Positions 1-64,000 of a stretch of DNA of 64,000 nt are shown here, in pieces. The position numbers and the translations under genes are program-made. The notes under the pieces are model-generated. The model did not search any database and was not told where the DNA came from. It was given only the letters and a program-made list of their open reading frames with translations. Source of the stretch: Pantoea rodasii (GTDB lineage: Bacteria; Pseudomonadota; Gammaproteobacteria; Enterobacterales; Enterobacteriaceae). Position 1 is the first letter of the stretch; the number at the start of each line of letters is the position of its first letter. The DNA lies in NCBI RefSeq assembly GCF_002095465.1, contig NZ_MLFP01000086.1, positions 62,001 to 126,000 of the forward strand, in the 5' to 3' direction.

Positions 1-229
1 CGGCTTCGAGCCCATATGCCTGATATTTACTGTGGTTCTGCTCAACCAGCTCTTTGACATGGGCCAACACCAACACTCGCCCGCGAGCGATACGCGCCAG
101 CTCGGCAATCACCAGGCTTTTGCCCGCACCCGTTGGCAACACGATCACCGCGGGGGCAGCGTAGCGGCGAAAGTGATGGAGAGTGGCGTCAACCGCCTCT
201 TGCTGGTACGGGCGTAGGGTGAAAGACAT
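1..229 (-). CDS. radD: RadD (YejH), DEAD/DEAH-box ATPase, N-terminal part only
   Basis: The reverse strand from an ATG at 229 reads [20 protein letters not shown] and continues to the Walker A segment LPTGAGKS and the stretch [14 protein letters not shown], which is the start of the E. coli RadD/YejH superfamily 2 helicase-like ATPase. Only about 76 residues are inside the window; the gene runs off the left edge. RadD acts in double-strand break repair and interacts with SSB in E. coli (family knowledge). It is divergent from rsuA, as in E. coli, so the 165 bp between them should hold both promoters. Confidence 0.9.
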
Positions 230-394
230 TGCAGCAAACTTTTTCTGGAACGGGTACGTATTATGCCATGAAAGCATCTGAAACACAGGATCGGTACTGT
301 TAGCAGGCGAAGGTTCAAGCTATACTGACCCCACTTTTTTAACGGACAAAACGCCGTTTCAGTTTCCCTCCGCAGTAACAGGCAAAACGAATTC

Positions 395-1116
395 ATGCGA
401 CTCGAAAAATTCATATCTCAGCAGCTGGAAGTCAGCCGTGCCATCGCTGGCCGCGAAATCCGCGCCAGAAAAGTCACCATCAACGGCGAAGTCGTCCGCG
501 ACGCCAGCTACAAAGTGTTGCCAGACGACGAAATCGAATACGACGGTAATCCATTGGCGGTACAGACGGGTCCACGCTACTTCATGCTGAATAAGCCGCA
601 GGGTTATGTCTGCTCCACCGACGATCCCGATCATCCTACCGTGCTGTTCTTCATCGAAGAACCTGCGGCGTTCAAACTGCACGCGGCGGGGCGTCTCGAT
701 ATCGACACCACCGGTCTGGTGCTGTTGACGGACGATGGTCAATGGTCACACCGTATTACCTCACCACGCCATCACCTGGAAAAACCTACCTGGTTGAAGT
801 GGAAGAACCGATTGACGCCTCGCTGGTGGAAAAGTTTGCGGCGGGTGTTCAGCTGCATAACGAAAAAGATCTGACCAAGCCAGCGGTGCTGGAGATTCTT
901 GATGAGAAGGCCGCCCGTTTGACCATCAGTGAAGGCCGCTATCACCAGGTAAAACGTATGTTTGCCGCCATGGGCAACCATGTATCCGCGCTGCACCGTG
1001 AAAGCATTGGTGGCATCGTGCTGGACGACGATCTGGCGGAAGGTGAATACCGTGAACTCACGCAAGAAGAGGTCGATAGCATTGGCCTGCCAGACGAGCT
1101 TAAACAGCGCAAATAG
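395..1116 (+). CDS. rsuA: RsuA, 16S rRNA pseudouridine(516) synthase, frameshifted as read
   Basis: RsuA makes pseudouridine 516 in 16S rRNA during small-subunit assembly. The first 130 residues hold the S4-like RNA-binding domain ([20 protein letters not shown]) and the catalytic segment [19 protein letters not shown] with the active-site Asp. The frame is then lost at the A run 780-784, after HHLEK. One added A restores [13 protein letters not shown] and the rest of the protein ([17 protein letters not shown]) to the stop at 1114-1116, giving 240 residues against 231 in E. coli. Both halves are well conserved and the break is in a homopolymer, so a sequencing deletion is more likely than a real mutation (inference). 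It is followed 12 bp later by bcr, probably in one transcript. Confidence 0.9.
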
Positions 1117-1128
1117 CAGGAGATAGCG

Positions 1129-2322
1129 GTGCGTAAGGAAAAGAATTCACCGGTAGGATTGGTTGTTATTCTCGGATTGCTGGCGATGCTGATGCCGCTG
1201 TCCATTGATATGTATCTGCCGGCGATGCCGCAGATCGCGCGCGAATTTGCCGTATCGGCTGGCAGCGTGCAGATGACACTCAATCTGTACATCCTTGGGT
1301 TTGCAATTGGTCAGCTGGTATACGGCCCATTGGCAGACAGCTACGGACGTAAACCGGTGATTGTGCTGGGCACCCTGATCTTTGCCTGCGCGGCGGCGGC
1401 TTGCGCATTGTCGCAGACCATCGATCAACTGATCTTTATGCGCTTCCTGCACGGCTTATCCGCCGCCGCCGCCAGCGTGGTGATTAACGCCCTGATGCGT
1501 GATAGCTACTCGAAAGAGGACTTCTCGCGCATGATGTCGTTTGTGATGCTGGTCACCACCATTGCGCCATTACTGGCGCCGATCATTGGTGGTTGGCTAT
1601 TACTGTTATGGAACTGGCACGCGATTTTCTGGACGCTGGCGGTGGCCGCGTTAATTACTACCGTGCTGGTGGTGACGCAGATCCGCGAGACGCTGAAGCC
1701 GGAGCAGCGGCAGCGTTTCCATTTACGCACGACGATAAGCAACTTTGTGGCGCTGGTGCGTCATAAGCGGGCGTTTAGTTACATGCTGGCGAGCGGCTTT
1801 TCGTTTGCCGGGTTGTTCACTTTCCTTAATGCCGGGCCGTTCGTATACATCGAAGTCAATCATGTTTCACCACAAAACTTTGGCTATTACTTTGGCCTTA
1901 ACGTGGTGTTCCTGTTTGTCATGACGCTGATTAACAGCCGCGCGGTGCGTCGATTTGGCCCGCTGGCGATGTTTCGTCTCGGACTGATCATCCAGTTTGC
2001 CATGGGCATCTGGCTGTTGATTTCCAGTGCGCTGGATTTAGGTTTCCTGTCGCTGGTGTTTGGTGTGGCGATGTTTATCGGTTGTGTCTCAACCGTCTCT
2101 TCCAATGCCATGGCGGTGATTCTTGATGAGTTTCCTCATATGGCGGGAACGGCATCATCATTAGCCGGAACCTTGCGCTTTGGCGTCGGGGCGCTGGTTG
2201 GCGCATTGCTGTCATTGGTGAGCATCAACAGTGCCTGGCCGATGGTCGCAACCATCGCGCTGTGCGCCACCGTATCGATCGTCCTGTTCAGCTACGCAGC
2301 CCGCCCACGTCACACCGCTTAA
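1129..2322 (+). CDS. bcr: Bcr, MFS drug efflux transporter (bicyclomycin/sulfonamide resistance family)
   Basis: This 397-residue inner-membrane proton antiporter belongs to the Bcr/CflA drug:H+ family and matches E. coli Bcr along its length. It shows 12 hydrophobic segments, the N-terminal signature [20 protein letters not shown] and the MFS loop motif [11 protein letters not shown] at residues 66-76. A GTG start at 1129 is chosen because AGGAG lies at 1118-1122 and the next residues MRKEKNSP precede the first membrane segment. Neighbours rsuA upstream and yejG downstream are those of E. coli. A weak hairpin follows the stop. Confidence 0.94.
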
Positions 2323-2746
2323 ATCCTGGAGTGCGGCCTTAGGGTCGCACTTTAGAATGCGTTTTCAGCTCATCAACATCTCTGCCATCGCTTCTTATCC
2401 AGTACATGACTGAACGGCTTGCCAGCGGTGATGATCCCTCGTTAGGCCACCTCAATCGAAACTCGCGAATCCCCACATATTCGTTATGCTTAATGTTTCC
2501 ATAATGTGAAAATTAAGAGATAAAAAAGTAACGACATTGCGTCTAAAATGATTGTTAACTGCCGCCGAACAAGGTACACATAGGCATAAATGCGAGAAGA
2601 CTCGCAAATAATAACTTTACTACATGCTTTGTGCTTAAAACGAGAAGGCAAACCTTGACGTCCGTATTCTGAGATAACCAGGTAGGGATTCACTGCGTGA
2701 TGACCATCGGCGTGAATAGGCGTTAACGTTTCTGGGGACTGTATTT
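2323..2746. other. 424-bp intergenic region between bcr and yejG
   Basis: No convincing gene is present; the short reverse open frame at 2490-2693 has no recognisable product. The AT-rich middle (about 2490-2560) probably holds the yejG promoter. A small perfect hairpin, TGCGAG-AAGA-CTCGCA, lies at 2591-2606. A purine-rich GGGGA ribosome site lies just before yejG at about 2733-2738. Confidence 0.5.
2331..2354 (+). terminator. Possible terminator after bcr
   Basis: GTGCG at 2331-2335 pairs with CGCAC at 2346-2350, with an inner CC/GG pair, and is followed by TTT. The stem is short, so this is a weak candidate for the end of the rsuA-bcr transcript. Confidence 0.45.
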
Positions 2747-3073
2747 ATGCTACAACTTTCGGTTATGCATCGCTTACCGCAACATTACCGCTGGTCTTCC
2801 GATCACGCTGGTGAGATTGAACGTCAGGAAGCGGCAAACGGTGTGCACGATGAAGATCTGGTCGCGCTGCGTCTGCTGAGCCACGACGGTCATCCGGCGC
2901 TGGAGATCCTGCATCAGCTAAAAGAGACGCTGGCCCAGATTCAGGTGGAGTGCAAAATTGCCCTATGTGAAGGGCAGCCTTGCTTGCTGATTCAGCGCGG
3001 GGATGAAAGCACCACTAACTGCTGCCTGAAAAATCAGGGTGTTGCCATCGCTGAAACCTTTGAAGGTCACTGA
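2747..3073 (+). CDS. yejG: YejG family protein, function unknown
   Basis: The 108-residue product matches E. coli YejG (about 114 residues): the start LQLSVMHRLPQHYRWS, the middle LVALRLLS, the CEGQPCL segment with two cysteines and the ending CCLKNQGVAIAE are conserved. No signal peptide or membrane segment is visible, so it is probably cytoplasmic. Its function is not known. The gene is convergent with yejF and their ends overlap by 7 bp (3067-3073), so no terminator sits between the two stops. Confidence 0.88.
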   Translation: MLQLSVMHRLPQHYRWSSDHAGEIERQEAANGVHDEDLVALRLLSHDGHPALEILHQLKETLAQIQVECKIALCEGQPCLLIQRGDESTTNCCLKNQGVAIAETFEGH

Positions 3074-4656
3074 TTTAACGGCTTGCCCTGCGCAGATGCT
3101 AAAAGCTGGCGCGTGTACTCAGTGGCAGGTGCGTTAAACAACGCCTCGCATTCCCCCTGTTCCACCACCTCTCCCTGACGCAGCACAATCAGCTGATGAC
3201 ACAGCGCGCGCACCACCTGCAAATCATGGCTGATAAACAGATAGGCCAGCTGATGCTGCTGTTGCAAACGGCGCAGCAGGGTAAGAATTTGCTTCTGCAC
3301 TGAGCGGTCCAATGATGAAGTCGGCTCATCTAATACGATCAAGCGCGGCTCCAAAATTAATGCGCGGGCAATCGCGATGCGCTGACGTTGACCGCCGGAA
3401 AATTCAGCCGGATAGCGTGAACGACTTTCGGCATCCAGTCCCACTTCCTGCATCACCGCGATCACCTTAGCCTCCTGCTCGGCAGCGCTTAAATGCGGAC
3501 GGTGCACCGCCAACCCTTCCGCAATCACCTGTTGTACCGTCATGCGAGGATTCAGTGATGAGTTAGGATCCTGGAACACCACCTGAATATGCGGACGCAG
3601 CGGCAAAAGCTGCTTACGCGATAGGCGATGCAGTGGCTGACCATCAAACCAAATCTCACCCTGCGCGGCTATCAAACGCAGCAGCGCCAATCCGGTGGTG
3701 CTTTTACCGGAACCGGATTCCCCCACCAATCCGAGGCTTTCGCCACGGCGCAGCGAGAAGTTGAGATCGTTAAGCACGGTTTTTTCTGCCACGGTGCGCT
3801 TGAGCAATCCGCGTTTAATCGGAAAGCCCACGTGCAGATTTTTGACCTGTAGCAGTGGCTGTGAATCGGTAAGCGGCACTGGCTGACCATCCGGTTCGGC
3901 GGCGATTAATTCACGCGTGTAAGGATGCTGCGGCTGGCTGAACAGCGGCTGGCAAAGATTGTGCTCCACTTCCCGGCCATTGCGCATCACCGTCACGCGG
4001 TGTGCCAGCTGACGCACGATATTCAGGTTATGGGTAATGAACAGCATGCCCATATTGAGTTCACGCTGCAGTTCACGCAGTAAAAGCAGTATCTGCGCCT
4101 GTACCGTGACGTCGAGCGCGGTGGTGGGCTCATCGGCAATCAGCAGTTTGGGTTGCGTGAGCAGGGCCATGGCAATCATCACGCGCTGGCGTTCTCCACC
4201 GGAAAGCTGATGCGGGAAATCGCCGAGGCGCGATGCCGCATTGCGGATCCCCACGCGATCGAGGCAGCTAAGGATTTCGCCGCGCGCGGCTTCTTTCCGC
4301 ATACCACGATGCACTGATAGCACTTCATACAGCTGCTTCTCAACGTTATGCAGCGGATTAAGCGACATCATCGGTTCCTGGAAAATCATCGCCATCTGAT
4401 TGCCGCGCAGGCCGCGCATCTCACGCTCGCTGGCCTGCAGAAGGCTTTGGCCATTGAACAGGATCTCGCCTTGCGGATAAGTCACGGGCGGTTGCGGCAA
4501 CAGACGCATAATCGAGAGCGCCGTGACGCTTTTGCCTGAGCCAGATTCGCCCACCAGCGCCAGCGTTTCACCGGCATCAATGTGCAGTGAGATATCTTCC
4601 ACCACGCGGCGCTGATTAAAGGCCACGGCCAGATGATTGACGGTTAACAGGCTCAT
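3067..4656 (-). CDS. yejF: YejF, double ATPase of the Yej peptide ABC importer
   Basis: At 529 residues this equals E. coli YejF and holds two fused ABC ATPase domains. The first has Walker A GESGSGKS at residues 36-43, signature LSGGERQR and Walker B LLIADEP; the second has GESGSGKS again, FSGGQRQR and LIVLDEP. It powers import of oligopeptides through YejBE; in E. coli the system takes up microcin C. The start overlaps the end of yejE by 4 bp (ATGA), so translation is probably coupled. It is the last gene of the yejABEF operon and overlaps yejG tail to tail. Confidence 0.96.
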
Positions 4657-5678
4657 TTCACTCCCCGGCTGGGATCAAAGGCATCACGCACCGCTTCCCC
4701 AATAAAGATCAGCAGCGACAACAGCAGCGCAAGGGCGAAGAAGCCGGAAAGCCCCAGCCACGGTGCCTGCAAATTATTCTTGCCCTGTAACAGCAGCTCG
4801 CCCAGCGACGGGGAACCCACCGGCAGACCAAAGCCGAGGAAATCCAGCGAGGTCAGCGTGGTAATCGAACCGCACAAAATAAAGGGCAGAAAAGTCAGCG
4901 TGGCCACCATCGCATTAGGGAGCATATGGCGCAGCATAATGCGTCCGTCACTGACGCCGAGTGCGCGTGCCGCACGCACATAATCAAAGTTGCGCGTGCG
5001 CAGGAACTCCGCACGCACCACGCTAACCAGACTCATCCAGCCGAACACCACGGTAACCAGCAGCAGCCACCAGAATCCGGGTTGAATCACGCTCGAAAGC
5101 AGAATCAGCAAAAACAGCGATGGCATGCCAGACCACACCTCAATCAGACGCTGGCCCACCAGGTCGACACGTCCGCCGAAGTAACCCTGCACCGCACCCA
5201 CCACAATCCCGATCACGCTGGAAAACAGCGTCAGCAAGATACCGAACAGCAGGGAGACACGCGTGCCATACAGCAAACGCGCCAGCACATCGCCGCCATT
5301 GGCGTCAGTACCCAGCCAGTTCTGTGTCGAAGGCGGTGAAGGGAAGGGCACGTCGGTGGCGAAATTGATGGTGCTGTCACTGAAGCGAATCGGTGCCCAT
5401 AGCGCCCAGCCTTGCTGGTCAATACGCTGTTTTAGCCACGGGTCCTGGTAATCTGCTGGAGTGGCAAAGTCGCCGCCAAAATCACTTTCACTGTAGTTAA
5501 ACAGCAGCGGCACGTACCAGCGTTGTTGATAATGCACGATCAGCGGTTTGTCATTGGCCAGCAACTCGGCGCCCAGGGACAACATAAAAATCACTAAAAA
5601 AATCCACAGCGACCAGTACCCGCGACGGTTATGGCGAAAGCGCTGCCAGCGCTGTTGGTTGATCAATGAGAGTCTCAT
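4653..5678 (-). CDS. yejE: YejE, inner-membrane permease of the Yej peptide importer
   Basis: This is a 341-residue BPD-type ABC permease, the same length as E. coli YejE. It has one N-terminal membrane segment (about residues 22-42), a periplasmic stretch with LGTDANGGDVLARLLYG, then five further segments. The cytoplasmic ATPase-contact loop reads RAARALGVSDGRIMLRHMLPNA. It pairs with YejB to form the channel. The start overlaps the yejB stop (TAATG) and the end overlaps the yejF start, so the three genes are tightly coupled. Confidence 0.95.
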   Translation of the reverse strand: MRLSLINQQRWQRFRHNRRGYWSLWIFLVIFMLSLGAELLANDKPLIVHYQQRWYVPLLFNYSESDFGGDFATPADYQDPWLKQRIDQQGWALWAPIRFSDSTINFATDVPFPSPPSTQNWLGTDANGGDVLARLLYGTRVSLLFGILLTLFSSVIGIVVGAVQGYFGGRVDLVGQRLIEVWSGMPSLFLLILLSSVIQPGFWWLLLVTVVFGWMSLVSVVRAEFLRTRNFDYVRAARALGVSDGRIMLRHMLPNAMVATLTFLPFILCGSITTLTSLDFLGFGLPVGSPSLGELLLQGKNNLQAPWLGLSGFFALALLLSLLIFIGEAVRDAFDPSRGVK

Positions 5679-6769
5679 TAGCGCCCCTCAAAATCGATGC
5701 GCGGATCGACCAGCGTATAGGTCAGATCGCTGAGAATATTCATCAGCAAGCCAATCAGCGTGAAGATATACAGCGTGCCAAACATCACCGGGTAGTCGCG
5801 TTGGATGGTGGCATCGTAGCCCAGCAACCCGAGGCCGTTGAGTGAGAACATCACTTCAATCAGGACGGAGCTGGTAAAGAACATACTGATAAAGGTGGCG
5901 GGAAAACCGGCGATCACCAACAGCATGGCATTGCGGAATACGTGGCCATACAAAATACGTTTTTCATCCAGCCCTTTGGCGCGGGCGGTCACCACGTATT
6001 GCTTCCGGATTTCATCGAGGAATGAGTTCTTAGTCAGCATGGTGAGCGTAGCAAATCCGCCAATCACCGTGGCCAGCACCGGCAGCGTGATGTGCCAGAG
6101 ATAATCGCCAATCTTGCTGTACCACGGCAGCGTATCAAACTGCGGCGATGTCAGGCCGCGCAGTGGGAACCAGTCGAGATAGCTGCCCCCGGCAAACAGC
6201 ACAATCAGCATGATGCCGAAAAGGAATGCCGGAATAGAGTAACCGATGATGATAAAGGTGCTGCTCCAGATATCGAAAGCGCTGCCATTGCGCACCGCTT
6301 TTTTAATCCCTAACGGAATCGACACCAGATAGATAATCAGCGTGCTCCATAAGCCAAGGCTGATCGAAACCGGCAGGCTCTCTTTAATCAGTTGAAGCAC
6401 CGAGGCGCTGCGGAACAGGCTATCACCGAAATCAAAGCGGATATAATTCCACAGCATTTCCCCATAGCGCTGCAGCAGTGGTTTATCAAAGCCGTAACGG
6501 TGTTTGATCTCCGCAATCACCTCGGGATCGAGACCGCGCGCGCCGCGATACTGACTGTCGCCCGGATTGTCATGTGCCAGCGCACCGCGCCCGCCGATAT
6601 CTGCACCGCTGCTGGTGGAAAACCCGGTGGTGTGACCAAATTGGGCGTTAGCCAGCGCCTGATCCACCGGACCGCCCGGCGCAATCTGCACGATAAAAAA
6701 GTTCAGGGTGATGATCGCCCACAGCGTGGGAATAATCAGCAGCAATCTGCGCAGGAAATAGGAACTCAA
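5678..6769 (-). CDS. yejB: YejB, inner-membrane permease of the Yej peptide importer
   Basis: The 363-residue protein is a DppB-type permease, one residue off the E. coli length. The N-terminal membrane segment begins [21 protein letters not shown] long periplasmic loop with [18 protein letters not shown] follows, as is typical of the YejB branch. The coupling loop has [21 protein letters not shown]. It is second in the yejABEF operon, 10 bp after yejA. Confidence 0.95.
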
Positions 6770-6779
6770 ACCGCTCTCC

Positions 6780-8588
6780 TCAGCGTCTATCGGCCGGCAA
6801 TTGTGCGGCTTTGTTCACGTCATACCACCAGTTATCTAACCCGGTCGCGTACGCTGGTTTGATTTCAGGACGGGAAAATTTGTCCCAGTATGCCAGCCTC
6901 TGCTCGGCGTTGTACCACATTGGAATCATATAGGCATTCCACAACAGAATGCGATCCAGCGCCTGACCCAGCGGCAGCAAGGCTTTTTCATCGCCCTGAT
7001 GATCGACAATCTCCTGCACGAAGTGATCCACGATGGGATCTTTCACCCGTGGCGTGTTCCAGGAGGAGTCAATGTATTGCGATTGCCAGCTGGTGCGTAA
7101 GCTGGTGGAGGGCCACGGATTGGCCTGATAAAGCGTCGGGATCATATCGTAATCCCCTTCGCGCCAGCGACGTAGATATTGCGAAGTATCGATCTGGCGC
7201 AGCTCAACCTGAATCCCGAGACGCTGCAGGCTGTGCTGAAACGGCAGCGCCCAGTCATTTTGCGTGCCGCTGCGCATCAGCAGCTCGAAGCGGAAGGGCT
7301 GCCCGGTTTTCTCATTCACCAGTTGCTGATTTTTAATCTGCCAGCCGGCTTCTTTAAGCAGCGTCATGGCTTTCAGCAGATTGCCGCGATCGAATCCGCT
7401 GCCATCTGAACGCGGCGGTGCGTATTCGTTATTGAAGACTTCGGCGGGCAACTGCGCTTTATACGGTGCCAGCAGAATCAACTGCTCGGCTTTAGGATAA
7501 CCTTTGGCAGCATAAGCGGTGTTCTGGAAATAGCTGTCAGTGCGTTTATAGGCGCCGTAAAACAGCGCTTTGTTCATCCATTCAAAATCAAACGCCAGCG
7601 ATAACGCCTCGCGTACCCGACGATCGGCAAACAGCGGCTTTTCGTTGTTAAACGCCAGCCAGCGGGTGTCGGTAGAAACGGTGTTGGGCGTGGTGAATTT
7701 TACGATGGCGTGGTTATCAAAATTGCGCCCAAGATATTGCGTGGCCCATTTTTTGGCCGATCCCTCTTCACGCAAATCGGATGCGCCCGCTTTAAAGGCT
7801 TCAAATGCCACATTGTCGTCGAGATAGTAATCGTAACGCAGCGTATCGAAGTTGAAGCGTCCGCGATTCACCGGCAAATTAGCCGCCCAGTAATCTTTTA
7901 CCCGGCTGTATTGAATGAACTGGCCTGGCTTATAAGACGTGACGCGATACGGACCACTGGAGAGCGGGGGATAGCCAATCGGTTCGTTAAACTTTTTATT
8001 CTGCCAAAAAGCCTGCGGCAATACCGGCAGCGTAAGCCAGCTCAGGATCATGTCCTTGTCCGGTTTCGGCATGTCGATACGCACGGTGAGATTGTTGATG
8101 GCTTTCACTTCCACGCCACGAAACGCCACGCGGAACTGCGGTACGCCTTCGGTCATAAATTTCTGGAAGGTGAAGGCGACGTCTTTGGCAGTAATTGGGC
8201 TGCCATCCTGAAAGCGGGCATGCGGATTTATCGAGACTTCCATCCAGTGATAATCACTGGGATAGCGCGCGGATTCGGCAATCAGCGGATAATAACTGCC
8301 GGGTTCATCATCGGAGGTGGTAAACAGCCCGTCATACAGCGTATCGGTTCCCGCGCCGGGGTTCCCGCGTGAGGCATAGCGGTTGAAGTTGTCATAAGTA
8401 CCGACCACGGCGAGGGTCATCTTGCCGCCTTTCGGTGCCGCAGGATTGACGTAATCGTAATGGCTGAAATTCACCGCATACTTCGGCTCGCTCAGCTTGG
8501 CAAAGGCATAACTCTCATTGATGGTTGCAGCATGCAGTGGTGCAGTGGCAATGCAGACCAGCAATGCTGTGACAAGACGCAGCAGCAT
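6780..8588 (-). CDS. yejA: YejA, periplasmic peptide-binding protein
   Basis: This 602-residue SBP_bac_5 family protein begins with a Sec signal peptide of about 20 residues ([20 protein letters not shown]) and then a mature start near [10 protein letters not shown]. Family segments [34 protein letters not shown] and [18 protein letters not shown] are visible. E. coli YejA has 604 residues. It delivers peptides to YejBEF from the periplasm. It is the first gene of the operon; the 65 bp between it and pdeN end (8589-8653) is short, so its promoter lies there or upstream in pdeN. Confidence 0.95.
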
Positions 8589-8653
8589 AAGTAGGGCGCT
8601 CTCCTCAGAAATTCCGCACTGTATGGTAGCAGTTTGGTGACGGTTGCGTGACG

Positions 8654-10261
8654 TTAACCGAGCGCCGCTTGTCGCTGGTAATAACTAATCAGGTTTTCCG
8701 GGCGCAGTGGGCGGCTAAACAGATAGCCTTGCAAATGCGTTACGCCGCGATTGACCAGCCACGCAGCCTGATCGCCGGTTTCGACGCCTTCAGCCACGGT
8801 TTTCAAATTGAGTTTTTTCGCCAGCAGCAGCACGGCATCCAGCACTGGAGAGGTGACGGTTTCGGTTCCAATACTTTGTACAAATCCGCGATCAATCTTC
8901 AGATAGTCAAACGGATACCTTTCCAGATAGATCAGTGCGCTGTGGCCGGTGCCAAAGTCGTCAATCGCAATTTTGATATCGTGCTGGTGCAGCCAGGCAA
9001 AGATCTCGCCGGCATTTTTCTCGCCAACAATGGTGCGTTCAGTGATTTCGAACACATAGTTGAAATGGTCAGCCGGCATTTCTGCAATCCACTCCTGAAC
9101 ATGCTGGCGGAAGTGTTCTGACGCCAGATGAAGAGGGGACAAATTAAGGCTCATGCGTGTGCCGCGCGGCAGCTGCTGAGACAAAAACTTGGCATCACGC
9201 GCCACCAGCTTAAACAGATGCTGGGTAAGGGGGATGATCAGGTTTTGCGCTTCGGCGTTGCTGATAAAGGCATCGGGCGGGATCATTCCTTCCGTAGGAT
9301 GCGTCCAGCGCAGCAGGGCTTCTACACCATAAGGCTGACCATCGTGAGCGGTGACCAGCGGCTGATATTCCACATGGAACTGACCGCGCTTGATGCCCTG
9401 CAGAATCTCTTTACCGGGGCGCTGATACAGCGTCAGCAGCAGCCAGCTGGCCGCCGTCATAAACAGCGTGGAGAGCAGGCCGGTGAGTAAAATCAGGTGA
9501 TAATCGCGTTGCGCCAGCGTCGTACCGTACAAAACAAAGCGCATGCCATTATCTTTAAAGCTAATGTCTACCAGTGCAGGCGGCAAGTCACTGACGTTAA
9601 CCACCTGATTTTTGCCGCTCAGCAGCGCTTTGTTATCAATCACCAAAGCCATCCCGGTAATTTCAGGATGATACGACGCCAGCAGTTGATACGGCGTCAG
9701 GCTGATATTCATGGTGGCGAGAATGCCGGTTTCGGCCGAGCCAGGGTTTTTCATCCACAGCGCCAGCGCCGGTTTGGTTGGCAGCAGCGGCGTGCCTTCC
9801 ATTAAACGCAGATCGCGATCGCGCTCCAGCTCCGTTTGCGGCGAAATATCGTTAGCAGGAAGTAAAAAGGCACCGGTAGCGGAGGAACAATAGGCGTTGC
9901 TGTTGCGCACCAGCAAAATCGCGCGGATATTACCCGCAAAGGCGGCGCGTGAAGTGAGTTCGCGGCTGACACTGTTGCATTCCAGTTGCGTGTACTGCTG
10001 CAAAGGATAAAGGGTATCCACCAGGGTTGACATCACCTGTTGTAAATCGTCGCGGCTATGAATCAGCAACTGTTCATGTTGTTGTAGACGTTTTTGCCAG
10101 GTTAGCGTCAGCAGTACGATCACAAACAACAGAAAGAACACGCCGCCAATGATCGCACTACTCCAGGCGATACGGCGCGAATAGGTTGCATGACGTTTTA
10201 ACGTCCCCGACAGTGGCATGGAGTGCATTCCCCTTTGTGGCGCCATTTTTATTATATACAT
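8654..10261 (-). CDS. pdeN: PdeN (Rtn), CSS-motif c-di-GMP phosphodiesterase
   Basis: The 535-residue membrane protein is expected to hydrolyse c-di-GMP to pGpG. A membrane segment at about residues 32-54 is followed by a periplasmic domain carrying the redox CSS motif (NAYCSSATG), a second segment, then an EAL domain. Catalytic elements are intact: VEALLRW, MSLNLSP, FEITERT, IDDFGTGHSALIYLE, LKIDRGF and VAEGVET. It sits between mepS and yejA as in E. coli. The true start is uncertain; ATGs at residues 1, 6, 12 and 15 are possible, and only the last two follow a purine-rich AAAGGGG. Confidence 0.93.
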   Translation of the reverse strand: MYIIKMAPQRGMHSMPLSGTLKRHATYSRRIAWSSAIIGGVFFLLFVIVLLTLTWQKRLQQHEQLLIHSRDDLQQVMSTLVDTLYPLQQYTQLECNSVSRELTSRAAFAGNIRAILLVRNSNAYCSSATGAFLLPANDISPQTELERDRDLRLMEGTPLLPTKPALALWMKNPGSAETGILATMNISLTPYQLLASYHPEITGMALVIDNKALLSGKNQVVNVSDLPPALVDISFKDNGMRFVLYGTTLAQRDYHLILLTGLLSTLFMTAASWLLLTLYQRPGKEILQGIKRGQFHVEYQPLVTAHDGQPYGVEALLRWTHPTEGMIPPDAFISNAEAQNLIIPLTQHLFKLVARDAKFLSQQLPRGTRMSLNLSPLHLASEHFRQHVQEWIAEMPADHFNYVFEITERTIVGEKNAGEIFAWLHQHDIKIAIDDFGTGHSALIYLERYPFDYLKIDRGFVQSIGTETVTSPVLDAVLLLAKKLNLKTVAEGVETGDQAAWLVNRGVTHLQGYLFSRPLRPENLISYYQRQAALG

Positions 10262-10363
10262 CGTGCACTACTGCTCGCTGGTGTCTGGCGCTCAGCATCG
10301 CATCACAGCGGGTTTTTCCACCCTGCTGTAACCGCATCTGTTGCGTCCAGTAAGCAAACGAGA

Positions 10364-10398
10364 ATATAACGAGGTCGCGCGAAAAGTCTCGTTATATT
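10364..10398. repeat. 11-bp inverted repeat upstream of pdeN
   Basis: ATATAACGAG running up to 10373 is matched by CTCGTTATAT from 10388, with a 14-base GC-rich loop between the arms. It lies about 100 bp upstream of the pdeN start and past the mepS terminator. It could be an operator or an RNA hairpin in the pdeN leader; no known regulator site is recognised. Confidence 0.6.
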
Positions 10399-10456
10399 TC
10401 TGATTCTCAATTACTTTTTATCTTTCGGATTTGCGTTAAGAAAGCACAGGCGAAAA

Positions 10457-10480
10457 AAAACGCTGCCTGGGCAGCGTTTT
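10457..10480. terminator. Bidirectional terminator downstream of mepS
   Basis: AAAACGCTGCC at 10457-10467 pairs with GGCAGCGTTTT at 10470-10480, with A and T runs on the two sides. It lies 38 bp after the mepS stop on the minus strand and reads as a strong rho-independent terminator. Confidence 0.85.
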
Positions 10481-10517
10481 CTGATTCTCTGGCTGAGAGG
10501 ATCTTCAAAAGGATACG

Positions 10518-11093
10518 TTAGCTGGGGTTTTTAGCTAAAACCCGACGGGCTTCGCGGTAACGCGTTTTCCAGTAACTGTCGTTTAAACTGGAAATCATCA
10601 CACCACTGCTGGTGGACGCGTGTACGAAATTATCGTTACCCAGATAAATGCCAACGTGGCGGCCGGTAGAACCGGCGCGGAACAGCACTAAATCACCCGG
10701 ACGCAGTTTGCTGCGTGAAATTTCTCGGCCGGTATCCTGCTGTTCTGACGTAGAACGTGGCAAATCTAAACCAAATTGCTCGCGAAAGGTGCGCTGAACA
10801 AAAGCAGAACAATCAATGCCGCGTTTGGTGTCGCCGCCTAAGCGATAACGTACACCTTTCCAGTCACTGTACTGTTCCATGATGCGGGACTTGATGTCCA
10901 CGTTCTGCACCATCTGTTCAAATTCGTCCTGAGACGCCTGAAGTAAAAAACCATTCTGGTTGTTAACTTCATGATTCTCGTTATTCGCGTTCTGACCATT
11001 GTGCGTACTGCTACATGCTGACAAAAGTGTTGCTAATGCTACTGCGGGAATGATCCGCCTGAGGTATCTCAGTATTGGTTGAGACTTGACCAT
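10518..11093 (-). CDS. mepS: MepS (Spr), murein DD-endopeptidase lipoprotein
   Basis: This 191-residue NlpC/P60 peptidase cuts peptide cross-links so new murein strands can be inserted. It has a lipoprotein signal with lipobox LLSAC, making Cys27 the acylated residue of the outer-membrane anchored form. The catalytic set is visible: Cys95 in GIDCSAFVQ, His146 in GRHVGIY and His158 in FVHAS. E. coli Spr has 188 residues. It is a single gene, with a 516-bp upstream gap and a strong terminator downstream. Confidence 0.95.
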
Positions 11094-11200
11094 TATACGT
11101 GTGTTCCTTTGATGTCCTTACGACACAATGTCGCCAGCCAGATGACAAAACGGGTTTGAGATTAATAAGAGCCATCGCTTAAGACAATTCCTTAATTACT

Positions 11201-11224
11201 AAAATGTGTTAATGAACACATTTT
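11201..11224. repeat. 10-bp AT-rich hairpin in the mepS upstream region
   Basis: AAAATGTGTT (11201-11210), loop AATG, AACACATTTT (11215-11224), followed by one more T. The stem is perfect and has A and T runs on both sides, so it could end transcripts from either direction, including lpxT read-through on the minus strand. Confidence 0.6.
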
Positions 11225-11560
11225 TGTTGCTTAAGGCACCGAATTTTATGCTGCGGAGTTACTAATCGGATTTGAGGTTAACCGATTACAGACCGCGTGG
11301 CGAGTGCTTTTATATAAATTTTTATAGCTTTTAATGATGTGAAATCAATCTATAACACAATGGTTACTTTATCAGCGATTGGCAGCGATTTAATAGCCAA
11401 TAAGGCGGGTTAACAGGGGCTAATTCTGGCGCTAGGCCTGATTTTAAGAGGGTTCTGGCTGGACAGCTTAGGAAAAGGGCGATTGTTAAGCGTTTTGCAT
11501 CATAATGTTTTCTTTTGATAGGAAAACCTTAGCTTGCTAATAATTTAATGCGGAATTCGA

Positions 11561-11605
11561 TAAGCGCGGATGATCGACTTTTATGATTATTGTCATCCGC
11601 GCTTA
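11561..11605. repeat. 13-bp perfect inverted repeat immediately after lpxT
   Basis: TAAGCGCGGATGA at 11561-11573 and TCATCCGCGCTTA at 11593-11605 are exact complements with a 19-base loop. It starts 4 bp after the lpxT stop on the minus strand. No T run follows, so it is more likely a 3'-end stabilising hairpin than a classical terminator (inference). Confidence 0.65.
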
Positions 11606-11609
11606 ACAA

Positions 11610-12317
11610 TTATGTGCGCGGCTTATATTTCCCCGGCAGCGTGCGATTGAGCCAGTTAACCAGTTTGTCACTGGCGGGCGTCAATAAACACCAGCTTAAT
11701 CCCACCAGAATAACCGACATCGAACCCACGGCAATATCAGTAAACCAGTGAGCACCGGCCATCACGCGCGGCAGGGAAAACACCAGCACGATGACCAATC
11801 CCACCAGGAATGCGCGGAAGCCAAAATAACGCCACATAAAGCAGGCAAAAATAATCAGCATCATTCCGTGATCGCCGGGGAAGCTATTCGCGGAGGCGTC
11901 TTTAGCCGGAATCCCTGTTAGCTCACTGACACGATGCACGTTGTCAAAGAACAGCGTTGGGCTGGCATGCTGCACGGGAATCAAATGCCCCAGTTGATTA
12001 AGCACCACGGCGGTAAGCAGCATGGTAATACCGATTGCCAGCATGCGGCGGCGGCCCTGCGGCGTTTCACGGCGCCAGAACCACAGATACAACAGGCCCA
12101 TGGCCAGCAGCGAGATGGCATCAAAACCACGGAAATTGGTGATCGCCACCAACAGCGCAAAGCCGTGGTGGTCCACCATCTTATCGTTGAAGCTAAAGAA
12201 GATGGCTTTATCGATACCGAACCAGAACCCATGGTCCGGCGGCAGATACCAGGAGAAGAACAGCATGATCCCCAATGCATTCAGCAACAGGATGGTAATT
12301 AAACGAGATGCGCGCAT
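11610..12317 (-). CDS. lpxT: LpxT, lipid A 1-diphosphate synthase
   Basis: LpxT moves a phosphate from undecaprenyl diphosphate to the 1-position of lipid A on the periplasmic face of the inner membrane. The 235-residue protein has six hydrophobic segments and the PAP2 motifs NSFPGDHGMM and RVMAGAHWFTDI with the expected His, Arg and Asp residues. The ATG at 12317 is preferred because it lines up with the E. coli start; a TTG five codons earlier (12332) is an alternative, and neither has a strong ribosome site. It lies 45 bp downstream of yeiR on the same strand. Confidence 0.92.
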   Translation of the reverse strand: MRASRLITILLLNALGIMLFFSWYLPPDHGFWFGIDKAIFFSFNDKMVDHHGFALLVAITNFRGFDAISLLAMGLLYLWFWRRETPQGRRRMLAIGITMLLTAVVLNQLGHLIPVQHASPTLFFDNVHRVSELTGIPAKDASANSFPGDHGMMLIIFACFMWRYFGFRAFLVGLVIVLVFSLPRVMAGAHWFTDIAVGSMSVILVGLSWCLLTPASDKLVNWLNRTLPGKYKPRT

Positions 12318-12362
12318 AAAAAATAGACTCAAAAAGAAAAATAACGGGGCAACCTAACGCAG

Positions 12363-13337
12363 CTATTTTAAACGAATCTTCAACAAAGTGGTTTGCAAAA
12401 CGTTCCAGTCGACAGTTTGATGGTGAATTAACTCGATGCGGCTGTCCGGTGGCGTGGTGGTTCGCGTTTCCATAAAGAAATCGTCACCCTGGCGATTGAT
12501 GTTCACCAGACCCTCCGGCGTGCGCAACACACCTTTCACGCGATCCACCGGCGCAAGCCGCGCCCACTCTAGCGCGGGAATGGTATCAAATACCGTATCG
12601 CCATCAAAAATCCAGCCGCAGGCGGCATATCCCTGGCCTTCATTTACCGAGCGACGCCAGCGGGCAGAGCCTTCAAGTTTCAGCGCTGCCAAGCCTTGTG
12701 GACGTGAAGAGTGGTGATGATGTGCCGCATCAGGAACCGCACGATCCGCCAACGCGGGTTGGCTCAGCAGCGCCGGATCGATCTCGCCCCATGCCGATTC
12801 AACCAGCTGGCGATCGGCAAGAAACTGCTGTTGCCACACGTGTAATCGTTGACGATCTTCTTCACTCCAGCGATCGCTTTTATTCGCCACAATAATATCG
12901 GCGGCCGTCAGCTGATCGCGGAAGTTTTCATTTTCGACAATGCGAGGATCGGCTAACTGGCGTGGATCGAGCAGCGTCAGAGTGGCATCAACCTGAATCC
13001 ACGGCTGATACACCGCAGCGCGAAGCATGTTGAGAAGCTGTTTGGGATGGCCAAGGCCGGTGGGCTCAATGATCAGGCGATCGGGCTTGTTTTGCTTGAG
13101 CAGCATATTGAGCCCAACCTGCAGCGGCAGGCCGTTGACGCAACACATGCAACCGCCAGGGATTTCCTTTAGCGTGGCACCGCGATCGGCGAGCAGTGCA
13201 CCGTCAATGCCGACTTCGCCAAACTCGTTGACCAGAATCGCCCAATTTTCATTGGCCGGTTTGTGGGCTAACAGATGCTGCAGGGTGGTGGTTTTACCGC
13301 TGCCGAGAAATCCGGTGATTACATTAACGCGCGTCAT
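12363..13337 (-). CDS. yeiR: YeiR, COG0523 zinc-binding GTPase
   Basis: This is a 324-residue G3E P-loop GTPase of the CobW/ZNG/YeiR family, linked to zinc handling. Walker A GFLGSGKTTT is at residues 9-18, the metal-binding CMCC motif (Cys63, 65, 66) is in EIPGGCMCCVNG, NKSD is the base-recognition motif, and a run of four His lies near residue 205. The C-terminal CobW_C domain ends in LLKIRLK. The ATG at 13337 follows a GGAG and matches E. coli YeiR; upstream in-frame codons are not needed. It is likely co-transcribed with lpxT. Confidence 0.94.
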   Translation of the reverse strand: MTRVNVITGFLGSGKTTTLQHLLAHKPANENWAILVNEFGEVGIDGALLADRGATLKEIPGGCMCCVNGLPLQVGLNMLLKQNKPDRLIIEPTGLGHPKQLLNMLRAAVYQPWIQVDATLTLLDPRQLADPRIVENENFRDQLTAADIIVANKSDRWSEEDRQRLHVWQQQFLADRQLVESAWGEIDPALLSQPALADRAVPDAAHHHHSSRPQGLAALKLEGSARWRRSVNEGQGYAACGWIFDGDTVFDTIPALEWARLAPVDRVKGVLRTPEGLVNINRQGDDFFMETRTTTPPDSRIELIHHQTVDWNVLQTTLLKIRLK

Positions 13338-13432
13338 TATAGGCTCCATTTTCAGGCGCGCGGACAACACATCCGGCGCGCACGACGTTGTTATAGTATA
13401 ACAACCTCCAGCGGCCGGATAAAATCGTGCGT

Positions 13433-14005
13433 TTAGTCTGCGCGGCTCATATAACGACGTTCTGCCACATGAATGCGGATGCGATCGCCGTTGCTGAGGT
13501 ATTCCGGCACCTGTATCGACAATCCGGTACTCATGCCGGCAGGTTTGGTGCGTGCGCTGGCGGAAGCGCCTTTGATGCCCGGTGACGTATCGACAATTTC
13601 CATATCTACCGTTTGCGGCAGTTCCAGCGCCAGCACCTGGCCATCCATGGTCATCACCTGAATGCCCGGAATACCGCCTTCAGGGATGAACAGCAGCTCT
13701 TCTTCAATTTGATCTTTTTTGAAGTTGTAAGGCGTGTAGTCTTCGTCATCCATAAAGACGTATTCATCACCGTCTATATAAGAGAAGGTGACCGCACGGC
13801 GGCTGAGTTGAATGGCATCAATAATGTCGTCACCTTTGAAGCGTTCTTCCACTTTCATGCCGGTGCGGACATCAGTAAAGCGCATCTTATAAAGGGTGGC
13901 GGCGCCGCGTGCACTGGGGCTTTGGACATCAATGTCTTTCACCAGCAACAGTTTGCCGTTCCAGGTGACAGCCATTCCTTTTTTGATTTCATTTGCCTTT
14001 GGCAT
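13433..14005 (-). CDS. yeiP: EfpL (YeiP), elongation factor P-like protein
   Basis: The 190-residue protein has the three EF-P beta domains and the same length as E. coli YeiP (EfpL). It begins [13 protein letters not shown]. At the loop that in EF-P carries the modified lysine it has Arg33 (SARGAATLY), typical of the YeiP branch, so it is a paralogue and not efp itself. It binds stalled ribosomes to help polyproline-type sequences (family knowledge). The C-terminal OB domain ends [17 protein letters not shown]. Confidence 0.95.
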
Positions 14006-14154
14006 GATGTGTGACTCGCTGTGAGAAGGTTAATGCGCGCCACGTTACTCGCGCCGCGAAAAACAGGCAAGTGAGGCAGTGTAAAATTGTTGCCCGCACA
14101 TGGCATTCACGACGCCGGGCTGCTATTGTCGCGGCGAATTCAATACAGGAGCGC

Positions 14155-14412
14155 ATGATGTTTTGTCGTGACCAGTGCGGTGCCTGTTGCACAGCCCCTT
14201 CCATTTCCTCGCCAATCCCTGGCATGCCCAATGGCAAGCCGGCCAATACGCGCTGCGTTCAGCTTGATGATCGGCAGCGCTGTAAAATCTTCGGATCACC
14301 GCTACGTCCTGCGGTCTGTGCGGGTTTACAGCCCAGTGCAGAGATGTGCGGCAGCAGTCGTGATGCGGCAATGACCTTCCTTTTACAACTGGAAGCGGAC
14401 ACTGCGCCCTGA
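14155..14412 (+). CDS. yeiW: YeiW, YkgJ-type cysteine cluster protein
   Basis: This small 85-residue protein belongs to the UPF0153/YkgJ Zn- or Fe-binding family. Cysteines lie in CRDQCGACC at the N-terminus and in [18 protein letters not shown] and EMCGS. The segment [16 protein letters not shown] is very close to E. coli YeiW. An AGGAG at 14147-14151 supports the ATG at 14155; the open frame to 14011 is not needed. It is divergent from yeiP. Function is not established. Confidence 0.85.
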
Positions 14413-14586
14413 TTTGCTGACGGCGTGCTGAAGAATTTGCCTTATGTGACCAATGCGTTACAGCAAAAACGTCAGCCGTGCGGGCGTGAAAAATCTTAAA
14501 TCCAATCTGAAGTGTGCGGGACGTCAAAAATCTGCTACGCCGATCGCGCATTTTCTTGCCTGCTTTGCTCAGCTGTACCATATTCC

Positions 14587-14600
14587 CTGAAACGTTTCAG
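14587..14600. promoter_or_regulatory. Cra (FruR) operator 1 of the fru operon
   Basis: CTGAAACGTTTCAG is a perfect palindrome matching the Cra core TGAAACGNTTCA. It is 89 bp before the fruB start. In E. coli, Cra represses fruBKA until fructose 1-phosphate releases it. Confidence 0.85.
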
Positions 14601-14652
14601 CGTTGTCGACACGGTTAAGTCCGTAGCGTGCAGCGTAATTTTTCGCCATTAA

Positions 14653-14668
14653 GCTGAAACGATTCAAT
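14653..14668. promoter_or_regulatory. Cra (FruR) operator 2 of the fru operon
   Basis: GCTGAAACGATTCAAT matches the Cra core and lies 21-36 bp before fruB. Together with operator 1 the spacing is 66 bp, the double-operator layout known for E. coli fru. A wider GCTGAAA...TTTCAGC inverted repeat (14653-14674) surrounds it. Confidence 0.85.
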
Positions 14669-14688
14669 TTCAGCAAGCGAGGAGAAAT

Positions 14689-15819
14689 ATGTTCCAGCTC
14701 GACGTTCAGGCCATACATACCGGTGCCAGTGCACAGAATAAAGAAGAGGCTATTCGTCAGGTTGCCGCTGCGCTCACCGCAGCAGGCAATGTGTCGGAAG
14801 GCTACGTTAATGGCATGCTGGCGCGCGAACAGCAGACCACCACCTTTCTCGGCAATGGTATCGCCATTCCACATGGCACCACCGACACGCGCGACCTGGT
14901 GCTGAACACCGGCGTTCAGGTGTATCAATTCCCACAGGGCGTGGAGTGGGGCGACGGGCAAACGGCATATATCGCCATTGGTATTGCGGCGAAATCTGAT
15001 GAGCACCTCGCACTGCTGCGCCAGCTCACCCATGTGTTAAGCGATGAGAGCATCGCCGAGCAGCTCAAAACCGCCTCAGCGGAAGATCTGCGTGCTTTGC
15101 TGATGGGTGAGAAACAGGCGGCTGAATTCAAATTCGACACCTCACTGATTGCCGTGGATGTGGCGGCCAGCGATTTGATTACCCTGCAAGCGCTGAATGC
15201 CGGTCGTTTGCAAGCGGCAGGTGCTGTTGATGCTGGCTTTATCGCCGATGTGGTGTCTCGCACCCCACTGAGCCTCGGTCAGGGCATCTGGTTGAGCGAC
15301 AGCGCCAATGGCAACCTGAACAGCGCGGTGGCCATCAGCCGTGCGGCGGCACCCTTTGTGCATCAGGGCGAAAACGTCGCACTGCTGTTGACGGTGGCGG
15401 CCACCGATGATCGTCCGTTGACGGTGCTGGGTTACCTGAGCAATCTGCTGCTGAACAACAAAGCTGAACGTCTGCTGAAAGCCGATGCGGCGGGCATTCT
15501 GGCGCTGCTGACCAGTGAAGTGGATGAAAGCGCCGATCAGCTGGTGGCAGAGTTCACCATCCGCAACGAGCACGGTCTGCACGCACGTCCGGGCACTGCG
15601 CTGGTCACGGTGATCAAACAGTTCAACAGTGACATCACCGTCACCAACCTTGATGGCAGCGGCAAACCGGCCAACGGACGCAGCCTGATGAAAGTGGTCG
15701 CGCTGGGCGTGAAGAAAGGTCACCGTCTGCGCTTTACCGCCAGCGGCGAAGATGCGCAGCAGGCACTGAATGCGATTGAAGAAGCCATTAATGCCGGTCT
15801 GGGCGAGGGGGTTGCATGA
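14689..15819 (+). CDS. fruB: FruB, fructose PTS diphosphoryl transfer protein (EIIA-FPr)
   Basis: The 376-residue protein passes phosphate from Enzyme I to FruA. An N-terminal EIIA domain has the phospho-His in [11 protein letters not shown] (His62), a central linker domain follows, and the C-terminal HPr-like FPr domain carries [14 protein letters not shown] with its phospho-His near residue 299. This is the normal length for E. coli FruB. A GGAGAA lies just before the ATG. It overlaps fruK by 4 bp (ATGA). Confidence 0.97.
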
Positions 15820-16754
15820 GCCGCCGCGTTGCCACAATCACACTGAACCCGGCCTACGATCTGGTGGGTTACACGCCAGAAGTTGAACGTGGCGAAGTGA
15901 ACCTGGTGAAAACCACCGGCCTGCACGCAGCAGGTAAAGGCATCAACGTGGCTAAAGTGCTGAAAGATCTTGGCATTGACGTCACCGTGGGTGGTTTCCT
16001 CGGTAAAGAAAATCAGGACGGTTTCCAGCAGCTGTTTAGCGAGCTGGGTATCGCCAACCGTTTTCAGGTGGTGCAGGGCCGTACCCGCATCAACGTTAAG
16101 CTGACGGAAAAAGACGGCGAAGTCACCGACCTTAACTTCTCCGGCTTCAACGTCACGGCGCAGGATTGGGATCGCTTTACCGCTGATTCCCTGACCTGGC
16201 TCGGTCAGTTCGACATGGTGTGCGTCAGCGGCAGTTTGCCGGCGGGCGTGGCACCGGAAGCGTTCACTAAATGGATGAGCGATCTGCGTGCACTTTGCCC
16301 GTGCATCATCTTCGACAGCAGCCGCGAAGCGCTGGTGGCCGGTCTGAAAGCGGCACCGTGGCTGGTGAAGCCGAACCGTCGCGAACTGGAAATCTGGGCC
16401 GACCGCAAACTGCCTACGCTGCAGGATGTGATTGGCGCCGCGCATGAATTGCGTGAGCAGGGCATTGCCCACGTGGTGATTTCCCTTGGTGCAGAAGGCG
16501 CACTGTGGGTCAACGCCTCTGGCGAATGGATCGCCAAACCACCAGCCTGTGAAGTGGTCAGCACCGTAGGCGCGGGAGATTCGATGGTCGGTGGCCTGAT
16601 TTATGGGCTTCTGATGCGCGAATCCAGCGAGCATACGCTGCGTCTTGCCACGGCAGTGGCTGCCATGGCGGTGAGCCAGAGCAACGTTGGTGTGACCGAT
16701 CGTACCCAGTTGGCCGCGATGATGGCGCGCGTCGACTTACAACCCGTTAACTAA
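15816..16754 (+). CDS. fruK: FruK, 1-phosphofructokinase
   Basis: FruK uses ATP to turn fructose 1-phosphate into fructose 1,6-bisphosphate. The 312-residue PfkB/ribokinase fold protein has the substrate segment [25 protein letters not shown], and the anion-hole motif [11 protein letters not shown] with the catalytic Asp. It overlaps fruB by ATGA and is followed by fruA after 16 bp, so all three are one operon under Cra. Confidence 0.97.
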
Positions 16755-16770
16755 CAGCAGGAGAGCGATA

Positions 16771-18465
16771 ATGAAAACGCTGCTGATAAAAGATTCTTCA
16801 CTGGGACTGGCATCAGGACATCTGGCTTTAGAACGTCTGCGCGCGAGCGCGGCACAGGCCGATCTGACGCTGACCGACAACGCGGCCGATGCTGAACTGG
16901 TATTGGTTGCTGGCCATGATGTGCCGAACGACGCGCAGCTGGCAGGAAAATCCGTGGCGCTGGTCGATGTGCAGCAAGCGCTGCGCGATCCGCTGGCGGC
17001 GATTAATCAGGCTAAAGCCAGTGCCAAAGTCTGGCACTCCACGGCGGCGGTTGCTGCACCGGCTGCCGCACAGAGCACCGGTCAGAAACGTATCGTCGCG
17101 GTGACCGCCTGCCCAACGGGCGTGGCGCACACCTTTATGGCGGCTGAGGCGATTCAGGCAGAAGCCACCAAGCGCGGCTGGTGGGTGAAAGTGGAAACCC
17201 GCGGTTCTGTGGGTGCAGGCAACGCCATTACGCCGGAAGAAGTGGCCGCGGCCGATCTGGTGATTGTGGCGGCGGATATCGATGTGGACCTGGCGAAGTT
17301 CGCCGGTAAGCCGATGTACCGCACCTCAACCAGCCTGGCGCTGAAGAAAACCGCGCAGGAACTGGATAAAGCACAGGCGGAAGCCAAAACCTATCAACCA
17401 AGCGGCAACGCTTCTGCCAGCACGCAGAGCGACAGCAAAGAGAAAGCCGGTGCCTATCGTCATCTGCTGACCGGCGTGTCTTACATGCTGCCGATGGTCG
17501 TCGCGGGTGGTTTGAGCATCGCGCTCTCCTTCGCCTTTGGTATCACCGCGTTTAAAGAGCAGGGCACCTTAGCGGCTGCGCTGATGCAGATTGGTGGCGG
17601 CAGTGCCTTTGCGCTGATGGTACCGGTGCTGGCAGGCTTTATCGCCTTCTCGATTGCCGACCGTCCGGGTCTGACCCCAGGTCTGATTGGCGGTATGATC
17701 GCCACCAGTATTAACGCCGGTTTCCTTGGCGGGATCATCGCCGGTTTCATTGCCGGTTACGCAGCGAAGATGCTGAGCAGCAAAGTCAAACTGCCGCAAA
17801 GTATGGAAGCGCTGAAGCCGATTCTGATCATTCCGCTGGTGGCGAGTTTGATCACCGGTCTGCTGATGATCTACGTGGTGGGTACACCTGTCGCCGGTAT
17901 CATGAGCGCACTGACTCACTGGCTGGCGAACATGGGCACCGCCAACGCGGTCCTGCTGGGTGCAATCCTCGGTGGCATGATGTGTACCGATATGGGTGGT
18001 CCGGTGAACAAAGTGGCATACGCCTTTGGTGTAGGCTTGCTGAGTTCGCAAACTTACGCACCGATGGCCGCGATCATGGCCGCCGGTATGGTGCCACCGT
18101 TAGCGATGGGTCTGGCAACGATTGTTGCACGCCGTAAGTTCAACAAAGGTCAGCAGGAGGGCGGCAAGGCAGCACTGGTGCTGGGCTTGTGCTTCATCTC
18201 TGAAGGTGCGATTCCGTTTGCGGCGCGTGACCCAATGCGTGTGCTGCCTTGCTGCATCGTCGGCGGTGCGATAACGGGCGCGGTTTCCATGGCGATTGGC
18301 GCGAAACTGATGGCACCGCACGGTGGTCTGTTCGTGCTGCTGATTCCAGGCGCAATCACTCCGGTGCTGGGTTACCTGATGGCGATTGTGATTGGTACCG
18401 CAGTGGCAGGTTTGGGCTACGCGATTCTGAAACGTCCGGAAGAAGAGCTGGCGAAAGCCGCGTAA
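16771..18465 (+). CDS. fruA: FruA, fructose PTS EIIB'BC permease
   Basis: FruA imports fructose as fructose 1-phosphate. The 564-residue protein has an N-terminal inactive EIIB' domain, then EIIB with the phospho-Cys in TACPTGVAHTFMAAEA (about residue 112), and the EIIC membrane domain starting near YRHLLTGVSYMLPMV with GGMMCTDMGGPVNK and ISEGAIPFAARDP. Length is one residue over E. coli. It closes the fru operon and ends at a strong terminator. Confidence 0.97.
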   Translation: MKTLLIKDSSLGLASGHLALERLRASAAQADLTLTDNAADAELVLVAGHDVPNDAQLAGKSVALVDVQQALRDPLAAINQAKASAKVWHSTAAVAAPAAAQSTGQKRIVAVTACPTGVAHTFMAAEAIQAEATKRGWWVKVETRGSVGAGNAITPEEVAAADLVIVAADIDVDLAKFAGKPMYRTSTSLALKKTAQELDKAQAEAKTYQPSGNASASTQSDSKEKAGAYRHLLTGVSYMLPMVVAGGLSIALSFAFGITAFKEQGTLAAALMQIGGGSAFALMVPVLAGFIAFSIADRPGLTPGLIGGMIATSINAGFLGGIIAGFIAGYAAKMLSSKVKLPQSMEALKPILIIPLVASLITGLLMIYVVGTPVAGIMSALTHWLANMGTANAVLLGAILGGMMCTDMGGPVNKVAYAFGVGLLSSQTYAPMAAIMAAGMVPPLAMGLATIVARRKFNKGQQEGGKAALVLGLCFISEGAIPFAARDPMRVLPCCIVGGAITGAVSMAIGAKLMAPHGGLFVLLIPGAITPVLGYLMAIVIGTAVAGLGYAILKRPEEELAKAA

Positions 18466-18480
18466 TCTTCACTGGATATG

Positions 18481-18506
18481 AAAAAGGGAGCTTCGGCTCC
18501 CTTTTT
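18481..18506. terminator. Bidirectional terminator between fruA and nfo
   Basis: AAAAAGGGAGC, loop TTCG, GCTCCCTTTTT forms an 11-bp perfect stem with a stable tetraloop. It lies 16 bp after fruA and 11 bp before the nfo stop on the other strand, so it serves both convergent genes. Confidence 0.93.
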
Positions 18507-18516
18507 GCTGTCTGCA

Positions 18517-19362
18517 TTACGCCTGTTGTTCCGACTTCAACCACGCGATCTCATCTTTCCAGATATCCGGATTGATGGTTTCCAGAATCATCGGGATGCC
18601 ATCGAAACGCTTATCCTTCATCAACCAGCTGAACACCGTCTTGCCAATGTTGCCTTCGCCCAGACTATGGTGACGGTCAACGCGGCTGCCCAGCGCGCTT
18701 TTGGCATCATTCAGATGCATGCCGCGCAGATACTGGAAACCAACGATACGTTCGAATTCGGCAAAGGTCTCCACGCAGGCTTCTTCAGTACGCAGATCGT
18801 AACCGCCGGCAAACGCATGGCAGGTATCGATACACACGCCGACACGTGATTTATCTTCGACGTGTTCGATGATGGTCGCGAGGTGTTCAAAGCGGAAACC
18901 AAGGTTGCTACCCTGACCGGCGGTATTTTCGATCACTGCCACCACGTTATGCGTCTTATCCAGTGCGATATTGATTGATTCGGCGATGCGTTTCAGGCAA
19001 GCCTCTTCTTCAATCTGCTTCAAGTGGCTGCCAGGGTGGAAGTTCAACAGCGTCAGACCGAGCTGCTCGGCGCGCTGCATTTCATCAAGAAACGCCTCGC
19101 GTGACTTCTCCAGCGCATCCATCACCGGATGGCCGAGGTTAATCAGGTAGCTGTCGTGCGGCAGAATCTGCGCCGAGGTGAAGTTATATTTTTCACAGGC
19201 AGTTTTGAAAGCATCAATCACTTCACCCGAAAGCGGGGCGGCTTTCCACTGGCGCTGATTTTTGGTGAACAGTGCAAAAGCTGTGGCTTCGAGTTCATGG
19301 GCACGGATAACTGCCTGGTCTACGCCGCCTGATGCACTGACGTGTGCGCCGATATATTTCAT
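18517..19362 (-). CDS. nfo: Nfo, endonuclease IV
   Basis: Endonuclease IV cuts at abasic sites and removes blocking 3' ends in base excision repair. The 281-residue TIM barrel starts [13 protein letters not shown] and keeps the zinc-ligand segments [45 protein letters not shown] and ILETINPD. The ATG at 19362 has an AGGAGA before it and fits E. coli; the longer open frame to 19401 adds an unrelated stretch. Confidence 0.95.
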
Positions 19363-19546
19363 GCCGCTCTCCTGGTTGGCGATGGCTGCTGCAAAGCGCA
19401 CATCATAGCGGATGCGTTACCACCATGAAATGTTGCAGTGCCTGGCAGAGGAAAAACGGCACAACGAAACACCTACCAAAATTAGCAGGTGCACTTTTTT
19501 TCAGGTTAACTATAGTTTAACAAATTAGAAACTTTTAACTATAACC

Positions 19547-19888
19547 ATGAAAACAGCTTATAGAAGTACTTTGGATACCGCTTTTCAGCATGAAAAAATC
19601 AATGCAATCCATAAATTAACTTTAGGTAAAAGCAACGCAGTCACGCTTTTTTATAATGGAAATGGCGCGGTAGGCTTTACGCTCGCTGTACCGGATACCG
19701 ACAACTCTCTGGTGCATTTCTATCGTTATGGCGTCAATAACAGCGATCCTAAAAAATTGTATCGATCCGAATGCCTCTATTCGCGCAGAGAAAACTTTGG
19801 TTATCAAGACTGGCTCATCCGCACCATCACCGACGAGTTCACTGCCTGTGACAGCGAACTGGAAGAACTGATTGGGATGAGAGCCTGA
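19547..19888 (+). CDS. Hypothetical protein, 113 residues
   Basis: I do not recognise this protein. It begins MKTAYRSTLDTAFQHEKINA and contains a beta-rich stretch (AVTLFYNGNGAVGFTLAVP, LVHFYRYGVNN) followed by YSRRENFGYQDWLIRTITDEF and an acidic end. There is no signal peptide or membrane segment. It lies alone between nfo and a DUF1232 gene, in sequence more AT-rich than its neighbours, and has no clear ribosome site before the ATG. No E. coli gene is known at this place, so it may be lineage-specific. The open frame and residue composition look coding, but this is not certain. Confidence 0.6.
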   Translation: MKTAYRSTLDTAFQHEKINAIHKLTLGKSNAVTLFYNGNGAVGFTLAVPDTDNSLVHFYRYGVNNSDPKKLYRSECLYSRRENFGYQDWLIRTITDEFTACDSELEELIGMRA

Positions 19889-19999
19889 CCCCCTCATTTT
19901 ACCCTCGGCAGCCTCTCCTCGCGAAGACCCGACTGGTTTAAAGGTTAAATTGATAATATATTGTCGATTGACCAGAATAACTAATAAGGGAGAGTGGGG

Positions 20000-20377
20000 A
20001 TGTTCATGCGCCTGCGCCGTTGGGCACGGTTGATCAAACGCGATGTGCTGACACTGTGGTTTGCCTGCCGCGATCCGCGTACGCCCTGGTGGTTCAAATT
20101 AATGGCGTTTGGCATTGTTGCCTATGCACTTAGCCCCATCGATCTCATTCCTGATTTCATTCCCATCATCGGTTTACTCGACGATGCCATTATTGTGCCG
20201 TTGGGCGTGATCATTCTGCTGCGCTTACTGCCACGGGAAATCCGCATCAGCAGTGCAGAGCGTGCAGATGTACAGCGGGCGCGTGGCAAGAAGATCGTGA
20301 GCTGGGCCGGGTTTGGCCTGACGGTGATCGTCTGGTTAGCGGTGGTGGCTTATCTTGTGCACCGTTACGCAATGTGA
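20000..20377 (+). CDS. DUF1232 (YkvA-type) membrane protein
   Basis: The 125-residue protein carries the DUF1232 core YALSPIDLIPDFIPIIGLLDD at about residues 44-64, followed by hydrophobic stretches and a C-terminal membrane segment (WAGFGLTVIVWLAVVAYLV). Function is unknown for the family. The ATG at 20000 (MFMRLRRW) is preferred over the upstream GTG at 19994 because AGGGAGAG at 19987-19994 is well spaced for it. It lies 9 bp before yeiE and may be co-transcribed with it. Confidence 0.85.
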   Translation: MFMRLRRWARLIKRDVLTLWFACRDPRTPWWFKLMAFGIVAYALSPIDLIPDFIPIIGLLDDAIIVPLGVIILLRLLPREIRISSAERADVQRARGKKIVSWAGFGLTVIVWLAVVAYLVHRYAM

Positions 20378-20386
20378 GGAGCGCGC

Positions 20387-21253
20387 ATGCATATCACGCT
20401 GCGTCAGATTGAAGTCTTTACCGAAGTACTAAAAAGCGGTTCCACTACCCAGGCCTCTCAGGTGCTGGCCCTGTCACAGTCGGCCGTCAGCGCCGCATTG
20501 GCCGACCTGGAAAGTCAGCTCGGGGTGCAATTGTTTGATCGTGTAGGGAAAAGGCTGGTGGTCAACGAGCATGGTCGTCTGCTCTATCCGCGCGCGGTCG
20601 GTTTGCTGGAGCAAGCGGGCGAGATTGAGCAATTATTCAAAGAGGATAATGGTGCAATCCGCTTGTTCGCCAGTAGCACCATCGGTAACTATCTGCTGCC
20701 GGGGATGATTGCCGCTTATCGTCGTGATTTCCCCACGCTGCCGCTCGAACTCAGCGTTGGTAATAGCCAGGATGCGATAAATGCGGTAGCGGATTTTCGC
20801 GTCGATATCGGGTTGATAGAAGGGCCGTGTCATGAGCCTGATATCGTCAGCGAGGCGTGGCTGGAAGATGAGCTGGTGGTGTTTGCTGCGCCAGATGCTG
20901 AGATTCTCAAACAGCCGATTACGCTGGCGTCGCTGGCGGCCGCGCCGTGGATCCTGCGTGAACGCGGTTCAGGCACGCGTGAAATTGTTGATTACCTGCT
21001 GCTGTCGCATCTGCCACAATTTCAACTCGGCATGGAGTTAGGCAACTCCGAAGCGATCAAACATGCAGTGCGACACGGCATGGGCATTAGCTGTTTATCA
21101 CGTCGTGTAATCGACGATCTGCTGGAAGCGGGCACGCTGGTTGAAGTGATTGTGCCGCTGCCACGCCTGACGCGCACCCTTTATCGCATCCATCATCGAC
21201 AGAAGCATTTGTCGAAAGCGTTAACCCGTTTTCTCTCCTATTGCCGCGAGTGA
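20387..21253 (+). CDS. yeiE: YeiE, LysR-type regulator
   Basis: The 288-residue LysR protein is very close to E. coli YeiE: the HTH region [42 protein letters not shown], then a periplasmic-fold effector domain with [14 protein letters not shown] and [20 protein letters not shown]. In E. coli it is linked to iron and lysine-related genes. It sits directly upstream of lysP here, as in E. coli, in the same orientation. Confidence 0.93.
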
Positions 21254-21390
21254 TCGCGGCTTCTATTACGTGATTGGCTAATAATTTCGCGGCGATTATG
21301 AAGGTAACTAATAACCCGACGTGAATGCTATACAGCTTGGGGTTAGCTGCTACAATCGCGCCTTATTTTTATCCAGCATAGCGTTTACAC

Positions 21391-22857
21391 ATGCATAATG
21401 ACTCAAAAACAACACAACAACCTGGGCTGCGCCGTGAATTAAAAGCGCGCCATCTCACCATGATCGCCATTGGCGGTTCAATCGGCACTGGCCTGTTTGT
21501 CGCTTCAGGTGCCACCATTTCTCAGGCAGGCCCCGGCGGCGCATTACTCTCTTACGCGCTGATTGGCCTGATGGTTTACTTCCTGATGACCAGCCTCGGC
21601 GAACTGGCGGCATTTATGCCGGTCTCCGGCTCCTTCGCCACTTACGGCGCCAAATACGTTGAAGAAGGTTTCGGCTTCGCGCTGGGCTGGAACTACTGGT
21701 ACAACTGGGCGGTGACCATCGCCGTCGATCTGGTTGCCTCGCAGCTGGTGATGAACTATTGGTTTCCGGACACGCCCGGCTGGATCTGGAGTGCGCTGTT
21801 CCTCGGCCTGATGTTCCTGCTTAATTACATCTCCGTAAAAGGTTTTGGCGAAGCGGAATACTGGTTCTCGCTGATCAAAGTGGTGACGGTAGTCATCTTT
21901 ATTGTGGTCGGCGTGTTAATGATCACCGGCATCATGCGCGGCGCGGAAAATGCCGGCTGGCACAACTGGACCGTCGGTGATGCTCCGTTTGCCGGTGGCT
22001 TTGCGGCGATGATTGGCGTGGCGATGATTGTCGGCTTCTCATTCCAGGGCACGGAATTGATCGGTATCGCTGCGGGTGAATCACAGGATCCGGCGAAAAA
22101 CATTCCGCGCGCGGTGCGTCAGGTGTTCTGGCGTATCCTGCTGTTCTATATCTTCGCCATTCTGATTATCAGCCTGATCCTGCCGTACACCGATCCAAAG
22201 CTGCTGCACAACGATGTCACCGATATCGCCATCAGCCCGTTTACGCTGGTGTTCCAGAATGCCGGTTTACTGTCGGCGGCGGCGGTGATGAACGCGGTGA
22301 TCCTGACGGCCGTCCTGTCAGCGGGTAACTCCGGGATGTATGCGTCAACGCGTATGCTGTTTAACCTGGCGCGCGAAGGGAAAGCCCCACGTATTTTTGG
22401 CAAATTATCGAAAGGCGGTGTACCGCGTAACGCGCTGATTGCTACCACGGTAGTGGCGGGACTGTGCTTCCTCAGCTCAAAATTTGGCAACCAGGAAGTG
22501 TATCTGTGGCTGCTGAATACCTCGGGCATGACCGGCTTTATCGCCTGGCTCGGCATCGCGATCAGCCATTATCGCTTCCGTCGCGGTTACGTGTCGCAGG
22601 GGCTGGATTTAGCCGCGCTGCCTTACCGCTCTGGCTTCTTCCCGCTGGGACCGATATTTGCCTTTGTGCTGTGCCTGATTATTACCCTGGGCCAGAACTA
22701 TCAGGCATTCCTGGCGGACCGCATTGACTGGTATGGCGTTGCCGCCACTTACATCGGTATTCCACTGTTCCTGCTGATTTGGCTGGGTTATAAGCTGGCA
22801 CGCGGCTCACGCTTCGTGAAGTACAGCGAAATGGAATTCCCGACGTTTAAAGAGTAA
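21391..22857 (+). CDS. lysP: LysP, lysine-specific permease
   Basis: LysP imports lysine with protons and in E. coli also acts as co-sensor for CadC. The 488-residue APC family protein (E. coli 489) has 12 membrane segments, the first-helix motif GGSIGTGLFVASGATI, SFQGTELIGIAAGES in helix 6, and the conserved tail KYSEMEFPTFKE. A possible extended -10 (TGCTACAAT at 21348-21356) lies just upstream in the 137-bp leader. A strong terminator follows. Confidence 0.95.
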   Translation: MHNDSKTTQQPGLRRELKARHLTMIAIGGSIGTGLFVASGATISQAGPGGALLSYALIGLMVYFLMTSLGELAAFMPVSGSFATYGAKYVEEGFGFALGWNYWYNWAVTIAVDLVASQLVMNYWFPDTPGWIWSALFLGLMFLLNYISVKGFGEAEYWFSLIKVVTVVIFIVVGVLMITGIMRGAENAGWHNWTVGDAPFAGGFAAMIGVAMIVGFSFQGTELIGIAAGESQDPAKNIPRAVRQVFWRILLFYIFAILIISLILPYTDPKLLHNDVTDIAISPFTLVFQNAGLLSAAAVMNAVILTAVLSAGNSGMYASTRMLFNLAREGKAPRIFGKLSKGGVPRNALIATTVVAGLCFLSSKFGNQEVYLWLLNTSGMTGFIAWLGIAISHYRFRRGYVSQGLDLAALPYRSGFFPLGPIFAFVLCLIITLGQNYQAFLADRIDWYGVAATYIGIPLFLLIWLGYKLARGSRFVKYSEMEFPTFKE

Positions 22858-22880
22858 TGCGTTAAACGTGGATGATATAA

Positions 22881-22912
22881 CGCCGCTGCCTTTGGGTAGC
22901 GGCGTTTTTTTT
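22881..22912 (+). terminator. Terminator after lysP
   Basis: CGCCGCT at 22881-22887 pairs with AGCGGCG at 22898-22904, followed by eight T. It is a clear rho-independent terminator 24 bp after the lysP stop. Confidence 0.92.
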
Positions 22913-22959
22913 GGCAAAGATGAACCGCGTTACAACGTTATGGGCTTTGTCATACAGAT

Positions 22960-22978
22960 ATAATTGATAATTATTATC
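22960..22978. promoter_or_regulatory. Fur box upstream of the iron-type ABC permease
   Basis: GATAAT-T-ATTATC at 22966-22978 is a perfect palindrome, and with the preceding ATAATT it forms a 19-base Fur box close to the consensus GATAATGATAATCATTATC. It lies about 53 bp before the permease start at 23031, so the transporter is probably repressed when iron is plentiful. Confidence 0.8.
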
Positions 22979-23030
22979 ACCTGCACTATTGTGGCTGCCG
23001 TTATGATTTCGACAAGAAACAGGTAGAACA

Positions 23031-24108
23031 ATGCAGACCACGGATTCCGCGCTGCTGGCGGAAAATAACCGCGAAGCCGATACCATGACGCGATATCGTC
23101 AGGTATTACGTCAGCGCTTAATGCTGATTGGTGTACTGGTACTGGCGATTCTGGCGTCAGTGATTCTTGATTTCACCCTTGGCCCGGCCGGGCTATCCCT
23201 CGACACGCTATGGCAAACGCTCACCCATCCCGATGCGGTAGATGCGGGCACGCGCGTGATCGTCTGGGATATTCGTCTGCCGTATGCGCTGATGGCGGTG
23301 GTGGTCGGCTTCTCGCTGGGTCTGGCCGGTGCTGAGATGCAAACCATCCTCAATAACCCGCTGGCGAGTCCGTTTACGCTTGGCGTCTCTTCAGCGGCAG
23401 CCTTTGGCGCGGCGCTGGCGATTATTCTCGGTATCGGAATTCCCGGTGTGCCGGACCAGTGGTTTATCTCCGCTAACGCCTTTGTGTTTGCGCTGTTTGC
23501 GGCGCTGATGCTGGATGGCGTCACGCGCTGGACCAAAGTATCGACTTCAGGTGTGGTGCTGTTCGGCATCGCGCTGGTGTTCACCTTCAATGCACTGGTT
23601 TCCATGATGCAGTTCATCGCCAGCGAAGATACTCTGCAGGGCCTGGTGTTCTGGACCATGGGCAGCCTGGCGCGCGCTCGTGGGAAAAACTCGGCGTGCT
23701 CACGGCGCTTTCGCCATCCTGATTCCGTTCTCGATGCTGAGCAGCTGGAAACTGACCGCACTGCGCCTCGGTGAAGATCGCGCCGTGAGCTTTGGTATCG
23801 ACGTGCGTCGTCTGCGTCTCGCAACGCTGCTGCGTATCAGTATTCTCTCCGCGCTGGCGGTAGCCTTTGTTGGGCCGATTGGTTTTATCGGTCTGGTCGC
23901 ACCGCATATTGCCCGCATGATGTTTGGTGAAGATCACCGCTACTATCTGCCAGCCAGTGCACTGGTCGGTGCGCTGGTGCTGTCACTGGCCTCAGTAGCG
24001 TCGAAGAACCTGATTCCAGGCGTGATCATTCCAGTTGGTATTGTGACCTCGCTGGTTGGCGTGCCGTTCTTCCTGAGTATTATTCTGCGTCATCGGGGGA
24101 CGGTGTAA
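23031..24108 (+). CDS. FecCD-family iron/siderophore ABC permease, frameshifted as read
   Basis: This is an inner-membrane permease of the FecCD/BtuC type. Conserved segments are IRLPYALMAVVVGFSLGLAG, AEMQTILNNPLASPFTLGVS, and after the breaks FVGPIGFIGLVAPHIARMM and GVIIPVGIVTSLVGVPFFL. Two one-base deficits interrupt the frame: at about 23678 (after GSLARA; next should be W-EKLGVLTAL) and in the T run 23709-23711 (then FAILIPFSMLSSWK). With both repaired it has 359 residues, normal for the family. The stop overlaps the next ATG (TAATG). No binding-protein gene is adjacent, and the Fur box suggests iron control. The substrate is not shown by the sequence. Confidence 0.85.
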
Positions 24109-24895
24109 TGGAACAGGGATTGCGTCTCAGCCATTTCTACGCCGGTTATCCGAAGCGTAAAGTCATTGAAGATCTCAACGTCCCGGCACTGCCGCGCGGC
24201 AAAATCACTGTGTTGCTGGGACCCAACGGCTGCGGGAAATCGACGCTGCTGCGTGCGCTGGCCGGTCTGAACAAAGGGCAGGGCGAGCTGTGGCTGAATG
24301 GCGAAGAGTTAATGACCCAGCCGTTTGCGCGTCGTGCTCAGCGCGTGGTTTATCTGCCGCAAAGCTTACCCGCTGGAGTGCATCTGCACGTGCTGGAATC
24401 GATCATTGTCGCGCAGCGTGCCTCCGGTGGTTTGCACAGCGCGTCGAGCGAAGCCGAGATCATGCATCTGCTGGAACAGCTGGGCATTGCCCATCTGGCG
24501 ATGCGCTATCTGGATCAGCTGTCCGGCGGTCAGAAACAGCTGGTGGGCTTAGCCCAATCGCTGATTCGTCGTCCCGAACTGCTGTTGCTGGATGAACCGC
24601 TGAGCGCGCTCGATCTTAACTACCAGTTCCACGTGATGGATCTGGTACGTCGTGAAACTCGCCTGCGTAATATCGTTACGGTGGTGGTGGTGCATGATAT
24701 CAATATCGCACTGCGTCATGCCGACCATGCATTAATGCTGAAAGAAGGCACCTTACTTGCTGACGGCGAGCATCTCAGGTGATTACGTCGGATACATTGG
24801 CGCAGGTATATGGTGTGCGCGGGCGTATTGAACATTGCTCGCAGGGGATGCCGCAGGTGATGATCGATGGGCTGGTGGCGGAGTCGCTGGTTTAA
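24108..24895 (+). CDS. FecE/BtuD-type ABC ATPase for iron-siderophore uptake, frameshifted near the end
   Basis: The cytoplasmic ATPase partner of the preceding permease. Walker A is LGPNGCGKSTLLRALAG, the signature is LSGGQKQLVGLAQSL, Walker B is LLLLDEPLSALD and the switch His is in VVVHDINIALRHAD. The frame as read stops after ADGEHLR at 24782. One added base near 24773-24777 continues as VITSDTLAQVYGVRGRIEHC to the stop at 24893-24895, the usual end of this family, giving 262 residues. It overlaps the permease stop and closes the two-gene unit. Confidence 0.87.
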
Positions 24896-25248
24896 CCGCC
24901 GGATAAGACGCTAAGGCTCAATCTGGCCTTCACTATCGTGCCCTTTTGAACAAAACTCACTGAAGCTTCAGAGCAGGCGGGTGACGTTCAGGGGCGGGCA
25001 ATCCGCAGCGCTGAACGTAATGAGTCTGCCAGGAGAGCACGCATGGATGCGGGCGAAAGGCGGGGCGGCACACGATGTGCCATCCCCGCCGTTCCGTCAG
25101 GCAGACGAATGAAGTGAAGGTACCGCGCAGCGGCGCGAGGACCGCCCGCCCCTGAACGGCACCAGACTGCGTTATCATCCGTCAGCTTAACTGACGATCA
25201 TTACGCACCTGGTGCGCCCTTACTGTTATCTACATCAATTAACGTGAG
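24896..25248. other. 353-bp intergenic region with structured repeat copy A
   Basis: No gene is seen. About half of the space is one copy of the structured repeat described separately (24985-25158), followed by a single tail unit with GGCACCAGAC. The rest separates the ABC ATPase from the convergent fghA end. Confidence 0.6.
24985..25158 (+). repeat. Structured repeat, copy A
   Basis: A 15-bp perfect closing stem pairs 24985-24999 (CGTTCAGGGGCGGGC) with 25144-25158. Inside are CGCATGGATGCG (25040-25051), a long hairpin GGCGGGG...CCCCGCC (25059-25065/25084-25090) capped by GGCACA-CGA-TGTGCC, and the conserved 3' block GGTACCGCGCAGCGGCGCGA (25119 onward). The core is clearly homologous to copy B at 37234-37410, but the closing stem differs in sequence. 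Similar GC-rich palindromic repeats are common in enterobacterial intergenic DNA; I cannot assign a family name. Confidence 0.8.
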
Positions 25249-26091
25249 CTACACCAACAGATGCTTCGCGTGGAACCGCAGATGGTCCTCGACAAAGCTG
25301 GCGATAAAGAAGTAGCTGTGGTCGTAACCCGGCTGGACACGCAGCTCCAGCGGGAAACCTCGTTCACGTGCCACTGCTTCCAGGCGATCCGGACGCAGCT
25401 GATCGGCGAGGAACTGATCGCTATCCCCCTGATCGATCAGAATCGGCAAGCGATGCTCCACGTCCTGCATCAGCAGGCAGCTGTCCCACTCGCGCCAGGT
25501 TTGGCGATCTTCTCCCAGATAAGCGGTGAACGCTTTTTGTCCCCACGGCACTTCCGCAGGATTCACGATCGGCGCAAACGCTGACGCCGAGGCAAAACGT
25601 CCACCGAGTCGCAGCGCCAGGACCAGCGCGCCATGTCCGCCCATTGAATGGCCCATCACCGACTGACGATCGCTCACTTTGAAGTTGTCCGCCACCAGGG
25701 CCGGCAACTCCTCGCTGAGATAAGCGAACATACGATAGTGCGCCGCCCAGGGCTGCTGCGTGGCGTTGAGGTAAAAACCTGCGCCCTGACCAAGATCGTA
25801 ACCGCTGTCGTTGGCCACTTCGTCGCCGCGCGGGCTGGTGTCCGGCATAATCAGCACCAGACCCAGCTCAGCGGCAACGCGCTGCGCACCGGCTTTGGTG
25901 GTGAAGTTCTCATCGCTACAGGTCAGCCCGGCGAGAAACCACACCACCGGCGGCGGCGTGTCATCCTGCGGTGGCGGCAAGAAAATGCTGAAGGTCATCG
26001 GGCAGTTCAGCACCGCCGACTGATGACGCCAGCGCTGCTGCCAGCCGCCGAAGATACGATGTTCTTCCAGCAGTTCCAGAGTGGATGCCAT
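25249..26091 (-). CDS. fghA: FghA, S-formylglutathione hydrolase
   Basis: FghA hydrolyses S-formylglutathione to formate and glutathione, the second step of glutathione-dependent formaldehyde removal. The 280-residue esterase D family protein has the nucleophile Ser in [11 protein letters not shown], the oxyanion region [13 protein letters not shown], and the catalytic Asp and His in DQGDSDQFL and [11 protein letters not shown]. coli has YeiG and FrmB of this type. It starts 11 bp after adhC on the same strand, so the two enzymes form one operon. Confidence 0.94.
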
Positions 26092-26102
26092 AACGCCTCC
26101 TT

Positions 26103-27266
<1,164 letters not shown>

Positions 27267-27276
27267 TCAAAAAAGC

Positions 27277-28188
27277 TCACTCAGCGGCTTGCAGGGGATG
27301 CAGCAACTCATCGTTAAGTGGGCGGTCGTCAAACATTTCAATAATCAAATATTTCAGTGCTTCCACGTTTGGCGTGAAAGCATCGCGGCGCCACATCAGC
27401 CAGGTGGCCGTGTCGCGGTATGCCGGGGGTAAGGTATGTTCCTGCACGCGCGCGGCGCCCGGCATTTGCGTCAGTACTGAGGCCGGAATCATCGCTACGC
27501 CCGCGCCGCCTGCCACGCACGCCACCATCGCGTGATAAGACTGAATCTCCATCACGCTTTTGGGCGAGGTCTGGCTTTCGCGATACCAGGACTCGAGCTT
27601 GGTGCGGTAGGAACAGCTGTTGCCAAAAGCAAACAGCGTGTCGTTCTGGGTATCACGCGCGTTGTGAATCGGTCCGTGATCAAGGCTGGTGATTAGCACC
27701 ATCTCTTCACGGAAGGCGATACAGCCGTTGAGATCGTCATGGCTTGCCGGGCCATCGACCAGCGCGGCCGCCAGCGTGCCCGCGCGCACCTTATCGATGA
27801 TATCGCCAGACGTGCCGGTCACCAGCGATAGCGCCACAGTGGGAAATCGTTGATGATAGGCAGCCAGCAAACCCGGCAGGCGCGTGGCGGCGGTGCTCTC
27901 CATCGAACCAAAGGCGAAATTACCGCCCGGTTCACCGGCGCGCGCCATGTTCAGCGCCTCATCGCTCAGGCTGAGGATGCGCTGGGCATAATTCAGGAAA
28001 TTGTGCCCCATTGGCGACAGACGAATGCGCTGCTTCTCACGGATAAACAGATCAACGCCGATTTCTTCTTCCAACTGGCGCAGACGCGTTGTGAGATTGG
28101 AGGGCACGCGATGCAGAAGTTCTGCGGCGCGCGCCAGCGAACCGGTCTCGGCCACAGAACAGAACATGCGGAGCTGTACTAAATCCAT
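27277..28188 (-). CDS. LysR-type transcriptional regulator
   Basis: The 303-residue protein has a LysR winged HTH (MDLVQLRMFCSVAETGSLAR, AAELLHRVPSNLTTRLRQLE) and a substrate-binding domain with FAFGSMESTAATRLPGLLAA and a C-terminal GGAGVAMIPASVL. It resembles the PtrR/YneJ branch but I cannot name the orthologue. It is divergent from an MFS exporter gene (104-bp gap containing TCACTTTTCGTGA at about 28222-28234) and lies 49 bp upstream of frmA on the same strand. Control of the exporter is the usual arrangement and is inferred. Confidence 0.85.
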   Translation of the reverse strand: MDLVQLRMFCSVAETGSLARAAELLHRVPSNLTTRLRQLEEEIGVDLFIREKQRIRLSPMGHNFLNYAQRILSLSDEALNMARAGEPGGNFAFGSMESTAATRLPGLLAAYHQRFPTVALSLVTGTSGDIIDKVRAGTLAAALVDGPASHDDLNGCIAFREEMVLITSLDHGPIHNARDTQNDTLFAFGNSCSYRTKLESWYRESQTSPKSVMEIQSYHAMVACVAGGAGVAMIPASVLTQMPGAARVQEHTLPPAYRDTATWLMWRRDAFTPNVEALKYLIIEMFDDRPLNDELLHPLQAAE

Positions 28189-28292
28189 ATTCTCTTTCCG
28201 TAAACAACTTGGTTAGTATTATTCACTTTTCGTGAGTCTAAACGTCATGCATGCTGATGACAAGTGCTAATAGAATCTTAACTGGAGTTGAA

Positions 28293-29423
28293 ATGGCGTT
28301 TCGTGTCGCGTTGAGCGCGTTTTTAAGTTTAGTGGTTGCGATGGGGATTGGGCGGTTTGCTTTCACGCCGCAGGTCCCGTTGATGATCCAGGACCACCAA
28401 TTAACCTTGACCAGTGCCAGTTTAGTCGCTGCGCTCAACTATTTAGGTTATCTGTGTGGATCCTTTGATGCCATGCGCGCACGAAAGGGCGTGGAGTGGC
28501 GTTTGCAGCTGGGCGTTTGGGGTGCGGTCGTGTTAACGCTGCTCTCAGCCTGCGTCAGTGGACCGTGGCTGCACGGATTGATCCGCTTCGTGATTGGCGG
28601 TGCCAGCGGCTGGGCCATGGTGTTGATTGCGGCATGGAGCAATGAACAGCTGCTGCATCATGGACGTCCTGGACTCTCGGCGGCGGTGTTTGCCGGGCCC
28701 GGCACCGGTATTTTCATCAGCGGTATGCTAGCGGTTGTGCTGCATGCCAGCGGTGCCAGTGCGGCATTGGGCTGGGCGGCTTATGGTTTACTGGCGTTGA
28801 TCTTCATCGCTGCCATTGCGCGCTTTTTACCGCGCAGCGGGCAGTTACATCGTCCCGATCAAGCCCCTGCGCCGCTGGTGCTCAACGGTAACCTGAAACG
28901 CCTGGTGCTGAGCTACAGCCTCGCCGGTTTTGGTTACATTCTGCCTGCCACCTTTTTGTCTCAAATGACAGCCGCGCGTTTCCCGGACAGTGCGCTGGCA
29001 CAGTTTGTCTGGCCGGTGTTTGGCGGTGCGGCGGTGATCGGTATTGTGCTCGGTATTTTGACGCGGCACTGGGGCAGCAGCCATGCGCGGCTGGCAGTGG
29101 TGCTCTGGGCGCAGGCTTTGGGCGTGATTTCGGCGATCGTTTTGCCGGGGCTGGATGGGCTGTTGATCAGCGCGCTGTTAGTGGGCGGCGGATTCTTATG
29201 TGTGGTGCAGCTGACCTTGCAATATGGTCGTGAACTGGCGCCGCATCACGCGCGCTACCTGGCCGGATTGCTGACCACCGGTTACGCGGTTGGGCAGCTG
29301 GGCGGTCCGCTGCTGTCGTGGATTTCCAGCCTGTTATGGCATCGTCTTGATCCTGCCTTATGGGTGGCTGGCGGGGCGTTGATTTTGGCGGGCTTGCTGG
29401 TGCTACGCCGTTCGACACCATGA
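28293..29423 (+). CDS. YbfB/YjiJ-family MFS transporter
   Basis: The 376-residue membrane protein has about 12 hydrophobic segments and the family N-terminus LVVAMGIGRFAFTPQVPLM, then ALNYLGYLCGSFDAM and GAGY-type segments such as SLAGFGYILPATFLSQ and LTTGYAVGQLGGPLLSW. It matches E. coli YjiJ in type. The substrate is unknown. The ATG at 28293 is chosen because TGGAG at 28283-28287 is well placed; the open frame to 28251 lacks one. It is divergent from a LysR gene. Confidence 0.85.
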   Translation: MAFRVALSAFLSLVVAMGIGRFAFTPQVPLMIQDHQLTLTSASLVAALNYLGYLCGSFDAMRARKGVEWRLQLGVWGAVVLTLLSACVSGPWLHGLIRFVIGGASGWAMVLIAAWSNEQLLHHGRPGLSAAVFAGPGTGIFISGMLAVVLHASGASAALGWAAYGLLALIFIAAIARFLPRSGQLHRPDQAPAPLVLNGNLKRLVLSYSLAGFGYILPATFLSQMTAARFPDSALAQFVWPVFGGAAVIGIVLGILTRHWGSSHARLAVVLWAQALGVISAIVLPGLDGLLISALLVGGGFLCVVQLTLQYGRELAPHHARYLAGLLTTGYAVGQLGGPLLSWISSLLWHRLDPALWVAGGALILAGLLVLRRSTP

Positions 29424-29548
29424 AAAGCTTTCATCTCCGATTGGATTGATTGCTGGATTACGCGCGCGTTGTGTTTCACAATACGCGCTCAGAATTTCCC
29501 CCGCAGGCGACGATCTGCGGGCGCATCACCTGCCGGAGAAAGAGTACG

Positions 29549-30214
29549 ATGAGCACCTTAAGTCAGGAAGCCGCCCTGGTTCACGAAGCGCTGCTGGCGC
29601 GTGGCCTGGAAACGCCGTTACGCGCCCCGGTGCGCGAGATGGATGACGAAACCCGCAAGCATGAAATTGCTGGTCATATGACGCAAATCATGCAGCTGCT
29701 GAATCTGGATCTGGAAGATGACAGCCTGATGGAGACCCCGCACCGCATCGCCAAGATGTATGTGGATGAAATCTTCTCAGGTCTTGATTACGCTAACTTC
29801 CCGAAAATCACCGTCATCGAAAACAAGATGAAGGTTGATGAGATGGTTACCGTGCGCGATATCACGCTGACCAGCACCTGTGAGCACCATTTCGTGATCA
29901 TCGACGGTAAAGCGACCGTGGCTTATATCCCGAAAGAGAAGGTGATTGGCCTGTCGAAAATCAACCGCATCGTGCAGTTCTTTGCCCAGCGTCCACAGGT
30001 ACAAGAGCGCTTAACCCAGCAAGTGCTGGTGGCACTGCAAACGCTGTTGGGCACCAACAATGTAGCGGTATCGATTGATGCGGTGCATTACTGCGTGAAA
30101 GCGCGTGGCGTGAAAGATGCCACCAGCGCCACTACCACCACATCTCTGGGTGGTCTGTTCAAATCCAGCCAGAACACGCGCCAGGAGTTTTTGCGCGCGG
30201 TACGTCACAGCTAA
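29549..30214 (+). CDS. folE: FolE, GTP cyclohydrolase I
   Basis: FolE makes dihydroneopterin triphosphate from GTP, the first step of folate synthesis. The 221-residue protein is close to E. coli FolE (222): [20 protein letters not shown], zinc ligands in TSTCEHHF and [29 protein letters not shown], and the ending [16 protein letters not shown]. The ATG at 29549 ([15 protein letters not shown]) follows GGAGAAAGAG; the frame upstream to 29450 is an extension without homology. yeiB follows, as in E. coli. Confidence 0.97.
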
Positions 30215-30220
30215 TTCTTT

Positions 30221-30246
30221 GGGCGGCAGATCGCCGCCCGTTTTCT
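30221..30246 (+). terminator. Terminator between folE and yeiB
   Basis: GGGCGGC at 30221-30227, loop AGATC, GCCGCCC at 30233-30239, then G and TTTT. It would end or reduce transcription before yeiB, 6 bp after the folE stop. Confidence 0.8.
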
Positions 30247-30265
30247 CTTTCCGTCAGGTCATTCG

Positions 30266-31426
30266 ATGCAACGCTATCTTGCGCTGGATTTCATTCGTGG
30301 TTGCGCCATCCTCGGCATTCTGTTGCTCAATATTGTCGGTTTTGGCTTGCCCTCGGCGGCTTACCTCAATCCGGCATGGCAGGGCGATATCTCGCTTTCT
30401 GATGCCTGGACCTGGGCGATCATGGATGGCCTGGCGCAGCTGAAATTCCTCACGCTGTTTGCGCTGTTGTTCGGAGCCGGGCTTTATCTGCAAACTCCGC
30501 GTGGCAGTCGCTGGATGTCGGCGCGTTTAACCCTGCTGGTTTTGCTGGGCTTCATACATGGCCTCTTCTTTTGGGAAGGGGATATCCTGCTGGATTACGG
30601 CCTGATTGGGCTGATCATCTGGCGCATGCTGCGTGAAGTCCCCTCGGAAAAAGCCTTGCTGCAAACCGGTGCGCTGCTGTACCTGATTGGCTGCGGCGTG
30701 CTGCTGGTGTTCTGGGGAATTTCCAGTCCGGAGCCCGGCCGTTCGTGGCTGCCGGGCGCGGCAGATCTTGAGTATGAAAGTTACTGGAAGCTGGTGGGCG
30801 GTGCGGAAGCGATCCAGAATCGCCTCGATCATCTTTCATCCGGTCTGATGGCGCTGGCGTCGCAATATGGCTGGCAGCTGGCGGGATTGATGCTCATTGG
30901 TGCGGCGCTGATGCGCAGCGGCTGGTTGAAAGGTGAGTTTAGCGTGCAGCATTATCGCCGTTCCGCTGCCTTGTTGCTGACCATCGGTTGGCTGATCGCC
31001 ATTCCGGGTATTGTGGCGCAGTGGCTGCTGGGCTGGGAATTCCGTTGGAGCGGATTCTTCCTGCAACTACCGCGCGATCTGGCCAGTCCATTTATCAGTC
31101 TCGGTTACGCTGCGTTGTGCTTTGGCTTTTGGCCGCAAATCGGTGAAACACGTTTCAGCTATGCCTTGCAATGCGTCGGTCGTATGGCGTTGAGCAACTA
31201 CCTGTTACAGACCCTGATCTGCACCACGCTGTTCTATCGCTTTAACCTGTTTATGAAATTTGACCGCCTGCATCTGCTGGCCTTTGTGCCGGCTATCTGG
31301 TTGGTTAATATCCTGTTTTCCGTGCTCTGGTTGCGCTTCTTCCCTCAGGGGCCGCTGGAGTGGATTTGGCGTCAGCTCACCCGCCTTGCCGCAGGGAAAC
31401 CAGACAAAACCACCCCGCGCAGATAA
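30266..31426 (+). CDS. yeiB: YeiB, DUF418 membrane protein
   Basis: The 386-residue inner-membrane protein (E. coli 385) starts RYLALDFIRGCAILGILLLN and has about nine to ten hydrophobic segments. The C-terminal DUF418 domain shows GRMALSNYLLQTLICTTLFY and GPLEWIWRQLT. Function is unknown. It follows folE across a terminator-like hairpin, and precedes galS on the same strand. Confidence 0.93.
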   Translation: MQRYLALDFIRGCAILGILLLNIVGFGLPSAAYLNPAWQGDISLSDAWTWAIMDGLAQLKFLTLFALLFGAGLYLQTPRGSRWMSARLTLLVLLGFIHGLFFWEGDILLDYGLIGLIIWRMLREVPSEKALLQTGALLYLIGCGVLLVFWGISSPEPGRSWLPGAADLEYESYWKLVGGAEAIQNRLDHLSSGLMALASQYGWQLAGLMLIGAALMRSGWLKGEFSVQHYRRSAALLLTIGWLIAIPGIVAQWLLGWEFRWSGFFLQLPRDLASPFISLGYAALCFGFWPQIGETRFSYALQCVGRMALSNYLLQTLICTTLFYRFNLFMKFDRLHLLAFVPAIWLVNILFSVLWLRFFPQGPLEWIWRQLTRLAAGKPDKTTPRR

Positions 31427-31456
31427 TGATGTTCATCACAAAGGTTGCAGATTTGT

Positions 31457-31472
31457 ATGTAACCGTTTTCAT
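31457..31472. promoter_or_regulatory. GalR/GalS operator upstream of galS
   Basis: ATGTAACCGTTTTCAT fits the gal operator GTGTAANCGNTTNCAC at nearly every defined position. It lies about 95 bp before galS, consistent with autoregulation by GalS. Confidence 0.75.
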
Positions 31473-31475
31473 CCG

Positions 31476-31491
31476 TGTGACGTGATTCACG
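31476..31491. promoter_or_regulatory. CRP site upstream of galS
   Basis: TGTGA-CGTGAT-TCACG differs from the CRP consensus TGTGA-N6-TCACA only in the last base. It is next to the GalS operator, as expected for a cAMP-dependent galS promoter. Confidence 0.75.
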
Positions 31492-31567
31492 CAGCTAAAC
31501 AAAATGCCCTGACAGAATAGCGCCGTTGCGCGCCTGTCGCGCATTTTCTCCTCTGTGGAACAGCTGC

Positions 31568-32608
31568 ATGATAACGATTCGAGATGTCGCCCGTCAGGCC
31601 GGTGTGTCAGTTGCCACCGTCTCACGTGTGCTCAATAACAGCAGTGCAGTCACCCCTGATACCCGCGAAGCCGTGCTGCTGGCGGTGGAAGCGCTGGGTT
31701 ATCGGCCAAACGCCAACGCGCAGGCACTGGCAACCCAGGTCAGCGATACCATCGGCGTGGTGGTGATGGACGTATCCGATCCCTTCTTTGGCGCGCTGGT
31801 GAAAGCCGTAGACACCGTGGCTCAGCGCGTGCACAAACACGTATTGATCAGCAATTCCTGGCATCAGGAAGAGAAAGAACGCCATGCGATTGAGGTGCTG
31901 ATCCGTCAGCGATGTAACGCATTAGTGGTGCACGCGAAAACGCTTTCAGACGCTGAACTGGCCAGTTTTATGGACCAGGTTCCCGGTATGGTATTGATAA
32001 ACCGCACAATTCCCGGTTATGAACATCGTTGTGTCTGTCTTGATAATGTAACGGGTTCGCTGATGGCCACGCGCATGCTGTTACAACAGGGGCATCAGCG
32101 CATTGGTTATCTAAGCTCCAGTCATCCGATTGAAGATGTCACCCAGCGGCGTGAAGGCTGGCTGCAAGCCCTGTCAGAGCAGGGGATTCGCCCGCAAGAG
32201 TCCTGGATTGCCCATGGTGAACCGGACATGCAGGGCGGCGAAGCGGCGATGGTGGAGTTACTTGGCCGTAACCTGCATTTAACCGCCATTTTCTCTTACT
32301 GTGACGGCATGGCAGCGGGTGCGCTGACGGCATTGAAAGACAATGGCATTCAGGTGCCGCAACACTTCTCTGTCATCGGCTTTGATGACATTCCTATCTC
32401 ACGTTACACCGACCCGCAGCTAACAACCGTTCGTTATCCTATTGTTTCCATGGCTAAATTAGCCACCGAACTGGCATTGAAAGGTGCCGCGGGCGAACTC
32501 GATCCTCTGGCTTCACACTGCTTTATGCCGACCTTAGTGCGTCGTCATTCGGTGGCCCAGCGGCAAATTGTGGAGTCGGTCACTAATTCAGGCGATAGCG
32601 CTGTGTAA
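31568..32608 (+). CDS. galS: GalS, LacI-family repressor of galactose transport
   Basis: The 346-residue protein equals E. coli GalS in length. The HTH is [20 protein letters not shown] with hinge helix [14 protein letters not shown], followed by a periplasmic-binding-protein-like effector domain ([39 protein letters not shown]). It represses mglBAC and itself until galactose or fucose binds (family knowledge). The ATG at 31568 aligns with E. coli; the frame upstream to 31526 is spare. The mgl operator overlaps its stop codon. Confidence 0.95.
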
Positions 32609-32618
32609 CCGTTTCCAA
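32603..32618. promoter_or_regulatory. GalR/GalS operator of the mgl promoter
   Basis: GTGTAACCGTTTCCAA matches the gal operator well and overlaps the galS stop codon. It lies 2 bp from a consensus CRP site, the same pairing seen upstream of galS. Confidence 0.8.
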
Positions 32619-32620
32619 TC

Positions 32621-32636
32621 TGTGATTACATTCACA
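32621..32636. promoter_or_regulatory. Consensus CRP site of the mgl promoter
   Basis: TGTGA-TTACAT-TCACA is an exact match to the CRP consensus halves. It lies 245 bp before the mglB start and should activate mglBAC when glucose is low. Confidence 0.88.
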
Positions 32637-32759
32637 GTTAATTAACATGGCGCTCACTATGATGGCAGCGTCTTACCGGACTGAAACATCATGTAACGCC
32701 GGGTTCTCCTTCTCCCGTCAGGTTTCAGTAGCCGATTGAAATAGTTCACAACACTCTTC

Positions 32760-32775
32760 AGGAAGCGTTTACGTA
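32760..32775. promoter_or_regulatory. Possible second GalS operator in the mglB leader
   Basis: On the reverse strand GTAAACGCTTCC at this place fits the TAANCGNTTNC core of the gal operator. It lies about 110 bp before mglB, downstream of the main operator, and could give looping repression (inference). Confidence 0.4.
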
Positions 32776-32880
32776 CAGGGAAGTCAGGATTGCGATGGTG
32801 AATGAGTTTGAACCGACTGCGCTGGTTGCCCGCAGGTAACGCAGCGCGATGATATGCCCTACATAAAAACCGGAGATACC

Positions 32881-33876
32881 ATGAATAAGAAGGTTTTCAC
32901 GCTCACAGCACTGGTTGCCAGCATGATGTTTGGTGCAACTGCGCACGCCGCCGATACCCGCATTGGCGTGACGATTTATAAATACGACGACAACTTCATG
33001 TCTATGGTTCGCAAGGACATCGACAGCGAAGCCAAAAAACTGGGCGGCATTCAATTGCTGATGAATGACTCGCAGAACAGCCAGTCTACCCAGAATGACC
33101 AGATTGACGTACTGATGGCCAAAGGCGTGAAAGCGCTGGCGATCAACCTGGTTGACCCTGCTGCTGCGGCAGTGGTGATCGACAAAGCAAAAGCCAACGA
33201 TGTACCAGTGGTGTTCTTCAACAAAGAACCTAACGCCAAAGTGCTGGCCAGCTATCCGAAAGCTTACTACGTGGGCACCGATTCAAAAGAGTCAGGCATC
33301 ATTCAGGCCAAGCTGATTGAGAAGCACTGGAAAGCGACCCCAGCATGGGATCTGAACAAAGATGGTCAGATTCAGTTTGCCCTGCTGAAAGGCGAGCCAG
33401 GCCATCCGGATGCCGAAGCGCGTACCAAATACGTGATTGAAACATTGAACACTGATGGCTTCAAAACCCAGCAGCTGTCGATGGATACCGCGATGTGGGA
33501 CACCGCACAGGCAAAAGACAAAGTTGACGCCTGGCTGTCTGGCCCGAACGGCAACAAAATCGAAGTGATCATCGCCAACAACGATGCCATGGCAATGGGT
33601 GCTGTTGAAGCGCTGAAAGCGCACAACAAAACCAGCATTCCAGTGTTTGGTGTGGATGCGTTGCCAGAAGCGCTGTCACTGGTGAAATCTGGCGCAATGG
33701 CCGGTACCGTGCTGAACGATGCGGAAAACCAGGCGAAAGCCACTATCGATATCGCGAAGAACCTGGCAGATGGCAAAGAGCCAACGGCTGGCACTAACTT
33801 CAAGATGGAAAACAAAATCGTACGTGTTCCTTACGTACCGGTTGATAAAGAAAACCTGTCTCAGTTTGTGAAGTAA
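32881..33876 (+). CDS. mglB: MglB, periplasmic galactose/glucose-binding protein
   Basis: The 331-residue protein (E. coli 332) binds D-galactose and D-glucose for MglAC and is also a chemoreceptor ligand carrier for Trg. A signal peptide [20 protein letters not shown] ends at [18 protein letters not shown]. Sugar- and calcium-site segments [43 protein letters not shown] and [10 protein letters not shown] are present. The ATG at 32881 follows GGAG; upstream in-frame codons are not needed. First gene of mglBAC. Confidence 0.97.
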
Positions 33877-33946
33877 TACGTTCCGGGCGCGGCAGTACGC
33901 CGCGCCTTATTGCATCTGACCCACGTTTTATTTAGCCAGGTAAATT

Positions 33947-35465
33947 ATGGCCAGTGAGAATCCGACCGCACAGCGAGAATATCTGCTGGAGATGACGAAT
34001 GTCTCGAAATCATTTCCAGGGGTGAAAGCCTTAGATAATGTGAATTTGAAAGTGCGGCCGCACTCCGTCCATGCCTTAATGGGCGAAAACGGTGCCGGAA
34101 AATCCACATTATTAAAATGCCTGTTTGGCATTTATAAAAAAGATACGGGGAGCATCCTGTTTCAGGGTGAAGAGATTGATTATAAAAGCTCCAAAGAAGC
34201 GCTGGAAAATGGCGTGTCGATGGTGCATCAGGAATTAAACCTGGTCTTGCAACGCAACGTGATGGATAACATGTGGCTTGGCCGCTATCCACGTAAAGGC
34301 GTGTTTGTCGATCAGGATAAAATGTATCGCGATACCAAAGCGATCTTTGATGAATTAGATATTGATATCGATCCGCGCGATAAGGTCGCCAATCTTTCTG
34401 TTTCGCAAATGCAGATGATTGAGATTGCCAAGGCGTTCTCCTATGACGCAAAATCGTCATCATGGATGAACCGACTTCGTCGCTGACCGAAAAAGAAGTG
34501 AACCACCTGTTCACCATTATCCGTAAGCTGAAAGATCGTGGCTGCGGCATTGTGTATATCTCGCATAAAATGGAAGAGATTTTCCAGCTGTGTGATGAGA
34601 TTACTATTTTGCGTGACGGGCAGTGGATCGCCACCCAGCCGCTGGAAGGGCTGGATATGGATAAGATTATTTCCATGATGGTGGGCCGTTCACTGAACCA
34701 GCGTTTCCCTGACAAGACTAACGTGCCGGGCGAAACCATCCTTGAGGTGCGCCATTTAACCTCGTTGCGTCAGCCGTCGATTCGCGATATCTCCTTCGAC
34801 TTGCGCAAAGGTGAGATTCTTGGCGTAGCGGGATTGGTGGGCGCTAAACGTACCGATATCGTTGAAACCCTGTTTGGTATCCGCGAGAAGTCAGGCGGCA
34901 CCATTAAACTGCACGGTAAAACGATCAATAATCACAGCGCCAATGAAGCCATTAACCACGGCTTTGCGTTGGTGACGGAAGAGCGTCGTTCAACCGGGAT
35001 TTATGCCTATCTGGATATTGGATTTAACTCGCTTATTTCCAATATTAAAAATATAAATCCAGCCTTGGCCTGCTCGATAATAAACGCATGAAAAGTGATA
35101 CCCAGTGGGTGATTGATTCGATGCGCGTGAAAACGCCAGGTCATCACACTCAAATTGGTTCGCTTTCCGGTGGTAACCAGCAAAAGGTTATTATCGGTCG
35201 TTGGTTATTAACCCAGCCTGAAATTTTAATGCTGGATGAACCGACGCGCGGTATTGATGTTGGCGCTAAGTTTGAAATTTATCAGCTTATTTCCGAACTG
35301 GCGAAGAAAGAGAAGGGCATCATTATTATTTCTTCTGAAATGCCAGAGTTGCTGGGGATTACCGATCGTATTTTAGTGATGAGTAATGGCCTGGTAGCGG
35401 GCATTGTCGAGACCAAAACGACCTCGCAGAATGAAATCCTGCGTTTAGCGTCATTACACCTTTAA
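33947..35465 (+). CDS. mglA: MglA, double ATPase of the galactose ABC importer, frameshifted twice as read
   Basis: MglA powers galactose import through MglC. The first domain has [16 protein letters not shown] and runs to SYDAK, where an A run at 34450-34453 lacks one A; adding it gives [15 protein letters not shown]. The second domain runs to NIKNINP at about 35060, where another missing base breaks the frame; repair continues [17 protein letters not shown], then [15 protein letters not shown] and [16 protein letters not shown]. Repaired length is 506 residues, exactly that of E. coli MglA. Neighbours mglB and mglC are intact, so sequence error is the likely cause. The second domain reads GLVGAKRTD where a canonical Walker A would be, as is usual in sugar ATPases of this class. 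Confidence 0.92.
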
Positions 35466-35483
35466 TGAAGCAAGGGCTTTAAC

Positions 35484-36494
35484 ATGAAAGCGACTACTAA
35501 AAAGAATGCGCTAACCTGGTTAAAAGAGGGCGGCATCTACGTTGTCCTGTTGGTACTGCTGGCTATTATTATTTTCCAGGATCCGACGTTTTTAAGTTTG
35601 ATGAACCTGAGTAACATTCTGACCCAATCTTCAGTGCGTATTATCATCGCGCTGGGCGTGGCCGGTTTGATCGTCACGCAGGGTACTGACCTGTCAGCCG
35701 GTCGTCAGGTCGGTTTGGCTGCGGTGGTTGCGGCTACCCTGCTGCAATCCATGGATAACGCCAACAAGGTGTTCCCACATCTGGATACCGTTCCGATTCC
35801 ACTGGTGATCCTGACCGTGTGCATCATTGGTGGCGTGATTGGTCTGGTGAACGGCGTGATCATTGCTTATCTGAAGGTGACGCCGTTTATCACCACATTG
35901 GGCACCATGATTATCGTTTACGGCATTAACTCGCTGTATTACGACTACGTAGGCGCATCACCGGTGGCAGGTTTTGACACTGGCTTCTCCACCTTCGCTC
36001 AGGGCTTCCTGCGTTTCGGTGATTTCAAGCTATCGTTCATTACCTTCTACGCGTTTATTGCCATCATTTTCGTCTGGATTCTGTGGAACAAAACGCGCTT
36101 CGGTAAGAATATCTTTGCCATCGGCGGTAACCCGGAAGCCGCACGCGTGTCAGGTGTTAACGTGCCGTTGAACCTGATTCTGGTGTATGCGTTGTCAGGT
36201 GTGTTTTACGCCTTCGGCGGGATGCTGGAAGCGGGCCGTATCGGTAGCGCCACCAACAACCTCGGTTTTATGTATGAACTGGATGCGATTGCGGCCTGTG
36301 TGGTGGGCGGCGTGTCGTTTGCCGGTGGTGTAGGTACCGTTGCAGGCGTGGTGACCGGTGTGATTATCTTTACCGTCATTAACTACGGTTTGACCTACAT
36401 CGGCGTGAACCCTTACTGGCAGTACATTATCAAGGGCGGCATTATCATCTTCGCCGTTGCACTGGATTCACTGAAGTACGCACGTAAAAAATAA
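35484..36494 (+). CDS. mglC: MglC, galactose ABC importer permease
   Basis: The 336-residue inner-membrane permease of the BPD_transp_2 type has the same length as E. coli MglC. Segments GLIVTQGTDLSAGRQVGLAA, KVTPFITTLGTMIIVYGI and NPEAARVSGVNVPLNLILVY are typical of sugar permeases of this family. It ends the mglBAC operon, 18 bp after mglA, and is followed by a clear terminator. Confidence 0.96.
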   Translation: MKATTKKNALTWLKEGGIYVVLLVLLAIIIFQDPTFLSLMNLSNILTQSSVRIIIALGVAGLIVTQGTDLSAGRQVGLAAVVAATLLQSMDNANKVFPHLDTVPIPLVILTVCIIGGVIGLVNGVIIAYLKVTPFITTLGTMIIVYGINSLYYDYVGASPVAGFDTGFSTFAQGFLRFGDFKLSFITFYAFIAIIFVWILWNKTRFGKNIFAIGGNPEAARVSGVNVPLNLILVYALSGVFYAFGGMLEAGRIGSATNNLGFMYELDAIAACVVGGVSFAGGVGTVAGVVTGVIIFTVINYGLTYIGVNPYWQYIIKGGIIIFAVALDSLKYARKK

Positions 36495-36522
36495 GACTTA
36501 GCACACAGCAAAACATCACTGC

Positions 36523-36560
36523 AAAAGGCTGCCATTTTATGAATGGTGGCCTTTTTATTT
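36523..36560 (+). terminator. Terminator after mglC
   Basis: AAAAGGC..CCATT at 36523-36535 pairs with AATGG..GCCTTTTT around 36542-36555, with a TG/TG internal mismatch, followed by a T-rich tail. It closes the mgl operon. Confidence 0.85.
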
Positions 36561-36574
36561 TTGTAGGTTGCTGA

Positions 36575-36601
36575 GGGCTGAGGGCAAGGGCCAAGGGCGG
36601 G
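36575..36601 (+). other. Five-G-tract run, possible G-quadruplex
   Basis: GGG triplets start at 36575, 36582, 36588, 36595 and 36599, separated by 1 to 4 bases. This meets the simple G3-N1-7 rule for an intramolecular quadruplex on the plus strand. It sits between the mglC terminator and repeat copy C. Confidence 0.5.
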
Positions 36602-36614
36602 TGCGGTGAGGGCT

Positions 36615-36812
36615 CAAAGCCCCTCTGCTGCTGCCGGGCAGTCCTCGCGCCGCTGACGCGGTGCCCTCGGCTTCCACGTCGTGCCTACGGACCGTTCGGG
36701 TAAGGCCATCCAGGCCAACCCGAACTGCCAGCCGCATCCATGCGACTGGCTCCTGGCCCAACGTAAAAGCCTTAGCGCTGCGGATAGCCCTTGCAGCAGC
36801 AGAGGGGCTTTG
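36615..36812 (-). repeat. Structured repeat, copy C (inverted)
   Basis: The closing stem is a 20-bp perfect inverted repeat: 36615-36634 (CAAAGCCCCTCTGCTGCTGC) with 36793-36812. Inside, read on the minus strand, are the same blocks as in copies A and B: CCGCAGCGCT, a CGCATGGATGCG hairpin extended by GCCAG/CTGGC (36727-36750), a hairpin GTTCGGGT/ACCCGAAC (36694-36701/36718-36725) in place of the GC stem of A and B, and the conserved block GGCACCGCGTCAGCGGCGCG (36641-36665 region). Stem sequences differ from A and B but pairing is kept. Confidence 0.75.
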
Positions 36813-37050
36813 GCCTCAAACGTTGTGCCCATTTTTTCAAAAATATGCGGCTTCTGCGGATAGCCCTTGCAGCAGCAGAGGAGCTTTGGCCTCAAACGTT
36901 GTGCCCGTTTTTTCAAAAATATGCGGCTTCTGCGGATAGCCCTTTCAGCAGCAAAAAGCTATGGTCTCAAACGTTGTATTCGTTTCTTCTGCGGATAGTC
37001 TTTTAAGCAGGAGAGGGCTATGTTCCCAAACGTTGTGCACGTTAATTGAA
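36778..37050. repeat. Degenerate tandem array of about 76-bp units
   Basis: Units start CTGCGGATAG at 36778, 36854, 36930 and 36989. The first two are 76 bp and differ at only two positions; the third is about 59 bp and the fourth about 60 bp and more diverged. Each contains an AGCAGCAGAGG-GCTTTGG-type block and CAAACGTTGTG. The first unit's block is the 5' arm of repeat copy C, so the array repeats that arm and its flank. More diverged remnants (for example TAGCCCTTGCAAG at about 37147) continue to about 37200. Confidence 0.75.
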
Positions 37051-37233
37051 CAGATGCTGTACTTTTTGCAGATGGCTTTTGCGGTGGTAAAGAGAGAAAG
37101 CAACATCGTTGTGCCTGTCTTGAGACCAAATGCACGGCATCCGAGCATAGCCCTTGCAAGTGTTCGACTTTGGCCTGAGGCTGCGTGTCCTTTTTTAACA
37201 GCACGCAATAAAGTTTAGGAGCTGGCTGGTGTT

Positions 37234-37410
37234 GCTTTGGGGGCAGGCATTTCGCAGCGCTGAACAGAGTGAGGATGCCAGGATAGCCCGCATGGATGCG
37301 GGCGGAAGGCGGGGCGGCACATGGATGTGCCATCCCCCGCCGTTCCGTAAGGCAGACGAACGGCGTGAAGGCACCGCGCTAGCGGCGCGAGGACCGGCAG
37401 CCCCCAAAGC
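37234..37410 (+). repeat. Structured repeat, copy B
   Basis: The closing stem pairs GCTTTGGGGGC (37234-37244) with GCCCCCAAAGC (37400-37410). Inner hairpins are GCCCGCAT-GG-ATGCGGGC (37286-37303), GGCGGGG/CCCCGCC (37308-37314/37335-37341) capped by GGCACAT-GG-ATGTGCC, then the conserved block GGCACCGCGCTAGCGGCGCG (37370 onward). The core is collinear with copy A. Confidence 0.8.
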
Positions 37411-37506
37411 GACACCAGACAGCGTAATCACAGCAGTCGAAAGCGACACCAGACAGCGTTATCGCAGTAGCCTGAAGCGGCACCAGACGGTGTTATCACT
37501 GCAAAC
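37406..37506 (+). repeat. Three tandem units of about 34 bp after copy B
   Basis: Units AAAGCGACACCAGACAGCGT... begin at 37406, 37440 and 37475; they share RGCGRCACCAGAC and GTWATC and end in CAG-type sequence. The first overlaps the 3' arm of copy B. Copy A has a single unit of this kind after its closing stem (GGCACCAGACTGCGTTATC), so the tail belongs to the element and has been multiplied here. Confidence 0.75.
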
Positions 37507-37524
37507 TCAGCGGCTAAAAAACAC

Positions 37525-38256
<732 letters not shown>

Positions 38257-38367
38257 TCAGTTGGCGAAAAAAAGGATGGCTAAAGGCTACTTGAGGCGGA
38301 GTCGCGAAGCAAGTTTACGCGGGTTAGCTGGCGATATTTTAAGCGAAGCCGGTACTAACGCTACTCG

Positions 38368-38444
38368 ACATACTTCAAACGGCAGCTGCATGAGTTGCGT
38401 GAATGCGCCGCAGTCACTGATTTATGCAAACGTCCCGGGATTTC
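38368..38444. repeat. Degenerate ERIC-like element upstream of sanA
   Basis: The stretch contains CGACATACTTCAAACGGCAG, GCAGTCACTGATTTATGCAA and ACGTCCCGGGATTTC. These follow in order the landmarks of enterobacterial ERIC sequences (CATACTTCAAGCTGCA, AGTCACTTACTTATGTAAGC, TCCTGGGGATTCAC), from memory of the consensus. It is diverged, so the assignment is tentative. It lies between the divergent-side promoter of sanA and the end of maeA. Confidence 0.45.
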
Positions 38445-38484
38445 AGCAGTTGTCGCGTGATCAGACGTGCAAGCCAGCGCAAGC

Positions 38485-38520
38485 GCAGGACATAAGCTTG
38501 AGATGACGCTTATGTCCTGC
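38485..38520. repeat. 13-bp perfect hairpin downstream of maeA
   Basis: GCAGGACATAAGC (38485-38497) and GCTTATGTCCTGC (38508-38520) are exact complements with a 10-base loop. It begins 15 bp after the maeA stop on the minus strand. There is no T run, so it may stabilise the 3' end or work with a factor. Confidence 0.65.
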
Positions 38521-38535
38521 AACTCGAGTGCTGAA

Positions 38536-40233
38536 TTAAATAGAAGTACGGCGATAATGACGATACTGCGGCAGCCAGAAGTTATTGTTCACAGCTTTCG
38601 ACAGCACATCTTCTGAGGTGACCACGGCCACACCAGCTAACTGTGCTGCTTTACCCACTTCCATCGCGATCAGCTTCGATACGCCCTGAATGTGCTTCAG
38701 TTCTGGCAGCACCGGGCCTTCACCGTCGTTCACCAGCGGCGAACAGTCAGCGAGCGAACGGCTGGCAGTCATCAGCATCGAATCGGTGATACGCGTTGCA
38801 CCGGCGGCGATCACACCCAAACCAATACCCGGGAAGATATAGGAGTTGTTGCACTGGGCAATCGGGTAGGTTTTACCTTTCCAGGTCACTGGCGCAAACG
38901 GGCTACCAGTGGCGACCAGCGCTTCACCGTCGGTCCAGGCGATGATATCGGCTGGCGTGGCTTCCACGCGTGAAGTTGGGTTAGACAGCGGCATCACAAT
39001 TGGGCGCTTGGTGTGTTTATGCATCTCGCGGATGATCTCTTCGGTGAACAAGCCCGGCTGGCCTGACACGCCGATCAAAATATCCGGTTGCGCGTTGCGT
39101 ACCACGTCCAGCAGTGAAATCGAATCGCTGGTCACATCCCAGCTCTTCAGGGTTTCACTCTTCTGCACCAGCTTGCTCTGGAAATCGAGCAGGTTTGGCA
39201 GTTTATCGGTCAACAGACCGAAGCGATCGACCATCATCACGCGCGCACGCGCTTCATCGTCGCTCAGGCCTTCTGATTTCATCTGGGCGATGATTTGCTC
39301 AGCGATACCACAGCCGGCAGAACCCGCGCCGAGGAACACCACTTTCTGCTCGCAAAGACGGCTGCCTGCCGCACGGCTGGCGGCGATCAGGGTGCCAACG
39401 GTGACGGCAGCGGTGCCCTGAATATCGTCATTGAAGCAGCACACTTCGTCGCGATAGCGCTCCAGCAGCGGCATGGCGTTCTTCTGCGCGAAGTCTTCAA
39501 ACTGCAGCAGCACGTTCGGCCAGCGACGTTTGACCGCCTGAATAAATTCATCAACGAATTCAGCATACTCTTCGCCAGTGATGCGCGGATGACGCCAGCC
39601 CATATATAGCGGATCGTTCAGCAACTGCTGGTTGTTAGTGCCGACATCCAGCACCACTGGCAAGGTGTACGCCGGGCTGATACCGCCACACGCGGTGTAC
39701 AGCGACAGCTTACCGATTGGAATACCCATGCCGCCGATGCCGAGGTCGCCGAGGCCAAGAATACGCTCGCCATCGGTCACCACGATCACCTTCACGTTCT
39801 GCTTGGTGGCGTTCTGCAGCATGTCTTCAATGCGGTCGCGGTTATTATATGAGATGAAAACGCCACGCGCGCGACGATAGATTTCAGAGAAGTGTTCACA
39901 GGCAGCGCCAACCGTCGGGGTATAGATGATTGGCATCATCTCTTCCAGATGATTATCGAGCAGGCGATAGAACAGCGTTTCGTTGGTGTCCTGGATGTTG
40001 CGCAGATAGACGTGCTTGTCGTTATTGTTTTTGAAATCCAGGAACTGACGCCAGGCTCGCTCTGCCTGCTCTTCGATGGTTTCAACGGCTTCAGGAAGCA
40101 AGCCATTGAGGTTAAATTCGTTGCGTTCTTCAAGAGTGAACGCGCTGCCTTTATTCAACAGCGGAAATTCCAGCAGAATCGGGCCCGCGTAAGGAATATA
40201 CAGCGGACGTTTACTTTCGTAGTCGAGTTCCAT
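38536..40233 (-). CDS. maeA: MaeA (SfcA), NAD-dependent malic enzyme
   Basis: MaeA decarboxylates malate to pyruvate with NAD+. The 565-residue protein has the same length as E. coli MaeA. It shows [18 protein letters not shown], the metal-binding [15 protein letters not shown] and [15 protein letters not shown], the nucleotide fold [16 protein letters not shown] and [16 protein letters not shown]. In E. coli this gene is elsewhere on the chromosome; here it lies between sanA and cdd as a single gene. Confidence 0.96.
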
Positions 40234-40287
40234 GCAGTGTTTGCTCCGGTTGCAGTATTTTCTGACGTGACACCGGGAAAAGGTAAC

Positions 40288-40319
40288 GCCAGACCTGTTT
40301 CGTATGAAATGGTTCTGGC
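40288..40319. repeat. Imperfect hairpin between cdd and maeA
   Basis: GCCAGA at 40288-40293 pairs with TCTGGC at 40314-40319, and an inner TTTC-GTAT-GAAA extends the stem. It lies 75 bp downstream of cdd on the minus strand and may end the cdd transcript, though no T run is next to it. Confidence 0.45.
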
Positions 40320-40393
40320 GCCCGATCCTATGAGTTTTCCTGCGGATGTACAGCTTTTGTTAATAGCTGGTCACAAAAGCGATGAAAGGATCA

Positions 40394-41290
40394 CTAAACT
40401 GATGTTTTCGAAACTAAAGTAAGTGAAAAATCTTCACAGCCCAGCGCCGAAAGCGTCGCACGCGTGGCATCCAACTGGTTCAGCGTACTGCCCTGGCACT
40501 CAGCTAATACCGCTTGCTGAATCGTGGTGAGCGTTTCATTGCTCATATTCATCAGAATCAATGCGGCCTGTAACGGCGGCAGACTCGGGTTAAACGCAGC
40601 ATTTTCGGCGTAGCGCCCGCTGAAGATTTTGCCGCTTTCACTGCGCAGGGCCACGCCGCTAAAACTGTGACTGTAAGGCGCATGGCTGTGATTCGCCGCA
40701 TCAATCGCCGCCTGTTGCAGGTCATCACCTTGCACGGTGAAGCCGTGATCGATAGGCGTTAACAGACGTTCGGTGATATTCAGATCGGCGGGGCCAAAGG
40801 CATCTGGCAGATAATCGCCCAGCGTGCTGATGGCGCGGCCTGGCAGACTGATGCGGATCGCCGTCCCGCTGTTCAGTTCATTCATAAACTGACGGCAGTG
40901 ACCGCAAGGCGTGTAGTTGACGGTAATCGCGTCGAGCTTCTCTTCACCGCGCAGCCAGGCGTGAGTAATGGCGCTTTGCTCCGCATGCACGGTTTGCTGC
41001 AACGGCGCGTGTTCGAACTCCATATTGGCACCGAAATACCAGTGACCGCTCACCCCGCGTGAAATGGCTCCCACATTAAAATGAGACACCGGCGCTACCG
41101 CGCAGCAGGCGGCAATCGGCAGCAGTGCCAGCGCTAACGCATCCTCATCCAGCCCCGTTTCCTGCTTCAGACGTGCCACGTCCTGCGGGCGCAGTACGCC
41201 GTCAAAATCAGCCGAATCCAGCAAGGGTTGAATCGCAGTTTGCAAGTCAGCGGGCAGGGCGGGGAAAGCAGCAGTAAATCGTGGATGCAT
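40394..41290 (-). CDS. cdd: Cdd, cytidine deaminase
   Basis: Cdd deaminates cytidine and deoxycytidine in pyrimidine salvage. The 298-residue protein (E. coli 294) has the N-terminal catalytic domain with [13 protein letters not shown] and [15 protein letters not shown], which give the zinc ligands and catalytic Glu, and a C-terminal pseudo-domain. The 124-bp upstream gap carries a TGTGATCTGTG-type half CRP site and a CytR-like TTGCATT, seen on the minus strand as CTTGCATTGTCACAG, in line with CRP/CytR control in E. coli. Confidence 0.95.
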
Positions 41291-41393
41291 GATGTGGTGA
41301 CCTCATTAACGCGTTAGCGGCGATGCGCCGCCTGAGGGGTTATATGTGATCTGTGTCGCTGTGACAATGCAAGCTGATTGAGTTGTTTCAACT

Positions 41394-41411
41394 TTGCGAG
41401 ATCTCTCGCAA
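41394..41411. repeat. Palindrome TTGCGAGA-TC-TCTCGCAA between yohK and cdd
   Basis: The 8-bp arms are exact complements. It starts 3 bp after the yohK stop on the minus strand and lies upstream of cdd. It may be the 3'-end hairpin of yohJK or an operator for cdd; an A/T run is not clearly next to it. Confidence 0.55.
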
Positions 41412-41414
41412 GTT

Positions 41415-42107
41415 TTAGCCCCACCAGTGCATCAGCAGCGGAAAAAGGAACGGTGCCAGCAGCGAAGTAATAATGCCGCAAATCACCAGCGCCAGTGAAC
41501 TGAACGCGCCTTCCTGATAATCGATCTCTGCCGCGCGTGCGGTGCCCAAAGCATGTGAGGCGTTGCCAATTGCCAGGCCGCGTGACGACTTGCTGTGCAC
41601 CTTAAACAGATTCAGCAGCATATGACCGAATACCGCACCGAGAACGCCAGCAATCAACACGCAGATAGCGCTGATGGCGGGAATGCCGTGCAGCGAACCG
41701 GATACTGCCATGGCAATCGGCGTGGTGACCGATTTCGGCATAATCGTCGCCGCAATTTCTGGCGTGGCACCCATCCACAGCGCAATAGCCGTGCCGGACA
41801 CCATCGCCGTAATGCTGCCAATAAAACAGACGCTGATAATGGTTTTCCAGCGCGCGCGAATCTGATGCATCTGCTCGTACAGCGGCAATGCCAGCGCGAC
41901 CACCGCAGGCTGCAGCAGCTGATTGAGGAACGCGCTGCCAGCGAAGTAACGGGTGTACGGGATGTGCGTCAGCAGCAGGATCGGGATGACAATCGCCATC
42001 GCCACCAGCAATGGGTTGACGATCGAAATATTAATCTTAGCCGCCAGCTTACGCGCCAGCAGATACGCCACCACGGTGAGCGGCAATGACCACCAGGCAT
42101 CAATCAT
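41415..42107 (-). CDS. yohK: YohK, LrgB/CidB-family membrane protein
   Basis: The 230-residue protein (E. coli 231) is all membrane-spanning, with VEYL-type helices and the LrgB signature segments [20 protein letters not shown] and [20 protein letters not shown]. The family has been linked to murein hydrolase control and to transport of pyruvate or glycolate-type acids. Its start overlaps yohJ by 8 bp, so the two are coupled. Confidence 0.94.
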
Positions 42108-42486
42108 GAGGCTGCTCCCTTGGGCGCTGTAACCGCTCGGCGCTCAGTCCGACAATCAGCAACACCATAAAGGTACTGACACAACAGGAAACCACAATCG
42201 GGCCGAACTGCGCGGTGAGAATATCGGTGTAACCCATCACGCCAACGCTGATTGGCACGAACAGCAGGGCCATGTAGCGGATCAGCAAATGGCAGCCCGG
42301 TTTCACCCACGCCACCGGCAAAATTTGCAGCGCCAGCAAGGTGAACAGCAGCAGCATGCCGATGATGCTGCCGGGAATGGTGATGGGCAGCAGGGCAGCA
42401 ATACCGTTTCCGGCATACAGCGCGGCATAAATAATCACAAAGGCGCGTATATAGCGCCAGCAAGCAGCTAGCACGGCGGGCTCCAT
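42100..42486 (-). CDS. yohJ: YohJ, LrgA/CidA-family membrane protein
   Basis: The 128-residue protein has four membrane segments and matches E. coli Yoh[58 protein letters not shown] and [14 protein letters not shown]. LrgA-type proteins resemble holins and work with an LrgB partner, here YohK. The ATG at 42486 is used; the TTG just before it gives one more residue. Confidence 0.93.
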
Positions 42487-42501
42487 CAATAAGGCACAAT
42501 T

Positions 42502-42527
42502 AAAAAAGCCGCCCGTTAGGCGGCTTG
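42502..42527 (-). terminator. Terminator after metG
   Basis: On the minus strand AGCCGCC-TAAC-GGGCGGCT is followed by TTTTTT. It begins 6 bp after the metG stop and is a strong rho-independent terminator, upstream of yohJ on the same strand. Confidence 0.92.
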
Positions 42528-42532
42528 TTCGA

Positions 42533-44566
42533 TTACTTCACCTGCATGCCAGGTTGTGCGCCGCTATCAACGGACAGCACGAACAGGTCTGAACCGCCAG
42601 AACCGGCTGACAGCACCATGCCTTCTGACACGCCGAAACGCATCTTACGCGGCGCCAGGTTAGCGACGATGATGGTCATTTTGCCGACCAGTACCGATGG
42701 ATCCGGGTACGCTGCGCGAATGCCGGAGAAGATCTGGCGCTTCTCGCCACCGAGATCCAACTCCAGACGCAGCAGCTTGTCAGAACCTTCAACCAGCTCA
42801 GCTTTCTCGATCAATGCCACGCGCATATCGACTTTGGCGAAATCGTCGATGGTGATGGTGTCACCAATCGGCGCATCTGCCAGCGGGCCAGTTACCGCAG
42901 GTTTATTGGCCGCAGCCGCATCTTCTTTAGACGCTTCAATCAGCCCTTCAACTTTGGCCATTTCGATACGACCATACAAGGCTTTGAATGGTGCCACATC
43001 GTGATCCAGCAGCGGCTGCGCAATCGCATCCCAGCTCAGTTCAGCGTTAAGGAAAGCTTCGGTGCGTGCGGTCAGTGAAGGCAGCACCGGCTTCAGCCAG
43101 GTCATCAGAATGCGGAACAGGTTAATACCCATTGAGCAGATCGCTTGCAGGTCAGCATCGCGGCCTTCCTGTTTCGCTACCACCCACGGTGCCTGCTCGT
43201 CCACATAACGGTTGGCAATATCGGCCAGCGCCATGATTTCGCGCACTGCACGGTTGTATTCGCGGCTCGCCCAGGCTTCACCAATCTTCTCAGACGCATC
43301 GACAAAGGTCTGATACAACGCCGGATCGGCCAATTCGCTCGCCAGTTTGCCGCCAAAGCGCTTAGTGATGAAACCGGCGTTACGAGACGCGAGGTTAACC
43401 ACTTTGTTGACGATATCGGCGTTCACGCGCTGCACGAAATCTTCCAGATTCAGGTCGATGTCGTCGATGCGTGAAGAGAGTTTCGCCGCGTAGTAGTAAC
43501 GCAGGCTGTCCGCATCCAGATGTTGCAGCCAGGTGCTGGCTTTGATGAAGGTGCCACGCGATTTGGACATCTTCGCGCCGTTCACCGTCACATAACCGTG
43601 CACGAACAGGTTGGTCGGCTTGCGGAAGTTGCTGCCTTCCAGCATCGCTGGCCAGAACAGGCTGTGGAAGTAAACAATGTCTTTACCGATGAAGTGATAC
43701 AGCTCGGTAGAAGAATCTTTTTTCCAGAACTCATCGAAATCGATGTTGCCGCGCTTGTCGCACAGGTTCTTGAAGGAACCCATGTAACCGATTGGCGCAT
43801 CCAGCCACACGTAGAAGTATTTGCCCGGCGCGTCAGGAATTTCGAAACCGAAGTAAGGCGCATCACGGGAGATATCCCACTGCTGCAGCCCTGAATCGAA
43901 CCACTCCTGCATTTTGTTCGCGACCTGCTCCTGCAACGCACCCGAGCGCGTCCAGGTCTGCAACATCGCGCTGAACGAGGGCAGATCAAAGAAGAAGTGC
44001 TCGGAATCACGCAGCACCGGCGTCGCGCCAGATACCACGGATTTCGGATCGATCAGCTCGGTAGGACTGTAAGTCGCGCTGCACACTTCGCAGTTATCGC
44101 CGTATTGATCCGGTGACTTACATTTCGGGCAGGTGCCTTTCACAAAACGGTCCGGCAGGAACATGCCTTTTTCCGGATCGTACAGCTGTGAAATGGTGCG
44201 GTTCTTAATGAAACCGTTCTCTTTCAGACGACCGTAGATCAACTCCGACAGCTGACGGTTTTCGTCGCCGTGCGTGGAGTGATAGTTGTCGTAGCTGATG
44301 TCGAAGCCGGCGAAGTCAGTTTCGTGCTCCTGCTTCATCTCGGCAATCATCTGCTCAGGTGGAATACCCAGCTGTTGTGCTTTCAGCATGATCGGCGTGC
44401 CGTGGGCATCGTCTGCGCAGATGAAGTAAACCTGGTTGCCACGCATTCGCTGGTAACGGACCCAAATGTCAGCCTGAATGTGTTCAAGCATGTGACCGAG
44501 ATGGATTGAACCGTTTGCGTACGGCAGTGCGCACGTTACCAGAATTTTTTTAGCGACTTGAGTCAT
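42533..44566 (-). CDS. metG: MetG, methionyl-tRNA synthetase
   Basis: The 677-residue enzyme equals E. coli MetG. The class I HIGH motif is in [12 protein letters not shown], the zinc knuckle is [22 protein letters not shown] is in [12 protein letters not shown], and the C-terminal tRNA-binding/dimer domain is [20 protein letters not shown]. The ATG at 44566 ([19 protein letters not shown]) is chosen; the open frame to 44668 adds an unrelated leader. It is divergent from mrp with 142 bp between starts. Confidence 0.97.
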
Positions 44567-44708
44567 AGTTTGCGTAGCGTTCCGTGAATAAAAATCGGGC
44601 TTAGATGTTACCCGAAGCACCCTCTGGCGTAAACACAACTGGACGGCATCTGATATTATTGAAAGCACACCGCCGATATCTGGCGTTATGAAAACACAAG
44701 GAGTTGGG

Positions 44709-45819
44709 ATGACTTCACAATCCCGGGAACATCATTCACCCGAAGCATTACGCGCTGTGGTTATCGGCGTGCTGAGTGACTTTGAACATCCGACGCTGCA
44801 TCACAATCTGACTACCCTCAAAGCGCTGCGTCATGTGGCGTTACTCGACGGCAAGCTGCACATCGAACTGGTGATGCCGTTTGCGTGGGCTTCAGCCTTT
44901 GAAGAGCTGAAGGCACAAGTCAGCGCCGAACTGCTGCGCTTAACCCATGCCAGCGCTATCGACTGGCGTTTACGCCACGACATCGCCACGCTCAAGCGCG
45001 TGAAAAATCATCCTGGCGCGACAGGCGTAAAAAACATCATTGCGGTGAGTTCCGGTAAAGGCGGCGTGGGCAAATCCAGCACGGCGGTGAACATGGCGCT
45101 GGCGCTGATTGCCGAAGGGGCAAAAGTCGGGATTCTCGATGCTGATATTTATGGCCCGTCGATTCCCAATATGCTCGGCACCGAAAGCCAGCGTCCGACC
45201 TCGCCGGATGGCACGCATATGGCGCCGATCATGGCGCACGGACTGGCGACTAACTCGATTGGCTATCTGGTCACCGACGAGAATGCATGGTGTGGCGCGG
45301 CCCCATGGCCAGCAAAGCGCTGATGCAATTGCTGAACGAGACGATGTGGCCGGATGTGGATTACCTGATTCTTGATATGCCGCCGGGCACCGGTGATATT
45401 CAGTTGACGCTGGCGCAAAACGTACCGGTCACCGGCGCGCTGGTGGTCACTACGCCGCAGGACATCGCCCTGATTGATGCGCGCAAAGGCATCGTGATGT
45501 TTGAGAAGGTTAGCGTGCCGGTATTGGGCGTGGTGGAGAACATGAGCATCCATATTTGCAGCGAATGCGGCCACCACGAGCCGATTTTCGGCACCGGTGG
45601 CGCGCAAAACTGGCTGCGGATTATCACACCCAACTGCTGGCGCAATTGCCGCTGCACATTCATCTGCGTGAGGATCTGGATGATGGTGAACCGACGGTGA
45701 TCCGCCGTCCGGACAGCGAATTCACCGCACTGTATCGTCAGTTAGCCGGTCGCGTGGCGGCACAGCTTTACTGGCAGGGCGAAGTGATTCCCGCCGATAT
45801 CTCTTTCCGCGCGGTTTAG
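44709..45819 (+). CDS. apbC: Mrp (ApbC), Fe-S cluster carrier ATPase, frameshifted twice as read
   Basis: Mrp is a P-loop scaffold/carrier for Fe-S clusters. The N-terminal DUF59 domain leads to [21 protein letters not shown] and [13 protein letters not shown]. The frame breaks at about 45286 (after TDEN-A; one added base gives [16 protein letters not shown]) and again in the A run 45606-45609 (one added A gives [20 protein letters not shown]). The middle has [17 protein letters not shown] and the cluster CxxC in [11 protein letters not shown]; the end is [13 protein letters not shown]. Repaired length is 370 residues, against 369 in E. coli. AAGGAG precedes the ATG at 44709. The 3' end overlaps the next, convergent gene by 4 bp. 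Confidence 0.92.
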
Positions 45820-46268
45820 CGCACGCTTTTTCCGCTGGCGCGCGCCGTCAGCGGAAAATGCATCAGCACATATTTTCCCTGTTCGCTCTCACCGGTGGCT
45901 TCCCGCTGCCAGCCGTGTTTCAGGTAAAACGCCTGCGCGGGCTCATTCAGCATCAAACATTTCAGCACGCCAGTTGAGGTAAAGCGCTGCTGCACTGCCT
46001 CCAGTAAGGCGCTGCCGACGCCGCGACCTTGAAATTCAGGATCGACATACAGGCTGTGCAGGAAGTTATCGTTAGGAAGGATGCCGGCAAATCCGGCACG
46101 GTGGCCCTCAACGAGCGCCACTAACACCGTTTCACCCAATATCACCCCATCCAGATCTTCCAGCGTCCAGTCATCGCCATCCAGCCAGGTCCAGTTATGA
46201 CGCCGCGCCGCCAGAAACAGCGTGCGCAGAAAAGGGCGGTCGGCTTCCTCAAATAATCGAATTTCCAA
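45816..46268 (-). CDS. GNAT-family N-acetyltransferase
   Basis: The 150-residue protein has a single GNAT fold: MEIRLFEEADRPFLRTLF at the N-terminus, the motif A acetyl-CoA loop LYVDPEFQGRGVGSALLEAV at about residues 73-92, and a C-terminal MLNEPAQAFYLKHGWQREA. The substrate is unknown. The start appears to be TTG at 46268, with GGAG seven bases before it. It is convergent with mrp and overlaps it by 4 bp. Confidence 0.82.
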   Translation of the reverse strand: MEIRLFEEADRPFLRTLFLAARRHNWTWLDGDDWTLEDLDGVILGETVLVALVEGHRAGFAGILPNDNFLHSLYVDPEFQGRGVGSALLEAVQQRFTSTGVLKCLMLNEPAQAFYLKHGWQREATGESEQGKYVLMHFPLTARASGKSVR

Positions 46269-46300
46269 GCATGGGCTCCAGCATAAAAAGGGGATGTCGC

Positions 46301-46405
46301 GTGACGATCGCCATAAATGGCAACCCTACAACAAAGCAGGATTTCGTAGGGTGCGCATTTATGCGTACCTTTTGCCATTCGTGACGGTCGATATAAATGG
46401 CGACC
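46301..46405. repeat. Imperfect 25-bp direct repeats with two hairpins between
   Basis: 46301-46325 (GTGACGATCGCCATAAATGG...) recurs at 46381-46405 with four differences, exactly 80 bp apart. Between them CCCTAC and GTAGGG pair around an AT loop, and GGTGCGCA-TT-TATGCGTACC forms a second near-perfect hairpin (about 46350-46369). It looks like a small intergenic repeat element; similar GGTGCGCATTTATGCGCACC motifs recur in Pantoea-type genomes as I recall, but that is unverified. Confidence 0.6.
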
Positions 46406-46508
46406 TCGGGTAACAGTAGCCGACCAAAAAGATAAAGCCTGTCAAATCAGCGAGCTTTCTGTGTAGAATGCCGCGGCAAGCCGCATGGAATCTGGCATCA
46501 GCGTTTTG

Positions 46509-46545
46509 ATAGCTTTTGATTATCTGATTGATAACGTCTGCGTAT
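46509..46545. promoter_or_regulatory. OxyR-like tetrad upstream of ahpC
   Basis: ATAG-N7-TTAT-N7-ATAA-N7-GTAT follows the four-element OxyR pattern ATAG-N7-CTAT-N7-ATAG-N7-CTAT with three small deviations. It lies about 57-93 bp before the ahpC start, where OxyR activates this promoter in E. coli. Confidence 0.65.
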
Positions 46546-46601
46546 TAGAAGTTGGCCCGAAAAACTGTAACTTGCATCACATCTTTTAACGGAGGTCACC
46601 T

Positions 46602-47165
46602 ATGTCCATCATTAATACCAAAATCAAACCATTTAAAAACGCAGCGTTCAAAAACGGCGAATTCATCGACGTAACCGAGAAAGACGTTGAAGGTAAATGG
46701 AGTGTTTTCTTCTTCTACCCGGCTGACTTCACCTTCGTATGCCCGACTGAACTGGGTGACGTAGCAGACCATCACGAAGAACTGCAGAAACTGGGCGTAG
46801 ACATCTACTCTGTTTCTACCGACACGCACTTTACCCACAAAGCCTGGCACGGTTCTTCTGACACCATCGCAAAAATCAAATATGCGATGATCGGCGACCC
46901 AACTGGCGCACTGACCCGTAGCTTCGAAATCATGCGCGAAGACGAAGGTCTGGCAGATCGCGGTACCTTCATTGTTGACCCACAGGGCATCATCCAGGCT
47001 ATCGAAATCACCGCTGAAGGCATCGGTCGTGACGCATCTGACCTGATCCGTAAAATCAAAGCGGCTCAGTATGTGGCTTCTCACCCAGGTGAAGTATGCC
47101 CAGCTAAATGGAAAGAAGGCGAAGCAACACTGGCTCCATCTCTGGACCTGGTTGGCAAAATCTAA
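46602..47165 (+). CDS. ahpC: AhpC, peroxiredoxin subunit of alkyl hydroperoxide reductase
   Basis: AhpC reduces hydrogen peroxide and organic peroxides. The 187-residue typical 2-Cys peroxiredoxin has the peroxidatic Cys in [12 protein letters not shown] and the resolving Cys in [11 protein letters not shown], and equals E. coli AhpC in length. GGAGG precedes the ATG. It is followed by ahpF after a hairpin that probably lowers ahpF expression relative to ahpC. The codon choice is strongly biased, as expected for an abundant protein. Confidence 0.98.
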
Positions 47166-47193
47166 GCAACACCCAGCCATTCGATCTTTCTCA

Positions 47194-47218
47194 ATCGGGT
47201 GCTACGGCACCCGATTTT
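47194..47218 (+). terminator. Attenuating terminator between ahpC and ahpF
   Basis: ATCGGGTGC (47194-47202) pairs with GCACCCGAT (47207-47215) and is followed by TTT. It lies in the 70-bp ahpC-ahpF gap; partial termination would explain excess AhpC (inference). Confidence 0.85.
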
Positions 47219-47235
47219 CATGACAGGAACTCACT

Positions 47236-48804
47236 ATGCTCGATACCAATTTAAAAACACAGCTCAAGGCCTACCTTGAGAAATTAACGAAACCGGTTGA
47301 GTTGATTGCCACTCTGGATGATGGCGCTAAATCTGCGGAGATCCGTTCTCTGTTAGCCGATATCGCGAGCTTGTCAGAAAAAGTCAGCTTCCGTGAAGAG
47401 AATGATCGTCCGGTTCGTAAACCCTCTTTTCTGATCACTAACCCAGGCAGCCAAAGCGGCCCTCGCTTTGCCGGTTCGCCAATGGGTCACGAATTTACTT
47501 CACTGGTGCTGGCCCTGCTGCAGACCGGTGGACACCCTTCGAAAGAGTCGCAGAGCCTGCTGGAGCAAGTGGTTGCTCTGGATACCGACCTGCATTTCGA
47601 AACCTATTACTCGCTGTCATGCCACAACTGTCCTGACGTGGTTCAGGCGCTGAACCTGATGGCGGTGCTGAACCCACGCATCAGCCACACCGCGATTGAC
47701 GGCGGCATGTTCCAGAACGAAATCACCGAACGCAACGTGATGGGTGTGCCTGCGGTATTCCTGAACGGCAAAGAGTTCGGTCAGGGCCGTCTGAGCCTGG
47801 CGGAAATCGTCGGCAAAGTGGACACCAACGCAGAGAAGCGCGCAGCAGAAGAGCTGAACAAGCGTGAAGCCTATGAAGTGCTGATCGTCGGTAGCGGCCC
47901 AGCGGGCGCAGCGGCAGCGATTTACTCTGCACGAAAAGGTATCCGTACTGGCCTGATGGGCGAGCGCTTTGGTGGCCAGGTGCTCGACACCGTAGACATC
48001 GAAAACTACATCTCAGTACAGAAAACCGAAGGCGCTAAGCTGGCCGGTTCACTGCGTGCCCACGTTGATGATTACGATGTTGACGTTATCGACACTCAGA
48101 GCGCCATCAAGCTGATCCCAGCGGCGAAAGAGGGCGGTCTGCATGCGATTGAAACCGCTTCTGGCGCAGTACTGAAATCACGCAGCATCATCATTGCTAC
48201 CGGCGCACGCTGGCGCAACATGGGCGTGCCGGGTGAAGAGCAGTATCGCACCAAAGGCGTGACTTACTGCCCACACTGCGATGGTCCGCTGTTCAAAGGC
48301 AAGCGCACGGCAGTTATCGGCGGCGGTAACTCCGGCGTTGAAGCGGCTATCGACCTCGCAGGTCTGGTTGAGCACGTGACGCTGCTGGAGTTCGCTAGCG
48401 AAATGCGCGCCGACAAAGTGCTGCAGGACAAACTGCGCAGCCTGAAAAACGTTGATGTGATTTTGAATGCGCAGACCACCGAAGTGAAAGGCGACGGCAG
48501 CAAAGTCACCGGTCTGGCTTATATCGATCGCAACAACCAGACCAGCCATGAGATCGCCCTGAGCGGCATCTTCGTGCAGATTGGCCTGCTGCCAAACACC
48601 ACCTTCCTCGAAGGCGCGGTGGAACGTAATAAAATGGGCGAGATCATCATCGATGCCAAATGCGAAACCAGCCTGAAAGGCGTGTTCGCGGCCGGTGACT
48701 GCACCACGGTGCCGTACAAGCAGATCATCATCGCCAGCGGTGAAGGTGCGAAAGCCTCACTCAGCGCGTTCGATTACCTGATCCGCACGCAACCGGCTGA
48801 ATAA
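47236..48804 (+). CDS. ahpF: AhpF, NADH-dependent reductase of AhpC
   Basis: AhpF is a flavoprotein that passes electrons from NADH to AhpC. The 522-residue protein has an N-terminal double thioredoxin-like domain with the redox pair in SCHNCPDVV, then a thioredoxin reductase-like part with FAD motif [19 protein letters not shown], the pair in [12 protein letters not shown] and [15 protein letters not shown], and [13 protein letters not shown] near the end. It shares the ahpC promoter. Confidence 0.97.
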
Positions 48805-48826
48805 GTTTCTGCAATAGCCACGCAAT

Positions 48827-48859
48827 GGCCCTGCAACGCATGTTGTGGGGCTTTTTTTT
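48827..48859. terminator. Terminator after ahpF
   Basis: GGCCCTGCAAC (about 48827-48837) pairs with GTTGTGGGGC (about 48842-48851) and is followed by eight T. It serves ahpF and faces the end of the convergent small gene at 48869. Confidence 0.9.
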
Positions 48860-48868
48860 GCCTGTTTT

Positions 48869-49072
48869 TCATCCCAACCAACGGCGTGCCTCATCATCGC
48901 TAATGTCGCGATAATAAACTTTGTGCAAACGTTCGCCGCAACCTTTGCATTGAGCTTCTACATGGGTAGAAAAATAGTGGCGACCAGTAGGGCATATCGC
49001 CCCTTTGCGCGAAATACGAATGTCGTGCCATTTATGGGCGTGCGGAATAAAGCTGAATAATTTTGAGGTCAT
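48869..49072 (-). CDS. Small uncharacterised protein with paired cysteines, 67 residues
   Basis: I do not recognise a named family. The product MTSKLFSFIPHAHKWHDIRI... has one Cys in GAICPTGRHYF and a CKGC pair in EAQCKGCGERLHK, a pattern like a small zinc ribbon, and an acidic end (DISDDEARRWLG). The ATG at 49072 follows a GGAA at suitable spacing; the open frame continuing to 49285 looks non-coding. A perfect FNR-type box lies about 80 bp upstream, so it may be an anaerobically controlled single gene (inference). It is convergent with ahpF. Confidence 0.65.
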   Translation of the reverse strand: MTSKLFSFIPHAHKWHDIRISRKGAICPTGRHYFSTHVEAQCKGCGERLHKVYYRDISDDEARRWLG

Positions 49073-49151
49073 TATCGATTCCGGAATTGGATAGGCAGTG
49101 ACTCTGTTCAAGTCCGGAGGGGGATTAGGCCTTGCAACACGGGGCCGGGCG

Positions 49152-49165
49152 TTGATGTGCATCAA
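49152..49165. promoter_or_regulatory. Perfect FNR-type box upstream of the 67-residue gene
   Basis: TTGAT-GTGC-ATCAA matches the FNR consensus TTGAT-N4-ATCAA at all ten defined positions. Its centre is about 86 bp upstream of the small gene's ATG on the minus strand. The thiMD leader on the other strand starts about 240 bp away, so the small gene is the nearer candidate target. Confidence 0.6.
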
Positions 49166-49401
49166 TGAATGCGAGGGCGCGTGTTTATTAGTCGATTTTT
49201 CAATGAGCAGAATAAATTTGGCAGATCCAGTCGCAAGTTGAATATTGATAACAATTGATCGAGACAGGCCTTTTTTTAAATTCACCCTATCGAATTATTT
49301 TCATTATTTTGATTCAGTGCCATTTTTAGCGCTCTGCACATCGCCCCGATTTACAATCCTTCACGCGCGTCTTATCCTGTGTGCGGCATGTTCACCATGC
49401 C

Positions 49402-49482
49402 ATGACTCGGGGTGCCCCTGGTAAACAGGGCTGAGATACACCCGCTGACCTGATCTGGATAATGCCAGCGTAGGGAAGTCAG
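49402..49482 (+). promoter_or_regulatory. TPP riboswitch (thi box) controlling thiMD
   Basis: The aptamer shows its conserved parts in order: ACTCGGGGTGCCC, GGCTGAGATACACCC, GACCTGATCTGGATAATGCC and AGCGTAGGGAAGT. It begins about 125 bp before thiM, as in E. coli thiM, where binding of thiamine pyrophosphate hides the ribosome site. The segment 49483-49526 is the likely expression platform. Confidence 0.96.
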
Positions 49483-49526
49483 ATGCCTGACCGCATTCGC
49501 CTTCTTGATCGCCGGTTGGGAGTTTT

Positions 49527-50312
49527 ATGACACAGCCTGACCTTCTTACCTCCGCGCAACTCGCGCAATCCCTGCAGCTGCTGCGTCAGCAGTCACCGTT
49601 GGTGCATTGCATGACCAATGACGTGGTGCAAACCTTTACCGCCAATGTGCTGCTGGCTTTACAGGCCTCTCCTGCGATGGTGATCGATGCCGAAGAAGCT
49701 GCGCAGTTCGTGAGTTTTGCCGATGCGCTGCTGATCAACGTCGGCACCTTAACCCGCGATCGCCGTGATGCGATGCTGGCGGCGGTGCAGTCCGCCTCTA
49801 AAGTCGGCACGCCCTGGACGCTCGATCCGGTCGCCGTTGGCGCACTCTCATTACGCACCGAATTCTGCCAGCAGCTGTTGAGCCTGCATCCCGCCGCGAT
49901 TCGTGGCAACGCTTCGGAAATTCTCGCGCTGGCTAACCAGGCTGCGGGCGGACGCGGCGTGGACAGTGTGCATCAGGCCGATGCCGCACTGAGTGCGGCA
50001 CAGCAATTGGCGCAGGATTATCACACGCTGGTGGCGGTCACTGGTGAAGTCGATTACGTCACCGATGGCAAACGCACACTGGCCATCCCTGGCGGTAGCC
50101 CGCTGATGACGCGAGTGGTCGGCACCGGCTGTGCGCTTTCCGCTGTGGTCGCCGCGTTCAGTAGCTTGCCGGGCGACCGCTTGCAGCATGTCGCCGCGGC
50201 GTGTCGTGTGATGTCGCTGGCGGGTGAGCAGGCGGCGCGCACCGTTGAAGGACCGGGCAGTTTTGTCGCGGCATTCCTCGACAAATTATGGACGCTGGAG
50301 GTGGCGGCATGA
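49527..50312 (+). CDS. thiM: ThiM, hydroxyethylthiazole kinase
   Basis: ThiM phosphorylates 4-methyl-5-hydroxyethylthiazole in thiamine salvage. The 261-residue ribokinase-fold protein (E. coli 262) has [20 protein letters not shown], the Asp-containing [23 protein letters not shown] and the catalytic-Cys anion hole [15 protein letters not shown]. It lies directly after the TPP riboswitch and overlaps thiD by ATGA. Confidence 0.96.
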
Positions 50313-51108
50313 AGCGCATCAACGCGTTAACCATTGCCGGTACCGACCCGAGCGGCGGCGCGGGCATTCAGGCCGATTTGAAAGCCTTCTCCGCGTTGGG
50401 TGCTTACGGCACCAGCGTGATCACCGCGCTGGTGGCGCAAAATACCTGCGGCGTGCAGTCGGTGTATCGCATTGAACCCGATTTCGTTGGCGTGCAGCTG
50501 GATTCAGTGCTGGACGATGTGCGTATCGATGCCGCCAAATCGGCATGCTGTCTGAAACCGCGATTGTCGAAGTGGTGGCCGAGCGGCTGAAACGCGCCAG
50601 CCTGCCGTTTGTGGTGCTGGATACGGTGATGATTGCGAAGAGTGGCGATCCGTTACTGTCGCCCGATGCGGTGGCCAGCGTGCGTGAACTGCTGCTGCCA
50701 CAGGTGTCGCTGATCACGCCCAATCTGCCCGAAGCCGCCACCTTGCTGGGGCGCGATATGGCGCAGGATGAGAAAACCATGTTAATGCAGGGCGATGCGC
50801 TGCTGGATCTCGGCTGCGAAGCGGTATTGATGAAGGGTGGGCATCTGAGTGATGCCGAAAGCCCGGATTGGCTGATCACCCGCGCAGGCCGTCAGCGTTT
50901 CACTGCACCGCGCGTCAACACGCGTCATACCCACGGCACCGGCTGCTCGCTGTCAGCCGCGCTGGCGGCACTGCGCCCGCGTCATGATAACTGGGCTGAC
51001 ACGGTGACTGAGGCCAAAGCCTGGCTGCAGCAGGCGTTGCTGCACGCAGACTCGCTGGAAGTGGGTAAGGGCATTGGTCCGGTGCACCACTTCCATCAAT
51101 GGTGGTAA
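50309..51108 (+). CDS. thiD: ThiD, HMP/HMP-phosphate kinase, frameshifted as read
   Basis: ThiD phosphorylates hydroxymethylpyrimidine and its monophosphate for thiamine synthesis. The start [20 protein letters not shown] overlaps the thiM stop. The frame breaks after VRIDAAK in the A run 50537-50539; one added A gives [17 protein letters not shown] and the rest, including [20 protein letters not shown] and [18 protein letters not shown]. Repaired length is 266 residues, the same as E. coli ThiD. The nearby genes are intact, so a sequence error is likely. Confidence 0.93.
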
Positions 51109-51158
51109 GGCAAAACTGCCATTAAGGCGTGCCCCCGCGTGACAGGATTCAATCTGAA

Positions 51159-51190
51159 GGCCGCCCATGTGCAAGGTGGCAGAATTTTTT
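51159..51190 (+). terminator. Possible terminator after thiD
   Basis: GGCCGCC at about 51159-51165 pairs with GGTGGC at 51175-51180 through one G-T pair, followed by AGAATTTTTTT. It lies about 50 bp after thiD and before fbaB. Confidence 0.55.
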
Positions 51191-51313
51191 TACTGCGTAT
51201 CCGTCTGAAAAATGGAGTCAGCAATTTGCCAGTCTGGCGCTTTACGGTCCAGGCTGTTGGGGGCGAATCGGCCATTGCCGGTTCCATTCCAGCCATTTAT
51301 TTCAGGAGCCAAC

Positions 51314-52366
51314 ATGACGGACATCGTACAGTTATTGGGCAAAGAAGCGGATTCACTTCTTCAACATCGCTGCATGACCATTCCAGCGGACAGCCTTTAT
51401 TTACCGGGCGCGGATTTCGTTGATCGCGTAATGATCGACAACAATCGTTCTCCTGCCGTACTGCGCAATATGCAAACCCTCTACAACACCGGTCGCCTGG
51501 CGGGCACCGGCTATCTGTCGATCCTGCCGGTCGATCAGGGCGTTGAACACTCTGCGGGCGCTTCTTTTGCCGCCAACCCGGCTTACTTCGATCCGAAGAA
51601 CATCGTTGAGCTGGCCATTGAAGCGGGCTGTAACTGCGTCGCGTCCACCTATGGCGTGCTGGCCTCGGTATCACGCCGTTATGCGCACCGTATTCCGTTT
51701 ATGGTGAAACTCAACCATAACGAAACCCTGAGCTATCCAACCCAGTACGATCAGACGCTGTATGCCAGTGTTGAGCAGGCATTCAATCTGGGCGCGGTAG
51801 CGGTGGGCGCGACGATTTATTTCGGTTCAGAGCAGTCACGTCGTCAGATCGAAGAGATCTCGGCCGCCTTTGAGCGTGCGCATGAGCTGGGCATGGTGAC
51901 CGTGCTGTGGGCCTATCTGCGTAATGATGGATTCAAGAAAGACGGCGTGGATTACCATGCCAGCGCTGACTTAACCGGCCAGGCCAACCATCTGGCGGCC
52001 ACCATTGGTGCAGACATCGTCAAGCAGAAGATGGCCGAGAACAACGGCGGCTACAAAGCGGTGAAATTCGGTCATACCGATGAGCGTGTGTACAGCAAGC
52101 TGACCACAGAGAACCCGATTGATCTGGTGCGTTACCAGTTAGCGAACTGCTATATGGGCCGTGCCGGGTTGATTAACTCAGGTGGGGCGTCTGCAGGGGA
52201 CACCGATATTGCTGAGTCGGTGCGTACTGCGGTGATCAACAAACGCGCGGGCGGTATGGGGCTGATTCTGGGTCGCAAGGCGTTTAAGAAGTCCCTGAAA
52301 GAGGGCGTGCAGCTGATTAATGCGGTGCAGGATGTCTATCTGGCAAAAGACGTCACGATTGCCTAA
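51314..52366 (+). CDS. fbaB: FbaB, class I fructose-bisphosphate aldolase
   Basis: FbaB cleaves fructose 1,6-bisphosphate by a Schiff-base lysine, and in E. coli is used mainly in gluconeogenesis. The 350-residue DhnA-type protein equals E. coli Fba[58 protein letters not shown], and [20 protein letters not shown] with catalytic lysines. The ATG at 51314 follows CAGGAG; the longer frame to 51212 is spare. An ERIC-like palindrome begins at its stop codon. Confidence 0.96.
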
Positions 52367-52490
52367 TTAAACCTGGCTTACTTGCCATTTCGCGGGCGGG
52401 CAGTGCGCGTCCCTGGTCACATACTGATGTATGCTCCCAGGGCCTGTGCGCTGGCCGTCCGCGAACTGCCTGCGCCGCCAACGGTTTAAT
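52366..52490. repeat. 125-bp ERIC-like palindrome between fbaB and rspR
   Basis: Outer arms ATTAAACC (52366-52373) and GGTTTAAT (52483-52490) are exact complements. Inside, TTCGCGG (52389-52395) pairs with CCGCGAA (52459-52465), and the tip holds CCCTGGTCACATAC-TGAT-GTATGCTCCCAGGG as a long near-perfect hairpin. The tip resembles the ERIC core (AGTCACTTACTTATGTAAGCTC), and 125 bp is about the ERIC length. It lies between the convergent fbaB and rspR ends, where it may also end both transcripts. Confidence 0.7.
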
Positions 52491-52509
52491 CCGGTGGGTG
52501 GTCAATAAG

Positions 52510-53196
52510 TTAAGGCGCTTCAAACCACTCGCTATTCCGTTCAGCAATCGGCGTGATGGTCAAAATCATCTCCTGCAGATGGCGACGCATAGCGGCTTCT
52601 GCCGCCTCAACATCCTGCGCCTTTAACGCGTGATAGATGTCTTCATGCTGCTGAATCAGGCTTTCCGGCGGCGACACTTCACTCAGGGTCAGGAAGCGCA
52701 CGCGGTCCATGGTGGCTTTGATGTTCTCCACCGTTTCCCATGCCAGCAGGCAGTTAATCCCTTCCGCAATCAGGCGATGAAACTCGTCATCCAGCGCTAA
52801 AAACGCCTGGCTGTCGTGGCGTTCAGCGGCTAAACGCTGCAGCTGCAAGTTATGCTCCAGCGCCATCAATCCCTCGGGGCTGATCTCTTGTGCAGCACGT
52901 CGCACCACGGCGATTTCCACCGCTTCACGGATAAAGCGACCGTCGGCCACGCGCTGGGCGGAAATCTTGCGCACGAAAGTGCCACGCTGCGGCAATACCA
53001 GCACCAAACCCGCTTCCGCCAGTTTAATAAAGGCTTCGCGCACCGGCTGGCGTGACACGTTAAAACGCGCCGACACTTCCTTCTCCGAGAGCAGTGAGCC
53101 CGGATGAATGGCGCAGGTCACAATATCTCTGCGCAGATAGCGATAGATCTGCTGATTGACGGGTTCGCTGGTAGTTATGGTATAGGCAATCGACAT
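52510..53196 (-). CDS. rspR: RspR (YdfH), GntR/FadR-family regulator
   Basis: The 228-residue protein is the same length as E. coli RspR and close along its whole sequence. The winged HTH is EPVNQQIYRYLRRDIVTCAI, LLSEKEVSARFNVSRQPVREAF; the C-terminal FCD domain has ALDDEFHRLIAEG and SLIQQHEDIYHALKAQD with metal-binding His and Asp residues. E. coli RspR represses rspAB. Here it lies next to an ydfI-like gene, an MFS transporter and rspB on the same strand, so it probably controls them. Confidence 0.9.
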   Translation of the reverse strand: MSIAYTITTSEPVNQQIYRYLRRDIVTCAIHPGSLLSEKEVSARFNVSRQPVREAFIKLAEAGLVLVLPQRGTFVRKISAQRVADGRFIREAVEIAVVRRAAQEISPEGLMALEHNLQLQRLAAERHDSQAFLALDDEFHRLIAEGINCLLAWETVENIKATMDRVRFLTLSEVSPPESLIQQHEDIYHALKAQDVEAAEAAMRRHLQEMILTITPIAERNSEWFEAP

Positions 53197-53215
53197 GCAG
53201 CAATATCCGTATTAC

Positions 53216-53233
53216 GGCTGGCTAATGCCAGCC
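53216..53233 (-). terminator. Hairpin between ydfI-like gene and rspR
   Basis: GGCTGGC (53216-53222), loop TAAT, GCCAGCC (53227-53233). The 7-bp perfect stem lies in the 98-bp gap, 62 bp after the ydfI-like stop on the minus strand. There is no T run, so it may only pause or stabilise the transcript. Confidence 0.45.
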
Positions 53234-53294
53234 CGATGAGAAAGGTTCAGTCTAATCAGCACGCTGCATCTGCGCTACACATTTGTGAACGCGC

Positions 53295-54755
53295 TTATAC
53301 CTGCGTCACAAGGGCGTGCACAGTGGCGCGTGCGCCCTGTGCGACCAGTTGCTGATAGAGTTCAGTCACACGCGAGACGAAAGCGCTCTGATGCAGCAGA
53401 TCATCGCCAAACACCGCTTTCAGGCCAATCAGCGCTTTCACACGCTCGGCGCCATCTTCACTGTGTGACACGATGCTCGCCAGCTGATCTTTTAGCGGGT
53501 CGCGAATCTCAATTGTCTGGCCCTGTTCATCGACACCGCTGACATAGCGCATCCAACCCGCCACGCCGAGCAACAGATAATCACAAGAGGTGCCGTTGCG
53601 CAGATGCCAGCGCACGCTGTCCAGCAACCGCTGCGGCAGTTTCTGCGTGCCATCGGTGGCGATTTGATAAGTACGATGCTTGATGGCGCGGTTTTCGTAG
53701 CGCGCTATCAATGAATCGGCATAGGCTTCAAGATCCACGCCCTGAGTGCGCAGCGTCGGGGCCTGATCCTGCAACATCAGCGCGCGCGCCGCCGTGCGAA
53801 AGTGGTTATCGGCCATGCAATCGCTGATGTGCTCGTACCCGGCGAGGAAGCCAAGATAGGCGAGGAACGAATGGCTGCCATTCAGCATGCGCAGCTTCAT
53901 CTCTTCGAACGGCAATACATCACTCACCAGCTCAGCACCGGCGTTTTCCCACGCTGGGCGACCGTTAACAAAGTTATCCTCGATCACCCACTGGAAGAAC
54001 GGCTCTGCTTCCACCGCCACCGGATCGCTGCTGCCTAAGCGCGCTTCCAGCGCATCAAACGCCGCATCGGTCATGGCGGGAACAATGCGGTCCACCATGG
54101 TGGAAGGGAAGGTGATGTGCGTTTGGATGTACTCCGCCAGCTCATGGCTGTGACGTTCTGCCAGTTGGGTGATGACGTTACGCGTGACGTGGCCGTTCTC
54201 CGGCATGTTGTCGCAGGACATCACGCTGAAGGGCGTTAATCCACGTTCGCGACGACGTATAATCGCCGCCAGAATCAGGCCCGGCAGCGAACGCGGCTGC
54301 GTGGGGTTTTCGAGGTCATGCACGATATCGGGATGATCCGGATTGAGCTTGCCGCTGGAAGGCATGTAGCAATAGCCTTTCTCGGTCACCGTCATCGAGA
54401 CAATCGCCACATCCGGCTGGCTCATCGCTTCAATCACCGCATCAATACCGTCGCCTTTACCGTGCAGCGCTTGCGTCACCACGCCAATCACCCGCGTGTG
54501 CAGGCTGCTATCGGCCATCTCGGTGAGGGTATAAAGCAGGTCTTGCTGGCGCAGGGCCTGAATCAGCGCGCCGCTGTTGAGATTCACTTCACAGTAGCCC
54601 CAGTCGCTGCCATCTGCCGCCAGTTTATCGGTCGCGAGCGCCTGATGCGCGCGGTGGAAGGCACCAAAGCCGATATGTACCATGCGGGTTTTAAGCTGGC
54701 TGCGGTCATAAGCGGGACGCTGGACGTCGGCGGGAAGGCGATCAAGCTCTAACAT
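53295..54755 (-). CDS. ydfI: Mannitol dehydrogenase-family oxidoreductase (YdfI/UxuB-like)
   Basis: The 486-residue protein equals E. coli YdfI in length and belongs with fructuronate reductase UxuB and mannitol dehydrogenases. The NAD-binding start is MVHIGFGAFHRAHQALATDK, followed by SVMSCDNMPENGHVTRNVI, FPSTMVDRIVPAMTD and the catalytic-Lys region FEEMKLRMLNGSHSFLAYLG. It probably interconverts a keto-sugar acid and a hexonate such as mannonate. The ATG at 54755 has AAAGGAAAA before it; 14 upstream codons are spare. In E. coli ydfI is also beside rspR (ydfH). Confidence 0.87.
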   Translation of the reverse strand: MLELDRLPADVQRPAYDRSQLKTRMVHIGFGAFHRAHQALATDKLAADGSDWGYCEVNLNSGALIQALRQQDLLYTLTEMADSSLHTRVIGVVTQALHGKGDGIDAVIEAMSQPDVAIVSMTVTEKGYCYMPSSGKLNPDHPDIVHDLENPTQPRSLPGLILAAIIRRRERGLTPFSVMSCDNMPENGHVTRNVITQLAERHSHELAEYIQTHITFPSTMVDRIVPAMTDAAFDALEARLGSSDPVAVEAEPFFQWVIEDNFVNGRPAWENAGAELVSDVLPFEEMKLRMLNGSHSFLAYLGFLAGYEHISDCMADNHFRTAARALMLQDQAPTLRTQGVDLEAYADSLIARYENRAIKHRTYQIATDGTQKLPQRLLDSVRWHLRNGTSCDYLLLGVAGWMRYVSGVDEQGQTIEIRDPLKDQLASIVSHSEDGAERVKALIGLKAVFGDDLLHQSAFVSRVTELYQQLVAQGARATVHALVTQV

Positions 54756-54806
54756 GCGTTTTCCTTTTTCAAATGGGGCGCTGAGCGCCCCATCCACATC
54801 AAACGA

Positions 54807-56090
54807 TTAAACGGCGACCGGTTTATCGTTGGTTTTCGGTTCGCGGATGACAAACAGCACCAGTATCGCACCCACCGCCGCCACGGCACCGGCCAGAATA
54901 AAGGCACTGTCAAACTTGCCGGTATTCTGCACGATAAATCCGGTGACAATTGGACCTACAATCCCAGACAGGCTGCCGATCAGATGGATAAAGCCACTGA
55001 TGCTACCGACACGGCTTTTGTGCACCACATCCTGAATAATCGCCCAGTAAATCGCGCCGGTGATGTACAGGAAGAAGATGGAGATCGACATCATGATCAC
55101 CGCCGAGTGCACTTCTTTAATGGTGCCCGCCAGTGCCACACAAATTGCGGCTGCCAGTAATGACACCACCAGGACGATTTTGCGTGATAACAGCAATTTA
55201 CCGGTGATATTGAAAATCTTATCGGAGATCCAGCCACCCAGCGCCAGGCCAACGAAGCCGACAATCCACGGAATCATGGTGGTGATACTCATGGATTTGA
55301 TATCCAGTCCATGCGCCTGCACCAGATAAGCCGGGAACCAGCTCAGGAAGAAGAACAGAATATAGTTGTAGCAGAAGAAGGCGAAGGCGGTGACCAGAAT
55401 GATCGGCTGGCGCAGGTAGAAGCCCATACCGTGCGGTTTGCCTGATGCATCGATCACATCAGCCGGTTCTTCAGCTTTAAGTTTCTCCACCAGCGCGCGC
55501 TCTTCTTCAGAGACTTTTTTGCTGCGTGCTGGGTTATCAGCGGCGAAGAAGAACCACAGACCCATCCACACCAGGCCAATCACGCAGATCACCACGAATG
55601 CTGGACGCCAGCCGAATGACAGCGCCAGATAGCCCACAATCGGACCCGCGACGGCGCCACCCAACGGTGAACCGGCGCTGAGTAAACCCATCGCGGTAGC
55701 CGCCTGTTTTTTCGGGAACCAGCCGTTGATGGCTTTGTTCGCCGAGGCGCAGATCGGGCCTTCCGCCATGCCGAACAGCACGCGCAGAATCATCATCGAC
55801 CAGAAGCCGGTCGCCAGTGCGGTCATGCCACAGAACAGCGACCACATGCCAACGGCGGTACCCAACACGATGGTCGGACCGAATTTATCGGTCGCCAGGC
55901 CACCGATAAAGTTAAACAGCGCGTAACCAAAGAAGAAGCTGCCGAAAATCATGCCGAACTGCTCGGCGTTGATCATCAGGTCTTTTTCCACCAAAGGGAC
56001 AGTCAGAGACAGGGCAATACGATCGAGGTAGTTGATCATATAAACCAGGAACAACAGCAGTACGAGGGTCCAGCGTAGATTCTTTAACAT
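54807..56090 (-). CDS. MFS transporter of the anion:cation symporter family (hexuronate/sugar-acid type)
   Basis: The 427-residue protein has 12 membrane segments and typical ACS features: LFLVYMINYLDRIALSLTVP with the acidic-basic pair in helix 1, GGLATDKFGPTIVLG, RVLFGMAEGPICASANKAI, NGWFPKKQAATAMGLLSAGS, and GAIYWAIIQDVVHKSRVGSI in the second half. Relatives carry galactonate, glucarate or hexuronates. GGAGTTTCT precedes the ATG. The gene lies between rspB and the ydfI-like gene on one strand, and probably brings in the sugar acid they use (inference). Confidence 0.85.
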   Translation of the reverse strand: MLKNLRWTLVLLLFLVYMINYLDRIALSLTVPLVEKDLMINAEQFGMIFGSFFFGYALFNFIGGLATDKFGPTIVLGTAVGMWSLFCGMTALATGFWSMMILRVLFGMAEGPICASANKAINGWFPKKQAATAMGLLSAGSPLGGAVAGPIVGYLALSFGWRPAFVVICVIGLVWMGLWFFFAADNPARSKKVSEEERALVEKLKAEEPADVIDASGKPHGMGFYLRQPIILVTAFAFFCYNYILFFFLSWFPAYLVQAHGLDIKSMSITTMIPWIVGFVGLALGGWISDKIFNITGKLLLSRKIVLVVSLLAAAICVALAGTIKEVHSAVIMMSISIFFLYITGAIYWAIIQDVVHKSRVGSISGFIHLIGSLSGIVGPIVTGFIVQNTGKFDSAFILAGAVAAVGAILVLFVIREPKTNDKPVAV

Positions 56091-56195
56091 AGAAACTCCG
56101 TTTCCCCTTAATACTTCACACTGAATTATTTAGGGGATTATTATATTGGCCGGCGGGTACGCACCGAATTAAGGACACCTGGTGTAAAGGTTAAC

Positions 56196-57209
56196 TTAAC
56201 CCATGTGCAGAATCACTTTGCAGCAAGTGCGCGGATCTTTTTCGAACAGCGTCATCGCCTTTTCAATCTCAGCCAGCGGGAAATAGTGCGTGACGAGTTT
56301 TTCTGGCTGAATCTGACCTCTCTCCATCCACTCAATCACCTGCGGGAAGCGATTGCTGTTAAGACGCGAAGTGAACAGCGACAGCTCTTTGCTGGTTAAC
56401 GCCTGCTGCGTGATGCTGCAAGGTTCACCGGAGAAGCCCAGCAGGCCGATACGTGCCGCCGGAGAGGCGAGGGCAGCGGCTTCGGCCAGGATGGTCGGAT
56501 GGCAGGCGGCATCGATGATCAATGTTGGCTGCACGCCTTCCAGCTGCGCGGCCAATGGGATGTCGCTGTTATTGAAGACCTGGTCAGCGCCGTTTTCCTG
56601 CGCCAGCGCCAGACGTTCCGGCAGACGATCCACCACCAGCACTTTTTCCACGCCGTAGACGCCTTTCAGCACCTGAATGGCGGTTAAGCCCATCGGACCT
56701 GCACCATAGATCAGCGCTACGTCATTGGCCTGCGGTTTGAGGAAGGCGGTGATGTTCGCCGCGATGGTGAACGGTTCCACCAGGCTGGCGAGTTTGTCCG
56801 GAATGGAAGCGGGCAGAGAGAAAGCGTTTTTCGCCGGCGCCACCGCAAATTCGCTGAAGCCGCCATCGCGATGCACGCCGATCACCTGCAATTCTTTGCA
56901 CACGTTCGGGCGGCCGATGGAGCAGGGATAGCAGTGTCCGCAGCTGACGACCGGGTCCACCGCCACACGCTCGCCGATACGCGCAGCGTCTACGCCTTCA
57001 CCTACCGCATCGATCAGGCCGAAGAACTCATGACCAATGACGCGCGGGTATTTGGCGAACGGGTTGTGGCCGTGCCAGATGTGCACATCAGAACCGCAGA
57101 TGCTGGCAAACTGCACTTTCACGCGCACTTCGCCTGCGGCAGGTTCTGGCAAGGGACGTTCCGCCAGCACCAGTTCACCCGGTTGTTCAATTACGACACT
57201 TTTCATCAT
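56196..57209 (-). CDS. rspB: RspB-like zinc-dependent alcohol dehydrogenase
   Basis: The 337-residue MDR-family dehydrogenase is close to E. coli RspB (339): ICGSDVHIWHGHNPFAKYPR, VIGHEFFGLIDAVGEGVD, VAVDPVVSCGHCYPCSIGRP, LIYGAGPMGLTAIQVLKGVY, IIDAACHPTILAEAAALAS. Catalytic zinc ligands and the structural cysteines (CGHCYPCSIGRPNVC) are intact. It likely oxidises a sugar acid such as gulonate or idonate in the rsp pathway. AGGAG precedes the two ATGs. rspA (mannonate dehydratase-like), its partner in E. coli, is not in the window. Confidence 0.88.
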   Translation of the reverse strand: MMKSVVIEQPGELVLAERPLPEPAAGEVRVKVQFASICGSDVHIWHGHNPFAKYPRVIGHEFFGLIDAVGEGVDAARIGERVAVDPVVSCGHCYPCSIGRPNVCKELQVIGVHRDGGFSEFAVAPAKNAFSLPASIPDKLASLVEPFTIAANITAFLKPQANDVALIYGAGPMGLTAIQVLKGVYGVEKVLVVDRLPERLALAQENGADQVFNNSDIPLAAQLEGVQPTLIIDAACHPTILAEAAALASPAARIGLLGFSGEPCSITQQALTSKELSLFTSRLNSNRFPQVIEWMERGQIQPEKLVTHYFPLAEIEKAMTLFEKDPRTCCKVILHMG

Positions 57210-57316
57210 TTACTCCTTGCCAGCGCACGCTCAATCGGTGGATGTGGCATCAACGGGAATGCAATGATGAAAAAATACGCTTTCAAATACTACCATACAA
57301 GTTGACGTTGCAGAGT

Positions 57317-57332
57317 TGTGAAGAGAGTCACA
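57317..57332. promoter_or_regulatory. Consensus CRP site between rspB and the peptide ABC operon
   Basis: TGTGA-AGAGAG-TCACA matches both CRP half-sites exactly. It lies 108 bp before rspB (minus) and 174 bp before the binding-protein gene (plus), so it could serve either; rspB is nearer. Confidence 0.7.
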
Positions 57333-57505
57333 GAGTGGGTGAAAACAGGTGGATGACTGAAGATACACGTCTTACGACATAATCAGATAACCATTACTAA
57401 TCATTATATTTGCTTGTAATTGTTTCAAACAGTAACGTTGCAAAAATTATCGTATCAGCGATGGACATATTCTTTAATTCAACTCTGACATCCACAGAGT
57501 GAATT

Positions 57506-59125
57506 ATGGCAACGTTATCTGGGGTGGGAATGAAAGTATTTTCAAAATCAGTCGTTTTTGTTGCAATGAGTCTGACATTATTCAACGTAACAGCCGCAGA
57601 AAATAACAGTACTGATTCAATAATCCGTTATGCAATATGGAGTAATCCCAGCGGTAATTTCCATCCGACGCTGTATTTCACTGACTACGATCGCTCAATT
57701 ATATTCACCCTATTCGGTCGCCTGTTTACATTGGATGAGCAACAAAATCCAAAGCCTTCTCTCGCCGAAAATTATGAATATTCTGATAACGGCAAGACCT
57801 TAACGCTGCATTTAAAACCCGGTGTGAAATGGCATGACGGCGCGGCTTTTACCGCCGAAGACGTCTATTTTACTTATGCCACGGAGGCTGATGCGGGATT
57901 CCCCAAAGATACCCCCGGCTTTGTAAAGCACCTGGTGGGATATGAAGATTACCATTCAGGTAAGACCGACCATCTGGCTGGCATCAAGGTGATCGACCCG
58001 CAAACCATCAGTTTCTCCTTTAAGGCACCGTATGCGGCGGCGTTTTCTCATTTTGCCGACCGCCCTGTGCTGGCTAAACACATCTGGAGTCAAGTCCCGG
58101 TGAAGGAGTGGAACAAAGCCACTGCGCTATTACGAAATCCTGTCGGTACAGGCCCCTACAAGTTTGTGGCATTTCTGCCAGACCAGTACGTTCAACTTGA
58201 ACGAAATGATGATTACTTTGGTGGGGTTCCGAAAACGAAGACGCTGATATTTAAAATTTCGAGCGCGCAGACGGTCCAAAATGAGCTTATTAATGGTGAT
58301 GTTGATATCGCCGAACTCTCATCATGGAATAACCGCGATTTACAGACCTACAAAAATGCCGGTATTCAAATCATTGAGCAACCGGGCGTAGGCGCACAAT
58401 ATTTGTCACTGGATACCCGTAATGAAAAACTGACGGATCGACGCGTCAGACAAGCACTGGTGTATGGCATTGACCGAAAGTCGATTGTTGATAAATTACT
58501 TTACGGTCACGGTCAGGTTTTCAATACCAAGGATAACCCACACAGCCCTTACTATCCCAAGGTGCTGAATGATTATGCTTATAACCCTGAAAAGTCGCAG
58601 GCATTATTAAAAGAGGCCGGGTGGACAGACAGCAACGGCGATGGCTTTGTTGATAAGAACGGCAAAAACTTTACCCTTACCCTCAATTACCCCACAGGGA
58701 ATCGCACCCGTGAGTTAACTGCGCCAATTATTCAGCAAAACCTGAAAAAGATCGGTATCAATGTGGTGCTGAACGTCGCCGATTTTAACGCCACGCTCTC
58801 CATATTGCAGGATAAAACCAAAGTCTACGATGGAGTATTGATGGGCGGGACTTTCAGACCTGGCGAATATGATAATAATTTTTGGTGGGAACGATTTTCA
58901 ACGCCACAGCTGGATACTTTCGCCAGTGAGTTTTCCACCACCATCGATCCTGAACGTCTTAAGACCAGTATTGACGGTTGGCTAAAAGGCATTAATCAAG
59001 AAGCGCCTCACGTTTGGCTCTACATTCCTAATATCGGTTACGCCCTGAGCAAGCGAGTGACTCACTATCATTCCTACCCTTATGAACCTTTCGCCGATGT
59101 GGCTAACTGGACCGTGAAACAGTAA
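57506..59125 (+). CDS. Periplasmic peptide-binding protein of an ABC importer (SBP_bac_5)
   Basis: The 539-residue protein has a signal peptide (MKVFSKSVVFVAMSLTLFNV, cleaved near TAA-ENN) and the SBP_bac_5 features RLFTLDEQQNPKPSLAENYE, LKPGVKWHDGAAFTAEDVYF, NPVGTGPYKFVAF and LTDRRVRQALVYGIDRKSIV. A calcium-like DSNGDGFVDKNGK loop is in the C-terminal half. Two starts are possible: ATG 57506 or ATG 57530, the latter directly at the signal peptide. First gene of a five-gene peptide or dipeptide importer operon. Sequence is a little more AT-rich than the backbone genes at its start. Confidence 0.9.
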   Translation: MATLSGVGMKVFSKSVVFVAMSLTLFNVTAAENNSTDSIIRYAIWSNPSGNFHPTLYFTDYDRSIIFTLFGRLFTLDEQQNPKPSLAENYEYSDNGKTLTLHLKPGVKWHDGAAFTAEDVYFTYATEADAGFPKDTPGFVKHLVGYEDYHSGKTDHLAGIKVIDPQTISFSFKAPYAAAFSHFADRPVLAKHIWSQVPVKEWNKATALLRNPVGTGPYKFVAFLPDQYVQLERNDDYFGGVPKTKTLIFKISSAQTVQNELINGDVDIAELSSWNNRDLQTYKNAGIQIIEQPGVGAQYLSLDTRNEKLTDRRVRQALVYGIDRKSIVDKLLYGHGQVFNTKDNPHSPYYPKVLNDYAYNPEKSQALLKEAGWTDSNGDGFVDKNGKNFTLTLNYPTGNRTRELTAPIIQQNLKKIGINVVLNVADFNATLSILQDKTKVYDGVLMGGTFRPGEYDNNFWWERFSTPQLDTFASEFSTTIDPERLKTSIDGWLKGINQEAPHVWLYIPNIGYALSKRVTHYHSYPYEPFADVANWTVKQ

Positions 59126-59197
59126 CCCATTGCATAGCATCGGGTTTTACAGAGTATAAACGCTGTAAGACCCGTTCACTTCAGTACGGGATTTCTC

Positions 59198-60163
59198 ATG
59201 TTAAGGATTATTTTTCACCGAGTACTGATTTCCATTCCGGTTCTGATCGGCATCTCGCTGCTGGTCTTCTTTTTGATTCAACTCCAGCCCGGCGACCCGC
59301 TGGTAGGCATGATCTCACCGGAAACCACACCCGAACAGAAACAAGAAATGCTGCGCCAGGCCGGATACCTTGATCCCCTATGGCAACAATATTTTCGCTG
59401 GGCCTCGCGAGCAATGTGGGGTGATTTCGGTTATTCGCTCCAGAGTGGAGTGCCGGTATTTACGCTGATCGGTGAACGTATATTCAACACGGCATTATTA
59501 GCAGGCAGTTCACTTTTCATCACCCTAATTGTCGCGCTGCCGTTGGGTATTTTTCTTGGTTTACGCCGAGGATCAGCCGCCGATGTCACGGTCTCGCTAT
59601 TGTCGTTTGTCATCATGTCGATTCCGGTGTTTTTTATTGCCATTTTATTCGTCAAACTTTTTGCCATGAACCTGCGCTGGCTTCCTGTCTCAGGCGTAAC
59701 CACGCTCGGCAGCCACTTTACCGGCGTTGATCATATAATCGATGTCATCAGGCATCTCACGTTACCCGCTATAACCCTGGCATTAGGCAACATTGCTATT
59801 TTTAGCCGCTATCTGCGTTCAGGTATCAGTGAGCTGATTAATCAGAACTTTATCAAGGCGCTGTTTGCCCGAGGCGTGAGACGGTCGGCGGTTATCTATC
59901 CGCACTTACTGAGAAATGCGGCCAAACCGCTGATTACCGTGGTCGGCATGGAAATCCCGGCGCTGTTATCAGCAACACTGCTGACCGAGATTATTTTTAA
60001 CTGGCCAGGACTCGGTCGTCTGAGCTTTGATGCTGTCCAGTCTCGCGATTATCCCTTGCTGATGGGAGTGGTGCTCTTCCTTGCGGTCATTACATTAGCG
60101 ATTAATATTTTGTCGGATATCCTTTACGCGCTCGCCGATCCGCGCGTAAGGCTGGCCCGATGA
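59198..60163 (+). CDS. Peptide ABC importer permease, DppB/GsiC type
   Basis: The 321-residue inner-membrane permease has the N-terminal segment VLISIPVLIGISLLVFFLIQ, the loop LQPGDPLVGMISPETTPEQ, five later membrane segments, and the ATPase-contact loop ALFARGVRRSAVIYPHLLRN. The family ending ALADPRVRLAR is present. It overlaps the next permease by ATGA and lies 72 bp after the binding protein; the gap contains no clear terminator. Confidence 0.92.
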   Translation: MLRIIFHRVLISIPVLIGISLLVFFLIQLQPGDPLVGMISPETTPEQKQEMLRQAGYLDPLWQQYFRWASRAMWGDFGYSLQSGVPVFTLIGERIFNTALLAGSSLFITLIVALPLGIFLGLRRGSAADVTVSLLSFVIMSIPVFFIAILFVKLFAMNLRWLPVSGVTTLGSHFTGVDHIIDVIRHLTLPAITLALGNIAIFSRYLRSGISELINQNFIKALFARGVRRSAVIYPHLLRNAAKPLITVVGMEIPALLSATLLTEIIFNWPGLGRLSFDAVQSRDYPLLMGVVLFLAVITLAINILSDILYALADPRVRLAR

Positions 60164-61083
60164 GTCACAATAACGGCGATATTTCTCAGCGCTCGCAAAT
60201 CTATCTCCCTCCTCTGCTGAAAGATAAATACTTTGTCAGTGGGCTTATGTTGCTGATGATGCTTGCGGCCTTGTCTCTGCTTGCACCCTGGCTGACGCCC
60301 TATAGCCCCGCCGATATGGATTTATACAACATCGAATCGCCGCCAGGCAGTGAACACTGGCTGGGTACGGACGAAATTGGTCGTGATGTCTTATCCAGGC
60401 TGCTTTACGGCGGGCGTGTTTCGATTACCGTCGCGCTGGCTGCGGTATTTTTCCAGGCAGTACTCGGCATCTTGCTGGGCAGTATCGCCGGTTATAAAAG
60501 CGGTGTGGCGGATATGATCATTATGCGCATAACCGACATCATTATGTGTTTTCCCTTCTACGCGATGGCGATTTCCCTTGCGGCCCTATTGGGGGCCAGT
60601 TTCTGGAACGTCGTGCTTATCATCGGCGTGCTTCACTGGACGGGTATCGCCCGCCTGGTGCGAGCAGAATTACTTTCCCTGCGCGAAAGTGGCTATGTTC
60701 AGGCCGCAAAATCAATGGGCGTGGGCAGTTTTACGATTGTCTGGCGGCATTTGCTGAGAAATGCTTATGCACCCATTGTGGTGAATCTCACCCTCGCCGT
60801 GGCAAATGCCATTCTTGCTGAAGCCGCGCTGAGCTTTATTGGACTGGGCGTAAAACAGCCGCAGCCATCGTGGGGCAATATGCTTTCAGCGGCACAAAGT
60901 ATTCGAGTCATTGATTACGAATGGTGGCTGTGGATCCCGCCGGGTTTGACCATTGTACTGATGGTATTGGCGATTAACTTTATCGGTGAAGGCCTTGCCC
61001 GGGTGTTAAACCCGCGACCCGCTGTGCCCATCAAAGATATCCATTTCAACTCGTTGAGATTTTTTAAAAGGAAAGGCGCATGA
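60160..61083 (+). CDS. Peptide ABC importer permease, DppC/GsiD type
   Basis: The 307-residue partner permease has the typical DppC start: one membrane segment (FVSGLMLLMMLAALSLLAPW), then HWLGTDEIGRDVLSRLLYGG, four further segments and the loop YVQAAKSMGVGSFTIVWRHL before LLRNAYAPIVVNL. The conserved ALSFIGLGVKQPQPSWGNM follows. It overlaps both neighbours by ATGA, so the operon is tightly coupled. Confidence 0.93.
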   Translation: MSHNNGDISQRSQIYLPPLLKDKYFVSGLMLLMMLAALSLLAPWLTPYSPADMDLYNIESPPGSEHWLGTDEIGRDVLSRLLYGGRVSITVALAAVFFQAVLGILLGSIAGYKSGVADMIIMRITDIIMCFPFYAMAISLAALLGASFWNVVLIIGVLHWTGIARLVRAELLSLRESGYVQAAKSMGVGSFTIVWRHLLRNAYAPIVVNLTLAVANAILAEAALSFIGLGVKQPQPSWGNMLSAAQSIRVIDYEWWLWIPPGLTIVLMVLAINFIGEGLARVLNPRPAVPIKDIHFNSLRFFKRKGA

Positions 61084-62620
61084 CTGAATCACGACAGGAA
61101 CATGATTTTACCGGCTACCTCTCGGCAGAGGAGAACATTTTCTCGCAGAAGATTGAGCAGTGGTTTGAACAACACCGCGAAGAGTTTATTCAGGATCTGT
61201 TGCAGTGGGTGGCTTTCCCAAGCATTGCCGATGAACAGCGTGCGCAGGATGGCAAGCCCTACGGCAACGAGGTTGAGGAGATTTTCCAGCATGTTAAAGC
61301 GCAAGCGGAGAAACTGGGATTTCCACAGAAGAACATCAAGGCCATGCGCTGTCTGTGATTTCTGATAGCCGCAGCGACACGCCGGAATTAGGGCTGATCT
61401 CGCATCTTGATGTGGTGCCGCCTGGCGATAACTGGACTTTTGCGCCATTCGAACCGTTCTACCAGCAAGGGTTTGTCATTGGTCGCGGTGCATCGGATAA
61501 CAAAGGCCCGGCGCTGCTGGACCTCTATCTGTTGCGGGCCTTTCGCGATCTTGGGCTGTCCTTGCACCATAAACTGCGCGTTATTTACGGGGGAGCAGAA
61601 GAAATTGGCATGGGCGATATGAAATATTTCGCCCAACACGGGCCGGTTCCACGCTTTTCCGTTATCACCGACGGCGCGTTCCCGGTCAATTACGCGCAAA
61701 AAGGGGGGCTGAATCTGATATTACATCTCCCAACAGGCCCGGTATTGAGACAATTGTCGGCAGGCGTGGCTGAAAACGCCGTTCCGGCCAGCGCGACACT
61801 GCGCTTTAACGCAACGACTGTCTCTGCTGTTGAAAGCGCATTGGCCAACTTGCCGTCCGGGCAACGAGAAACGCTGTCGATAACGCCTGAGGGGAGTGAT
61901 GTCCTGCTGGTTTCCCATGGAAAATCCGGCCATGCCGCGTTTCCTGAAAACACGCAAAATGCCATTCCCCTGCTGCTTAGTGCCGCCGTGGACGCAGGAT
62001 TACTGGCAGATGCTGACCTCACCGCAGCAACGCTGATTGCACAGCTACTGGCGGATCCCTGGGGCCACGGCGCAGGGATCGGCTTTGAAGATCAGCTAAC
62101 TGGCAAATTGACCTTGAACGGTGGATTAGCGATTCCCTATTCGCAAGGTGTGGCGATCTATCTGGATATTCGTTATCCGATTTTGACTGATAAGGCGGCG
62201 TTATTGACCACGCTGGAGCAGGCCATTGCGCCACTCGGCGGCAAGTTAACGATATTGCGTGACGATGCGCCGATGCATGTCGACAAAGAAAGCCTGTTAG
62301 TTAAGCGCTTGCAGCAAACTTATGATGCGATAGCGGAGGCAAAAACCGAGCCTTACACCATGGGTGGTGGCACGCATGCCCGCGTGTTACCTAACTCCAT
62401 CACTTTTGGGCCAGGATTTGGCCGGGATGCGTCGGTCCTGTTCAACGGTGAAAGCGTCAACGGTCGTCCTGACTTTATCCCTGCGGGGCACGGATCGCCG
62501 CATGGCCCTGACGAGTTTGTTTCAATCGAAAACCTGAAACGCGCGTTTAAAGTCTATGCCACGGCCATTCCGCGTTTGGACAGCTGGCTGCAACAAGGTT
62601 TGATCGATAATGCAGATTGA
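61080..62620 (+). CDS. M20-family metallopeptidase in the peptide importer operon, frameshifted as read
   Basis: An M20 (PepV/carboxypeptidase G2-type) zinc dipeptidase that probably cleaves the imported peptide in the cytoplasm; no signal peptide is seen. The first 88 residues (WFEQHREEFIQDLLQWVAFPS) run to NIKA at about 61343, where one base is missing; one added base gives NALSVISDSRSDTPELGLIS and the rest. Metal-site motifs are SHLDVVPPGDNW, RGASDNKGP, YGGAEEIGMGD, ITDGAFPVNY and HGSPHGPDEFVS. Repaired length is about 513 residues. It overlaps the permease before it and the ATPase after it, and the surrounding genes are intact, so a sequence error is likely. Confidence 0.88.
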
Positions 62621-64000
62621 CGCGCCCTTACTCTTTATTGAAGGGCTCTCTGTGCGTTACCCAGGGCAGGGCGCTGACGTAACGGCAGTGGATCAGGTCA
62701 GCCTGAGTGTGGCAGCCGGAGAGATCCTGGCTATCATTGGCGAATCGGGCGCCGGTAAATCTGCTATTGCGCAAGCAATTCCGGGTTTGTTACCGGCTAA
62801 TGCCAGCGTGAGCGGCAGGATCTTGTATCAGGGCGTAGACCTACTGACATTAAATCGCGCTGAACTTTCCGCCTTGAGAGGGCGGGAAATTGCCATGATT
62901 TTTCAGGACCCGACATCATCTCTGGACCCGGTCTTCTCTGTTGGCATGCAACTGGAGGAGACGGTTGCCTTGTGTGAGCCTGCTCTTAATGCCACACAAC
63001 GGCGCGCGCGCGTCATCGCTTTGATGACACAGGTCGGCATTCAACAGGCGGATAAGCGATTAAAGGATTATCCGCATCAGTTCTCAGGGGGCCAGACCCA
63101 ACGTCTAATGATTGCGATGGCACTGGCGGGTCGGCCTAAGATCTTGATCGCCGACGAGCCAACTACCGCGCTGGACGTCACGACGCAGCAAGAAATACTC
63201 GATCTGCTGTTCAATCTTAACCGCCAGTTCGGTATGGCGCTGCTGCTCATCACCCACGATATGGGGGTGGTCGCCGATATTGCACAACGGGTGATTGTGA
63301 TGCGGCAGGGGAAAATTGAGGAAAACAGCGCGACGAAAAGCCTGTTTCATACGCCTGCAAGTGCCTATACCCGTCAGCTGCTGGCGGCGATCCCATCCAC
63401 TTCTTCTCATTATGTCGCGGTTAAGGAGGAGGGTGACGCGGGGTTGCAAGTGGACGATCTGCACATCAGCTATCCAGCCGGTTTTGGCCAGCGACGTAAC
63501 ATCGTGAATGGAGTTTCGTTTACCATCGGAAAGGGCGAGTTTCTCGGTCTGCTGGGCGAATCCGGTTCAGGCAAAACCACCATTGGCCGCAGTCTGCTCG
63601 GCATCATCAAACCGGATCGAGGGACGATTACGCTAACTGGCGCAGCAATTTATGACCCTAACCGCCAGCGCAGTAAAGCGATGAAATCCCGCATAGGTGC
63701 CATTTTTCAAAACCCGCTGGGTTCATTGAATCCACGCATGACGCTGGGCCAGTCAATTGCCGAGCCTTTACGCACGCACTCGACCCTCAACGAGCAAGCC
63801 ATCCGCAAACGGATAACATCTTTGATGGATCACGTCGGGATTCCCGCTGTATGGCACCAAAAATATCCCTACGAGATTTCAGGAGGGCAGTGTCAGCGTA
63901 TTGCGATTGCGCGCGCGCTGGCCTTAAACCCGCAGCTACTGATTGCCGATGAACCCACTTCGGCGCTCGATGTTTCGATCCAGGAGAGTATCCTCACGCT
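62610..64000 (+). CDS. Double-domain ATPase of the peptide ABC importer, cut by the right edge
   Basis: The frame opens at ATG 62610, inside the end of the peptidase gene, and runs unbroken to the window edge (over 463 codons). The first ABC domain has GESGAGKSAIAQAIPG, signature FSGGQTQRLMIAMALAG and [17 protein letters not shown]; the second has [31 protein letters not shown] and [16 protein letters not shown]. It is a fused DppD-DppF arrangement, as in YejF and GsiA. The signature position after GGQ is Thr and Cys in place of the usual Arg. No start signal is strong, as expected for coupled translation. Confidence 0.92.
   Translation, partial: MQIDAPLLFIEGLSVRYPGQGADVTAVDQVSLSVAAGEILAIIGESGAGKSAIAQAIPGLLPANASVSGRILYQGVDLLTLNRAELSALRGREIAMIFQDPTSSLDPVFSVGMQLEETVALCEPALNATQRRARVIALMTQVGIQQADKRLKDYPHQFSGGQTQRLMIAMALAGRPKILIADEPTTALDVTTQQEILDLLFNLNRQFGMALLLITHDMGVVADIAQRVIVMRQGKIEENSATKSLFHTPASAYTRQLLAAIPSTSSHYVAVKEEGDAGLQVDDLHISYPAGFGQRRNIVNGVSFTIGKGEFLGLLGESGSGKTTIGRSLLGIIKPDRGTITLTGAAIYDPNRQRSKAMKSRIGAIFQNPLGSLNPRMTLGQSIAEPLRTHSTLNEQAIRKRITSLMDHVGIPAVWHQKYPYEISGGQCQRIAIARALALNPQLLIADEPTSALDVSIQESILT

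Follow-up and report, generated by a model that had tools for sequence, protein, structure and literature searches.

A variable tandem array of an RNA-stem arm in a probable IS4-type MITE of Pantoea with two divergent TwoAYGGAY modules

TwoAYGGAY (RF01731) is an orphan RNA family described in 2010, with two GGA-loop hairpins on a closing stem (PMC2864571; PMC4333381; PMC11661157); a link to CsrA was proposed in PMC4333381, and the available parts of these three papers give no tested function for the family and make no mention of its mobility. Among bacterial MITEs, BrickBuilt of Porphyromonas gingivalis contains a 23-nt minisatellite, according to the accessible text of PMC4596501, and in Coxiella burnetii the MITEs QMITE1 and QMITE2 are the source of small RNAs whose expression was demonstrated (PMC5896051, the available text of which states no relation to TwoAYGGAY). 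REP palindromes, defined by a short palindrome with a REP-associated tyrosine transposase (PMC2817692, as far as available), serve as targets of insertion sequences, of which the IS4-family ISRm22 is named in the accessible part of PMC1525189. The words IS4, Pantoea and Erwinia do not occur in the available text of a review of prokaryotic MITEs (PMC10969869), and the titles and abstract starts of the open-licence PMC literature yielded no report of TwoAYGGAY in mobile elements or of an IS4-type MITE of Pantoea.

We analyzed a window of 64 kb from Pantoea rodasii (positions 62,001-126,000 of contig C86 of genome G000, an assembly of 5.75 Mb in 86 contigs), in which a tandem array lies within an element carrying two modules similar to TwoAYGGAY. 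One module passes the family threshold and the other falls just short of it; unlike the known TwoAYGGAY RNAs, they are arranged divergently within an IS4-type MITE, as a pair, and their closing stem is longer and covarying. The element resembles IS4 (of E. coli K-12, and the elements of Pantoea genomes G074 and G006) in its terminal sequences, in duplications of about 12-14 bp and in its stem-loop targets, but it is a MITE without transposase whose interior consists of two RNA modules. It shares with BrickBuilt a tandem array inside a MITE, although the host and the unit are different, the Pantoea unit being part of an RNA stem and the arrays occurring at few copies; and it shares with the QMITEs a MITE-borne RNA structure, which in Pantoea is predicted from sequence. 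REP-like palindromes as targets and paired inverted modules recall REPs and BIMEs, but the element measures about 550 bp and has IS4-type ends, unlike a REP hairpin, and on size and ends we rejected plain REP/BIME identity. MITEs with minisatellites and MITEs giving small RNAs are known; in the literature searched we found none that combines these traits with an orphan RNA family conserved strand-specifically.

We consider it probable (roughly four chances in five) that the array represents an RNA-stem arm amplified locally and to a variable extent, presumably by slippage or recombination, within an IS4-type MITE with two divergent TwoAYGGAY modules. We document below the structure of the element, the ends and duplications of its other copies, the match to IS4-family elements, filled and empty sites, compensatory as well as strand-specific pairing in both modules, and differences in unit number at this locus.

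The element and its array in the mglC-sanA gap

From left to right, a two-module copy is built of an IS4-type end, module A in leftward sense, a short junction, module B in rightward sense, and another IS4-type end. Table 1 lists the features of the window copy. Module A scored 44.1 bits with RF01731, over the gathering score of 43, and module B scored 41.2 bits, just below it; among the matches listed, the best scores elsewhere in the same genome reach 51.0 bits for B and 44.9 bits for A. By eye, a hairpin like the one after mglC is present a short way in from the left end of the better-preserved copies L010 and L260, where that end is visible, and in the corresponding position in L011 and L014. 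We searched the window copy for a clear end pair or flank duplication and found none, and P. rwandensis and Candidatus Pantoea formicae may keep a worn left end at mglC-sanA (by eye); the window copy is assigned to the element because of its modules and its relatives at the locus. Its seven ORFs matched no Pfam family (E <= 0.01), and a coding role was set aside. In the neighboring mglA (33947-35465), three overlapping ORFs result from two frameshifts near A runs (at about 34.45 and 35.05 kb); since relatives have intact copies, these are either sequencing errors or decay.

Table 1. Features of the element copy at mglC-sanA, and of a further copy, in the 64-kb window
Feature	Position	Strand	Remarks
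Module B with the core of module A missing (further copy, L026)	24937-25177	plus	
Terminator-like hairpin after mglC	36519-36563	plus	stem 36523-36555
Degenerate short tandem repeat, left edge	36568-36601		window version judged by eye
Module A, TwoAYGGAY RNA	36605-36835	minus	Rfam core 36687-36755 (RF01731)
Module A closing stem, left arm	36615-36634		inverted repeat; 3' arm of the minus-strand RNA
Module A GGA loops	36737-36739, 36709-36711	minus	TCC on plus strand
Unit 1	36778-36853		76 bp
Module A closing stem, right arm (within unit 1)	36793-36812		20 nt, 100% complementary to 36615-36634
Unit 2	36854-36929		76 bp; as unit 1 except at two positions
Unit 3	36930-36988		59 bp, diverged
Unit 4	36989-37047		59 bp, diverged
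Remnant of module A right end, entering the A-B junction beside module B	37128-37196		
Module B, TwoAYGGAY-like RNA	37184-37431	plus	Rfam core 37279-37361
Module B closing stem, left arm	37221-37244		92% complementary to 37400-37423
Module B GGA loops	37294-37296, 37323-37325	plus	
Module B closing stem, right arm	37400-37423		inverted repeat

TRF, run on the window with a minimum score of 40, returned six rows, with the 76-bp array at the top (score 344; units 1 and 2 share 97% identity, with two mismatches) and the runner-up at 126. An earlier note on this DNA had described two 76-bp units with two differences, followed by two shorter diverged units and fainter remnants, and both TRF and the coordinates agree with it. 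Units 3 and 4 are 86 and 80% identical to the right end of module A over the aligned part, and the remnant is 77 and 72% identical to reference copies. The same note had read unit 1 as containing one arm of the closing stem without mismatch and unit 2 as containing that arm with one change, which the inverted repeat bears out (100% over 20 nt for unit 1, and 95% for the unit 2 copy at 36869-36888). It had also placed the array at the edge of the element, where our analysis differs: the array sits at the inner A-B junction, and the second half of the element (module B) starts at about 37184. Two more short repeats flank the modules. The one at the left edge is a clean minisatellite of 6-8 bp with 8 to 15 copies in the relatives at this locus (L066-L070). 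At 37406-37503 we observed a second array, a 34-bp repeat of the right arm and tail of module B with 2.9 copies (TRF), whose number varies between genomes.

The left arm of the module A stem had further been proposed to pair with either unit. Both duplexes are indeed stable (-51.4 kcal/mol with unit 1 and -48.4 kcal/mol with unit 2), but when the minus strand of 36600-37060 was folded, the predicted pairing probability of the left arm was 0.98 with unit 1, 0.02 with unit 2, and 0.00 with units 3 and 4, so that the proposal holds for the isolated duplexes and not for the folding model. The spare arms could nevertheless be functional, as alternative 5' arms that compete for one 3' arm and tune the folding of the module A RNA; the one arm change of unit 2, which keeps its pair as G-U in the minus-strand (sense) RNA, speaks for this, but given the predicted probabilities and the range of 0 to 4 units among close relatives we consider it very improbable.

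Copies, ends and target sites

With 40 of 54 initial candidates scored, the P. rodasii genome contains at least 62 matches to the region, grouped by us into at least 27 places, in four forms: compact A+B, long-middle, A-only, and B-only. The compact A-B copies are L010, L011, L016, L022, L023, and L025 (with module A shortened in some), those with a longer middle are L009 (the window copy), L018, L020, and L027, and the others either have a single module or run into a contig end. L012, L015, and L026 have lost one module and keep its feet (by eye), which suggests that they arose from A+B copies by deletion. In L020, an IS4-type end lies mid-copy (at about 1869-1886), as if a second element had inserted and then decayed. 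Eight of the at least 27 places (L016, L025, L029, and L031-L035) are at contig ends, the assembly breaking at these repeats. Element DNA of the window was matched in at least 34 of the 61 genus genomes; the full copy L010 matched 47 plasmid records, all from Pantoea, and had no match in 50,697 phage records, for which reason a phage origin was rejected.

In the single-contig genome G017, seven two-module copies of 537-549 bp have ends like TAATGC..GTCAGTTAAG. Altogether we identified 26 candidate end pairs, a count that retains spurious-looking ones (two for L147 and two for L157), and 12 of them span both modules at 530-602 bp (L010, L054, L061, L147, L149, L151, L155, L156, L158, L169, L173, and L183; the two wider L147 pairs were left out of the 12 as spurious); four further two-module copies with both ends (545-567 bp) are found in G021 and G034. 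The end pattern, allowing one mismatch, matched in 8 of 10 Pantoea genomes, and the reversed pattern, used as a control, in 0 of 10. A flank-duplication score of at least 4 was obtained for 17 of the 26 pairs and for 10 of the 12 two-module pairs, compared to 11% in a control that combined left and right flanks of different copies, a figure that runs high since a palindrome is common to many targets; the nine pairs without a good duplication include the two-module L054 and L158. Perfect duplications of 12-14 bp flank L010, L147, L151, L156, L177, L179, and L181. The last three (698-699 bp) are from G027, whose elements of 697-699 bp have IS4-type ends and duplications but yielded only part of one module.

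These ends match those of IS4-family elements. IS4 of E. coli K-12 has the ends TAATGCCGATCAGTTAAG and TAATGCCAGTCAGTTAAG and a 12-bp duplication (by eye). In the genus, we found eight open copies of IS4-family elements in G074 (the protein being NCBIfam NF033592), one in G006, and one in two pieces in G020; where the ends were read (three G074 copies, G006, and G020), they are TAATGCTTGTCAGTTAAG and TAATGCCGATCAGTTAAG, and the MITE has ends of both types as well. An InsG-like match was present in 10 of 61 genus genomes, and a search of the P. rodasii genome itself for an InsG-like or DDE_Tnp_1 match found none. Thus the better-preserved copies have IS-like ends, duplications, an autonomous partner with the same ends, and both filled and empty sites, and the window copy, the one tested for this, contains no transposase. 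From its IS4-type ends, its mostly duplicated flanks, and the filled and empty plasmid sites (below), we conclude on sequence grounds that the element is an IS4-type MITE, of which the window copy has no clear ends left. Separately, L248, L250, L251, L252, and L258 are 134-401 bp long with IS4-type ends and no module match (E <= 1e-5); we take them to indicate a broader group of such MITEs in the genus.

The targets of the MITE are often REP-like palindromes or terminator hairpins, with insertion in the loops, and some of the IS4-family elements of the genus likewise sit in palindromic targets. For example, L260 lies in the loop of the terminator hairpin between MCP and ugpC, with about 9 bp duplicated (by eye), while the same gap is empty, with the terminator hairpin intact, in L263 of P. 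agglomerans; the empty form also occurs in L267 (P. vagans C9-1) and L268 (Pantoea sp. Lij88), in L265 and L266 the copy has an internal deletion, and in L264 the gap is occupied by other DNA. The P. agglomerans plasmid site represented by NZ_CP134738.1 (219245-219798) occurs as full, about 170 and about 310 bp shorter, empty, and other-DNA alleles. Two back-to-back TwoAYGGAY modules on a countable mobile element, filled or empty in related strains, offer natural knock-outs and a dose series with which the role of the RNA can be studied. Among the 49 sites whose flanking ORFs were called, the flanking genes are convergent at 31, co-directional at 16, and divergent at 2 (with 13 more loci undetermined and four G026 loci without a module match); convergent sites make up 14 of 19 in G000, 9 of 13 in G017, 4 of 8 in G009, 4 of 6 in G027, and 0 of 3 in G004. 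As a background, 7 of 49 neighboring long-ORF pairs in the window are convergent.

RNA-sense conservation of the modules

Module searches across 78 loci gave 123 hits (74 to B and 49 to A), many of them partial. The 44 B and 30 A hits that satisfied the coverage limits were aligned, all of them matched in the Rfam sense. The consensus has 62 pairs in B and 60 in A, and changes on both sides that preserve the pair were observed at 23 of the 62 and 22 of the 60 pairs, respectively, among related sequences. If a structure is kept as an RNA of one strand, one-sided changes should yield G-U rather than A-C pairs. In the sense direction, the ratio of G-U to A-C was 108:8 cells in B and 40:0 in A (30:6 and 16:0 when counted by pairs), with the sequences related and the events not independent; when folded in antisense, the ratio was 43:33 cells (8:20 pairs) in B and 3:17 cells (2:11 pairs) in A. 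GGA is retained in 138 of the 148 loops of the 74 modules: in 30 of 30 for both loops of A, and in 43 of 44 and 35 of 44 for the first and second loops of B, so that nine of the 44 B copies have a second loop without GGA; the full AYGGAY word is present in only part of the 148 loops. The G-U bias and the retention of GGA favour a function as RNA, with A read from the minus strand and B from the plus strand.

The element could also be a plain selfish MITE, whose stems are kept solely as DNA hairpins or by transposition, with no cellular role of an RNA and with an array that is hairpin slippage. A scan of 36450-37600 for sigma-70-like promoters found none, several copies are the deletion derivatives described above, and arrays are rare away from mglC-sanA, all of which would suit this explanation; but neither the excess of G-U over A-C (108:8 and 40:0) nor the retention of GGA in loops whose neighboring positions vary is expected of a DNA-only hairpin, and we consider it a real possibility, though clearly a less probable one than conservation as RNA.

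What such an RNA may do is suggested, more weakly, by its loops: the GGA loops of the modules point to putative CsrA binding, and the P. rodasii genome has a csrA gene. With the modules pointing outwards, a transcript running on from the gene on either side would include one of the two TwoAYGGAY RNAs in sense orientation. The MITE, sitting in terminator loops between mostly convergent genes, might then act as a mobile decoy that works in either orientation, with read-through from either side yielding one RNA that titrates CsrA; this reading is rather unlikely, and if it were true, the free CsrA of a cell would be set by copy number and read-through.

The family extends beyond the element. Matches to RF01731 (E <= 0.001) were found in at least 35 of 60 genomes, P. 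rodasii included (at least 29 over the cut-off), and, among the matches listed, in 0 of 14 control genomes; in the GTDB order, at least 86 of 295 genomes and at least 22 of 99 genera have matches (at least 66 genomes over the cut-off), with at least eight matches in genome G316 of the same family. At 21 TwoAYGGAY loci outside Pantoea there was no convincing IS4-type end pair, the one loose pair (at L239) having 3 and 4 mismatches of 18, and IS4-type carriage outside Pantoea was set aside. We observed there (L236/L244, G184/G165, and others) several TwoAYGGAY copies on one strand, a few hundred bases apart, without convincing IS4-type ends.

Unit number and history of the array

The nearest named relatives by MglC (99% each) are P. 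rwandensis, Pantoea sp. alder81, M004 (a strain named Enterobacter cancerogenus), Ca. Pantoea formicae, and Erwinia sp. S63. We surveyed 80 mglC-sanA loci, 12 of them without sanA, and found element sequence in 5 of the 68 named gaps (L066-L070); four further gaps repeat named ones with the same sequence. The window has four units, G074 and M004 three each, P. rwandensis, Ca. P. formicae, and S63 one each, and alder81 none. S63 has one whole unit and the start of a second (by eye) and has module B deleted, and alder81 has both cores deleted. The earlier note had expected unit number to vary between strains; it does vary, from 0 to 4, in a comparison between species and not strains of one species. 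The other repeats of the element vary as well, with 2.9 copies of the 34-bp repeat behind module B in the window and 8.4 in M004, and with different copy numbers of the 6-8 bp repeat before module A between genomes. A hairpin arm beside such an element can therefore amplify and vanish within a group of related species.

The assembly might have produced units 1 and 2 as an artificial duplication, given that it consists of 86 contigs, that it breaks at other copies of the element, and that the nearby mglA has two frameshifts. However, there are two mismatches between these units, which are located within a contig of 830,902 bp, and three units are found at the same locus both in M004 and in G074; since the latter genome is a single contig, there is hardly any likelihood of an artefact.

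The arrays differ in how their units are related. In the window, the 60-bp cores of units 2, 3, and 4 are 96, 81, and 77% similar to that of unit 1, and in M004 those of units 2 and 3 are 83 and 71% similar, so that similarity falls steadily away from module A in two of the three arrays; in G074, unit 3 (98%) is more similar to unit 1 than is unit 2 (88%). The earlier note had explained such a gradient by repeated outward duplication from the edge of the element. The window and M004 gradients are what that would give, but with a gradient in only two of three arrays outward growth is not supported; the array is located at the inner junction of the two modules, and in each of the three arrays units 1 and 2 have a common, lineage-specific 3′ half, which points to homogenisation or re-duplication, under either of which it would be expected. 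We therefore consider outward duplication improbable.

Under the preferred reading, local amplification of a stem arm within the MITE, the right arm of the module A stem and some junction DNA would have been duplicated in tandem, giving the 76-bp unit, with replication slippage or unequal recombination adjacent to the long hairpin as the likeliest mechanism; units would then have been gained, lost, and partly homogenised within each lineage. Unit 1 would stay intact because it forms half of the stem, and the later units would be spare copies that decay. Both the possible function of the RNA and the growth of the repeat are made testable by this element.

In the 78 loci, with the six genomes of mglC-sanA entered as separate loci, we counted 17 arrays within element spans (38.3 kb) and 11 outside them (190.8 kb). 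The mglC-sanA locus, in six genomes, accounts for 12 of the 17, so that array growth is not a general property of the element; no arrays were found in the G017 copies. Elsewhere in the P. rodasii genome, arrays are seen in L018 (5.4 copies of 41 bp) and L027 (1.9 copies of 82 bp), and a further one is in L176 (2.1 copies of 166 bp).
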